Below, piece after piece: positions 1-38,713 of a DNA stretch of 38,713 nucleotides. Under the pieces are notes generated by a model, which made no database searches, was not told the DNA's origin, and saw nothing but the letters and a program-made list of their open reading frames with translations. A program made the translations under genes and the position numbers. The stretch's first letter is position 1, and each line of letters begins with the position of its first letter. This DNA is from a virus: positions 1 through 38,713 of IMG/VR virus record IMGVR_UViG_3300034682_000439. One strand, given 5' to 3'.

Positions 1-1149
1 TCAATCCTCCTTTCCTTCCTTCGCCTTGCTGTCAGCGTGCACGCAGTCTGCTCCATGCGGGCATCCGGAATAGTGGCACGAGCTGCGCGCCTCGCTGTCT
101 GCCGGCTTGGCTGCGCGGTCCGGGATGCTGTCGTTCGAGTTTCCGCCCTGCGCGCGGAACCGGCGGGCGGCCTCTTGTTCTGGCGTGAGCGGCGGAAGCA
201 TCCAGTGGGTGACGCGGTAGCCGAGTGCATACAGCGGCTTCGTGGCATGGTCCGACCACCAGTGGCCCTCAGCGATATAGCCGATGCTGAAGCTTTCGAG
301 CGATCCCTCGCCGCAGTCCTTGAGGACCAGGACGCGATCAAACTCCAGCGGCAGCTCATCGTCGACCGATACCCAAGCTCCCTCTGTCGTAGTGGCGGGA
401 TTGGATGCGAGAGCAGCGCGGCCAGCCTTCCATGCCTCAAGAGCGACATCGCAGACCGAGTTGACCGAGCGGATGCCGTGGGACTCTTGGATCAGCCCAC
501 GGTCCTTCGCCCACACCTCGAAAGCAGCGCGCTCGTCAACCTGGCTGGCGGTGCTGGGCGATGGCGGGGTGGCGCGGTCTTGATCGGCGAGCACAATCTT
601 GCCGCTCAACAGGCCGTCGATGATGGCGTTGAACTCCCAGCAGTAGACTTGCGCATCCACGTAGACCCGCAAGCCGTCGCGGTAGTCGTGTTTCTTGCGG
701 CGGATGAATGCCTCGGCGGCTTCCTTGGTGAAGTGCGAATTCACATGCTCCCACTGCTCGTCCCAGCCCGAAACAGTATGGTCATCCAGCGCGCCAAGGA
801 TTTCCCACTGGTCGCAGGAGTCGAGCTGTAGAAACGGACCATCGTGGTCCTCGTTCGCCAGCTCGTCCAGGTGGGCGCGGAAATCATCGTCGCAGTTGTC
901 CCAATATTCTTGGGGGCTGAAGTACATGCTGTCCTCGATGGCCACCGCGATCTTGTCGGTGTAGTCGCGGTCGATGCCGAAGATGATGCGACGGGCCTGC
1001 ACGGTAAAGAGCGCGTCGGCGGTCACATGATCGCGCACGCCCTCACCCTGGACGTGGTAGCGAAGGCGCTGCACGAAGTCCGCGAAAGTCTGCTCGTCCA
1101 GTTCCGCGCCGGTCGCCAAACTGGCGATGTTCTCATTCACATTGTCCAT
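1..1149 (-). CDS. DUF551-domain phage accessory protein
   Basis: This 382-residue protein of unknown function is the last gene of the left early operon inside the window. Residues about 258-325 match the DUF551 pattern common in phage early operons: a W-V-S-V-DDELP opening, a V-L-V-L-KDCG strand, a GHWWS segment and the closing T-HWMLPPLTPE. The N-terminal half is acidic and resembles no family I recognise. The C-terminus carries a Cys/His-rich tail (CHYSGCPHGADCVHAD) that could bind a metal, which is inference. The ATG at 1149 lies inside the end of a 34-codon gene, so it is probably translationally coupled to it. The stop codon occupies the first three bases of the window, so the gene is complete, but whether the operon continues leftward cannot be seen. 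Confidence 0.8.
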   Translation of the reverse strand: MDNVNENIASLATGAELDEQTFADFVQRLRYHVQGEGVRDHVTADALFTVQARRIIFGIDRDYTDKIAVAIEDSMYFSPQEYWDNCDDDFRAHLDELANEDHDGPFLQLDSCDQWEILGALDDHTVSGWDEQWEHVNSHFTKEAAEAFIRRKKHDYRDGLRVYVDAQVYCWEFNAIIDGLLSGKIVLADQDRATPPSPSTASQVDERAAFEVWAKDRGLIQESHGIRSVNSVCDVALEAWKAGRAALASNPATTTEGAWVSVDDELPLEFDRVLVLKDCGEGSLESFSIGYIAEGHWWSDHATKPLYALGYRVTHWMLPPLTPEQEAARRFRAQGGNSNDSIPDRAAKPADSEARSSCHYSGCPHGADCVHADSKAKEGKED

Positions 1150-1241
1150 AGTCTTTCCTGATATTCCTCGTCGGTTTCCTGGCGCGCTGGGAGCATCGTC
1201 ACCAGCGCGGCAAATAGCAGTAGGGGGAGAAGGGCGGTCAC
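1137..1241 (-). CDS. Small membrane or exported protein, 34 aa
   Basis: This 34-codon reading frame starts with GTG at 1241 and overlaps the stop of the upstream 72-aa gene by four bases (GTGA). It ends 13 bases inside the DUF551 gene. The product starts MTALLPLLLFAALVTMLPAR, a stretch of about 16 hydrophobic residues, and then becomes acidic. That suggests a single membrane anchor or signal peptide. Without this gene there is an 88-base hole in an otherwise gap-free operon, which supports it being real. No homologue is recognised and function is unknown. Confidence 0.55.
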   Translation of the reverse strand: MTALLPLLLFAALVTMLPARQETDEEYQERLWTM

Positions 1242-1456
1242 GGCTTCAGCGCGCGCACTTCAATCTCAAATGCTGGCTGACCGTTCTCGTTCACGGTAAT
1301 GACGTTGCCCGGGCCAACCTTCTGTATGATTGCGCCCAGCACGTCACTCGTCACGTCGTGCTTTTCCCCGGCCCACGCCGTGCCGGCCTTGTTAGGACGA
1401 CCTGCGTAAATGGTTCCGGTAAGTGTCGAGCACTGAACTCTGATTGAAGTCTTCAC
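1238..1456 (-). CDS. Conserved small phage protein, 72 aa
   Basis: A 72-residue protein of unknown function. It has a compact, probably beta-rich composition with a GRPNKAGTAWAGEKHDVT segment and a VITVNENGQPAFEIEVRALKP end, the pattern of a small phage protein often found in early left operons. It starts with GTG at 1456, four bases before the end of the upstream 344-aa gene (GTGA overlap), so translation is probably coupled. No catalytic motif, signal peptide or membrane segment is visible. Confidence 0.72.
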   Translation of the reverse strand: MKTSIRVQCSTLTGTIYAGRPNKAGTAWAGEKHDVTSDVLGAIIQKVGPGNVITVNENGQPAFEIEVRALKP

Positions 1457-2487
1457 GCTGCACCTCCGGCCTTCTGGGAGCCGTCGAGCTGGGCGGCGGC
1501 CAGCAGTCTGCGCACTTCGTCATAATCGACCCAGTCGCCATCCGGGCTTATTGCCATTTCACTGCCGTCGTGCATCCAGCGGGTAAGCGTGAGCCCTAGC
1601 GCGTCGGCGGCATCCCGCTTCTCCCCATCCTCCGCTGATGCTGGGGAAGGGGCGGCGGCGAGCATGGCGCCGTATATTTGCCCTGCCTCCCTGTCGGGCA
1701 ATGACATGATGCTCAGGTAGCGCGCGCCTGCCTCGATCATTTCCTTGCTCGGCTCGGCCGGCACCGGCTTCCAGCCTTCCGGCACCTCCCGCGATGCTTG
1801 AGGCGCGGCCCCGAACTCGGCTTCGATGTCGGCGGCCAGGTGCGGGTGCGTGGCGCGGCAGACGGCGGCGTAGGCGCGCATGGCGGCCGGCGCGTGCTGG
1901 TCGTGGTTCAGGTCGAGAACGTAGTAGCGGCAACCGTGATGCTTACCGCCGGGCTGGTCGCTGCCGTCGACGCGGCGCACGTCGAACTTGCGGAACAGCC
2001 CCTGCTGCTCGGCTGGCTTCGACAGATCGCGCTCAGGGAACGCGCCGCCCTCGGCAGGCTCGCCCTTACGCTGGAGCGCAAGCTGGTAGCACTGTTGGCC
2101 GTACTCAAGCATTTGCTTGTCCGAATAGATGAACTCGGCCGGGATTGCCGCTTCCACGATACTTAACCGGAATACCTGGACAGTGCTCAGTGCGATGGGA
2201 AGCGGCAGCAGTTCGCTCGCTCCTTGTGTGCCAGTTGCGCGGGCCGCTTGCCATTTCGCGCCATTGATACAGCTCTGTGGGTCGTACTCGACCGCTGCCG
2301 CTAAGCTCAAGTCGAAGCCCTCGACATTCTGCGGTGTGCCGGTGGCGCGGGCCTGGGCGGCAACCAGCATCCGTGCAGCCTGGATGGTGCGGCCGGGCGT
2401 GTTGCTTTGCGCGACGTGCTGAATGGCTTCCAGTGCGCTCTCGCGGGTCACGAGTGCGGCGGTTTGATGGGATGCGGTAGTGGTCAC
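1453..2487 (-). CDS. Phage early-operon protein with EMIEAGA motif, 344 aa
   Basis: A 344-residue protein of unknown function. Two modules recur in phage early proteins: a central RKFDVRRVDGSDQPGGKHHG segment followed by a Y-Y-V-L-DLNHDQHA stretch, and a C-terminal EGWKPVPAEPSKEMIEAGAR block followed by a Y-G-AMLAAAP motif. The latter appears in many unrelated phage proteins as a shared module of unknown role. GTG start at 2487 overlaps the preceding stop by four bases. The mosaic of recurrent blocks suggests assembly by recombination, which is inference. Confidence 0.75.
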   Translation of the reverse strand: MTTTASHQTAALVTRESALEAIQHVAQSNTPGRTIQAARMLVAAQARATGTPQNVEGFDLSLAAAVEYDPQSCINGAKWQAARATGTQGASELLPLPIALSTVQVFRLSIVEAAIPAEFIYSDKQMLEYGQQCYQLALQRKGEPAEGGAFPERDLSKPAEQQGLFRKFDVRRVDGSDQPGGKHHGCRYYVLDLNHDQHAPAAMRAYAAVCRATHPHLAADIEAEFGAAPQASREVPEGWKPVPAEPSKEMIEAGARYLSIMSLPDREAGQIYGAMLAAAPSPASAEDGEKRDAADALGLTLTRWMHDGSEMAISPDGDWVDYDEVRRLLAAAQLDGSQKAGGAA

Positions 2488-2768
2488 AGCGTCTGCTCCT
2501 TGTTCATTTTCAGGTGTTCGCGCACATAAGCAAGTGCGGCGGCTTTTGCTGCTGCTTCATCGGGCAGCGGTTCATCACAGGTATTCTTGTAAGGGACGCC
2601 GCCGACCTTGAGTGCCACCCAGTACCAGCCAGTGCGGCTGTCACGGAAGTGGTATGTGCCAGTCGTGGCGTATCTCACCTCGCCGTCGCGCAGCGTGCTA
2701 CCCTGCGGGCCGGAGACCACTCCAGCGAGGCCGCGCGGGTGCGGGTTCTTCTTCCAACGGAGGGCCAT
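2484..2768 (-). CDS. Hypothetical phage protein, 94 aa
   Basis: A basic, aromatic-rich 94-residue protein of unknown function. Visible features are an N-terminal MALRWKKNPHPRGLAGV stretch, a YHFRDSRTGWYWVALKVGG segment and a helical C-terminal third (AAAKAAALAYVREHL). Its ATG at 2768 shares one base with the TAA stop of the upstream gene (TAATG), and its own stop overlaps the next GTG. No transmembrane segment or known domain is visible. Confidence 0.7.
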   Translation of the reverse strand: MALRWKKNPHPRGLAGVVSGPQGSTLRDGEVRYATTGTYHFRDSRTGWYWVALKVGGVPYKNTCDEPLPDEAAAKAAALAYVREHLKMNKEQTL

Positions 2769-3766
2769 TACTCGCTCCCTCCCTGCTTTGCGCTCTCCAC
2801 CGGGGACGGCGGAGACATGGCGGCGTCGATGGCCTCACGCAGCGTGTCGTAGCTGACTTTCTGGCCGAAGAGTTGGAACGGTTTGCGGCCCTCGATCTTC
2901 CCTAATGACAAGGACAGGTCGCCCATCATCTTGAGCATGTGCCCCTGCAACCAATCCAGCCGCGCAGTGTCACGCGAATCTTCTCCAGCCGCTGCCGCGA
3001 CAGGCCGGGACTTGAGGGCGCGGATGCCATCAGCACAATCCTTGAGCGCCCACATCCGCGTCTCTTCGCAGCAGTGCATGTCGCGGTTCTCGTAGGCGGC
3101 GCGATCGCCTGCCGAATCGTTCATGGCTTCGATCTTTTCCGCCACCTCTTCCAGCACCGCATCCCGAGAGACAGGGGCCGCTGCCCCTGCATCTGCCGTC
3201 ACTGGTGCGGGAGATTGGCCGACAAACTCCATGACTCGCCGCTCGATGCGCTCGTAGACCTTGTATGCCGCTTCACCTCGGGGCGCTGCCATCCATTCGG
3301 CCATCATATCGGGCAACCATTCGTCCAGCGCTTCCGGCGTCAGGGCTTGTCCTGCCCCTGCATCTGCTGGGGTGGCGAAAGCATCCCGCTTGCCGAGTGC
3401 ATAGGCGTAGTTCGCGAGCGCGATACGGCCTGCATCGCCGCCGCCAGCGTCGCCCCACACCTTCACGAAGATCGACGCATGCATGCCGCCGTTCAGCTCC
3501 TCGGTCGCCTGCTCGGTGGCCGCTGCCTGTGCAGGAGCCGATGCCGCGCCCGAGAGAAGGGCCTGGACGTCGTCAAAGCGCAGGTATTCCCCAATCGGTG
3601 ATTTGTAGCAGAAGTACCCTGCGTAGTTGTAGCGCGTCAGCCCCGACAGATCGACCGTTGCCTGTGCAGGCATGGGATGGGACGACAGAACCTCGCGCAC
3701 CTCGCTCCAGTCAACCGCCTCCTGCGAGCGCTTGTCGTCGATCCGGCGGCCTTGTTCGTTGCTCAT
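2768..3766 (-). CDS. Uncharacterised phage early protein, 332 aa
   Basis: A 332-residue protein of unknown function. The frame is open further upstream, but the start chosen here is the ATG at 3766: it is preceded by AAGGAG five bases away and overlaps the upstream stop by four bases (ATGA), whereas the extra 47 residues would overlap the neighbouring gene in a composition unlike phage proteins. The protein has alanine-rich spacers separating conserved blocks, including a YAGYFCYKSPIGEYLRFDDV segment, an ALDEWLPDMMAEW segment and a C-terminal block ending in YDTLREAIDAAM. The modular form resembles the 344-aa gene downstream. Confidence 0.75.
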   Translation of the reverse strand: MSNEQGRRIDDKRSQEAVDWSEVREVLSSHPMPAQATVDLSGLTRYNYAGYFCYKSPIGEYLRFDDVQALLSGAASAPAQAAATEQATEELNGGMHASIFVKVWGDAGGGDAGRIALANYAYALGKRDAFATPADAGAGQALTPEALDEWLPDMMAEWMAAPRGEAAYKVYERIERRVMEFVGQSPAPVTADAGAAAPVSRDAVLEEVAEKIEAMNDSAGDRAAYENRDMHCCEETRMWALKDCADGIRALKSRPVAAAAGEDSRDTARLDWLQGHMLKMMGDLSLSLGKIEGRKPFQLFGQKVSYDTLREAIDAAMSPPSPVESAKQGGSE

Positions 3767-3966
3767 GCGTGCTCCTTGTATTGTTTTGGAATCGGGTTGC
3801 GGGTCAGGTACAGCTGGGTCTCGGCTTTGCAGCGCTGGAAGAACTGCAGCTCGCCGTAGCGCACCGCTTGCTCCTTCTCTCGTAGCGTCTCGGTCAGCAT
3901 CCCGCACAGCGCGCGGGCCATTTCTTCGTCTGAGGCGTACTTGCTGCGCGTTTCGTCGTAGTTCAC
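3763..3966 (-). CDS. Small hypothetical protein, 67 aa
   Basis: A 67-residue, mostly helical and charged protein starting MNYDETRSKYASDEEMARAL. The frame runs open to an ATG at 4005, but the GTG at 3966 is preferred because it gives a four-base GTGA overlap with the ninB stop, the junction style used across this operon, and avoids a 43-base overlap with ninB. It lies directly downstream of the recombination genes. No domain is recognised. Confidence 0.68.
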   Translation of the reverse strand: MNYDETRSKYASDEEMARALCGMLTETLREKEQAVRYGELQFFQRCKAETQLYLTRNPIPKQYKEHA

Positions 3967-4355
3967 GATTGGTCTCCGAAGTGGGCGCCGTTCTGGGCGC
4001 CCCATGCGTGGATGTACTCGATGAGACTGGTCATGCGCGCCACGGTCATCGAGGCCGAGCTTTCACGAATGTTCACGAATTCACCTTCAACGCCGGGGAC
4101 CATCTCAACGCCCAGGCCCGTTGCTATTGCGTGACCGCTGATCATCAGCGTCTTCCACTGGTTCGCGGTGTAGCTCCGGCCGCACAGCTTTGCTTTGCGC
4201 GCCAACTCACTGAACAGCGCATGGAGTTTCGCGTTCTGCTCCAGGCTCCGCGTCGGCTCGCTCACGGTGACGCAGTAGCCGGCCGGCGCTTGGGCTACGA
4301 ACTGCAGGGCGTTCTGGCGAGCCTGGGCGTGCGCCAAGACGAAGACGCGTTTCAC
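3963..4355 (-). CDS. ninB: NinB/Orf family recombination mediator
   Basis: A 130-residue protein of the NinB family (lambda Orf). By family knowledge, Orf binds single-stranded DNA and SSB and can replace the RecFOR recombinase-loading function. The recognisable core includes EQNAKLHALFSELARK (about residues 40-55), a YTANQWKTLMISGH segment and a C-terminal block centred on ASMTVARMTSLIEYIHAWGA. The start is the GTG at 4355, which overlaps the exonuclease stop as GTGA; a much longer frame exists upstream but is only the shadow of the exonuclease gene. Placement directly behind RecT and exonuclease genes suggests the three work together in double-strand break repair or single-strand annealing. 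In lambda this gene instead sits in the right-hand nin region. Confidence 0.88.
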   Translation of the reverse strand: MKRVFVLAHAQARQNALQFVAQAPAGYCVTVSEPTRSLEQNAKLHALFSELARKAKLCGRSYTANQWKTLMISGHAIATGLGVEMVPGVEGEFVNIRESSASMTVARMTSLIEYIHAWGAQNGAHFGDQS

Positions 4356-5005
4356 GCTGCCTCCGCGCGCAGCATCTCGACGTTCCGCTGCACCATCGCG
4401 TCGAAGCGGCAAAGCTGCTCCACCATCTCGTCGATAAAACCGTCGTCCCGCAGGATGCGCTTCACGTACAGCTCCTTGCCGACTGCCTCCAGATCGGGCA
4501 CGTACATGATGAAGTCGCACCACTTGCGGCCCGTGATCCACATGCCGCCCTGCATCTGGTGGATGTACTCGGAGACATCGCCGGTTGCCAGGATGTGCAG
4601 GATCTTCGCGCTGTCGATCGGGGCTTTCACCTCGATCAGACCGTCGTCGTCGACCAGGCCGTCGGTCGAGTAGCCGAACAGGCCATCTTCGGTCACGCAG
4701 ATGCCGGCCTCGGTGACGAAAGAGCCGGTGCGGCCTTCGTACTCGCGGCGGGCCTTGTCTTCCATCTCGTGGCCGCGCTCCAAAACCCATGCCTTCGGCG
4801 GCTCGCCGTGCGGCTTCTTGCTGACGCGCTCGATTGCAAGGTCGGCGGCATAGCGGAGAGCGGCGGCGGTTGGGTCGCCGGCCTTCCGGCCAGCCGATGC
4901 CCGGGTGGTCACGCTGATCGCCTCGGCAAAGCACGATGCCGTGATCAAGCCAGCGCGGGCGGCATGCCATTCCGGCGTGCCTTGGGCGCATGAGATGAAC
5001 ATCAT
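4352..5005 (-). CDS. YqaJ/lambda-Exo family recombination exonuclease
   Basis: A 217-residue nuclease of the YqaJ viral recombinase / lambda exonuclease type, which degrades one strand of double-stranded DNA ends 5' to 3' so that an annealase can load. Visible motifs are [17 protein letters not shown] near the N-terminus, [11 protein letters not shown] around residue 80, and the catalytic D-(E)xK signature in [19 protein letters not shown] (Asp115, Glu125, Lys127). The start ATG at 5005 overlaps the recT stop as ATGA; the longer frame upstream lies inside recT and has no phage-like composition. Partner genes are RecT upstream and NinB downstream, both coupled by four-base overlaps. Confidence 0.92.
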
Positions 5006-5931
5006 TCCGGCTGCTCCGTAACCTGGGCGTCGATCGTGCGGGCGGCCTCGTCTGCCAGGCGGGCGCGATGCGCGGCAACTGCGGCCTTGAACCGCTTGTG
5101 GCACTCCGGCTGGCCCTTGAGCGAACCGTTGTTGGCGGCCCAGAAGGCGAGGGCGTCGGCGTCAGTCGTGGTCTTCTGTGCGGCGACGATCAGCGACTCG
5201 ACATCGACCCAATCAGCGCTGCCACGAGTCGGGGCCGGCGCCGACTCGGTGATGCCTTCTGCGCCGTCCACGTTCAGGTGCTGGATCGCTTGCGACAGGC
5301 GATCAGTCTTGGGCCAGTATTTGTACGCCTGCTTGACGCACGTCTTCTTGATCATCTCGCCCGGGTCGGTCTTCCAGGGCGTCGACTTGCCGCTCTTCCA
5401 CGAAGCGGTGCGATCGCGAATCGCGTAGACAGAGTCGATGTCCATCGTGTGAGTCAGGTAGTCGCCATCGGCGGTCTTGACCACGCAGTAGACGCCGACG
5501 ATCTCGCCGCGGTTGCGCGAGAACGGGTTGAATGTGTGGGTCGGCGGCTCGTCGAAGCGGCCACGGGTGAAGCCGTCATTCGCGTAGACCAGTTCGGCCT
5601 GGGCCCACTTGATCGAGCCAGTCGCCATCGCCAGATCCATCAGGCCGATGTAGGAGATGTCCAGGCAGATCCTGCCGTCCCGCGGCACCAGGTAGGCTTG
5701 CTTCTTGGCAGGATTCAGGCTGATGCCGATCGCCGCGATGTTGGTGATCGCGTTGACGACGGACTGGCGGTTCTTCATCGCCGTGCCCAGGGCGTATTCG
5801 TTCGACTGCAGGACTTGCACAGCGAAGCCGGCCTCCCGGTCGAAATTCAGAGAGGGCTCGGCCAGGACGGACTGGAAGCCGTCGCGGGCCGCGTAGATGT
5901 CGTCGGTGATGACTGCCAGTGCGTTGCTCAT
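5002..5931 (-). CDS. recT: RecT family single-strand DNA annealing protein
   Basis: A 309-residue RecT homologue, close to the usual length of the family. RecT binds single-stranded DNA and promotes annealing and strand exchange. Characteristic segments are the block around [20 protein letters not shown] (residues about 59-78), [20 protein letters not shown], a GDYLTHTMD strand, [20 protein letters not shown] and the following WPKTDRL. AGGAG lies eight bases before the ATG at 5931. It is the first gene of a coupled recT-exo-ninB set. The C-terminal 80 residues are less conserved and acidic, possibly a partner-binding tail (inference). Confidence 0.95.
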
Positions 5932-6048
5932 TTACTGCTCCTGCTTGAAAAGTTCTGCTTCTGCCCGCTCATCCAGCTCCTGCACGGTCGCATGGAGCAT
6001 CAGGAAGGCGACTACGAATACGAGGGCTGCTCCGATGCGGCGGGTCAT
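5932..6048 (-). CDS. Single-pass membrane microprotein, 38 aa
   Basis: A 38-residue protein with one hydrophobic stretch (IGAALVFVVAFLMLHATV) after a short basic N-terminus and a charged, acidic C-terminus, which is the layout of a small inner-membrane protein. The ATG at 6048 overlaps the upstream stop as ATGA, and the frame ends immediately before recT. A longer in-frame start exists but would lie inside the upstream gene. Function unknown. Confidence 0.6.
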   Translation of the reverse strand: MTRRIGAALVFVVAFLMLHATVQELDERAEAELFKQEQ

Positions 6049-6278
6049 TGGATGGTTCCTTTCTTCGGATCGCTGGCAAGTCCGCGCCAGCCCTTGAACT
6101 GCCAGTCGCTCACCAGACCGTAATGGCGCATGGCCTCGGCCGGCGTAAAGCCCGAACTCATCCACTTCTCGCCGTTCCAGTACGAGAAGCGATTCGCAGC
6201 ATTCAGTTCGCGCTCGTAGACTCCTTTCCGCGCCGGCTTAACATCGCCGGGGAACCACTCGGTAACCTTACTGATCAC
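6045..6278 (-). CDS. Conserved phage protein, 77 aa
   Basis: A 77-residue protein of a type recurrent in phage early operons: EWFPGDVKPARKGVYER, then FSYWNGEKWMSSG, then a closing W-RGLASDP block. The aromatic, tryptophan-rich repeats suggest a small beta fold. Its start at 6278 overlaps the 50-aa gene upstream by 11 bases and its stop overlaps the membrane microprotein start. Role unknown. Confidence 0.75.
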   Translation of the reverse strand: MISKVTEWFPGDVKPARKGVYERELNAANRFSYWNGEKWMSSGFTPAEAMRHYGLVSDWQFKGWRGLASDPKKGTIQ

Positions 6279-6420
6279 AAACCTCGCGGGCGATAAGCTT
6301 CAATTCGGCTTGTTCTTCAAGGCTGATACTCGATCCGTCCATGAGGTCGGTGAAGGTGATGCCTTCCCAGTTCAGCACGTGGCGCATGTACTTCTTCAAA
6401 AGGTCGCGATAGTCGATCAT
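6268..6420 (-). CDS. Small acidic phage protein, 50 aa
   Basis: A 50-residue protein starting MIDYRDLLKKYMRHVLNWEG. The frame is open much further upstream but there it is the shadow of other genes; the ATG at 6420 overlaps the preceding 33-aa gene's stop as ATGA. The sequence alternates aromatic and acidic residues and ends in a helix (EEQAELKLIAREV). Similar short proteins, with an RDLLKKYM-V-EGITF layout, are frequent in phage genomes; function unknown. Confidence 0.7.
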   Translation of the reverse strand: MIDYRDLLKKYMRHVLNWEGITFTDLMDGSSISLEEQAELKLIAREVCDQ

Positions 6421-6518
6421 CCCGGCAGCCCTCCCACAATCAGCGAAGTGGTGAACAGCGCCCATGCAACAACAATCAGCGCCTTGACCTTGATTGCCTT
6501 CAGTTCGTGCTCGCTCAT
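6417..6518 (-). CDS. Single-pass membrane microprotein, 33 aa
   Basis: A 33-residue protein: a charged N-terminal segment (MSEHELKAIKVK) followed by one hydrophobic helix of about 19 residues (ALIVVAWALFTTSLIVGG). An AGGAG sequence lies six bases before the ATG at 6518, and the stop forms an ATGA overlap with the next gene, so the frame fits the operon exactly. Function unknown; it may modify a host membrane process, which is inference. Confidence 0.6.
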   Translation of the reverse strand: MSEHELKAIKVKALIVVAWALFTTSLIVGGLPG

Positions 6519-6521
6519 GGC

Positions 6522-6650
6522 TTACTCCTCGAAGATGGTGACGCTCAACGCGCCAGAGTTGTACGCTGCATCCATCAGTGCATCCCGGTCGCCAATCGCG
6601 GTGTACGTTGCGGCGCCGGTCTCGTATTTGGCGGTGATGCGGTAGGTCAT
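6522..6650 (-). CDS. Small hypothetical protein, 42 aa
   Basis: A 42-residue protein starting MTYRITAKYETGAATYTAIG and ending in SVTIFEE. The ATG at 6650 overlaps the upstream 110-aa gene's stop as ATGA, and the stop lies three bases before the next gene. The pattern of two short beta strands, a helix (DRDALMDAAYNSGA) and a final strand resembles small phage proteins with a beta-beta-alpha-beta fold. Function unknown. Confidence 0.65.
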   Translation of the reverse strand: MTYRITAKYETGAATYTAIGDRDALMDAAYNSGALSVTIFEE

Positions 6651-6979
6651 GCGAGCACCACAGAAGCGAGCACCGCACGGCAGCGCTCAATGACTTCATC
6701 GCATTTCTGGTGCTCGTCCTGCTCCGGGCCAAAATCCCACAGACCGCCGGCCAGAGCATCCACTGCCTCTTGCAAGGCATCCACGAGGTTGTCGTGCGAG
6801 TTGCAGGCGCGAACAATGAAGGCAGCGTTGGCGATTGCGCCATCACGGCCGTAGTAGCCCGTACAAGACGCGATCATGTTGTTATCCGCTACAGCCTTGA
6901 CGCAGGTTCCAACCTCGGTCGCTCCGAAAGCGTCGGATTGCTCCCACGGTGTCGGCGTATGTTTTGCTGCCACTTCCAT
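6647..6979 (-). CDS. Conserved phage protein with HTPTPW motif, 110 aa
   Basis: A 110-residue protein of a family widespread in phages of Proteobacteria but without known function. Signature blocks are KHTPTPW at the N-terminus and DGAIANAAFIVRACNSHDNL in the middle, followed by a helical segment. A strong ribosome site (AAGGAGG, four bases before the ATG at 6979) decides the start. The stop couples to the following 42-aa gene. Confidence 0.82.
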   Translation of the reverse strand: MEVAAKHTPTPWEQSDAFGATEVGTCVKAVADNNMIASCTGYYGRDGAIANAAFIVRACNSHDNLVDALQEAVDALAGGLWDFGPEQDEHQKCDEVIERCRAVLASVVLA

Positions 6980-6995
6980 GCTGCCTCCTTGATGA

Positions 6996-7163
6996 TCATT
7001 CGCGCTCAGGTCGCGCGGTTACGTTCTTCACTTCGTCCAGAAACCCGTTCAGGGCTGCTTCGTATATCGCCTTGCGCTTTGCCGTGGCCTCGTCTGGAGC
7101 TACTTGCCAACAGCCGTAGCTCGGGCCGCGCTTGTAGTCGATGGTCACGTAGTAGCGCTGCAT
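6996..7163 (-). CDS. Small hypothetical protein, 55 aa
   Basis: A 55-residue basic protein starting MQRYYVTIDYKRGPSYGCWQ. It overlaps the end of the repeat-protein gene by 19 bases and ends 16 bases before the next start. The first half looks like two beta strands, the second (ATAKRKAIYEAALNGFLDEV) like an amphipathic helix. It fills what would otherwise be a 165-base gap. No family is recognised. Confidence 0.65.
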   Translation of the reverse strand: MQRYYVTIDYKRGPSYGCWQVAPDEATAKRKAIYEAALNGFLDEVKNVTARPERE

Positions 7164-8119
7164 TCCACGAACTCACCTTCCGAGTTCAGCTGATACCAGG
7201 CCCCGGCCTTGATTCCGTTCTCGCCTACCTTGCTGGCACGAATGTGGATCAGCTCGCCGTCGTCGTTGCGGTAGACCAGAACGATTGCACTGGTCTCGCC
7301 AGCCATTGCACGGCCCTCGTAGCCGCAGGCCATTGCCACGGCATGCTCGCCCGTGCTGCTGGCCGCGCCTTGGTCGCCCGTGCTGCTGGCCGCGCCTCGG
7401 TAGCCCGTGCTGCTGGCCGCGCCTCGGTAGCCCGTGCTGCTGGCCGCGCCTCGGTAGCCCGTGCTGCTGGCCGCGCCTCGGTAGCCCGTGCTGCTGGCCG
7501 CGCCTTGGTAGCCCGTGCTGCTGGCCGCGCCTCGGTCGCCCGTGCTGCTGGCCGCGCCTTGGTAGCCCGTGCTGCTGGCCGCGCCTCGGTAGCCCGTGCT
7601 GCTGGCCGCGCCTTGGTCGCCCGTGCTGCTGGCCGCGCCTCGGTAGCCCGTGCTGCTGGCCGCGCCGTAGTCGCCCGTGCTGCTGGCCGCGCCGTAGTCG
7701 CCCGTGCTGCTGGCCGCGCCGTTCTTTTGATCCGAAAACCCGGGCGAGTCCGGGTCGGCAGGCTTGCAGCGAGAAACCGTGTATTCGATCGCTGCCTTGA
7801 TGAGTCCAGGCAGGCCGATCTCAGCCTTGACGGTCAGGGTCTTGCTTGCAACCTTGGTGTCATCGCTGTGGCGGCTCAGCTGGCCCGACTGCTCGACGAC
7901 AGCGAAACGATTGCCGGCAGGAGCGTAGTAGTTGAAGACATCGAGCGGGTACTCGCACGCATGGAAGCCCGAGCGGCAGGCCTTCACATCGCCCTCGTGA
8001 ACGAAGGTCTCGCCCACGGCGAACTGAAAGCCGCGGCACTGCCAGTTCTGATCGAATCCCTTGTACGAGGTGATGACCTCTTCGTTCGATCCCTGCTCGG
8101 TTTTGGTCGAAGCTTCCAT
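7145..8119 (-). CDS. DUF7666-like protein with 14 GAASSTG repeats
   Basis: A 324-residue protein. Residues about 1-115 carry a conserved phage domain of the DUF7666 type (YKGFDQNWQCRGFQFAVGE, VHEGDVKACRSGFHACEYP, then VVEQSGQLS). Residues 134-257 are fourteen units of GAASSTG separated by two variable residues (D/Y then Y/R/Q), a nine-residue period. The C-terminal 67 residues (ACGYEGRAMAG, then IVLVYRNDDGELIHIRASKV) recur in relatives with shorter arrays. The regular period suggests an elongated beta-solenoid-like rod. A GTG at 8128 gives a GTGA overlap with the upstream gene but has AGGAG only one base away; the ATG at 8119 has AGGAG at ten bases and is preferred. Role unknown; expressed early from PL. 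Confidence 0.85.
   Translation of the reverse strand: MEASTKTEQGSNEEVITSYKGFDQNWQCRGFQFAVGETFVHEGDVKACRSGFHACEYPLDVFNYYAPAGNRFAVVEQSGQLSRHSDDTKVASKTLTVKAEIGLPGLIKAAIEYTVSRCKPADPDSPGFSDQKNGAASSTGDYGAASSTGDYGAASSTGYRGAASSTGDQGAASSTGYRGAASSTGYQGAASSTGDRGAASSTGYQGAASSTGYRGAASSTGYRGAASSTGYRGAASSTGYRGAASSTGDQGAASSTGEHAVAMACGYEGRAMAGETSAIVLVYRNDDGELIHIRASKVGENGIKAGAWYQLNSEGEFVECSATT
7350..7720 (-). repeat. 27-bp tandem repeat, 14 copies, inside the DUF7666-like gene
   Basis: Fourteen copies of a 20-bp core (plus strand cccgtgctgctggccgcgcc) occur at exactly 27-bp spacing over 371 bp. The seven bases between cores vary in a few positions only. Because 27 is a multiple of three, copy number changes keep the frame. 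The near-perfect identity of the cores suggests recent expansion or ongoing homogenisation by slippage or recombination. Confidence 0.97.
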
Positions 8120-8124
8120 GTGCT

Positions 8125-8337
8125 TCACTCTCCTGTTAGTTGTTTGATTCGCTTGATCGCCTGCCTGTGAATCTCAGCTTCGTTCGGCTCAAACGGAAAG
8201 CTGTCAAACTCCGCTTCCCACTCAGCCCTCATTTCAGCCTCGATCTCGTCGCACGTTCTCCAGTACAGCTCTTGCGCCTGGTCCTCGGCTCGAAGCCGGC
8301 GCATGACGCGATGGTCTTCGTAGTCCCGGATGGACAT
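8125..8337 (-). CDS. Hypothetical charged protein, 70 aa
   Basis: A 70-residue, strongly charged helical protein starting MSIRDYEDHRVMRRLRAEDQ and containing an alternating Glu/Ala/Trp helix. AGGAG lies six bases before the ATG at 8337. The stop overlaps the GTG at 8128 and lies just before the likely start of the repeat-protein gene. No known domain is visible. Confidence 0.7.
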   Translation of the reverse strand: MSIRDYEDHRVMRRLRAEDQAQELYWRTCDEIEAEMRAEWEAEFDSFPFEPNEAEIHRQAIKRIKQLTGE

Positions 8338-8380
8338 TTGCTGCTCCTGGGCGGCCGTGCTGGCCGCTATTCATTACTTC

Positions 8381-8689
8381 TCATGCGACGAGTAGGGCTA
8401 GGCCCAAGCTCAGCGCATAGCTGACAGCTACAACGCCCATTTTTGTTGCGTCTTGCTCCAGCGTAGTTTTCTGATCGCTCGGCTTGTGAACCAAGAAGCA
8501 CCAGATCACCAGGCGAAGGCCAAACGCAGCTGCAAACGTGAGCTCGGGGAGGCCAAAAGCCTGAGGGATGAACAGATTCCAAATACGCATCGTCACGTAT
8601 GCGGTAAAGAAGCTCATGCCGATGCTTGCAGCGAAGAGAGCGAGCACTCCGAGCGGGCTGTTCTTGGTTTCCATGCGATCCTTGGTCAT
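8381..8689 (-). CDS. Multi-pass membrane protein, first gene of the PL operon
   Basis: A protein of up to 102 residues with about three hydrophobic segments: residues 13-35 (LGVLALFAASIGMSFFTAYV), 46-66 (LTFAAAFGLRLVIWCFLV) and 84-101 (MGVVAVSYALSLGLALLV). It is the first gene after PL, the position of N in lambda, but it does not resemble N or any antiterminator. Two starts compete: ATG at 8689 behind GAGG, and ATG at 8674 behind AAGGA with four-base spacing; the longer is shown. Function unknown; a role at the host membrane early in infection is inference. Confidence 0.72.
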   Translation of the reverse strand: MTKDRMETKNSPLGVLALFAASIGMSFFTAYVTMRIWNLFIPQAFGLPELTFAAAFGLRLVIWCFLVHKPSDQKTTLEQDATKMGVVAVSYALSLGLALLVA

Positions 8690-8737
8690 CTTGTTGGCCT
8701 CGGGCTGCTCCTGCTGGAGTGGTGAGGCGTTGAATCT

Positions 8738-8766
8738 AGTATAGGCCAGCTATACTTCAATGTAAA
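8738..8766 (-). promoter_or_regulatory. PL-type leftward early promoter
   Basis: On the minus strand TTTACA (8766-8761) and TATACT (8743-8738) are separated by exactly 17 bases, a good sigma-70 promoter. It points into the left early operon, whose first gene starts about 50 bases downstream. Both boxes are covered by repressor-type operators, so it should be silenced in the lysogen. Confidence 0.85.
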
Positions 8767-8778
8767 GAGAAACTATAC
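8739..8778. promoter_or_regulatory. Left operator cluster (two 17-bp sites)
   Basis: Two inverted-repeat sites of the form GTATAG-N5-CTATAC: 8739-8755 is perfect, and 8762-8778 has GTAAAG in the left half (one mismatch). Start-to-start spacing is 23 bp, about two helical turns. The first covers the -10 box and the second the -35 box of PL. An additional half-site GTATAG (8780-8785) makes a perfect 13-bp palindrome with the end of the second site. The same site type occurs three times beside cI, which identifies these as the probable CI/Cro operators. Confidence 0.85.
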
Positions 8779-8788
8779 GGTATAGACG

Positions 8789-8815
8789 AAAAAATAGCCC
8801 CGACGATGCGGGGCT
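8789..8815 (-). terminator. Intrinsic terminator of the cI operon
   Basis: On the minus strand a 7-bp GC-rich stem (AGCCCCG / CGGGGCT, six-base loop) is followed by A and then six T residues. It lies 18 bases past the BRCT gene and just before PL, so it ends the lysogenic transcript and insulates the PL operon from it. Confidence 0.88.
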
Positions 8816-8833
8816 GCCTCGGCTGCAGGGCCG

Positions 8834-9457
8834 TTAGAGGTGTGAGTACCAGTGTTCTTCGCTGACGATAGCTATGCCGCAGCCAGTCCCGATGTATTCG
8901 AGCGCTTTCTCGATCTTCCGGCCATGAGTCGAGTGTGCCCAGTTTTCATTGCCGATGTCGCCGATCACTAGATAGTCGAGCTTCTTCGTAATGCTGCCGG
9001 CGCTCTTGCCGCCGCGGCTCTCAACCTGGCCGTGGCACCAGTCGCGAGTTCCCGCATGGAATGCGCCGGTAAAGCAGAATGATCGGCCATCGAAGGCGAT
9101 CGGCCGCGCTGGTTCGGTTAGTGGGAGCTTGGATGTGTTGCTGGCGAAGCCTTGCTGGGGCGCCGTATTGCCGCCTACGGTCTTCATCAGGAGTTCCAGC
9201 ATCTCGCCTTCCTCCTGGAGATTCATGAAGCCCTTGGCCGCCACCTCGGCAAGCCGAGGGTAAAGCGCCTTTGCCGGCCAGAGGTTCGCGGCCTGGCGGT
9301 TCGCCTCCATCCAGCGAAGCAGGAACTCAACCTCTCCATGCGTGACCATGCCGTCGGCCATCACGCCCTTCACAATCCCGATCAGCTCGTCGATCTGGCG
9401 GTCTGCGATCGCACCGTTCCTGTAGACGCTGATGAGTGGGTTTTCTGACGATCCCAT
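8834..9457 (-). CDS. BRCT-domain protein with TerB-like N-terminus (rex-position cargo)
   Basis: A 207-residue protein. Residues 122-205 form a BRCT domain like that of bacterial DNA ligase: a GRSFCFTGAF strand, GTRDWCHGQVESRGGKSAGS, then KKLDYLVIGD, and the final VSEEHW. BRCT domains bind DNA ends, nicks or phosphoproteins. Residues 10-95 are helical with ADGMVTHGEVEFLLRW, resembling TerB-like acidic helical domains (tentative). A Gln/Asn/Ser linker joins the two. An AGGGAG site precedes the ATG at 9457. It is the last gene of the cI transcript and is followed by a terminator, so it should be expressed in lysogens. A role in superinfection exclusion or another lysogen trait is inferred from position only. 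Confidence 0.82.
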   Translation of the reverse strand: MGSSENPLISVYRNGAIADRQIDELIGIVKGVMADGMVTHGEVEFLLRWMEANRQAANLWPAKALYPRLAEVAAKGFMNLQEEGEMLELLMKTVGGNTAPQQGFASNTSKLPLTEPARPIAFDGRSFCFTGAFHAGTRDWCHGQVESRGGKSAGSITKKLDYLVIGDIGNENWAHSTHGRKIEKALEYIGTGCGIAIVSEEHWYSHL

Positions 9458-9530
9458 TTGTCTCTCCCTGTTATCGGCCTATTGCCGAGTAAACAAGTAT
9501 ATTGAGAGGTCAGCAGGGAAGCATCACAGA

Positions 9531-9896
9531 TTATTGCATCGTGTTGATTAGTTCGGACTGGCAGTGCTTGCACTTGACCGCTTCACGCCGCACTGGCTCG
9601 GCGCAGTAGGGGCACTTCTTGTAAGCGCCGTGCTCTCCATTAGCCGCGGCGAGCTCCTTCGCTCCTGGGTTGAAAATCGCCAGGAGGAATGCCAAGGCAA
9701 GACAGCCGTAGGCGACGACTGCCATCCCAACCGCGATATCGGCCGATCCTGCCAAAGCCCAGAAGGCGACAAGCAGCAGAGCTGCCGTGCCGCCTACTAT
9801 TTTGAGGAAGAAAGGCCCACCCCGCCGGCCTCGCTTTTCCGCTATCAGAGAACAGATACCAGCGAGGAACAGGTAGGCGATTGTTAGGATGACCAT
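9531..9896 (-). CDS. Membrane protein with C-terminal zinc ribbon (rex-position cargo)
   Basis: A 121-residue protein with three hydrophobic segments (about residues 2-18, 30-49 and 54-75) followed by a cytosolic-type zinc ribbon: CPYCAEP at residues 95-101 and CKHCQSE at 109-115 (four cysteines in CxxC pairs). Such four-cysteine ribbons commonly bind zinc and nucleic acid or protein. It lies 17 bases downstream of cI on the same strand and upstream of the BRCT gene, with no terminator visible between them, so the three probably form one lysogenic operon. The zinc-ribbon gene could sense or anchor an intracellular partner at the membrane (inference). A membrane protein plus a DNA-binding-type protein behind cI recalls lambda RexB and RexA in layout, not in sequence. 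Confidence 0.8.
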   Translation of the reverse strand: MVILTIAYLFLAGICSLIAEKRGRRGGPFFLKIVGGTAALLLVAFWALAGSADIAVGMAVVAYGCLALAFLLAIFNPGAKELAAANGEHGAYKKCPYCAEPVRREAVKCKHCQSELINTMQ

Positions 9897-9913
9897 CGGC
9901 AGCTCCGGGTAAC

Positions 9914-10648
9914 TTAGACGCGCATGCTCTCTTTACGGATAACCTTGCCAACGATGATGCACTCGTTGCCGCGACAGATCTTACGATGGTACTTCCGCTG
10001 GTCCGGGTTGTCGGACGTTAGCCACCATTCGCCAGCATCGCGGGATAGACGCTTAATCACTGCCTCGCCCTCGTAATTCACCGCGTAGACCTGACCGTCA
10101 ACTGGTCGGGTGTCGCCGGTATCAACGATCACGATGTCGTCCTCGTACAACGCCGGCTCCATGCTTTCCCCCTTCACACGGACCGCATAAAGCTGCGAGA
10201 CGTTGAGGTTGTACCGTTGCACGATCTCCACAGGGAGCCGCACGGTCTTGCCATCTACGATGTCTGGTTCAGTGCGGAATCCATGGATGCCGGCCGAGAG
10301 ACGAAGCTTCACCTTCTGCACTTGAACAAACTCCTCGCTATCCGTGTCTGCCACGGCCACCCGAGACGCCCCAGGGAGTAGGGAGATCGGGTCAACACCT
10401 TCATTGGCGCCGGTCATGGCGGCAAGAATTCCAGGAGGCAATTGCCTCCCAGTGATCTTAGCGATAGCGATGAGTTGCCGCAAGCTCGGGCTGTGTTTAC
10501 CTGTCTCCCAGTGGGAAATGTTGGCCTTAGTGTGGCCGCGTTCCGTCCCCAGCTCCAGCGCGAGCTTGGCTCCAAGGGCTGCGCCCGACAGGCCCGCTAC
10601 AACGCGGGCTTCACGTACCCAGTTAGCAATCATTGTCTGGTTGTCCAT
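9914..10648 (-). CDS. cI: CI-type repressor with S24 self-cleavage domain
   Basis: A 244-residue lysogeny repressor. The N-terminal XRE-type helix-turn-helix (residues about 8-65) includes SGAALGAKLALELG and KANISHWETGKHSPS. The C-terminal half is an S24/LexA-like peptidase: an Ala119-Gly120 candidate cleavage site in LSAGIHGF, the serine nucleophile in GESMEPAL (Ser162) and the catalytic lysine in EAVIKRL (Lys199). By family knowledge it would dimerise on operators and be inactivated by RecA-stimulated self-cleavage during SOS. There is no Shine-Dalgarno sequence before the ATG at 10648, and a promoter-like box ends only eight bases upstream, so the mRNA may be leaderless as in lambda. It is divergent from the Cro-like gene across the three-operator region. 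Confidence 0.95.
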   Translation of the reverse strand: MDNQTMIANWVREARVVAGLSGAALGAKLALELGTERGHTKANISHWETGKHSPSLRQLIAIAKITGRQLPPGILAAMTGANEGVDPISLLPGASRVAVADTDSEEFVQVQKVKLRLSAGIHGFRTEPDIVDGKTVRLPVEIVQRYNLNVSQLYAVRVKGESMEPALYEDDIVIVDTGDTRPVDGQVYAVNYEGEAVIKRLSRDAGEWWLTSDNPDQRKYHRKICRGNECIIVGKVIRKESMRV

Positions 10649-10656
10649 CAGTGGAT

Positions 10657-10679
10657 GGTATAGGAAATCTAAACAAATA
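10657..10679 (-). promoter_or_regulatory. Possible PRM-type promoter for cI
   Basis: On the minus strand TATACC ends eight bases before the cI ATG, and TAGATT, identical to the lambda PRM -10 as I recall it, lies a little upstream. No good -35 box is visible, as expected for an activator-dependent maintenance promoter. The TATACC box overlaps the operator nearest cI. The exact promoter box cannot be decided from sequence. Confidence 0.4.
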
Positions 10680-10721
10680 AGGTATAGAACTCCTTGACCA
10701 CGGTGTATAGCCGAACTATAC
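10658..10721. promoter_or_regulatory. Right operator cluster (three 17-bp sites)
   Basis: Three sites share the GTATAG-N5-CTATAC plan: 10658-10674 (right half CTAAAC), 10682-10698 (right half CTTGAC) and 10705-10721 (perfect). Start-to-start spacing is 24 and 23 bp, matching the lambda OR3-OR2-OR1 layout. The middle site overlaps the -35 and the perfect site overlaps the -10 of PR, while the first lies against the cI start. This predicts cooperative CI binding at the two PR-proximal sites and autoregulation or Cro action at the cI-proximal site. Confidence 0.88.
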
Positions 10722-10722
10722 T
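10694..10722 (+). promoter_or_regulatory. PR-type rightward early promoter
   Basis: TTGACC (10694-10699) and TATACT (10717-10722) are separated by exactly 17 bases, a near-consensus sigma-70 promoter. It drives the Cro-like gene starting 30 bases downstream and probably the replication genes behind it. Operator sites overlap both boxes. Confidence 0.9.
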
Positions 10723-10752
10723 GTCCTTACTTAACCTCAACTTCTAACGCAC

Positions 10753-11028
10753 ATGACTCCTGAAGAAGCCCTAGACAAAGCCGGCCTCATCGTTGGCTCC
10801 CTTCAACTTCTCGGCGAAAAACTGGGGGTGACCAAGGGAGCAGTTGGGCAGTGGAAGCTGCCAGGCCGCCGGATTCCCGCCGAGCACTGCCCAGCTATCG
10901 AGCGGCTCACTAACGGTCAGGTGCGATGCGAAGAGCTCCGCCCGGACATCGACTGGCAGACCGTCCGGCTTGGCGGCGCAAGCCGCCCCGGCGGTCGCCG
11001 ATCGACGGATAAGGGTAGCGGCAGGTAA
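10753..11028 (+). CDS. Cro-like / YdaS-family DNA-binding protein
   Basis: A 91-residue helix-turn-helix protein of the YdaS/Cro-like type: LQLLGEKLGVTKGAVGQWK (about residues 18-36) is the helix-turn-helix, followed by RRIPAEHCPAIERLTNG, a motif typical of YdaS relatives that act as Cro in phages. It is the first gene from PR, divergent from cI, and is expected to bind the same operators and shut off cI. No Shine-Dalgarno sequence is obvious before the ATG. The C-terminal 25 residues are basic and disordered. In some hosts this family is annotated as an antitoxin; the position here favours Cro. Confidence 0.85.
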   Translation: MTPEEALDKAGLIVGSLQLLGEKLGVTKGAVGQWKLPGRRIPAEHCPAIERLTNGQVRCEELRPDIDWQTVRLGGASRPGGRRSTDKGSGR

Positions 11029-11100
11029 CGAGTTCTTTTCCATGCCTGCATTCTCGTATAGCCAATCTTTCCACGCCTCATCTGATTTTTAGGTTAGCAC

Positions 11101-11541
11101 ATGAACTACAAAGACGCCTTCTACAAAACGGTCCACGACTTCCCGGGCGGCTGCGAGGCGCTGGCGGTGCGAATGGGCTATACGGCCGGCCTGCTGCGCA
11201 ATAAGGCCAATCCGAACTCGACGACCAACGTCATGACCATGGACGACGCTTCGCGCGCCATGGACATCACGGGCGATTACTCCGTCCTCCACGCCCTGGC
11301 CCGCGAACACGGCTTCGTCTGCACCAAGCTGGACCAGCCGGTCGCCTCCGATGTGGCCCTGCTGGACACGGTCACCAACATCTGGGCAAAGCTCGGCGAG
11401 CTGGGCCGCCAAGTCCACGAGGCTGTCGCTGACGGTCGTATCGACCGCACTGAAGCCAATTCTATCGAGAGCGCCGCCTTCACCGCTGTGCGCCCGATCA
11501 TGGAGCTGCTCGCTCGCGTCAATGGGATGGCACAGAAATGA
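11101..11541 (+). CDS. CII-like phage regulator, CP76 family
   Basis: A 146-residue protein matching the phage regulatory protein CII (CP76) pattern: YKTVHDFPGGCEALAVRMG, LLRNKANPNSTTNVMTMDDA and an LHALAREHGFVC segment, together a helix-turn-helix-like fold. The C-terminal half is helical (VADGRIDRTEANSIESAA) and may oligomerise. Family members are thought to influence the lysis-lysogeny choice. It follows the Cro-like gene by 72 bases and its stop overlaps the next start as ATGA. Confidence 0.83.
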   Translation: MNYKDAFYKTVHDFPGGCEALAVRMGYTAGLLRNKANPNSTTNVMTMDDASRAMDITGDYSVLHALAREHGFVCTKLDQPVASDVALLDTVTNIWAKLGELGRQVHEAVADGRIDRTEANSIESAAFTAVRPIMELLARVNGMAQK

Positions 11542-11993
11542 ACCGCTACTCCCCCATGCGCGACAAGTACGTTGCCAACATCCGCTCCAAGATCCTGGCC
11601 TGCATGAAGCGCGGCACGAGCCTGGTCAAGGAAATGGCCGCTCACACCGGCCTGTCTGCCAGCCTGATCACCAGCCACCTGATGTCCCTGGAGCAGGCCG
11701 GCCAAGTCCACCGCGAGCACGGCAAGAAAACCGGCCTGGGCTACTACTGCATCGCCTGGAAGATCGGTCCCTCCACAGGCCCGCTGCCCCCGAGGAAGAA
11801 AGACCACGGCCGTAGCTGCGACAAGCCGAACATCGTCGTCCTCAAGGACTACCCCACGGTCGGCAAGCGCGATCCCCTGGTCGCAGCTCTGTTCGGCGCC
11901 CCTAAGCAGTCCGCTCCTGTCTGCACCGCCTGCAAGGTAGAGCAGGGCAAGGGCCATCTGAGCGGCTGCGTTGTTGCGTTGGTGGCGGCGTGA
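11538..11993 (+). CDS. Winged-helix DNA-binding protein
   Basis: A 151-residue protein whose residues about 14-75 form a winged helix: SKILACMKRGTSLVKEMAAH, GLSASLITSHLMSLEQAG, then QVHREHGKKTGLGYYCIAWK as the wing. The C-terminal part is proline-rich and ends with CTACKVEQGKGHLSGC, a possible small metal site. It is coupled to the CII-like gene (ATGA). It probably regulates the replication genes or host DNA metabolism; the target cannot be read from the sequence. Confidence 0.72.
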   Translation: MNRYSPMRDKYVANIRSKILACMKRGTSLVKEMAAHTGLSASLITSHLMSLEQAGQVHREHGKKTGLGYYCIAWKIGPSTGPLPPRKKDHGRSCDKPNIVVLKDYPTVGKRDPLVAALFGAPKQSAPVCTACKVEQGKGHLSGCVVALVAA

Positions 11994-12018
11994 AAAATCA
12001 TCAAAAGGAGGCCGTGTG

Positions 12019-12573
12019 ATGGCCGGAGTACGAAAAGCAATCAGCAAGAAGACGCGCTTCGAGGTATTCAAGCGTGACGGGTTCGCCTGCCAGTATTGCG
12101 GAGCGCACCCGCCCGCAGTGATTCTCCACGTCGATCACATCGTCCCGGTCGCCTTGGGCGGTGCGAACCACATGGACAACTACATCACCGCTTGCGCTCC
12201 CTGCAACCTGGGCAAGTCCGCCACTTCGCTTGCCGAGGTGCCGCAGTCGCTCAAGGATAAGGCGGCGGAAGTGGCGGAGCGTGAACTTCAACTCGCCGGC
12301 TACCAGCGCGTGATGGACGATAAGCGTCACCGCCTGGAAGCTGAAGCCGGGAAGGTGGTCGAGATTTACGAGAAGTTCAACGAGGGCTATACGCTCTCCG
12401 CGACTGCTTTGGTCAGTGTTCGCAAGTTCATTGAGGCCATCGGCGTTCACGCTGTCTGTGACGCCATGGAGCAGGCCCATTCGCGAGCAACCATTCGGAA
12501 GGGCCAGGAGTTCAAATACTTCTGCGGCATCTGCTGGAACATCATCAAAGGGACCGGCAATGGCTCGCGCTAG
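12019..12573 (+). CDS. HNH endonuclease
   Basis: A 184-residue protein. Residues 10-70 form an HNH nuclease domain: FKRDGFACQYCGAHPP (Cys24, Cys27), VDHIVPVALGGAN (Asp39-His40) and ITACAPCNLGK (Cys59, Cys62). The remainder is helical, ending with FKYFCGICWNIIKG. The start at 12019 has AAGGAGG seven bases upstream; an in-frame start at 11971 lies within the previous gene and lacks a site. The gene overlaps the O-like gene by 14 bases. It may be a phage processing nuclease or a former homing enzyme integrated in the operon. Confidence 0.88.
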   Translation: MAGVRKAISKKTRFEVFKRDGFACQYCGAHPPAVILHVDHIVPVALGGANHMDNYITACAPCNLGKSATSLAEVPQSLKDKAAEVAERELQLAGYQRVMDDKRHRLEAEAGKVVEIYEKFNEGYTLSATALVSVRKFIEAIGVHAVCDAMEQAHSRATIRKGQEFKYFCGICWNIIKGTGNGSR

Positions 12574-13453
12574 GAACATCAAGCCCGGCTTCTTCAGCAA
12601 CGACGAGTTGGCTGAGTGCGAGCCGCTGGCCCGGCTCCTCTTTGCCGGCCTGTGGCTCCACTGCGACCGTGAAGGCCGCCTGGAGGACCGACCCAAGAAG
12701 ATCAAGGCAGAGATCCTGCCGTACGACGACTGCGATGCCGACAAACTGCTCGCACAGCTCCAGGCTCGCGGCTTCATCATCCGGTACTCGTCTGAGGATC
12801 GCCGGTACATTCAGGTGACGAACTTCAGCAAGCACCAGAACCCACACGTCAAGGAAGCGCCTAGCGATATCCCGGCACCAGTCGAGCACAGTACAAGTAC
12901 GGTGCAAGTAGCGGAAGTTCCGGAACAAGCCGGGCTGAATCCTGAATCCCTCTTACTGAATCCTGAATCCGGAATCCCTCAACCTGAAACCCCGGCACCG
13001 GCTCCGGCTTCGCCTCCACCTCAGCCGGCGAAGCGCGCGAAGCGCCAAGCGGCCGAGTGCTCGGAGGAGTTCGAGGCGATCTGGTCTGCCTACCCCCGCA
13101 AGCCGGGAATGAGCCGGTCGAATGCACTGAAGGCTTTTTCTGCTCGCATCAGTGAGGGCATAGACCCCGAGGCTGTTCTGTCCGGGGTCCGGGCCTATGC
13201 CGCCTACGTGGTGGCGATGGGGACCGAACCGCAGTACGTGAAGTCGCCCGAGACGTTCCTCGGGCCTGGCAAGCATTGGGAGTCCGACTGGACGCCGCCG
13301 CGCCCGACCCAGCAGGCACGTGCCAGCCCGGCGTACCAGACCGCGACAGAACAAGCCCGCCAGTGGGCATCCCGATTCACCGGAGGAAACCGAAATGAGC
13401 TGCCTAGCGAACCCTACACCATCGACCTCAACGCCCCTCCAGGCGTGGGTTGA
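12560..13453 (+). CDS. Lambda O-like replication initiator
   Basis: A 297-residue protein. The N-terminal domain (residues 1-95) starts MARARNIKPGFFSNDELAEC and contains LLFAGLWLHCDREGRLEDRP, then a winged-helix region and VTNFSKHQNPHVKEAPSDIP, the signature of a widespread phage replication-initiation protein family. A proline/alanine-rich linker (about 100-170) follows. The C-terminal domain holds FEAIWSAYPRKPGMSRSNAL and YVKSPETFLGPGKHWESDW, like C-terminal domains of phage replication proteins. Directly followed by a P-like gene, as in lambda O-P. Its linker coding sequence contains repeated TGAATCC units that could be the origin. The start used is 12560; the longer open frame lies within the HNH gene. 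Confidence 0.82.
   Translation: MARARNIKPGFFSNDELAECEPLARLLFAGLWLHCDREGRLEDRPKKIKAEILPYDDCDADKLLAQLQARGFIIRYSSEDRRYIQVTNFSKHQNPHVKEAPSDIPAPVEHSTSTVQVAEVPEQAGLNPESLLLNPESGIPQPETPAPAPASPPPQPAKRAKRQAAECSEEFEAIWSAYPRKPGMSRSNALKAFSARISEGIDPEAVLSGVRAYAAYVVAMGTEPQYVKSPETFLGPGKHWESDWTPPRPTQQARASPAYQTATEQARQWASRFTGGNRNELPSEPYTIDLNAPPGVG
12935..12978. repeat. TGAATCC repeats in the O-like gene, possible origin
   Basis: The 15-bp unit CTGAATCCTGAATCC occurs at 12935-12949 and again at 12956-12970, 21 bp apart, followed by a degenerate GGAATCC. In lambda-type phages the origin consists of iterons inside the O gene, bound by O protein. The location here, in the linker region of the O-like gene, fits that plan, but the unit is short and encodes a repeated LNPES peptide, so coincidence is possible. 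Confidence 0.4.
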
Positions 13454-14096
13454 GAAGCTGCTGCACTACATGCTCCTGAGCTACGGCAAGAAGTTCACGG
13501 ACCAGTGGGGCGCGACCAACAGCGATGAGCTGATCGCGTTCTGGGCTGATGGCTTGGCCGGGTTCTCGCATGCGGAGCTCAAGCGCGGCAAGGAAGCGCT
13601 GGACGGCCGGGAATGGCCGCCGACCCTGCCCGAGTTCAAGAAGCTGTGCCGGCCGCCAGTCAACGAGCTGACCGCCTACTACGAGGCCATCGCGGGGCTG
13701 GAGGCGCGCGGTAAAGGCGAAGAGGGTAGCTGGTCGCACCCGGCCCTCTACTGGGCTGCAAGCTCGATGCGCAAGGATCTGGAAAGCAGCACCTACTCTC
13801 AGGTCAAGGATCGATGGGGCGCGGTGCTGAGGGCGCAACTGGACGCGGGCGCCTGGGCCGATATCCCGCCGCCCCGCGTGATGCTCCCTCCGCCCGAGGT
13901 CTCGAAGAACGCGAAGAAGCACGCCGAGAACATGCTCCACCAACTGGGCGCGGCCGGCATCTTCAACGACAACCGGGACCACCGCGCCTGGGCCAAGAAG
14001 ATCCTAGAGCGCGAGAAGAGGGGCGACAAGTCGCTCTCGTCGCTTCAGATTCGATTCGCACGTGAGGCCATGGGCCTGGAGGTAACCGCAGCATGA
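13395..14096 (+). CDS. Replication protein P-like helicase loader
   Basis: A 233-residue protein, the same length as lambda P. The central motif DELIAFWADGLAGFSHAELK followed by EWPPTLPEFKKLCRPP is characteristic of the phage replication protein P family, which delivers the host DnaB helicase to the O-bound origin. The start at 13395 has GGAGG eight bases upstream and overlaps the O-like gene by 59 bases; a longer frame upstream lacks a ribosome site. The stop overlaps the ninG start as ATGA. The C-terminal third is charged and helical. Confidence 0.82.
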   Translation: MSCLANPTPSTSTPLQAWVEKLLHYMLLSYGKKFTDQWGATNSDELIAFWADGLAGFSHAELKRGKEALDGREWPPTLPEFKKLCRPPVNELTAYYEAIAGLEARGKGEEGSWSHPALYWAASSMRKDLESSTYSQVKDRWGAVLRAQLDAGAWADIPPPRVMLPPPEVSKNAKKHAENMLHQLGAAGIFNDNRDHRAWAKKILEREKRGDKSLSSLQIRFAREAMGLEVTAA

Positions 14097-14683
14097 TCCG
14101 CTCGTCACTCACCCGAGCAGCTACCCCGAAGCGCCGCACCCGCAAGTGCGCTGTCAAGGGCTGCTTCAACCGCTTCCAGCCTCGGAACATGACGCACAAG
14201 GTATGCGGCGAGGAATGCGCTGCAGTCTTTGCAGCCTCTGAGCGCAAGCGCCTGGACGCCAAGCAGACCCGCGAGCGCAAGGCGGCCATGAAAACCGTCG
14301 CACAGAAGGCCGAGCCGGTCCGAAAGCTCGCCCAGCGCTACGCCGTGCTGCGCGACCGTGACCTGGGCTGCATCAGCTGCGACAAGCCGGCGCACTGGAC
14401 CGGAGGGAAGTGGCACGGCTCCCACTTCAAGAGCGTGGGCAGCAATTCGGCCCTGCAGTTCAACCTCTGGAACATCAACAAGGCCTGCGACCAGTGCAAC
14501 TACTTCATGGCCGGGAACATCGGCCCGTACGAAACCCGGCTTCGGCAGAAGTACGGCGACGAGCGGGTCGACTGGCTGAAGTCCCACCCACGCAGCCGGG
14601 AGTACACGGACGAGTACCTGGCCCGCCTGGCGCGGATCCTGCGCAAGAAGATCAAGAGGCTGGAGGCGCGCTATGGCAAGTGA
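14093..14683 (+). CDS. ninG: NinG/Rap recombination nuclease
   Basis: A 196-residue member of the NinG (lambda Rap) family, a structure-specific nuclease acting on branched DNA such as Holliday junctions and D-loops. Zinc-ligand-like pairs are visible: Cys19/Cys24 with Cys38/Cys42, then CISCDKPAHWTGGKWHGSHF (Cys93, Cys96, His108, His111) and ACDQCNYFMAGN (Cys132, Cys135). The last block, LNWNIN-like with ACDQCN, is typical of the family. It starts inside the P-like gene stop (ATGA) and is co-transcribed with it. It probably cooperates with the RecT/exonuclease pair encoded on the other strand. Confidence 0.9.
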   Translation: MIRSSLTRAATPKRRTRKCAVKGCFNRFQPRNMTHKVCGEECAAVFAASERKRLDAKQTRERKAAMKTVAQKAEPVRKLAQRYAVLRDRDLGCISCDKPAHWTGGKWHGSHFKSVGSNSALQFNLWNINKACDQCNYFMAGNIGPYETRLRQKYGDERVDWLKSHPRSREYTDEYLARLARILRKKIKRLEARYGK

Positions 14684-14900
14684 TAGCCGCCCCCGCAACG
14701 ACGACGAATACTGCGCCCTCTGCGCCAAGTTCACTACGCAGGGTCACGAGCAGCAGGCAACGATGGGCCTTGGCTATTGCACCGGGTTCGAGGCGTACGT
14801 CAGAGGTAACTCGCGGGCGACGGTGTTGTTCAAGCCGGCGCGTACTGACCTGGCGCAGCGCCGGGCATTTCTGGAAAAGCATAAGGAGGAGGACCAATGA
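14673..14900 (+). CDS. Small CxxC phage protein, 75 aa
   Basis: A 75-residue protein with YCALCAKFTT near the N-terminus, GLGYCTGFEAYV in the middle and VLFKPARTDLAQRRAFLEK at the end. This pattern of one CxxC plus a lone Cys and a phosphate-loop-like FKPA occurs in many phages of Beta- and Gammaproteobacteria; the function is not known. It overlaps ninG by 11 bases and ends in a four-base overlap with the next gene. Confidence 0.75.
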   Translation: MASDSRPRNDDEYCALCAKFTTQGHEQQATMGLGYCTGFEAYVRGNSRATVLFKPARTDLAQRRAFLEKHKEEDQ

Positions 14901-15085
14901 AAACCTATTGCCTCGGATACTCGCACCACAAGTGCAACACCTGCGCGCATGAGCGGTACTGGGAAACTCTTAATCGAATGCCGGATGCGTTGAGGCTTCC
15001 GATGCAAGCCCAGATGATTCGCATAAATAGCGACAAGTGCCGACTGACCGGCATGGGCGAATATCAATCGGTGGAGCAGCGATGA
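14897..15085 (+). CDS. Small Cys-rich phage protein, 62 aa
   Basis: A 62-residue protein starting MKTYCLGYSHHKCNTCAHER, with four Cys residues and a His pair that could form a metal site with the final DKCRLTG cysteine. GGAGG lies four bases before the ATG. Coupled by four-base overlaps on both sides. Function unknown. Confidence 0.68.
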   Translation: MKTYCLGYSHHKCNTCAHERYWETLNRMPDALRLPMQAQMIRINSDKCRLTGMGEYQSVEQR

Positions 15086-15312
15086 CCATCAAAGGATGGC
15101 GAGAGCGCGCCGGCCTGCCCGAGAGCTACGAGGTGTACGGCCCGTCTCCGGTAGAGCGGGCGATGCTGGAGGAGATTGCGGCCCTTCAAAAGAGGGTCGA
15201 GCGCGCCAACGATCTTCTTCGCCGGGTCCGAATGAACCCCGAAAACATGACGTTCGAATCTATGTTGCGAGCGGAGGTGTTGCACTACTGTGACCAGTTG
15301 CTCGAAGAGTGA
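15082..15312 (+). CDS. Hypothetical protein with helical segment, 76 aa
   Basis: A 76-residue protein starting MTIKGWRERAGLPESYEVYG, with a short coiled-coil-like helix (VERAMLEEIAALQKRVERAN). The ATG at 15082 overlaps the upstream stop as ATGA and is preferred over an earlier in-frame start at 15037, which is inside the neighbouring gene. No known domain. After its stop comes a 91-base AT-rich gap before the Q-like gene. Confidence 0.68.
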   Translation: MTIKGWRERAGLPESYEVYGPSPVERAMLEEIAALQKRVERANDLLRRVRMNPENMTFESMLRAEVLHYCDQLLEE

Positions 15313-15403
15313 AAAAATTTCCAAATTGAAGGATTTAACACGGAAATAGCAGGGCATGTTATGGTAGAGTTGGAGCACTGTTTCACCCTCGGAGGCGCTC
15401 CAA

Positions 15404-15949
15404 ATGTTCATCGAAAAATACGTAGGGTCCCTGACCTCAAATGACCTGCGCGACGATGAGCTGCATCGCGCCACTGAGGCGCTCGCTGCTGCCGCCCTGG
15501 CTGATCTGTCGGGCGGCGGCGGTGCGGTTTTCGGCTCGATGCTCGCCCGTGCGAAGTACGCGGACGGCATCAGCCACAAGACCTTCGAGGCCGGCAATCA
15601 CAACATCGCCGTTCTGCTGCGCGTCTGGACTCAGGTAGTCGCCAACAAGGGCTTCGACCGCTGCTGGATGAAGATCAAGCACGAATGGGACATTAAGGCG
15701 GCTTACGCGATGTATGCGAAAATCGCCTGGGTGAGTCTGGCCCACTGGCTGGGCGGAGAGTGCGACCAGTGCCACGGCACGAAGGTCTGCGAAGGCCGGG
15801 CCTGCACTCACTGCCACGGGACAGGCAAAGAGCCGATCCAAGGCGGCGCGCTGGAACGTGAGTACGTGGCCGACATGGTGAGCGAGCTGGAAGGCCTGTT
15901 CCTGTCGCATGGTGCGCGGGCGGGGGCGAAGATGAGGAAGGTGGCATGA
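15404..15949 (+). CDS. Q-like late antiterminator with zinc motif
   Basis: A 181-residue protein. Residues 120-143 contain CDQCHGTKVCEGRACTHCHG followed by TG, a DnaJ-like zinc motif (Cys120, Cys123, Cys134, Cys137). Lambda Q carries the same CxxCHGTG arrangement in its middle, and the overall size and position at the end of the right early operon fit a late-gene antiterminator. GGAGG lies eight bases before the ATG. In the upstream AT-rich gap, TTAACA (15335-15340) and TATGGT (15360-15365) are 19 bases apart and might be a weak promoter. The N-terminal 110 residues, where lambda Q contacts polymerase and DNA, are not recognisably conserved to my eye, so another zinc-binding role remains possible. 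Confidence 0.65.
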   Translation: MFIEKYVGSLTSNDLRDDELHRATEALAAAALADLSGGGGAVFGSMLARAKYADGISHKTFEAGNHNIAVLLRVWTQVVANKGFDRCWMKIKHEWDIKAAYAMYAKIAWVSLAHWLGGECDQCHGTKVCEGRACTHCHGTGKEPIQGGALEREYVADMVSELEGLFLSHGARAGAKMRKVA

Positions 15950-16308
15950 ACATCTCCGATCTGAACGGCGAGATGCTGGACTACTGGACTGCTCTGGCTG
16001 ATGGGATGCTTCCAAATTCCCACATTGTGCATGGCGACGTGTGGGAGCGTAATGGCTCCTTCGCTATGCGTTCGACCGACTGGCGGCCCTCGACAGACTG
16101 GGCGCAGGGCGGGCCGCTAATCGAAAAGTACAAAGTAGGTTCTGGCCTAGAGCATAACGGGAAATGGTATTCCGAGATCGATGGGTATCCGTCGGATTCT
16201 TCGTGCGCTGAAGGCGACACCCCGCTACAAGCCATCTGCCGCGCAGTCGTGCGCTACAAGTTCGGCGAAGAAATCCCCGACACAACGCTTGCATTGCCCA
16301 AAAACTAG
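15946..16308 (+). CDS. DUF2591-type phage protein
   Basis: A 120-residue protein of the DUF2591 type: RSTDWRPSTDWAQGGPLIEK in the middle and AICRAVVRYKFGEEIPD near the end are the family signature. Function unknown. Its ATG overlaps the Q-like stop (ATGA). The last codons overlap the possible late promoter. Confidence 0.8.
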   Translation: MNISDLNGEMLDYWTALADGMLPNSHIVHGDVWERNGSFAMRSTDWRPSTDWAQGGPLIEKYKVGSGLEHNGKWYSEIDGYPSDSSCAEGDTPLQAICRAVVRYKFGEEIPDTTLALPKN

Positions 16309-16317
16309 GCGTAAACT
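16289..16317 (+). promoter_or_regulatory. Possible late promoter (PR'-like)
   Basis: TTGCAT (16289-16294) and TAAACT (16312-16317) are 17 bases apart, a moderate sigma-70 match at the end of the DUF2591-type gene. A terminator-like hairpin lies about 115 bases past the predicted start, as lambda PR' is followed by tR'. The box scores are modest, so this is a candidate based mainly on layout. Confidence 0.4.
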
Positions 16318-16436
16318 TTCGCTATCACAGTTCCCCCGATCCACGTAATGAGCGCTTCGGCGCCAACGTCACCCGGGGCAGTCGAGTACCCAGCCCGCAG
16401 TAAAGCCGGCGCTCGCCCTGAAGAATGTGATAGTTG

Positions 16437-16466
16437 AGCCCGCCGCCCTGGCGGGTTCGTTCGTTT
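16437..16466 (+). terminator. Terminator-like hairpin before the late genes (tR'-like)
   Basis: An 8-bp stem (AGCCCGCC / GGCGGGTT, one G-T wobble, five-base loop) is followed by the interrupted T-rich run TTCGTTCGTTT. Together with the upstream promoter candidate it would yield a short leader RNA of about 140 nt, the target layout for a Q-type antiterminator. The stretch 16309-16436 before it contains no gene I can support. Confidence 0.6.
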
Positions 16467-16478
16467 ACATGGCGCTCA

Positions 16479-16640
16479 ATGACTGACCTCATCCAAAGTA
16501 TCGCTCTTGTCGTACTGTCCGGCGTGGTGGCTCTCATCGCGATTGGTGCAAAGCGCAAGATCGAGAGGCTGGAGGATCAGCAGGAGCGGCTTGAGGAAGA
16601 GTTGAGGCTTCTCCGAAAGGCGCTTCTGGAGCAGAAGTAG
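16479..16640 (+). CDS. Small membrane-anchored coiled-coil protein, 53 aa
   Basis: A 53-residue protein: a hydrophobic segment of about 20 residues (IQSIALVVLSGVVALIAIG) then a charged coiled coil with leucines every third or fourth residue (IERLEDQQERLEEELRLLRK). The N-out or N-in orientation cannot be told. It lies right after the tR'-like hairpin, where lysis genes lie in lambda, so a holin-like or spanin-like accessory role is possible but unproven. No good Shine-Dalgarno sequence is visible. Confidence 0.55.
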   Translation: MTDLIQSIALVVLSGVVALIAIGAKRKIERLEDQQERLEEELRLLRKALLEQK

Positions 16641-16983
16641 ACATTACGGCCCACTTAGCAGATAGCTCTGGGGCGCGTACGTAGGGCTCACGATACGAGC
16701 CACCACACTGAGGCTGATTGGGCGCACCTGACGCCAAAAATCCTGCTTGACGGGTGAGGCTAGGGAACAGTCAGTCTCAGTGTGGTGAATGCGCAGTGCT
16801 GATGCGCTGGGTGCCCGAAAAGGGATCGTATAGCTAGCCCAGCTCAGGGGAGTGACGATCCCCGATAGTGCGCCGGGGTTCAGCACCGGCCACCACAACC
16901 CGTCTCCTGAATCGGCCCCAACACCGATTCCTTCGCCGCCCTCGCAGCAATGCGTCGGCGGCTTCTTTATTCCTGAGGTCCTC
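16641..16983 (+). other. Non-coding, stem-loop-rich stretch; possible structured RNA
   Basis: No convincing gene lies in these 343 bases. They hold at least five stems in a row: a 20-bp stem between 16701-16720 and 16768-16787 (12 bp perfect, then eight more pairs including two G-U wobbles that only pair in a plus-strand RNA); GGGATCGT/ACGATCCC (16822-16829, 16855-16862); GCCGG/CCGGC (16872-16876, 16886-16890); GAATCGG/CCGATTC (16909-16915, 16924-16930); and GCCGCC/GGCGGC (16935-16940, 16957-16962) enclosing CGCA-GCAA-TGCG with a GNRA-type loop, then TTCTTTATT, which may be a terminator. It could be a small RNA, a structured leader or packaging-related DNA. Confidence 0.5.
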
Positions 16984-17070
16984 ATGAGCCTCGAAGCTGA
17001 AGCCCTCTGGTTGCGCATCCTTGTGCAACTGGAGCAGAACCGCATCGCCATCCTCAAGAGCGCATCGTGA
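16984..17070 (+). CDS. Very small helical protein, 28 aa
   Basis: A 28-codon frame starting MSLEAEALWLRILVQLEQNR, with GAGG five bases before the ATG and a GTGA overlap with the next start. The peptide would be a single amphipathic helix. The coupling and ribosome site support translation, but the short length makes it uncertain. It could act as a leader for the following gene. Confidence 0.45.
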   Translation: MSLEAEALWLRILVQLEQNRIAILKSAS

Positions 17071-17288
17071 TCCCCCATCGCATGGTCTACCGAGACCACA
17101 TCATCCGCGCAGTAACCGGCAACAAGCCAGCTATGGTGTTCCAGGTAGTGAACGAGACTGCCCTGGGCGACCTGTGCGACCGCTTGGTGGAAGCTGAGAC
17201 TGCGCTGGAGATCCTTCGCGCACGAGGGTACGGCAAGCCGGGGATGCTGCTGCATGAGGTGGCGGCGCTGGTGCCGGATAGGGGCTGA
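17067..17288 (+). CDS. Hypothetical phage protein, 73 aa
   Basis: A 73-residue protein with GTG start at 17067 (overlapping the upstream stop) or an ATG at 17082. The C-terminal half, VEAETALEILRARGYGKPGM followed by LLHEVAALVP, resembles short helical proteins found just upstream of HNH and terminase genes in other phages. Function unknown. Confidence 0.62.
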   Translation: MIPHRMVYRDHIIRAVTGNKPAMVFQVVNETALGDLCDRLVEAETALEILRARGYGKPGMLLHEVAALVPDRG

Positions 17289-17289
17289 G

Positions 17290-17613
17290 ATGGCCTGGAG
17301 TCGGGAAAGCCGCCATAAGCGCGGCTACGGCAAGCAGTGGGACAAGACTCGAGAGCGCATCCTAGCGAGGGACGGCGGGCTCTGCCGATGCACCTACTGC
17401 GATAAGCGGCCTGTGCGCCGGCTGGCTAGTGAGGTTGACCACATCGTGAGCAAGGCCAAGGCAAAGGCGCTTGGCTGGCCAGATGAGCGCACTGAAGCGG
17501 ACGACAATCTACAAGCCATCAACCGCGAGTGTCACCAGCGAAAAACGGCAGAGGAACAGGGTAAACTTTATAGGCCGCAGATTGGCCCTGATGGATGGCC
17601 GATAGAAGGCTAG
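17290..17613 (+). CDS. Terminase-associated HNH endonuclease
   Basis: A 107-residue HNH endonuclease of the HK97 gp74 type. The order is RGYGKQWDKTRERILARDGG, then CRCTYCDKRPV (zinc Cys pair), SEVDHIVSKAKAKALGW (catalytic Asp-His) and NLQAINRECHQRKTAEEQGK. In HK97-like phages such a nuclease next to the terminase is needed for efficient cos cleavage and packaging. The ATG at 17290 is just after the previous stop; the earlier frame start at 17254 lies in the preceding gene. Confidence 0.9.
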   Translation: MAWSRESRHKRGYGKQWDKTRERILARDGGLCRCTYCDKRPVRRLASEVDHIVSKAKAKALGWPDERTEADDNLQAINRECHQRKTAEEQGKLYRPQIGPDGWPIEG

Positions 17614-17620
17614 AAGCGGC

Positions 17621-17655
17621 GAAGCCGAGGAGTGCGTCAACACTTCCCCGGCTTC
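17621..17655 (+). other. Strong hairpin between two HNH genes
   Basis: GAAGCCG...AGTG pairs with CACT...CGGCTTC around a six-base loop, giving a long stem with a small internal loop. No T run follows (TGATCATTT), so it is a weak terminator at best; it may attenuate transcription or stabilise mRNA ends. Confidence 0.4.
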
Positions 17656-17680
17656 TGATCATTTACTACTTGGATAGCAA

Positions 17681-18682
17681 ATGAGTGAAGCAGAGTATAT
17701 CAGCAGCTTAACCGCCTGTGAGTGCGGCAGCCCAATACCTCCACGATCTGGGCCAGGCAGGCCGCGCAAATATTGCAGCCCACCATGTGCGGAACGAGCG
17801 AAGATCGCACAGCGCGAGGCCGACGACAGGCCGCGCAGATACCAGAGAGTCGGGCTTCGCACCTTTAGTTGCGTTCAGTGCGGCCAGTCCTTTGAGGCGT
17901 CGACCGCCAGGAAGTATTGCGGAAACGTCTGCAAAAACCGGGCGGCCACATTACGCGACAATCCAGATGCGCCAGCACGCGGCCCGCTTACCTATCTCAA
18001 GCCGCGCCCATGTGCGCATTGCGGGCAAATCTTCAAGCCAAGACTGGCGCGACATAGTACCTACTGCTCGAGAGAGTGTGCCTTCCAAGGGTTGGCGATC
18101 AGGCGCGCTTTGAGTGCTACATCGCCGGGCCCATCCTCAGTCGTCTACTTCAAAACCTGCGCCGAGTGCGGGAAGGCCTGGACGGCTCGCAACAAGAACA
18201 GCTCTCTTTGCTCGCGACCATGCTTTCTAGCCTGGGGCCGCAAGCAATCCTTGAAGCGCAACATGGCGGCCATGGGTGTGAAGGCACCTAGGGCATGCAA
18301 GTGCTGCGGGGAACAATTCACTCCTGGATACGGTGACAAGCGCTCCTCATTCTGTGGCGTCAAGTGCGCTAGGAAGTGGGGCGGGCTTGGCGGGAGTGAT
18401 AAGCCTAGGAAGCGGGCGCGCAAGTACGGTGTCGCGTACGAGGCGGTCAACCGTATCAGGGTGTTCACTCGGGATGGTTGGCGATGCCAGATCTGCGGAG
18501 TGAAGACACCTCGAGCACTGATGGGCAAGCTCAAGCCGAACGCTCCTGAGTTGGATCACCGCGTGCCAATCTCCAAGGGAGGGCCGCACACCTACGCCAA
18601 CGTGCAGTGTGCATGTCGTAGCTGCAACATCGCCAAGGGCAACCGCAGCGAGGCGGGCCAACTCCCGCTGTTCGGCGTCTGA
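17681..18682 (+). CDS. HNH endonuclease with five N-terminal zinc-binding units
   Basis: A 333-residue protein. Five successive zinc-binding units are visible, each a CxC or CxxC pair followed about 13-17 residues later by a CxxxC pair: Cys13/15-32/36, Cys64/67-80/84, Cys111/114-129/133, Cys160/163-177/181 and Cys206/209-225/229. The C-terminal 75 residues are an HNH nuclease: FTRDGWRCQICG (Cys269, Cys272), ELDHRVPISKGGPHTYANVQ (Asp292-His293) and CRSCNIAKGN. The repeats resemble DNA-reading zinc ribbons of homing nucleases. It stands between the packaging HNH gene and terminase small subunit, separated from both by gaps, as an inserted element would be. A free-standing homing endonuclease is the likeliest reading. 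Confidence 0.8.
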   Translation: MSEAEYISSLTACECGSPIPPRSGPGRPRKYCSPPCAERAKIAQREADDRPRRYQRVGLRTFSCVQCGQSFEASTARKYCGNVCKNRAATLRDNPDAPARGPLTYLKPRPCAHCGQIFKPRLARHSTYCSRECAFQGLAIRRALSATSPGPSSVVYFKTCAECGKAWTARNKNSSLCSRPCFLAWGRKQSLKRNMAAMGVKAPRACKCCGEQFTPGYGDKRSSFCGVKCARKWGGLGGSDKPRKRARKYGVAYEAVNRIRVFTRDGWRCQICGVKTPRALMGKLKPNAPELDHRVPISKGGPHTYANVQCACRSCNIAKGNRSEAGQLPLFGV

Positions 18683-18784
18683 CCCCACCCGGCCACCTAA
18701 AGTTCTGGTGTCTCGAGCTAGGGACCGCACTGTACCGTTCCTCACTATAAACGTGAAGAGAAAAAGTTAAAAGGCAGCAACCAA
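18683..18784 (+). other. Intergenic stretch before terminase; possible cos region
   Basis: A 102-base gap between the zinc-repeat HNH gene and the terminase small subunit. In HK97-like cos phages the packaging site usually lies just upstream of the small subunit gene. TATAAA at 18746-18751 has no good -35 box. No cos overhang can be identified by eye. The location is by analogy only. Confidence 0.25.
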
Positions 18785-19237
18785 ATGACACAACGAGGAC
18801 GAAAATCGGCGGCTTCGCGGGAGGTCGCCGCCCTCGTTGTGCCCGCAATCGGTGAGCAGCGACTCCGAGCGCCGGCCCACCTTAGCGATGCTGAGCAATC
18901 CGTGTGGCTCGAGGTGGTAAACGATCAGCCGGCGAGTGCATTCACGCCCACGCACGCTCCGTTGCTTGAGATGTACTGTCGCCACATCGTCAATGCCCGC
19001 ATTCTGGCCGACGAGCTGCTGAACTTCGACCGGGCCTGGCTGGCTGACGACGAGGGGCTGAAGCGCTACGACCGCTTGCTGGCGATGTCCGAGCGAGAAA
19101 GCCGCGCAGCATCGTCGCTAGCGACCAGGTTGCGGATCACTCGGCAGGCGGTTGATCACCCGACAACGGTCGGGCGCAGCATCAAGAACCAATCGAAGGG
19201 ACGTAAGCCATGGGAGCTCGCGGTAAGCGACAACTAA
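18785..19237 (+). CDS. terS: Terminase small subunit, P27 family
   Basis: A 150-residue protein fitting the P27 small terminase family: RAPAHLSDAEQSVWLEVVND at residues about 28-47, LLEMYCRHIVNARILADELL, a LKRYDRLLAMSERESRAASS block and LATRLRITRQAV. It recognises phage DNA and brings in the large subunit. AAAAGGC lies upstream of the ATG at suitable distance. It overlaps the large subunit gene by 28 bases. Confidence 0.88.
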   Translation: MTQRGRKSAASREVAALVVPAIGEQRLRAPAHLSDAEQSVWLEVVNDQPASAFTPTHAPLLEMYCRHIVNARILADELLNFDRAWLADDEGLKRYDRLLAMSERESRAASSLATRLRITRQAVDHPTTVGRSIKNQSKGRKPWELAVSDN

Positions 19238-20751
19238 CCCGCGGCGAGCGCAACATCGCATGGATCGAACATCACTGCCGAATCCCTGAAGGCCGCCTCG
19301 TCGGGCAGCCGGTCAAGCTGACTGTGCACCAGAGGCGGTGGATCTGCCGAATCTACGACTCGCCGACGCGCGTATTCATCCTTTCGATGGCACGTAAGAA
19401 TGCGAAGACAGCGTTGTCGGCCTTCCTCCTGCTGCTGCACCTGTGCGGACCGGAAGCCAAGCCGAACAGCCAGCTATACAGCGCTGCCCAGTCGCGGGAC
19501 CAGGCATCCATTCTGTTCTCGCTGGCGGCCAAAGTAGTGCGGATGTCGCCGGATCTGTCGGAGTTCGTCGGGATTCGGGACACTGCCAAGCAACTCTTTT
19601 GCCAAGAATTGGGCACGCTTTACCGGGCACTTAGCGCTGATGCGGCGACTGCGTACGGTCTGAGCCCGGTTTTCGTGGTGCACGACGAGTTGGGGCAGGT
19701 TCGCGGGCCCCGATCCGAGCTGTACGAGGCGCTCGAAACGGCGAGCGCGGCTCAAGAGTCGCCACTGTCCATCATCATTTCCACGCAGGCGCCGACAGAC
19801 GCTGATCTGCTAAGCCTGCTCATTGATGATGGCTTGAGCGGCGCCGATCCGCGCATCAAGGTAGAACTGTGCACCGCCCCGATGGATCTCGACCCCTTCG
19901 GAGAGGAGGCGATCAGGGCTGCGAACCCGCACTACGATGTTTTCATGAATAAGGAAGAGGTTCTTCGCCAGGCCGGTGACGCAAAGCGTATGCCTAGCCA
20001 AGAGGCCGGCTACCGGAACCTGATCCTAAACCAGCGAGTAGAGGCGCGGAGCCCATTTGTTACCCGTTCGGTGTGGCAGGAGAACGGCGCGACTCCAGAT
20101 GAGTTCGAGCCAGGCGCCGAGGTCTTCGCGGGTCTTGACCTCTCGAGCGTCAATGACTTGACCGCGCTGGTGCTGACTTCAAAGCAGCTGGAGGACTGGG
20201 CCGTCATCCCGACATTCTGGTTGCCAGAATCGGGGCTGGCAGAGAAATCCCGGGCAGACCGCGTGCCATATGACCTCTGGCATAAGCAGGGGTTTCTGCA
20301 GACCACGCCTGGGGCCTCGATCGAATACGAATTCATCGCGCATCACCTGCGCCAGGTCTTTGATCAGTACAACGTACGGGCTCTCGCATTTGACCGCTAC
20401 AACATGAAGTTCCTAAAGCCTTGGCTCGAGCGAGCGGGCTTCAGTCCGGACGAGTTAGAGCGATTTATCGACTTTGGACAAGGCTTCGTGAGTATGAGCC
20501 CGGCTATCCGCGAACTCGAGTCGCTCCTGCTGGCGCGGAAACTTAAGCACGGCAATCACCCGGTGCTCGCAATGTGTGCGAACAACGCCACGGTCGTGAA
20601 GGACCCAGCCGAGAACCGCAAATTCGTCAAAAGTAAGGCGAGCGGACGGATTGACGGCATGGTCGCGCTCGCAATGGCGGTCGGGGTTATGCCGGATAAA
20701 GTCGACGACATGCCGTCAGCCTACGAAGAGCGCGGCATTCTGATGTTTTAA
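19210..20751 (+). CDS. terL: Terminase large subunit
   Basis: A 513-residue packaging motor and nuclease. The ATPase has a deviant Walker A SMARKNAKTAL (residues 59-69), Walker B VFVVHDE (154-160) and a motif III-like IIISTQAPT (188-196). The RNase-H-like nuclease has acidic residues in FAGLDLSSVNDLTAL (Asp310), LAFDRYNMKF (Asp395) and GRIDGMVALAMA (Asp482). This is the Terminase_1/HK97-like arrangement, and length is normal for the family. The ATG at 19210 sits within the small-subunit gene behind AAGGGA. Confidence 0.95.
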   Translation: MGARGKRQLTRGERNIAWIEHHCRIPEGRLVGQPVKLTVHQRRWICRIYDSPTRVFILSMARKNAKTALSAFLLLLHLCGPEAKPNSQLYSAAQSRDQASILFSLAAKVVRMSPDLSEFVGIRDTAKQLFCQELGTLYRALSADAATAYGLSPVFVVHDELGQVRGPRSELYEALETASAAQESPLSIIISTQAPTDADLLSLLIDDGLSGADPRIKVELCTAPMDLDPFGEEAIRAANPHYDVFMNKEEVLRQAGDAKRMPSQEAGYRNLILNQRVEARSPFVTRSVWQENGATPDEFEPGAEVFAGLDLSSVNDLTALVLTSKQLEDWAVIPTFWLPESGLAEKSRADRVPYDLWHKQGFLQTTPGASIEYEFIAHHLRQVFDQYNVRALAFDRYNMKFLKPWLERAGFSPDELERFIDFGQGFVSMSPAIRELESLLLARKLKHGNHPVLAMCANNATVVKDPAENRKFVKSKASGRIDGMVALAMAVGVMPDKVDDMPSAYEERGILMF

Positions 20752-20759
20752 GGAACCCT

Positions 20760-22013
20760 ATGGGACTATTTGACCGATTCCGGGCGATGTGGAGCAGCCC
20801 GGAGGCGCAGTCGCGCCCGCCCGGCGGCCAAGTGTTCGCTTCCTTGAGCAGTGCTGACCTGATGGACTACATGCGCGGCGGCGAAACGGCCAGCGGGGAG
20901 TACGTCACGGCCTCGAAGGCGCTCGAGAACATGGCGATTTTGCGCTGTGTGAGCCTGATTTCCGAGTCGATCGGCATGCTGCCCTTGAATGTGATGGTTC
21001 ACGGCGACGAAAAGGCGATCGCCAAGGACCTGGCTGCCCATCGGCTGCTGAAAAGCCGCCCGAACGACTTCCAGGGGCCCTACAAGTTCAAGAGCACGAT
21101 GCAGTTGCGAGCGCTCCTGAAGGGGAATGCCTACGCACGCATCATCTGGCGCGGGAGCACCCCGATCAAGCTAATCCCGCTGCACTCGGACAAGGTCACG
21201 CCCGAGTTGAACGACGATTTCACGCTCCGGTACAAGGTGCAGCGCCCTGATGGCTCGATCGTCACCTTGGCGGCCCGGGATGTGTTCCATCTGGCAGACC
21301 TGGCGGACGACGAGCACGGGCTAATCGGCCTCTCTCGAGTCAAAAAGGCGAAAGAGGCGATCGGATTGGCCCTGCAGGCTGAGAAATCGGCCGCCCGGAT
21401 CTTCAAGAACGGTGTCATGGCCGGCGGCGCCCTGTCGTACCCGAACAAGCTCAACCCTCAGCAGATCAAGAACATCCAGGACAGTCTTGAGGCCAGGTAC
21501 GCGGGAACCGAGAACGCGCACAAGTGGATGGTGCTCGAGGATGGCATCAAGGCTGAGAAGTGGGCCAACACGGCGCGGGACTCGCAGCTCGAGGAGAGCA
21601 GGGACCACCAGATCGAGGAAATTGCGCGCTGTTTTGGTGTCCCGCGGCCCTTGCTGATGATGGACGACACTTCCTGGGGCTCGGGTATCGAGCAGCTTGG
21701 CATCTTCTTCATCCAGTTTGGACTGCAGCACTGGTTCAACATCTGGGAAGACGAGGTGGCTCTCAAGCTCCTGAGCGAACGAGAGCGCGAAGACTACTAC
21801 GCCAAGTTCAACGAGCACGCGCTCCTGCGAGGCACCCTCAAGGATCAAGCGGACTTCTTCGCGAAGGCGCTGGGATCGGGCGGCAGCAAGCCGTTCATGA
21901 AACAGAACGAAGTCCGGGACCGGCTCGACCTCCCTAAATCCGACGACCCGGAAGCCGAATCGTTGCAAAGCACCGTCACAAGGAACGCGAATGTCCCTGC
22001 TGAACCTACCTGA
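20760..22013 (+). CDS. Portal protein, HK97 family
   Basis: A 417-residue HK97-type portal protein that forms the dodecameric ring at the capsid vertex. Recognisable segments: ENMAILRCVSLISESIGMLP (residues about 58-77), a KGNAYARIIW strand, PIKLIPLHSDKVTPEL, a DVFHLADLADDEHGLIGLSR block, IARCFGVPRPLLMMDD and the following GIEQLGIFFIQFGLQHW. AAGGAA precedes the ATG at 20760. The 3' end overlaps the protease gene by 23 bases. Confidence 0.95.
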   Translation: MGLFDRFRAMWSSPEAQSRPPGGQVFASLSSADLMDYMRGGETASGEYVTASKALENMAILRCVSLISESIGMLPLNVMVHGDEKAIAKDLAAHRLLKSRPNDFQGPYKFKSTMQLRALLKGNAYARIIWRGSTPIKLIPLHSDKVTPELNDDFTLRYKVQRPDGSIVTLAARDVFHLADLADDEHGLIGLSRVKKAKEAIGLALQAEKSAARIFKNGVMAGGALSYPNKLNPQQIKNIQDSLEARYAGTENAHKWMVLEDGIKAEKWANTARDSQLEESRDHQIEEIARCFGVPRPLLMMDDTSWGSGIEQLGIFFIQFGLQHWFNIWEDEVALKLLSEREREDYYAKFNEHALLRGTLKDQADFFAKALGSGGSKPFMKQNEVRDRLDLPKSDDPEAESLQSTVTRNANVPAEPT

Positions 22014-22839
22014 AATCAAGGCCGAGGCCCGTATCGGCTCCGCGCAGTTCGACATGCGCCCCGACGCGCTCGAGCGCTGGGACCCGGGCGTTTGCGCAGC
22101 AGCCTCCGATGACACGCCCACTATCTCGATCTACGAGCAAATCGGCGCTTCGTGGGACGGATCGGGCATGACTGCCGTCCGCATGGCGGGAATCCTGCGG
22201 AGGATTGGTGCTCGAGACGTGGTGGTCAACATCAATTCCCCGGGCGGCGACTTCTTCGAGGGCGTGGCGATGTACAACCAGCTCCGGCAGCACAAGGCCA
22301 AGGTCACCGTCCAGGTGATGGGCCTTGCAGCGTCGGCGGCGTCCGTAATCGCGATGGCCGGCGACGAGATCCTGATGGGCGAGGGCTCATTCCTGATGAT
22401 CCATAACGCCTGGGCCGTGGGGGTGGGAAATCGCCACGACTTCAAGGCCGCTGCCGAACAGTTGGCGCCGTTCGACCAGGCGATGGCCGAGGTCTACGCC
22501 GCCCGCTCGGGCAAATCGGTCGAGGAAGCCGCGGCGATGATGGATGCGGAGACCTGGATCGGTGCGAATCAGGCTGTCAAGGACGGTTTCGCTACCGGCA
22601 TGGTCGATCGCTCGAGCATCACCCAAGACACAAAGGCGCAGGGGAACAAGAAGTACCTTGCGCTGGTAGAGGCGTCGATGGCTCGAGCGGGGCACTCCCG
22701 TTCGGTGCGCCGTGACGCCTTGAAATCCCTCTTTTCTGGTACGCCGGGCGCTGCTGGAAATGACGCCACGCCGAGCGCTGGCAACGACGTAGCAGCATCC
22801 CTGCAATCTCTCCTGAATAACCTGAAAGGAATCCAATGA
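21991..22839 (+). CDS. ClpP-like (S14) prohead protease
   Basis: A 282-residue capsid-maturation protease of the ClpP-like S14 type. The oxyanion-side motif VVVNINSPGGDFFEGVAMYN, the nucleophile in MGLAASAASVIAMAGDEI (Ser115) and the histidine in FLMIHNAW (His138) are all present. It would digest scaffold-like N-terminal delta domains of the capsid protein after assembly. The ATG at 21991 has AAGGA upstream; the stop overlaps the capsid start as ATGA. The last 60 residues are Gly/Ala/Asn-rich and might serve as scaffold. Confidence 0.94.
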   Translation: MSLLNLPEIKAEARIGSAQFDMRPDALERWDPGVCAAASDDTPTISIYEQIGASWDGSGMTAVRMAGILRRIGARDVVVNINSPGGDFFEGVAMYNQLRQHKAKVTVQVMGLAASAASVIAMAGDEILMGEGSFLMIHNAWAVGVGNRHDFKAAAEQLAPFDQAMAEVYAARSGKSVEEAAAMMDAETWIGANQAVKDGFATGMVDRSSITQDTKAQGNKKYLALVEASMARAGHSRSVRRDALKSLFSGTPGAAGNDATPSAGNDVAASLQSLLNNLKGIQ

Positions 22840-24104
22840 AGAACCAGACCATGGCGCTCATGATGATCGCTACCGCGATGGCAGCCACCGCCCAAGCCGA
22901 GGTGACCCGAGGCATCGTCAACGTTCGCGCCGACCTCGATGTGAAGGCTACCGTCGAGCAACTGAACAAGGCTGTTGCCGACTTCAAGGCCGAGCACACC
23001 AAGCAGCTGGAGGAGCTGAAGAAGGGGCACGCCGACTCGCTGCAGGCCCTGAAAGTCGACACCATCAACGCCCACATCAGCGACCTGCAGGCCGCCGTCG
23101 ATGCCGCTAACACCAAGATGGCAGCGATGGAGATGGGCGTGGCCGGCGTCCGCCCGGTCCAGGACAAGGAATACAGCGACTCGTTCCTGGCCCACATGCG
23201 CCGCGGCGAAGTCTCGGCATCCCTGAACAAGGGCACCGCTGCCGAAGGTGGCTTCACCGTCCCGATCGAGTGGGACCGCACCGTTACCGACAAGCTGGTG
23301 CTGATCTCGCCGATGCGCGAGCTGTGCAGCGTGCAATCGGTGTCGGGCGCCGGCTACAAGAAGCTGATCAACCTGCGCGGCACCGGCAGCGGCTGGGTCG
23401 GTGAAACCGCAGCTCGTCCGGAGACCAATACTCCGCAATTCGCAGAGCAGGCCTACGGATGGGGCGAGATCTACGCCAATCCGAGCGCGACCCAGCAGAT
23501 GCTGGACGACAGCGAGCTGAACCTCGAGCAATGGCTGGCCGGCGAGGTGCAGACCGAGTTCTCCTTCCAGGAAAACAAGGCATTCGTCAGCGGCGACGGC
23601 ACCAACAAGCCGCGCGGCCTGCTGACCTACGCCGCTGGCGGCAGCAACCTGCACCCCCTGGGCGGCATCGCCATCACCGCTTCGGGCGCCGTGGGTGCGG
23701 TTACCAGCGATGCGGTCCTGAACCTGATCTACTCGCTGCCGTCGTCGTTTACCGGCGGCGCGCGCTTCGCGATGAACCGCAACACCCAACTTGCGGTGCG
23801 CAAGCTGAAGGACGGTCAGAACAACTACCTGTGGCAACCGTCGATGGTCGCCGGCCAGCCGGCCACCCTGGCGGGCTACGCGATCACGGAAGTCCCTGAC
23901 CTGCCCGACATCGCGGCCAACGCCCTGTCGATCGCTTTCGGCGACTTCAAGCGCGCCTACAAGATCCTGGACCGCATCGGCGTCCGTGTCCTGCGAGACC
24001 CGTTCACCAACAAGCCGTACGTGTCGTTCTACACGACCAAACGTGTCGGCGGCGGCCTGGAAAACCCCGAGTGCATGAAGTTCATGCGCATCGCCGCGTC
24101 GTAA
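22836..24104 (+). CDS. Major capsid protein, HK97 fold
   Basis: A 422-residue major capsid protein with an HK97-type fold: residues about 30-95 form a helical, charged delta-like scaffold region, and the mature shell begins near residue 130 with AEGGFTVPIEWDRTVTDKLV, followed by GSGWVGETAARPETNTPQFA, a DDSELNLEQWLAGEVQTEF helix, SGDGTNKPRGLL and the C-terminal strand block FGDFKRAYKILDRIGVRVLR with DPFTNKPYVSFYTTKRVGG. The first 21 residues look like a secretory signal peptide, unusual for this family. A good ribosome site (AAAGGA) precedes the ATG. A terminator follows directly. Confidence 0.96.
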   Translation: MKNQTMALMMIATAMAATAQAEVTRGIVNVRADLDVKATVEQLNKAVADFKAEHTKQLEELKKGHADSLQALKVDTINAHISDLQAAVDAANTKMAAMEMGVAGVRPVQDKEYSDSFLAHMRRGEVSASLNKGTAAEGGFTVPIEWDRTVTDKLVLISPMRELCSVQSVSGAGYKKLINLRGTGSGWVGETAARPETNTPQFAEQAYGWGEIYANPSATQQMLDDSELNLEQWLAGEVQTEFSFQENKAFVSGDGTNKPRGLLTYAAGGSNLHPLGGIAITASGAVGAVTSDAVLNLIYSLPSSFTGGARFAMNRNTQLAVRKLKDGQNNYLWQPSMVAGQPATLAGYAITEVPDLPDIAANALSIAFGDFKRAYKILDRIGVRVLRDPFTNKPYVSFYTTKRVGGGLENPECMKFMRIAAS

Positions 24105-24121
24105 TAGCGGCGTGATGGCAG

Positions 24122-24148
24122 AGGCCCGGTCAAAAGCCGGGCCTTTTT
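24122..24148 (+). terminator. Intrinsic terminator after the capsid gene
   Basis: A perfect 8-bp stem AGGCCCGG/CCGGGCCT with a seven-base loop, followed by TTTT. It stands 17 bases past the capsid stop and before the next gene, so it probably lowers transcription of downstream genes relative to capsid. Confidence 0.92.
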
Positions 24149-24161
24149 CATTGGAGCTTCC

Positions 24162-24347
24162 ATGAAACTGACCAAGTCATTCCGGGGCGTTCCGGACGGC
24201 GAGATTTACCCGAAGCTGTTCGAGGCGGGTGAGGAATGCCCTCCTGAGCTCGAGGCCGCAGCTATTGCTCTGGGCGCAGCCGACGAGCCCGCTCGTGCAG
24301 ACGACCCGGCGCCCGCAAAACCTGCGCGCGCCAAGAAACAACCATGA
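24162..24347 (+). CDS. Small conserved head-module protein, 61 aa
   Basis: A 61-residue protein starting MKLTKSFRGVPDGEIYPKLF and continuing AGEECPPELEAAAIALGA, a motif frequent in small proteins encoded just behind phage capsid genes. The C-terminal third is an Ala/Pro/Lys tail. GGAG precedes the ATG. Role in the head is unknown. Confidence 0.78.
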   Translation: MKLTKSFRGVPDGEIYPKLFEAGEECPPELEAAAIALGAADEPARADDPAPAKPARAKKQP

Positions 24348-24523
24348 CCCCCGAGGAGTCCGCCTGGCTCGCGAATGTGCGCGCCGAGGCGACGGCTCCT
24401 GGCGTCGTCTACGTAGCCATCGTGTCAAGTAAGCGCACGGTGGCGATCTTCCCTGAAGAGATAGTCGGCAAGGCCGACGACGAGCTACTGGCGTATGTGC
24501 GTCAGCGGCTTGCTGAACAATGA
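24344..24523 (+). CDS. Small hypothetical protein, 59 aa
   Basis: A 59-residue protein starting MTPEESAWLANVRAEATAPG, with a beta-strand pair (VVYVAIVSSKRTVAIFPEEI) and a C-terminal helix (DDELLAYVRQRLAEQ). The ATG overlaps the preceding stop as ATGA and the frame fills a 176-base interval exactly, supporting it. No family is recognised. Confidence 0.65.
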   Translation: MTPEESAWLANVRAEATAPGVVYVAIVSSKRTVAIFPEEIVGKADDELLAYVRQRLAEQ

Positions 24524-24533
24524 AAGGCAGCAC

Positions 24534-24950
24534 ATGCCAGCACTCCAAAAATTCCAGGATTTCGCCGAGCAGGTGCTGCGTGGTAAGCACGATTTCGGCT
24601 CACACGTGTTCAAGGTTGCGTTGACCAACACTGCGCCGGCTGCAACGAACGCGGTGCTGGCAGATGTCACCCAGATTTCGGGCGGGGCCTACACGGCCGG
24701 CGGATACGTGCTCGAAGGGGTAACGCTGACGGAGACTGGTGGCACGGCCAAAGTCGTGATCACGGATGAGGTGATTGCCGCGTCCGGCGGTGCGATCGGC
24801 CCGTTCCGCTATGCCGTCGTCTACAACGACACCACAAGCGGTAAGCCCCTGGTCGGCTTTAGCGACTACGGCTCAAGCATTACCATCAACGATGGCGAGA
24901 GCCTGGCGATCGACTTCGACCCGAGCGCGGGCGTCCTTACTCTGGCCTGA
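24534..24950 (+). CDS. Putative virion/decoration protein, 138 aa
   Basis: A 138-residue, beta-rich protein starting MPALQKFQDFAEQVLRGKHD. Conserved-looking blocks are FKVALTNTAPAATNAVLADV, QISGGAYTAGGYVL, GPFRYAVVYNDTTSGKPLVG and the final DFDPSAGVLTLA, a pattern common to proteins encoded behind phage capsid genes and likely part of the virion. The start at 24534 has AAAGG six bases upstream; an earlier in-frame start lies inside the preceding gene. A capsid-surface location is inference. Confidence 0.7.
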   Translation: MPALQKFQDFAEQVLRGKHDFGSHVFKVALTNTAPAATNAVLADVTQISGGAYTAGGYVLEGVTLTETGGTAKVVITDEVIAASGGAIGPFRYAVVYNDTTSGKPLVGFSDYGSSITINDGESLAIDFDPSAGVLTLA

Positions 24951-24952
24951 TC

Positions 24953-25900
24953 ATGTCCCTGCTCCACGATAAAGTCTCTGCGGCCGCCGCGAGTTCGGAC
25001 CCGGCGAAGGTGGGCGGCCCCGATTGGAATAAGGATCACGTTTTCGACGCTGGCGGCATCAACGGGGTCACGAGTGCAAGCGACCCAACCACGCCTGCAG
25101 CGGGCAAGATCGCTATCTACGGGAAGGCTCTTGCCGGAGGTGCTCTGCCAGCATTCGCAGGCCCAACCAACGCACCGTCGCCATTGCAGCCGTTCCTGGG
25201 CGGGAGCCGTGTCGGGATGTGGTCCTCTGTGGGCAATCAGAACTTGAGCCCGACGAACTTCGGTCTGGCCGCGCCAGCCGCGGTTGGGACGATTTCGACC
25301 CGCTCGGTAGCCACCACCAACCTGTATACCTCGACGCGCCGGTCGGGTGCTCTCAGCGCCGCCACGGCAGGCTCAAGCTCAGGTTTTCGGCTGGACCGCT
25401 TGCAGTTCTGGCGCGGAAATGCTGCTGGGTTAGGCGGATTCCGCCTCGTCGCCAGATTCGGAGTTGGAGACCCGGCCGCTGTGGCTGATGCTCGCTCCTT
25501 CGTCGGAATGGTGGCGACAACCGCCGCGTTGGGTAATGCCGATCCGTCGACAAACCTGAACATCATCGGCGTGGGCAACGATAGTGGCGAGGCCAACCTG
25601 TCAATCATGGTCAACGACGGGACCGGTACGGCGACCAAGATCCCCCTCGGGGCGAATTTCCCGGCCAATACACAAGTTACCGACCTATACGAGTTTACCT
25701 TGTTCGCCGCGCCGAACGACACGAAGGTGGGCTATTTGCTTCGGCGCCTGAATACCGGTGACACCGTATCCGGATCGATCGAATCGGATTTGCCGGCGAA
25801 CATGCAACTGCTGGCCTTCCAGCATTGGCGCAACAACGGCACCACCGCTTTGGCCGTCATGGCTGATTTGGTGTCGCTCTACGTGGAAACGGACTACTGA
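24953..25900 (+). CDS. Putative head-fibre-like virion protein, 315 aa
   Basis: A 315-residue protein rich in Gly, Ala, Thr and Asn. The N-terminus has SSDPAKVGGPDWNKDHVFDA, the D-W-N-x-x-H motif found at the start of many phage fibre-like structural proteins. The remainder looks like a beta-sandwich (GFRLDRLQFWRGNAAG, FTLFAAPNDTKVGYLLRRLN, LQLLAFQHWRNNGTTALAV). It follows the 138-aa protein by two bases and its stop overlaps the next ATG by one base. Its place between capsid and connector genes suggests an external head protein, though a misplaced tail fibre cannot be excluded. Confidence 0.65.
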   Translation: MSLLHDKVSAAAASSDPAKVGGPDWNKDHVFDAGGINGVTSASDPTTPAAGKIAIYGKALAGGALPAFAGPTNAPSPLQPFLGGSRVGMWSSVGNQNLSPTNFGLAAPAAVGTISTRSVATTNLYTSTRRSGALSAATAGSSSGFRLDRLQFWRGNAAGLGGFRLVARFGVGDPAAVADARSFVGMVATTAALGNADPSTNLNIIGVGNDSGEANLSIMVNDGTGTATKIPLGANFPANTQVTDLYEFTLFAAPNDTKVGYLLRRLNTGDTVSGSIESDLPANMQLLAFQHWRNNGTTALAVMADLVSLYVETDY

Positions 25901-26280
25901 TGTACACGATTTCGTACCCAAGCGGCACCATCAGGAAGGATGGCGTGGTCGTGCCCCAGGACGACCGCACTCCGGAGTATCAGCAGTACGTCGCATTCCT
26001 GCAGAGCGGCGGCACGGTCGAGCAGGAGCAGGACGAGAGCCCCTCGCGGCCGCGCATTGAAGTCAGCGCCTGGCAGATCCGGAAGGCGCTGAATCGGGAA
26101 GGGCTGCGCGATGCGGTAGAAGCCTACGTCGCATCGAGTGGCGACCTGGAGCTGCAGGATGGCTACTACCATGCCCCTACGTTTTGGTCCGATCACCCCT
26201 TCGCTCTTGTCGTGGGTGCTGCACTGGGCAAGAGCGAGGACGCGATGTACGAGTTTTTCCAACTGGCCAAGAGCTTATGA
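25900..26280 (+). CDS. Fibre-chaperone-like protein, 126 aa
   Basis: A 126-residue protein. The N-terminal block MYTISYPSGTIRKDGVVVPQ is followed by an acidic YQQYVAFLQSGGTVEQEQDE segment. The C-terminal 75 residues (AWQIRKALNREGLRDAVEAY through DHPFALVVGAALG) share the layout of the 111-aa protein at 36661-36996, which sits behind a tail-fibre gene. Small proteins of this plan often accompany fibre genes and may help them fold or attach. Here it follows the head-fibre-like gene with a one-base overlap, suggesting a matching pair. Confidence 0.6.
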   Translation: MYTISYPSGTIRKDGVVVPQDDRTPEYQQYVAFLQSGGTVEQEQDESPSRPRIEVSAWQIRKALNREGLRDAVEAYVASSGDLELQDGYYHAPTFWSDHPFALVVGAALGKSEDAMYEFFQLAKSL

Positions 26281-26885
26281 CCGCCTTCGACAGCGCCGCG
26301 TTTGATGCCGCCGCATTTGATGTCGGATCGGCTGGCGCGTCCTACACGCTGAGCATATCGCCGGCGGCGTTGTCGTTCAGTGGCGGGCAGGTCAGGCTGA
26401 TTGCCTCCCGTAGACTGAGTGTCCAACCTTCGGCATTTTCAGTTTCGGCTGCTAGCGTTGGCCTGCCAGTAGCGCGAAGGCTGGCTGTTTCTCCGCAGGT
26501 CATGACCTTGGCTGGCGGGACAATCCAGTTTAGCGTAGCGCCTGCTTCCGGCGGCGGCCCTTACGTGATGCCGGTCACCCCAGCGACGATGGTGCTCACT
26601 GGCGGCCCGATCGGGTTCCGCATCGCCCGCCGCATCCAAATCTCCCCAGCCGTCTTGTCGGTATCGGCCGGCGATGTTCGGCTCAGCGCATCGCGGCGGT
26701 TCGTCGTTCTCCCGGCCGAGCTTCGACTGGACGGCGGCGATGTCGCCCTTCGCTACAGCGAGCAAATCGAGTACGCGCGCGCCCCGAGCGGGGACGGCTA
26801 CGCACCGCAGCGAGTCGATATGCAGGTTCGCCCGGCCCAAGCGGCTGTGTCGCGCCCAGCCAATACCCAAAGGAACCACCGATGA
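26277..26885 (+). CDS. Six-repeat beta-strand virion-type protein, 202 aa
   Basis: A 202-residue protein starting MTAFDSAAFDAAAFDVGSAG. Residues about 20-165 are six repeats of roughly 22-26 residues with the plan xLxVxPAxLxxxGGxVxLxxxRR (for example LSISPAALSFSGGQVRLIAS and IQISPAVLSVSAGDVRLSAS). Each would give paired beta strands, likely stacking into a solenoid or fibre shaft. It ends in a basic, disordered tail. The ATG at 26277 overlaps the preceding stop; an upstream in-frame start lies inside that gene. No known function; a virion surface role is inferred from its place in the head cassette. Confidence 0.68.
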   Translation: MTAFDSAAFDAAAFDVGSAGASYTLSISPAALSFSGGQVRLIASRRLSVQPSAFSVSAASVGLPVARRLAVSPQVMTLAGGTIQFSVAPASGGGPYVMPVTPATMVLTGGPIGFRIARRIQISPAVLSVSAGDVRLSASRRFVVLPAELRLDGGDVALRYSEQIEYARAPSGDGYAPQRVDMQVRPAQAAVSRPANTQRNHR

Positions 26886-27418
26886 CCACAAAACTGATCG
26901 TGCCGCCGGCAGCGCTGGCGGTGTCGATGGAGCAGGCACGAGAAGCCGCAAGAGTAGACGGCACCGAGCTCGACCTGAGCATCCAGCAGGCGATCCGGGC
27001 GCATACCGAGACGGCGGAGCACCTGACAGGGCGGGCGTTCATCAATCAGACCTGGCGGGTGACGCTCGATGCCTTCCCCGACTCGATACGGCTGGACATG
27101 GCCCCGATCGTGCAGGTCGACCACGTGAAGTTCTACGACACGAACGGGCTTTTGCAGACGCTGGACCCGCAGGATTACATGCTCGACAAAGCGAGCGAGC
27201 CGGGTTACATCGTGCCCGCGCCCGGGCGAGCATGGCCGCCGACCGCGGCGCACATCAACGCTGTCGAGGTGCAGTACGTGGCTGGCTACGGGCCTGACCA
27301 TGCGACGGTGCCGGCGGCGATCAAAGATTACATTCTGGCGCGCGTCGCCGAGCAGTTCCTGGACAAGCAGCCGAGCGAGCACGTGGAGCGCTCCTTGGAC
27401 CGTTACAAGGTGTACTAA
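26882..27418 (+). CDS. Head-tail connector, phiE125 gp8-like
   Basis: A 178-residue connector of the phiE125 gp8 / HK97 gp6-like type that forms the ring below the portal. Signature segments: LDLSIQQAIRAHTETAEHLT (residues about 31-50), GRAFINQTWRVTLDAFP, the PIVQVDHVKFYDTNG strand, VEVQYVAGYG and AIKDYILARVAEQFLDK. The ATG overlaps the preceding stop (ATGA). This gene restarts the standard HK97 order after the accessory cassette. Confidence 0.88.
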   Translation: MTTKLIVPPAALAVSMEQAREAARVDGTELDLSIQQAIRAHTETAEHLTGRAFINQTWRVTLDAFPDSIRLDMAPIVQVDHVKFYDTNGLLQTLDPQDYMLDKASEPGYIVPAPGRAWPPTAAHINAVEVQYVAGYGPDHATVPAAIKDYILARVAEQFLDKQPSEHVERSLDRYKVY

Positions 27419-27727
27419 ATGCCGATGACCGACCGAATCACCCTGCATAAGCGTGTCACGGGCGAAGACTCTGTAGGGCAGCCGATCGATGGCTGGCCAC
27501 AATTCGCGAGCGTCTACGCGAATATTCGCTGGCAGTCCGGGGCTGAAGCGATCCGCGCCAACGCCGAAACGAGCATCGTCAAGGTGTCGATCCGGATCCG
27601 CAAGCGCTCGGACCTGTCGAACGACATGCGAGCCGCGCACAAGGGCGTCGAGTACAACATCAAGGCCATCTTGCCGGACTCGCAGGACACGCGGTTCATG
27701 TTCCTTGTCTGCGAGAGCGTCAAATGA
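27419..27727 (+). CDS. Head closure protein (head-tail adaptor)
   Basis: A 102-residue protein of the SPP1 gp16-like head-tail adaptor family: MPMTDRITLHKRVTGEDSVG, then FASVYANIRWQSGAEAIRAN and KVSIRIRKRSDLSNDMRAAH, ending in the strand RFMFLVCESVK. It closes the connector channel and forms the tail interface. It begins directly after the connector stop and overlaps the next gene as ATGA. Confidence 0.88.
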   Translation: MPMTDRITLHKRVTGEDSVGQPIDGWPQFASVYANIRWQSGAEAIRANAETSIVKVSIRIRKRSDLSNDMRAAHKGVEYNIKAILPDSQDTRFMFLVCESVK

Positions 27728-28239
27728 TCCGCGTCGACCTCGGGAGCCTGCGCCGCGATCTGCAGGAAATGAGCGAGAACATCCAGGAAGCGGCCCGGCC
27801 GGCGGCGCAAGCAGCCGCCCAGGTGCTCTACGACGAGGTCCGAAAGAACGTCTCCCAGATTCCGCGCAAGACCGGCAACCTGATGAGCAGCATTTACCAA
27901 GCGTACTCGCAGGCCAACTCCGGGCCCGGCGTGGCTACCTACCACGTGAGCTGGAATCCGAGGCGGGCGCCCCATGCCTACCTCGTCGAGCACGGCCACA
28001 TTCAGCGGTACGTGACCTATATGGGCCGGGACGGCAACTTCTACACCGCCATCCGTCCTGAAATGAGGGGCAAGCCGAAGCCGCGCCGCGGAGCATCGCA
28101 GGCCGAGAAGGACGCGTACTACGTGCCGCTGCCCGCCCCGAAGCAAGTCCCGGCCGTCGCATACTTCCGTCGAGCCGCATCCGCGATTCCGCGCGCCGAG
28201 CAGGCGGCGATCGCCGTACTGGAAAGGGCACTCGAATGA
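27724..28239 (+). CDS. HK97 gp10-like tail-completion protein
   Basis: A 171-residue protein of the HK97 gp10 family, which acts at the head-tail joint. The recognisable core is RKNVSQIPRKTGNLMSSIYQ, then a central APHAYLVEHGH segment and FRRAASAIPRAEQAAIAVLE. The four-base overlaps on both sides show tight coupling with the head closure and tail terminator genes. Confidence 0.88.
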   Translation: MIRVDLGSLRRDLQEMSENIQEAARPAAQAAAQVLYDEVRKNVSQIPRKTGNLMSSIYQAYSQANSGPGVATYHVSWNPRRAPHAYLVEHGHIQRYVTYMGRDGNFYTAIRPEMRGKPKPRRGASQAEKDAYYVPLPAPKQVPAVAYFRRAASAIPRAEQAAIAVLERALE

Positions 28240-28589
28240 CGTTAGAGGAAAAGCTGGTTGCGCTGATCAAGCCGGTGTGCCCGCGGGTGTCGCCGGACTT
28301 CGCGAGCGTGGCTACGCAAAGGCCCTACGTGACCTTCCAGCAGATTGGCGGCGAAGCCCCGACGTACATCGACAACACTGTCCCGTGGATCGAGAACGCC
28401 GCCGTACAGGTGAACGTCTGGGCCAACTCGCGCATCGAGGCCAAGGCCCTGATGAAGCAGATCGAAGCAGCCCTGATCACCGCAACAACCGTCCAGGCGC
28501 GCCCCGTGAGCGCCTGCGTGTCGGACTTCGACGCCGACATCCCCGTCTATGGCTCGCGCCAGGACTTCAGTATCTGGGCTGAACGCTAG
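28236..28589 (+). CDS. Tail terminator protein, DUF3168 family
   Basis: A 117-residue DUF3168 protein, the family of tail terminators that cap the tube at the head end. Visible blocks: MTLEEKLVALIKPVCPRVSP, YVTFQQIGGEAPTYIDNT, VQVNVWANSRIEAKALMKQI and the final FSIWAER. ATGA overlap with the upstream gene; a strong terminator follows 20 bases after its stop. Confidence 0.87.
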   Translation: MTLEEKLVALIKPVCPRVSPDFASVATQRPYVTFQQIGGEAPTYIDNTVPWIENAAVQVNVWANSRIEAKALMKQIEAALITATTVQARPVSACVSDFDADIPVYGSRQDFSIWAER

Positions 28590-28609
28590 TTAGCCCTTCA
28601 ATCCCTCCA

Positions 28610-28639
28610 GCCGCCCCGAGCAATCCGGGCGGCTTTTTT
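28610..28639 (+). terminator. Intrinsic terminator after the tail terminator gene
   Basis: GCCGCCC/GGGCGGC (7-bp stem, ten-base loop) followed by six T residues. It separates the connector genes from the tail tube gene, which would need read-through by an antitermination complex or its own promoter. Confidence 0.92.
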
Positions 28640-28692
28640 CTTGTCCGCTAAGGACTTCACTAGTGCCCGAAGAGGGCAAGAAAGGTACTCAC

Positions 28693-29340
28693 ATGGCAGC
28701 TCGCCTCCCGGACGGTGCAATCGTGTCGCTCGCGACCACCTACGGCACCCCCAAAACCGTCAGTGCGATCACCAACGCCAATCCCGGCGTTGCAACCTCC
28801 ACCTCGCACGGCCTCACCAACGGCGCCCTCGTCTCGGTCGTGTCCGGCTGGTCGAACCTGAACAACCGCGTCGTCCGCGTGGCTGGTAGCGCCGCCAACG
28901 CCTTCAACCTGGACGGCATCGACACCACCTCGACCGCGCTGTTCCCGACTGGCTCGGGCGGCGGATCGGTGACGGAGATCACCCAGTTCACCCAGATCAG
29001 CCAGATCATGGAGTTCACCACCTCGGGCGGCGACCAGCAGTTCGCCAACTTCTCCTTCCTGGAGCAGAGCTTCGAGAGCCAGATCCCGACCATCACCAGC
29101 GCGATGAGCATTTCGATCGGCATCGCCGATGACCCGTCGCTGCCCGGCTACCAGGCGCTGCAGGCCGCGTCGGATGCCCGTGCCGTGCGCGCGGTCCGTC
29201 TCCAACTGCCGGACGGCTCTTTCATCCTCTACCAGGGCTACGTGTCGTTCAACTCGACCCCGACCCTGTCGAAGGGCCAGGTCATGCAGGTGCGCGCAAC
29301 GATCTCCCTGCAGGGCAAGCCGGTGCGCTACGCATCGTAA
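28693..29340 (+). CDS. Major tail tube protein
   Basis: A 215-residue tail tube protein. It starts MAARLPDGAIVSLATTYGTP with a ribosome site (AAAGG) seven bases upstream; an in-frame ATG-like start 30 bases earlier lacks one. The order of strands (TEITQFTQISQIMEFTTSGG, FANFSFLEQSFESQIPTITS, AVRLQLPDGSFILYQGYVSF and QVMQVRATISLQGKPVRY) fits the tube-protein fold. A ~25-residue T/S/G loop inserted near residue 40-80 (TSTSHGLTNGALVSVVSGWS) may form an exposed Ig-like or hairpin element. Location between tail terminator and chaperones supports the assignment. Two terminators follow. Confidence 0.88.
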   Translation: MAARLPDGAIVSLATTYGTPKTVSAITNANPGVATSTSHGLTNGALVSVVSGWSNLNNRVVRVAGSAANAFNLDGIDTTSTALFPTGSGGGSVTEITQFTQISQIMEFTTSGGDQQFANFSFLEQSFESQIPTITSAMSISIGIADDPSLPGYQALQAASDARAVRAVRLQLPDGSFILYQGYVSFNSTPTLSKGQVMQVRATISLQGKPVRYAS

Positions 29341-29352
29341 TCAGTGTTGCCA

Positions 29353-29406
29353 GCCCGTTTCGGCGGGCCTTTCCAGCCCGTGGGGTAGCGCCTCACGGGT
29401 CTTTTT
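29353..29406 (+). terminator. Tandem hairpins / terminator after the tail tube gene
   Basis: Two stems in a row: GCCCG/CGGGC at 29353-29368, then CCCGTGGGG/CCTCACGGG (nine pairs, one wobble) at 29377-29399 followed by TCTTTTT. The second is a strong intrinsic terminator. It lies before the tail assembly chaperone gene. Confidence 0.9.
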
Positions 29407-29429
29407 CTCCTCTCTGAAAGACAAAAATC

Positions 29430-29882
29430 ATGGCAAGCAAAGTTACCAAGATCGTCCTCGGCAAGCGTCCGGAGACCTTCAAGAAGGAAGTGCGCGCACC
29501 GATGCTCGACGGCTCGACCGGCTGCATGGAGGTGAGCTACCGCTACCGCACTCGCTCGGAACTCGCCGAGCTGACCGACAAGTTCCAGGCCCGTCTCAAA
29601 GACGAGGCGAACTCCGAGATCGAGCGCTTCAACGCCGCGGTCGAGAAGGCAAAGAGCGCAGGCGAGCCGATCCCCGAGTTCACCCTGACCCAGGCCGATA
29701 TCGTCGCCCGTCAGGCGAAGGTCAACGTCGAGTACATGACCGAGATCCTGAGCGGCTGGAATCTGGACGTTGACCTCGACGCCGATGCCCTGGCGGAACT
29801 GGTCGACACCCTGCCGGCCATGGCGGAAGCGATCAAGGACGACTACCGCGCCGCGATCAACGAAGGCCGCCTGGGAAACTGA
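29430..29882 (+). CDS. Tail assembly chaperone G-like protein
   Basis: A 150-residue tail assembly chaperone, the lambda gpG counterpart. It starts MASKVTKIVLGKRPETFKKE and includes a YRYRTRSELAELTDKFQARL block and the acidic VDLDADALAELVDTLP region. Such proteins coat the tape measure and recruit tube subunits. Its last codons, CTG GGA AAC, contain the slippery heptamer GGGAAAC right before the TGA, so a fraction of ribosomes should shift -1 into the downstream frame and make the GT fusion. Confidence 0.88.
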   Translation: MASKVTKIVLGKRPETFKKEVRAPMLDGSTGCMEVSYRYRTRSELAELTDKFQARLKDEANSEIERFNAAVEKAKSAGEPIPEFTLTQADIVARQAKVNVEYMTEILSGWNLDVDLDADALAELVDTLPAMAEAIKDDYRAAINEGRLGN

Positions 29883-30196
29883 CCTTCGTCGCTCGTCGCC
29901 TGTACGAGCGAATCCCCGACAACGACGAGCCCGATGCATTCGGGCTGACGCGGGCCGACTTCACGCGCGATGACGTAGAGGTCTGGCCCGAGAACTGGCC
30001 TGCGTACCAGCTATTCGTCTACATGCAGACGCAATGGCGGGTAGGTGCGGTTGGCCCCACTGGCCTGGACTACAACGTCCTGCACCAGAGGATGGACCGG
30101 ATGAACCTCTCTGCTGACGAGTATGACCAGCTAGAGGCGGACATACAGGTCATGGAATACGCGGCGCTTGCCGCAATGAACGAAAAACCCGACTGA
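29430..30196 (+). CDS. Tail assembly chaperone GT fusion made by -1 frameshift
   Basis: If ribosomes slip -1 at GGGAAAC (29873-29879), translation goes on in the next frame from LTFVARRLYERIPDNDEPDA through 105 residues to the TGA at 30194-30196, giving about 255 residues. The extension contains DAFGLTRADFTRDDVEVWPE and a FVYMQTQWRVGAVGPTGLDY segment, the pattern of DUF1799 family proteins, which are the T-like part of tail chaperones. It has no start codon of its own in a credible place, which strongly supports expression only by frameshift. In lambda, gpGT links the tape measure with tube protein; the product here should do the same. Confidence 0.88.
29873..29879 (+). promoter_or_regulatory. 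Programmed -1 frameshift site GGGAAAC
   Basis: An X-XXY-YYZ heptamer, correctly phased as CTG-GGA-AAC in the G frame and directly followed by the G stop codon. Lambda uses GGGAAAG at the same place. After slippage both tRNAs would re-pair on GGG and AAA. A downstream RNA structure was not examined in detail. Confidence 0.9.
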
Positions 30197-30203
30197 GGTA
30201 GCG

Positions 30204-33200
30204 ATGACTGAAGAACGCCGGATCCAATTTGCTACCGAAGTCGACACTACCGGCACCCAGCGCGGCTTCGATCAGGTCGAGCGCCAGGCGCAGGAAATGG
30301 CGACGACCGTCACCCGGTCGGGCCAGCAGGCTGAGCGCGCCGTCTCGGGCATTGGCAACGGTGCTGGAGCGGCCGCAACCCGCGTGCAAGCGGCTGAGCG
30401 CAGCCTGATTCAGTCGATCCAGCGCACGACCGCGCAGATGGAGGCCGGCTCGCGTGCGAGCGCCCAGTATTACGAGGTGCTGGCGCGCCAGCGTGGCGTT
30501 GATCCGGCTTCGCTGACTCCGTACCTGAATCAGCTTCGCGCGATCGAGCAAGCCCAGCGTGGAGCTGCGCAGTCGGCGACCCAAACGGCTAACGCCCTGC
30601 GCCAGGTGCCAGCCCAACTGACCGACATCGTTACCTCGCTCCAGGGCGGCCAAGCTCCGCTGACGGTTCTGCTCCAGCAGGGTGGCCAGTTGCGCGACTC
30701 GTTCGGTGGCATCGGTGCGGCTGCTCGTGGCCTGGCGACTCAGCTCATGGCGTTGGTAAATCCGTACACTGTGGCTGCTGTTGCGGCCGGTGGTTTGGCG
30801 TTTGCCTACACCAAAGGTGCGGCGGAGGCGCGCGCCTACAACACCGCCATCGCCGTGACTGGCAACATTGCCGGTACCTCGGCGGCGCAGCTCGCTGACG
30901 CTGCCCGCGAAGTCTCCGCCTTCGTCGGCTCGCAAAAGGAAGCAGCTGGTGTAATCGCCTCGCTAATCTCCACTGGCCGGGTCTCGGGTGAGAACGTAAC
31001 GCAACTCACTTTGGCCGCGACGCGTGCACAAAAAGACCTTGGCCGCGAAGTGGCGACGACTGTCGAGGAATTCGCCGCACTCGGTAAAGCTCCTAGCGCG
31101 GCTTTAGCTGATCTCAGCGGCAAGTACCGGGACATCACCTCGGCTACCTACTCGCAAGTGCGAGCTCTAGAGGAGCAGGGCAGGGTCACAGAAGCCGCCA
31201 CCATCGCCCAGCAGGCGCACGCCGAAAGCATCGAACGTCAGCGTCAGCGTGTGCTCGATGGGCTCAGCGATTGGGAGCGCGGCTGGACCCGTATCAAAGA
31301 CATGATTGGCAAAACCACCGATGCGGTGTCCGACTATGTCCTTGGCATCGGCCGTGCAGAGACCGCTCAGCAGAAGATCAATGCTCTTCTTTCGCAGCGT
31401 GACAATTTGGAGTCGAATCTTTCGCTTGCACAACAGCGAGGTGATAGCTACCTTGTGCGTCGTACCCAAGCGGCATTGGACGCCAACAAGGCCGAAATCA
31501 ACGCTGCCCGAGCTCGTGCTGATGCGGACAAGGAGCGGGCCGCCGAGCAAGCGAAGGTGGCTGCACGTGAGGCGGAGTCAATCCGTATTCGAAGCCAAGC
31601 CGTCGCCCTCTTAAGCCGTGAGAAGCAGCGTGAGGAGGAGTTGGCAGCAGTGAGGCGACGCTCGGCTGAGCTCGACCTTTCGGCAAAGGATACCGAAACC
31701 GCCCTTGCCCTCGTCCGTAAGAAATACAGCGACGTTGACGAGGAGGCCAAGCGCAAGCGTGAAGAGGGTTCTAAGCGCGCCCTCGACCAACTCAAGAAGG
31801 AGCAGGCGGCCATCGCAGAGATGGCGGGACTGACCTCGACCTTTGCCGAGGACTGGAGCCAACTTAGCGCCCTGTATGCCAAGGGTGCAGTATCGCTCGA
31901 TCAGCTTACCGCCGCCCAGGCGAAGCTGCTTGCGCAGCAGCCGGCTATCAAGGAGGCTAACGAGAAGGAGGTCGAGGCTCGGAAGAAACTGGCCGAGTCC
32001 GACCAGCTGATGGAGCGCGGACTAGAAACCGCCCGACAGTACCGCGACTCGCTGTTGGGCCAAGTCGGCGTCCAAAAGCAGAACAACGAGCAGATCGGGC
32101 TGTCCGTCGAGGCGTCGGCAGAACTTGAGGTGGCTCGGCTGAACAACGCTGCTGCGCTGAAGGAGGAATCCGCTGCCGCTCTGGCCGCTCTGGACGCGGA
32201 ATCGCCGATGGTGCAGGTGTATCGCGAGCAAGCCCAGGCGCTACGCGATCTCGCAAGCGCCAAGAGCGAGGGCGCGCGCAAGCAAATTGCTGTCGACTCA
32301 GCGAAGGCCGCCCAGGAAGAGTGGAAGCGGGCCGCCGCGTCCATCGAGCAATCGCTGACGGACGCTCTGCTCCGCGGGTTCGAGTCGGGCAAGTCGTTCG
32401 GCAAGAACTTGGCCGACACGCTGAAGAATATGTTCAGCACGTTGGTATTGCGTCCAATCGTATCCGCAGTCGTGAGCCCCGTTGCTGGCGCTCTGACAAG
32501 TGCGCTGGGGCTGGCCGGCACTGCATCGGCGGCTACGGGCGGAGCAGGAGAGGGCGGGATTGTTAGCAATGCGGGCAGCGTGCTCGGCGGCATCAGCGCG
32601 CTGTCTGGCTCGTTCGGCTCGGGGCTGATGTCTGGCTTGTCCGCCTGGGGGGCTGAGGGTAGTGTGATGGGCCTGCTCAACAGCGGCGCCCTATTCGGCG
32701 GCGGTATCGTTAATGGCTTGGGGGCAATAGTCGGCGCTCTCGGTCCAATTGCCCTTGGCATCGGCGTAGCCACGAGCCTGTTCAAGAGCGCTTTCGGCCG
32801 TGGGCCCAAGGAGATCCAGAGCACCACGCTCAACGGTAGCTTCGGTGACGGCGGCTTCTCTGGGACTATCGACCAAGCATGGAAGCGTGAAGGCGGCTTC
32901 TTCCGCAGCGACAAGCGGGGCGTCGACATCACCGCCGTTGATCAGGCAATGGCTAAGCAGTTGGGGTCTGCCTATGATGCGCTCAAGCTGGCATCTGCCG
33001 ACTTCGCCTCTGTCCTGGGCATCAACGCCGATTCGCTCAAGACCCGCACCCAATCCCTGAGCATCGCCCTGGGCAAGGACGAAGAGGCGAACAAGAAGGC
33101 CATCGCTGACTTCTTCATCGGGGTAGGCGACACCATCGCTAAGGAGCTGCTGCCGACGGTCAGCCAGTTCGCGAAGGAAGGTGAGGGCGCTAGTGCGACT

Positions 33201-34880
33201 TTTGAGCGCATCGCAACCGGTTACGCCACCATTGACGCCGCCCTGGAGTCGATTGGAAGGGTGTTCGGCCAGGTCGGAGTAGGTTCGATCTCGGCGCGCG
33301 AGCGTTTGATTGATCTGTCTGGGGGTATTCAGACGTTCGCCCAAAACACGGCGGGCTTCCAGCAGAACTTCCTGACCGAGGCGGAGCGCAATGCTCCTGT
33401 CCTTAAGCGGGTGACGGCGGAGCTGGCAGCCATGGGCTTGTCAGCGGTCGATACGCGGGAAGAGTTCAAGGCTGTTGTCCTTGGGCTTGACCTGACCACT
33501 GAGGCGGGTGCCAAGCAGTATGGCGCGCTGATGAAGCTGCAAGCGGCCTTCGCCCAGGTCTACCCGGCAATTGACCGTGCGACCATCGCGGCGGAGCAGC
33601 GGAAGGGGCTTCAGGACGAGTACGACCAGCTCACGATGACCTCGGCGCAGCTTCTGGCCCGTCAGCGTGATGCCCTGGACGAGAGCAACCGCGCTCTGTT
33701 CGACAGCATCCAGGCGATCAAGGCTCAGGCCGCAGCCGCGCAGGCGGTGAAGGATCAGGCCGCGACCCTGCTCGGCAACGTTGACAGCTCCTTCTCGGTG
33801 CTCCAGCGGCTTGTCGGGAAAGAGCGCGAGCTGATTCAAGGCCGGGTCAGCAACCTTCGCAGCCTGTCGGATGCCCTGCGTAGCACGTTCGACAGCATCC
33901 GCAGCCCGGAACAGGTGGCGGCGGATCGCGAGAGCGCGAAGGCGGAAGTCAGCGCTGCTCTGGCGATCGCCCGAGCCGGTGGTCCGTTGCCCGATGCCGA
34001 AAAGCTCCGCAAGGCGCTGGCCGACATCAGCAAGGGCGCCGGGCCGGAAATGTTCGCCACGTTCCAGGACTACCAGCGCGAGCTGCTTGGGACGCAAGGT
34101 GACCTGAAGGCGCTCGCCGACCTGTCCGATAGCCAGCTGTCTGTCGAGGAGCAGGCGCTCAAGCAGTACGACGCCATGCTGGAGAAGTACCAAGAGCAGA
34201 TCGACGTACTGAAGGGCATCAGCACGACCGGCCTGACGATCCAGCAGGCCATCGAGGCGCTGAGTGCGGCGCTCCTGCAGGCTCAAGCTAACCCGGTGGT
34301 CTCGGCCACTGCGGCTATCAATGACGCCTACAAGTCGTCCCTTGGCCGTGCGCCTGACGCTGCCGGATTGGAATACTGGCAGAACCAGGCGGCCGGCGGT
34401 GCTCCGCTGTCGGACATCCTGGGCGCGATCAAGGGATCTCCCGAGGCGCAAGTCCAGAAGCTCTACAAGGATGTCTTCGGGCGTGCTGCTGATGCTGGCG
34501 GGCTGAACTTCTGGCTCGACTCGATCAGCAAGGGTGTCTCGCTGGCGGATGTCCGCAAGGCGCTTGAGCAGAGCGAGGAAGCCAAGAAGAAGCTTCGCGG
34601 CTTCGCTGTTGGCACCAACCGGGTTCCGTACGACATGCCTGCCTTCGTCCACCAGGACGAGCGGATCATCCCTGCGGCTGACAACCGCGAGCTGATGCGC
34701 CGGCTGGCGAGCCCGTCTGAGAACAGCGCGGCTCTCGCGGCTGCGGTGGATCGGCTGACGCGCGAAGTCGAGGGGCTGCGTGCGGAGACGCGGGCGACCG
34801 CAACTCACACCGAGAAGACAGCACGTTACCTCGGCCGGGTCGTCCGTGAGGACGCAATCGTAACGACTACGGAGTCCTGA
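30204..34880 (+). CDS. Tail tape measure protein with C-terminal DUF4214-like region
   Basis: A 1558-residue tape measure protein, whose length sets tail length. The N-terminal part has LRQVPAQLTDIVTSLQGGQA, GGQLRDSFGGIGAAARGLAT and a hydrophobic segment, the signature of tape measures of the lambda/phage type. Residues about 400-700 are a long charged coiled coil. Around 750-860 lies a hydrophobic, Gly/Ala-rich stretch with several membrane-like segments, likely inserted in the host membrane on DNA entry. Residues about 1372-1460 hold two DUF4214-like units, each with an LGRAPDAAGLEYWQNQ-type motif. Ribosome site GAGGT precedes the ATG. It is the largest gene in the window. Confidence 0.94.
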   Translation: MTEERRIQFATEVDTTGTQRGFDQVERQAQEMATTVTRSGQQAERAVSGIGNGAGAAATRVQAAERSLIQSIQRTTAQMEAGSRASAQYYEVLARQRGVDPASLTPYLNQLRAIEQAQRGAAQSATQTANALRQVPAQLTDIVTSLQGGQAPLTVLLQQGGQLRDSFGGIGAAARGLATQLMALVNPYTVAAVAAGGLAFAYTKGAAEARAYNTAIAVTGNIAGTSAAQLADAAREVSAFVGSQKEAAGVIASLISTGRVSGENVTQLTLAATRAQKDLGREVATTVEEFAALGKAPSAALADLSGKYRDITSATYSQVRALEEQGRVTEAATIAQQAHAESIERQRQRVLDGLSDWERGWTRIKDMIGKTTDAVSDYVLGIGRAETAQQKINALLSQRDNLESNLSLAQQRGDSYLVRRTQAALDANKAEINAARARADADKERAAEQAKVAAREAESIRIRSQAVALLSREKQREEELAAVRRRSAELDLSAKDTETALALVRKKYSDVDEEAKRKREEGSKRALDQLKKEQAAIAEMAGLTSTFAEDWSQLSALYAKGAVSLDQLTAAQAKLLAQQPAIKEANEKEVEARKKLAESDQLMERGLETARQYRDSLLGQVGVQKQNNEQIGLSVEASAELEVARLNNAAALKEESAAALAALDAESPMVQVYREQAQALRDLASAKSEGARKQIAVDSAKAAQEEWKRAAASIEQSLTDALLRGFESGKSFGKNLADTLKNMFSTLVLRPIVSAVVSPVAGALTSALGLAGTASAATGGAGEGGIVSNAGSVLGGISALSGSFGSGLMSGLSAWGAEGSVMGLLNSGALFGGGIVNGLGAIVGALGPIALGIGVATSLFKSAFGRGPKEIQSTTLNGSFGDGGFSGTIDQAWKREGGFFRSDKRGVDITAVDQAMAKQLGSAYDALKLASADFASVLGINADSLKTRTQSLSIALGKDEEANKKAIADFFIGVGDTIAKELLPTVSQFAKEGEGASATFERIATGYATIDAALESIGRVFGQVGVGSISARERLIDLSGGIQTFAQNTAGFQQNFLTEAERNAPVLKRVTAELAAMGLSAVDTREEFKAVVLGLDLTTEAGAKQYGALMKLQAAFAQVYPAIDRATIAAEQRKGLQDEYDQLTMTSAQLLARQRDALDESNRALFDSIQAIKAQAAAAQAVKDQAATLLGNVDSSFSVLQRLVGKERELIQGRVSNLRSLSDALRSTFDSIRSPEQVAADRESAKAEVSAALAIARAGGPLPDAEKLRKALADISKGAGPEMFATFQDYQRELLGTQGDLKALADLSDSQLSVEEQALKQYDAMLEKYQEQIDVLKGISTTGLTIQQAIEALSAALLQAQANPVVSATAAINDAYKSSLGRAPDAAGLEYWQNQAAGGAPLSDILGAIKGSPEAQVQKLYKDVFGRAADAGGLNFWLDSISKGVSLADVRKALEQSEEAKKKLRGFAVGTNRVPYDMPAFVHQDERIIPAADNRELMRRLASPSENSAALAAAVDRLTREVEGLRAETRATATHTEKTARYLGRVVREDAIVTTTES

Positions 34881-35785
34881 TGAGTGGGATGAAAGTCATC
34901 AAGCCGATCGTGTTCACTGACGCAATGCTAGTCAGTAGCACGGTCGCGGAGCCGGCGGCGGGGGAGCCTGCTTGGAACCCCGCCACCGCCTACGCTAAGG
35001 GTGCCATCGTTACCCGCCCGACCAATCATAAGCGCTACGAAAGGGCGGTTGCAGGCACCACGGCCACGGCACCTGAGGCTGACACTGCAAACTGGATCGA
35101 GCTTGGGCCCACCAACCGGTGGGCAATGCTCGACCGAAAAGTTGGGACCGCAACGAAGGCAACGTCGATCACGGCGGTATTCCGGCCGGGCCCGACCTCT
35201 GGCATCGCGGCGCTTGAAATGGTTGGTCGACAGTTCAAAGCGACGATGCGAGAAGTTCCTGGCGGGAACATCGTCCACGAGCGGACGGCAATACTTGACG
35301 GGACGATCATCGAGAGCGTTTACGACTGGCTGTTCTCAGACTACGAACAGCTAACGGATGTCGTTTTCACTGACTTCCCGGCACATTACCCGAGCTGCGA
35401 AATCACCATCGAGCTCACCGGCACCACCGATGTCTCTTTGGGGGTCCTACAGTTCGGGCAGGTTATCGACATCGGCCGGACTCAGTCTGGCGCATCGGTC
35501 GGGATCATCGACAACAGCCGAAAGGAGCGGGACACCTTCGGCAATGTCGACGTCGTCGAGCGGACCTATAGCAAACGCTGCAGCCTCTCAGTCGTCACCG
35601 AGAAGGCGGACTTCAACAAGATCTACCGCCGCTTGGCGAGTCTGCGTGCGACGCCCTGCATTTACATGGGCACCGAGCAGCCGGGCTACGAGCCAATGAT
35701 TATCTATGGCTTCTTCAAGGACTTCGGGATTTCCGTTGACTACCTGTACACCCACATCCTCAACATCGAAATCGAGGGCCTATAA
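34880..35785 (+). CDS. Tail tip protein with CBM-like module, 301 aa
   Basis: A 301-residue protein encoded directly behind the tape measure (the stop and start share one base). Residues about 30-75 (AWNPATAYAKGAIVTRPTNH, then a short KRYE strand and ANWIELG) look like a CBM5/12-like carbohydrate-binding module. The remainder, including TAILDGTIIESVYDWLFSDY and ILNIEIEGL, matches no family I can name. Its position, where lambda has gpM and others have the distal tail protein, suggests a tail tip component. No J-like host specificity gene follows in the window. Confidence 0.68.
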   Translation: MSGMKVIKPIVFTDAMLVSSTVAEPAAGEPAWNPATAYAKGAIVTRPTNHKRYERAVAGTTATAPEADTANWIELGPTNRWAMLDRKVGTATKATSITAVFRPGPTSGIAALEMVGRQFKATMREVPGGNIVHERTAILDGTIIESVYDWLFSDYEQLTDVVFTDFPAHYPSCEITIELTGTTDVSLGVLQFGQVIDIGRTQSGASVGIIDNSRKERDTFGNVDVVERTYSKRCSLSVVTEKADFNKIYRRLASLRATPCIYMGTEQPGYEPMIIYGFFKDFGISVDYLYTHILNIEIEGL

Positions 35786-36652
35786 ATGCCAGTGACTCCC
35801 ATTCCGGCGCTCGACCGGACAAGCTCGACGTTCAAGACCGACGTTGACACCCTATTTCTGACTCGCCTGCCGCTGCTTACGGTGGAACTGAACCAAGTTT
35901 CCATCGATCTGGCCACGGTAGGGCTGAAGCAGGATGCAGCGGCTGCATCAGCAACTGCCGCAGGCGCTGCCGCCGAGGCGGCCGTGTATGCCGCCAACGC
36001 CTCGCAGTGGGTCAGTGGGACCACGTACGCGAAGGGGGCTGTCGTCTGGAGCCCCGCCAATCTGCAGACCTACCGGCGCGTGAATGCTGGTGCGGGCACC
36101 ACGGACCCGTCGAGCGATCTCACCAACTGGACGAAGATCTCGTCGCAAGGAGCCTATGAGCTTATCGCCTCGGCGACGACCAGCTCGGCGGTGGCGAACA
36201 TCGATTTTCCAAACATTTTCACCAGCGAGTATGAGGCCTACGTTATTGAAGTAGGCGGGATCAAGCCAACGGGCGCCACGGACCGACTGTCTTTGAGGTT
36301 CTCCGCGGACGGGGTGGTTTTTGGGGCGAGCAACGCGGACTACTTCGGACCGTTGGCCGGCGGTGCGACAACGACGACTTCAGCGAACCAGCTGATCGTA
36401 GGGACCAACTTCTATGCCGCCACTGGCGGGGCAGGGGCGTTCACTATTCGGGTGCGCAACGCCTTGGCCGCGATGGCAAAGCCGGTGAGCATTTCCGGGA
36501 CGTACATCAACGCATCTAGCAATCTCGATGCCGTGATCTCCGAAAACCTGTTCAATAACCCGACGGTCAAAGGCTTCCGTCTTTTCTGGAACGCAGGCAC
36601 TACTTTCCAGTCCGGCGCCCGGGTGCGGGTCTATGGCATCCGGACTGTATAG
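35786..36652 (+). CDS. Tail fibre-like protein with CBM-like module, 288 aa
   Basis: A 288-residue protein. After an Ala-rich helical N-terminal part (AAAASATAAGAAAEAAVYAA) lies a second CBM5/12-like unit, WVSGTTYAKGAVVWSPANLQ followed by TYRR and a final TNW. The C-terminal 160 residues are a beta-rich, Thr/Ser/Asn-rich domain ending VRVYGIRTV, typical of receptor-binding fibre heads. It begins immediately after the preceding stop. Binding of host surface sugar is inferred, not shown. Confidence 0.7.
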   Translation: MPVTPIPALDRTSSTFKTDVDTLFLTRLPLLTVELNQVSIDLATVGLKQDAAAASATAAGAAAEAAVYAANASQWVSGTTYAKGAVVWSPANLQTYRRVNAGAGTTDPSSDLTNWTKISSQGAYELIASATTSSAVANIDFPNIFTSEYEAYVIEVGGIKPTGATDRLSLRFSADGVVFGASNADYFGPLAGGATTTTSANQLIVGTNFYAATGGAGAFTIRVRNALAAMAKPVSISGTYINASSNLDAVISENLFNNPTVKGFRLFWNAGTTFQSGARVRVYGIRTV

Positions 36653-36660
36653 GAGCGACT

Positions 36661-36996
36661 ATGAGCTACAAGGTACTTGAGAACGGCATCGAACGTGACG
36701 CCACCCCGGAGGAAGTCGCCGAGATCGAGGCGCGCGCAAGCGAGCAAGTCCCGCCTGTGCCGAACTCGGTAACGATGCGCCAAGCCCGGCTAGCCCTCCT
36801 CGGTGCCGGCCTGCTAGGCCAGGTCTCGACCGCAATCGCGTCCCTGTCCAGCCCGCACCGCGAGCAAGCCGAGATCGAATGGGAGTTCTCCAGCGATGTC
36901 TACCGTGACCGCCCGCTGGTGGCGATGCTCGGGCCGCAACTGGGGCTGACCAACGAGCAGCTGGATCAGCTGTTCATCACCGCCGCAACACTCTGA
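36661..36996 (+). CDS. Fibre-associated chaperone-like protein, 111 aa
   Basis: A 111-residue protein. The C-terminal 75 residues hold the recurrent phage block SVTMRQARLALLGAGLLGQV, IEWEFSSDVYRDRPLV and LGLTNEQLDQLFITAATL, found in small proteins encoded right behind tail fibres. The N-terminal MSYKVLENGIERDATPEE stretch resembles fibre-assembly proteins. It lies eight bases after the fibre gene. It is similar in layout to the 126-aa protein of the head cassette (25900-26280). Role as fibre chaperone is inferred. Confidence 0.72.
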   Translation: MSYKVLENGIERDATPEEVAEIEARASEQVPPVPNSVTMRQARLALLGAGLLGQVSTAIASLSSPHREQAEIEWEFSSDVYRDRPLVAMLGPQLGLTNEQLDQLFITAATL

Positions 36997-37005
36997 GGAG
37001 TCTTT

Positions 37006-37305
37006 ATGAACGCGCTCAAACATTGGCTGCTTCAGCTTTTCATCGCGTTTGACCAACTGGCTAACGTCCTGCTCTCACCCCTGAGTATGCAGACCTGGGC
37101 CGACGAGACGATCTCCTCGCGCTGCGGCCGGCTGGGGCATCGCTATCCCTACAAGCTCTACAAGGTAGTGATCGATCTGTTGTTCCGATGGCAGGGCCCG
37201 GACCACTGCGTCAAAGCCTACAAGAAAGAGCTGACGCGCTACCAGTTCCCGCCTGAAATGCGGGAGCAGCAGACAGAACAGGCCCGCCGCGAGCGGGCCT
37301 TCTAA
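37006..37305 (+). CDS. Conserved phage protein, 99 aa
   Basis: A 99-residue protein with an N-terminal amphipathic or hydrophobic helix (LKHWLLQLFIAFDQLANVLL) and the blocks ADETISSRCGRLGHRYPYKL and DHCVKAYKKELTRYQFPPEM. Proteins with the same opening and ETxSSRCGR motif are frequent near the tail-fibre or lysis region of phages; function is unknown. GAGG precedes the ATG. Confidence 0.75.
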   Translation: MNALKHWLLQLFIAFDQLANVLLSPLSMQTWADETISSRCGRLGHRYPYKLYKVVIDLLFRWQGPDHCVKAYKKELTRYQFPPEMREQQTEQARRERAF

Positions 37306-37321
37306 TTTCTAGGGCCACCGA

Positions 37322-38713
37322 ATGGCGACCTACTACATCGACCCGAGCGCCGCGACAAACGGCACCGGCACGACGGCGAGCCCGTTCAATACCTGGACAG
37401 GCGTCCCGGTAGCGGCCGGCAACGTCTACAAGCAGAAGCGCGGCACGACCTGGAGCGGGGCGTTTCCGAGCCTGACGAGCGGCGCGGTTGGCAACATCAC
37501 GACGGTGACGGCCTACGCAAATGCGGACGGCAGCGACAACCTGAACTTGCCGAAGCCGATCATTGACATCGGCGACCGCCAGATGCCGGGGACGATCAAC
37601 AGCCCGAAGTCGGGCATCAAGTTCGCCTTCGTCGATCTGCGGAACAACCGTGCAACGCTGGCGTCCGACACGCCGATGATGTGGCTCGGGGACGATGTGG
37701 AGTTCTCGGACTGCGCGCTGACGACAAACCTCACGGCCCTGTACGGCGAGAACCGCCACCGGATCAAGATCCTGCGCTGCAAGATCACGGCGGCCACGGC
37801 GGTCACGGCGACGCATGCGATCAACGCTATCGTCCTGGGTGGCAACACGGCCCCGACTGGCGTCGTCATCGAGGATAACGAGATCTACGTCGGCGACGGC
37901 GGCCCGGCTGCGGCGCACGTGATCAAGATCTCCTGCGCCACGGCGGTGACTGACCTGCAGGTCAACCGGAACAAGATCCGGACTACCCACAGTGGGATGA
38001 CAACGCACGTGGACAAGGCCGGCATCTACCTGCGGAACGCGGTGGGCGCCGACTTGAAGGGGCCGACCGGCACCGCTGCGGCGACGATCAAGATTCAGGG
38101 CAACGATGTGTCGTGGATGGTCGACGGCATTTTCATTGCGGGCGCCAGCAACGTCTGGATCGACGACAACGAGCTCAACGACCTAGCGAGCTTCGGTGTA
38201 CACGTAACCGGCTCGACCAGCTTGCCGTCCTCTGGCTGCATCATCGAGCACAACCGCTGCCGGCGGATCGGTCGCAACGCTTCGCCCTGGTACGGCCGGG
38301 GCATCGAACTTTCTGGCGGCGGCCAGCAGCACGCCTGCACAAGCCATGTGATCCGGTTCAACCTCTGCGCCTATATCTACAACTGGGGCGGACCGCTGGA
38401 TAACGCGACCGAAGGCCCTGGCATTGGCCTTGACGATGCAACGAGCTTCACGTTCGTGTACGGGAACACGTGCTACAGGTGCGAGGGGCAGGCGGTCCAG
38501 ACCTACGGTGGATCGTCCCCGCCGGCTGATACCGGCGGAAACATCATAGTCAGCAACTGGTTCATCGAGTGTGGCATCAACGCCGTCTGGAACCGGCGTA
38601 GCGGCGGCACCCACCGGACTCCGGGTGCCTGCGGGGTTTCGCTCGCCAGCTCGCGCGGCAGCCGCACCATCGTCGCCTACAACCTCTTCGTCGGTGGCTT
38701 CGGCGGCCTGTGG
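37322..38713 (+). CDS. Beta-helix tailspike-like protein, 3' end outside window
   Basis: An open frame of 464 codons running off the right edge. It starts MATYYIDPSAATNGTGTTAS, a typical opening of parallel beta-helix (pectate-lyase-like) proteins. The body shows the repeated N-x-I/V pattern of stacked coils: IEDNEIYVGDGG, VNRNKIRTTHSGM, IKIQGNDVSWMVDGIFIAGA, IDDNELNDLASFGVHV, IIEHNRCRRIGRN and IIVSNWFIECGINAVWN. Many phage tailspikes with such folds depolymerise capsule or O-antigen, but no catalytic residues can be assigned here. An imperfect ribosome site (TAGGG) precedes the ATG. Confidence 0.85.
   Translation, partial: MATYYIDPSAATNGTGTTASPFNTWTGVPVAAGNVYKQKRGTTWSGAFPSLTSGAVGNITTVTAYANADGSDNLNLPKPIIDIGDRQMPGTINSPKSGIKFAFVDLRNNRATLASDTPMMWLGDDVEFSDCALTTNLTALYGENRHRIKILRCKITAATAVTATHAINAIVLGGNTAPTGVVIEDNEIYVGDGGPAAAHVIKISCATAVTDLQVNRNKIRTTHSGMTTHVDKAGIYLRNAVGADLKGPTGTAAATIKIQGNDVSWMVDGIFIAGASNVWIDDNELNDLASFGVHVTGSTSLPSSGCIIEHNRCRRIGRNASPWYGRGIELSGGGQQHACTSHVIRFNLCAYIYNWGGPLDNATEGPGIGLDDATSFTFVYGNTCYRCEGQAVQTYGGSSPPADTGGNIIVSNWFIECGINAVWNRRSGGTHRTPGACGVSLASSRGSRTIVAYNLFVGGFGGLW

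Follow-up and report, generated by a model that had tools for sequence, protein, structure and literature searches.

What do the two genes behind the cI repressor of the virus record IMGVR_UViG_3300034682_000439 (38,713 nucleotides, the whole of which was analysed and is called the window here) contribute to a lysogen? Only a few phage genes are active in a lysogen, those in this place included, and several of the known ones there exclude other phages. The best explanation of the two genes, judged from the layout of the locus, is that they are accessory genes of the cI operon, expressed in the lysogen from the place that rexAB occupies in lambda. The second of them, encoding a BRCT protein, is the conserved element and a plausible candidate for an exclusion or defence gene. 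Small and often a single gene, the BRCT family would be easy to test.

The cI gene (9914-10648, minus strand) encodes a repressor of 244 aa with helix-turn-helix and S24 peptidase domains, identified by Pfam and PHROG matches. The interval between cI and the terminator holds two intact open reading frames on the minus strand, encoding proteins of 121 aa (9531-9896) and 207 aa (8834-9457). The gap from cI to the first is 17 nt and that between the two is 73 nt, with a GGAG-type ribosome site in front of each. Both proteins have relatives elsewhere, so the reading frames are no mere chance feature. The immunity region was delimited by a pattern search for GTATAG-N5-CTATAC, which matches six times at up to two mismatches, compared with 0.2 expected. 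Three of these putative operators lie between cI and the cro-type gene at a spacing of ∼23 nt (10658-10674, nearest cI, with one mismatch; 10682-10698, with two; 10705-10721, perfect), two lie left of the terminator (8739-8755, perfect; 8762-8778, with one mismatch), and one weak site is at 11056. In the promoter scan, the OR sites overlap a rightward, PR-like promoter (TTGACC-17-TATACT, 10694-10722, plus strand), and the OL sites overlap a leftward, PL-like promoter of the left early operon (TTTACA-17-TATACT, 8766-8738, minus strand). Downstream of the former, on the plus strand, are the cro-type gene (10753-11028, Pfam YdaS and P22 Cro families) and a cII-type activator gene (11101-11541, Phage_CP76).

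The block is thus flanked by OL and OR, so that its assignment to the rexAB position, proposed in the first-pass annotation, now goes beyond neighbourhood and is based on operators; the lambda coordinates agree with it. The sole terminator-like site of the block (8815-8796, minus strand) would end the cI operon, a putative assignment supported by where the site lies and by its clean stem and U-run, the fold z-score being only -1.3 and shuffled sequence yielding about as many sites in the same scan. No promoter-like site was found by the promoter scan between cI and this terminator, and no RNA families were found within the block. From this arrangement we infer that, in the lysogen, transcripts starting at cI extend across the two genes; their co-transcription with cI is likely, and their placement between cI and its terminator stands as first described. 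To the left, the first gene of the left operon past OL (8381-8689, minus strand) encodes a membrane protein of 102 aa whose match is phrog_2169, a family of moron membrane proteins, and the middle of a DUF7666 protein encoded at 7145-8128 (minus strand) consists of ∼14 near-identical, collagen-like repeats of GAASSTG type.

In lambda the same parts follow in the same order (OL, rexB, rexA, cI, OR, cro), with the pair likewise between cI and OL, and RexA-RexB combine a membrane protein with a cytosolic, DNA-associated one, the same kinds as are predicted here. The shared place and kinds of partner could be taken to mean that the two genes are a diverged RexA-RexB pair, a reading to which we give next to no credence: the order of the membrane and cytosolic genes is reversed, three membrane segments are predicted here compared with four, and the window proteins carry zinc-ribbon and BRCT domains instead. 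Single BLASTP comparisons of both proteins with Rex gave E values of 0.73 and 0.21, and no Rex family is among their Pfam or PHROG matches, in agreement with the earlier remark that no rex similarity was visible. Common descent with RexA-RexB is refuted, leaving at most an analogy.

The 121-aa protein has hydrophobic segments at residues 2-18, 33-49 and 59-75, and its C-terminal part, with two CxxC knuckles, matches Pfam Zn_ribbon_3 (28.8 bits, cut-off 27), which bears out its first description as a three-segment membrane protein with a CxxC-CxxC zinc ribbon. The positively charged first loop suggests an N-out/C-in topology, placing the zinc ribbon in the cytosol. Over its length it matches phrog_31852 (9.4e-19) and phrog_8436 (4.2e-14), zinc-ribbon membrane families like itself that are of unknown function in PHROG. 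Pfam gave no match of this protein to the superinfection-immunity family PF14373. One close relative was found (56% identity; L166:3897-6573), encoded behind an S24 repressor gene and followed by genes for a 150-aa protein and a DUF1828 protein, not by a BRCT gene; these two following genes resemble another cargo pair. Searches of 399 Burkholderiales genomes and of 393 genomes of the nearest relative's family returned further similarity that was only weak or, for most hits, confined to the ribbon. Many of the ribbon-only matches are proteins that we take to be MscL. By sequence reading, MscL-like proteins of several Burkholderiales (L177-L201) have a C-terminal zinc ribbon very like that of the 121-aa protein.

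The 207-aa protein was called a BRCT protein at the outset, and fold matches and its relatives support the name. Its own match to Pfam BRCT (PF00533, E 0.0019) is under the curated cut-off, while PF00533 is found in 34 of 48 relatives. An AlphaFold2 model built with 68 sequences (mean pLDDT 83, pTM 0.50) has a helical domain (residues 7-94), a low-confidence linker (∼95-118) and a BRCT domain (∼120-205). In Foldseek the PDB structures that the model matched best were those of the E. coli LigA (4.1e-6) and human RFC1 (5.6e-5) BRCT domains, and the same two were recovered by a sequence profile search of the PDB. Profile and predicted fold together place the BRCT domain in the RFC1/LigA class. 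An 'ADG..xxxE' motif in the helical domain recalls TerB, a domain type of Shango SngA and Bunzi. Pfam TerB matches one of the 48 relatives (0.0086) and DUF533 two, and profile-profile comparison with TerB aligned 29 columns only, at a probability of 27%, so that the indications of a TerB identity are weak.

Four residues of the BRCT domain, T130, G131, R138 and K181, are invariant in all 68 aligned rows, forming a T-G-(x6)-R motif with a later K. In the profile alignment T130, G131 and R138 fall without gaps on the T, G and R columns of RFC1; K181, equated by spacing, presumably corresponds to what we take to be RFC1 K458, on our assumed numbering of the pocket residues. In the work of Kobayashi et al. 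of 2006 and 2010, these T, G, R and K residues of RFC1 reportedly form a 5'-phosphate pocket. According to published studies cited by two papers, the isolated RFC1 BRCT domain binds DNA with a recessed 5'-phosphate with a Kd of ∼10 nM (PMC9293009, PMC9293004). Because the pocket residues are kept and the RFC1 domain binds such DNA, the phage protein probably binds DNA ends as well, by analogy with RFC1. If it is true that it senses 5'-phosphorylated ends of phage DNA, this would be an uncommon role for a bacterial BRCT domain.

Residues 18-206 of the 207-aa protein match phrog_3989 (E 2.3e-54), a large uncharacterised family that is common in temperate phages. In Vibrio phage K139 the relative is orf2 (28% identity over 94%), directly behind cI in the order cI-orf2(BRCT)-glo-int, also the order in its kin, an operon under an annotated lysogenic promoter; these details come from the record annotation, which gives glo as involved in phage exclusion, and from later papers mentioning Glo. 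K139 orf2 differs from the window protein in its length of 301 aa and its second N-terminal helical repeat, the extra repeat being the first 100 positions of the phrog_3989 profile that are absent here, and the gene that follows it is the periplasmic glo, with int in the same operon. In the Pseudomonas phages PG1 and Marin the orders are cI, one gene, BRCT and cI-BRCT, respectively; SNW-1 also has a relative.

In IMG/VR, 80 loci with BRCT relatives were found, and 29 of 48 clusters have a same-strand cI-like gene upstream within 1.5 kb; a stricter rule of an uninterrupted operon gave cI-BRCT in 22 of 65 groups, and among one-per-species genomes a cI-like gene is upstream in ∼6 of 80 loci, all of these cI-position figures being undercounts because the cI profile misses the K139 repressor. 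The BRCT gene is mobile, and cI operons have gained or lost it again and again: over a tree of 119 sequences the label for the cI position must switch at least 23 times, and at least 12 of these switches are forced by well-supported branches. A survey of the neighbours of homologues, which the first-pass annotation had proposed, placed most chromosomal BRCT copies outside the cI position, where no unrelated role is known for them. Fixed neighbours or conserved synteny were not found for the chromosomal copies, most of which lie beside ordinary genes. Identity to the window protein reaches 75%, in a Massilia relative (L086:5362-6624) that is encoded behind a gene for a Tae4-type T6SS amidase and not in a prophage cI operon.

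This distribution bears on two other roles for the BRCT protein. It might tune lysogeny, for example by responding to DNA ends that damage has left with a change in CI stability or in prophage induction. DNA damage probably leads to cleavage of an S24-type CI, DNA-end binding would suit as a signal, and the BRCT gene is likely co-transcribed with cI; yet chromosomal copies stand without a nearby repressor and many cI operons do without a BRCT gene, and we regard such a role as very improbable. The main rival is a role in repair, because of LigA and glycosylase-like neighbours and the many copies among ordinary genes: the protein would help DNA repair or ligation, protecting nicks and ends in the DNA of prophage or host, with nothing to do with other phages, and would be expressed from the cI operon merely as the usual site of constitutive cargo genes. 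The LigA/RFC1-like BRCT domain fits such a helper, and a complete ligA stands immediately before the BRCT gene at three loci (L100, L104, L105), while at another (L089) the BRCT gene precedes a gene that reads, by sequence, as a 3-methyladenine DNA glycosylase. However, the LigA proteins at those three loci already have a BRCT domain of their own, neighbours of the LigA or glycosylase type are few, and the BRCT family is patchily distributed (in one bacterial family, 11 of 393 genomes have it) and lacks synteny, unlike a housekeeping repair gene. A repair role, and likewise its use of the cI operon as a site for constitutive cargo, is therefore rated as doubtful, if a serious contender.

The first-pass annotation had treated the membrane and BRCT genes as one system, which the survey of partner genes did not uphold. 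The 121-aa protein occurs at no other BRCT locus, its one close relative has other partners, and many BRCT copies in the cI position have no partner, membrane or other; obligate pairing was accordingly rejected. Where a partner is present it varies. At one locus (L011) a DUF6232 membrane protein is encoded between cI and BRCT; other zinc-ribbon membrane genes lie directly downstream of BRCT (L019, L055) or further downstream (L082); and downstream of cI-BRCT at L012:7172-7612, and also in L091, is a gene for a superinfection-immunity protein (PF14373) that has a SHOCT tail. Another companion is a soluble protein of 130-149 aa without a Pfam match. Its gene is present at 37 loci, behind cI in phages as well as on chromosomes of Pseudomonas and Sulfurospirillum, and adjoins BRCT directly at 35 of them.

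It is about an even matter, then, whether the two window genes are independent cargo, sharing a transcript in a stretch behind cI that tolerates insertions and each serving the lysogen in its own way. At no second locus are the two neighbours, the relative of the membrane protein lies behind another cI with a DUF1828 gene, and BRCT often stands alone behind cI. Against independence are the zinc-ribbon membrane genes downstream of BRCT at the three loci named above and, more weakly, a hint of an excess of hydrophobic neighbours: genes beside BRCT are hydrophobic in 7 of 17 cases, compared with 31 of 227 genes of similar size (P 0.008, or 0.054 when the window itself is left out). Since the partner place in relatives varies or is empty, the membrane gene may equally be an independent cargo gene, and this is compatible with either an exclusion or a repair role of the BRCT protein.

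Our preferred reading of the BRCT protein, held tentatively and at a little under even chances, is that of a lysogen-expressed, DNA-end-binding accessory protein that acts in exclusion or defence with exchangeable partners. It would bind 5'-phosphorylated DNA ends or nicks, candidate targets being the ends of incoming phage DNA or intermediates of replication and packaging. The helical domain might then pass a signal to a partner or block DNA processing, and thereby exclude a superinfecting phage. The partner here may be the membrane protein, whose zinc ribbon is predicted to face the cytosol, while in relatives the slot would be taken by Glo (K139), the 130-149 aa soluble protein (Pseudomonas phages), the DUF6232 membrane protein, a T4-Imm-like protein, or none.

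The chromosomal copies offer further circumstantial links to defence. Among the immediate neighbours of 58 of them, 7 of 113 genes matched specific defence models, compared with 0 of 113 controls (Fisher P 0.014), where the numbers are low and the counting was done once examples had been seen, and the controls are 113 genes from 20 genomes of Pseudomonadales only. The matches beside BRCT are SngC, SngA, PDC-S06, a type I REase, GajB, DarG and PDC-S49, while among the control genes only generic regulators and ATPases matched; Shango genes occur at three BRCT loci (L119, L140, L146). The earlier proposal of a candidate exclusion system thus survives for the BRCT family, through its links to K139 glo, the PF14373 protein, Gabija, Shango, type I restriction and DarG, but not for the pair as one conserved system.

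At a Pseudomonas locus (L158), the only one where Gabija was seen, with GajA (3.9e-232) and GajB (3.4e-178), the BRCT gene starts where gajB ends, and the C-terminus of GajB (3855-5969), its last ∼130 aa, is homologous to the 130-149 aa soluble protein, which elsewhere is free-standing and encoded directly upstream of BRCT in prophage cI operons and Pseudomonas chromosomes. The window shares with this locus a BRCT gene of the same family, whereas its cI operon has neither GajA nor GajB. A broader reading, which we consider unlikely, would have the phrog_3989 proteins sense 5'-phosphate DNA ends on behalf of a modular anti-phage system, with a constant sensor, exchanged partners and repeated capture by prophages in the rex position. 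As part of that same unlikely reading, the partner would be the zinc-ribbon membrane protein here, and elsewhere Glo, the Imm-like protein, the 130-149 aa soluble protein, or the Gabija helicase carrying the latter as an extra domain.

The unproven PADLOC candidate PDC-S48, an exonuclease-BRCT fusion, matches 39 of the 48 relatives, in each case with its C-terminal part. A full-length example (L202:1495-2718) consists of RNase_T-type exonuclease, TerB-like and BRCT parts. The window protein is similar to the C-terminal half of PDC-S48 (E 5.9e-4; 3e-8 for the best relative), covering positions 235-400 of the 411 in the profile, and lacks the N-terminal RNase_T/DEDD-type exonuclease.
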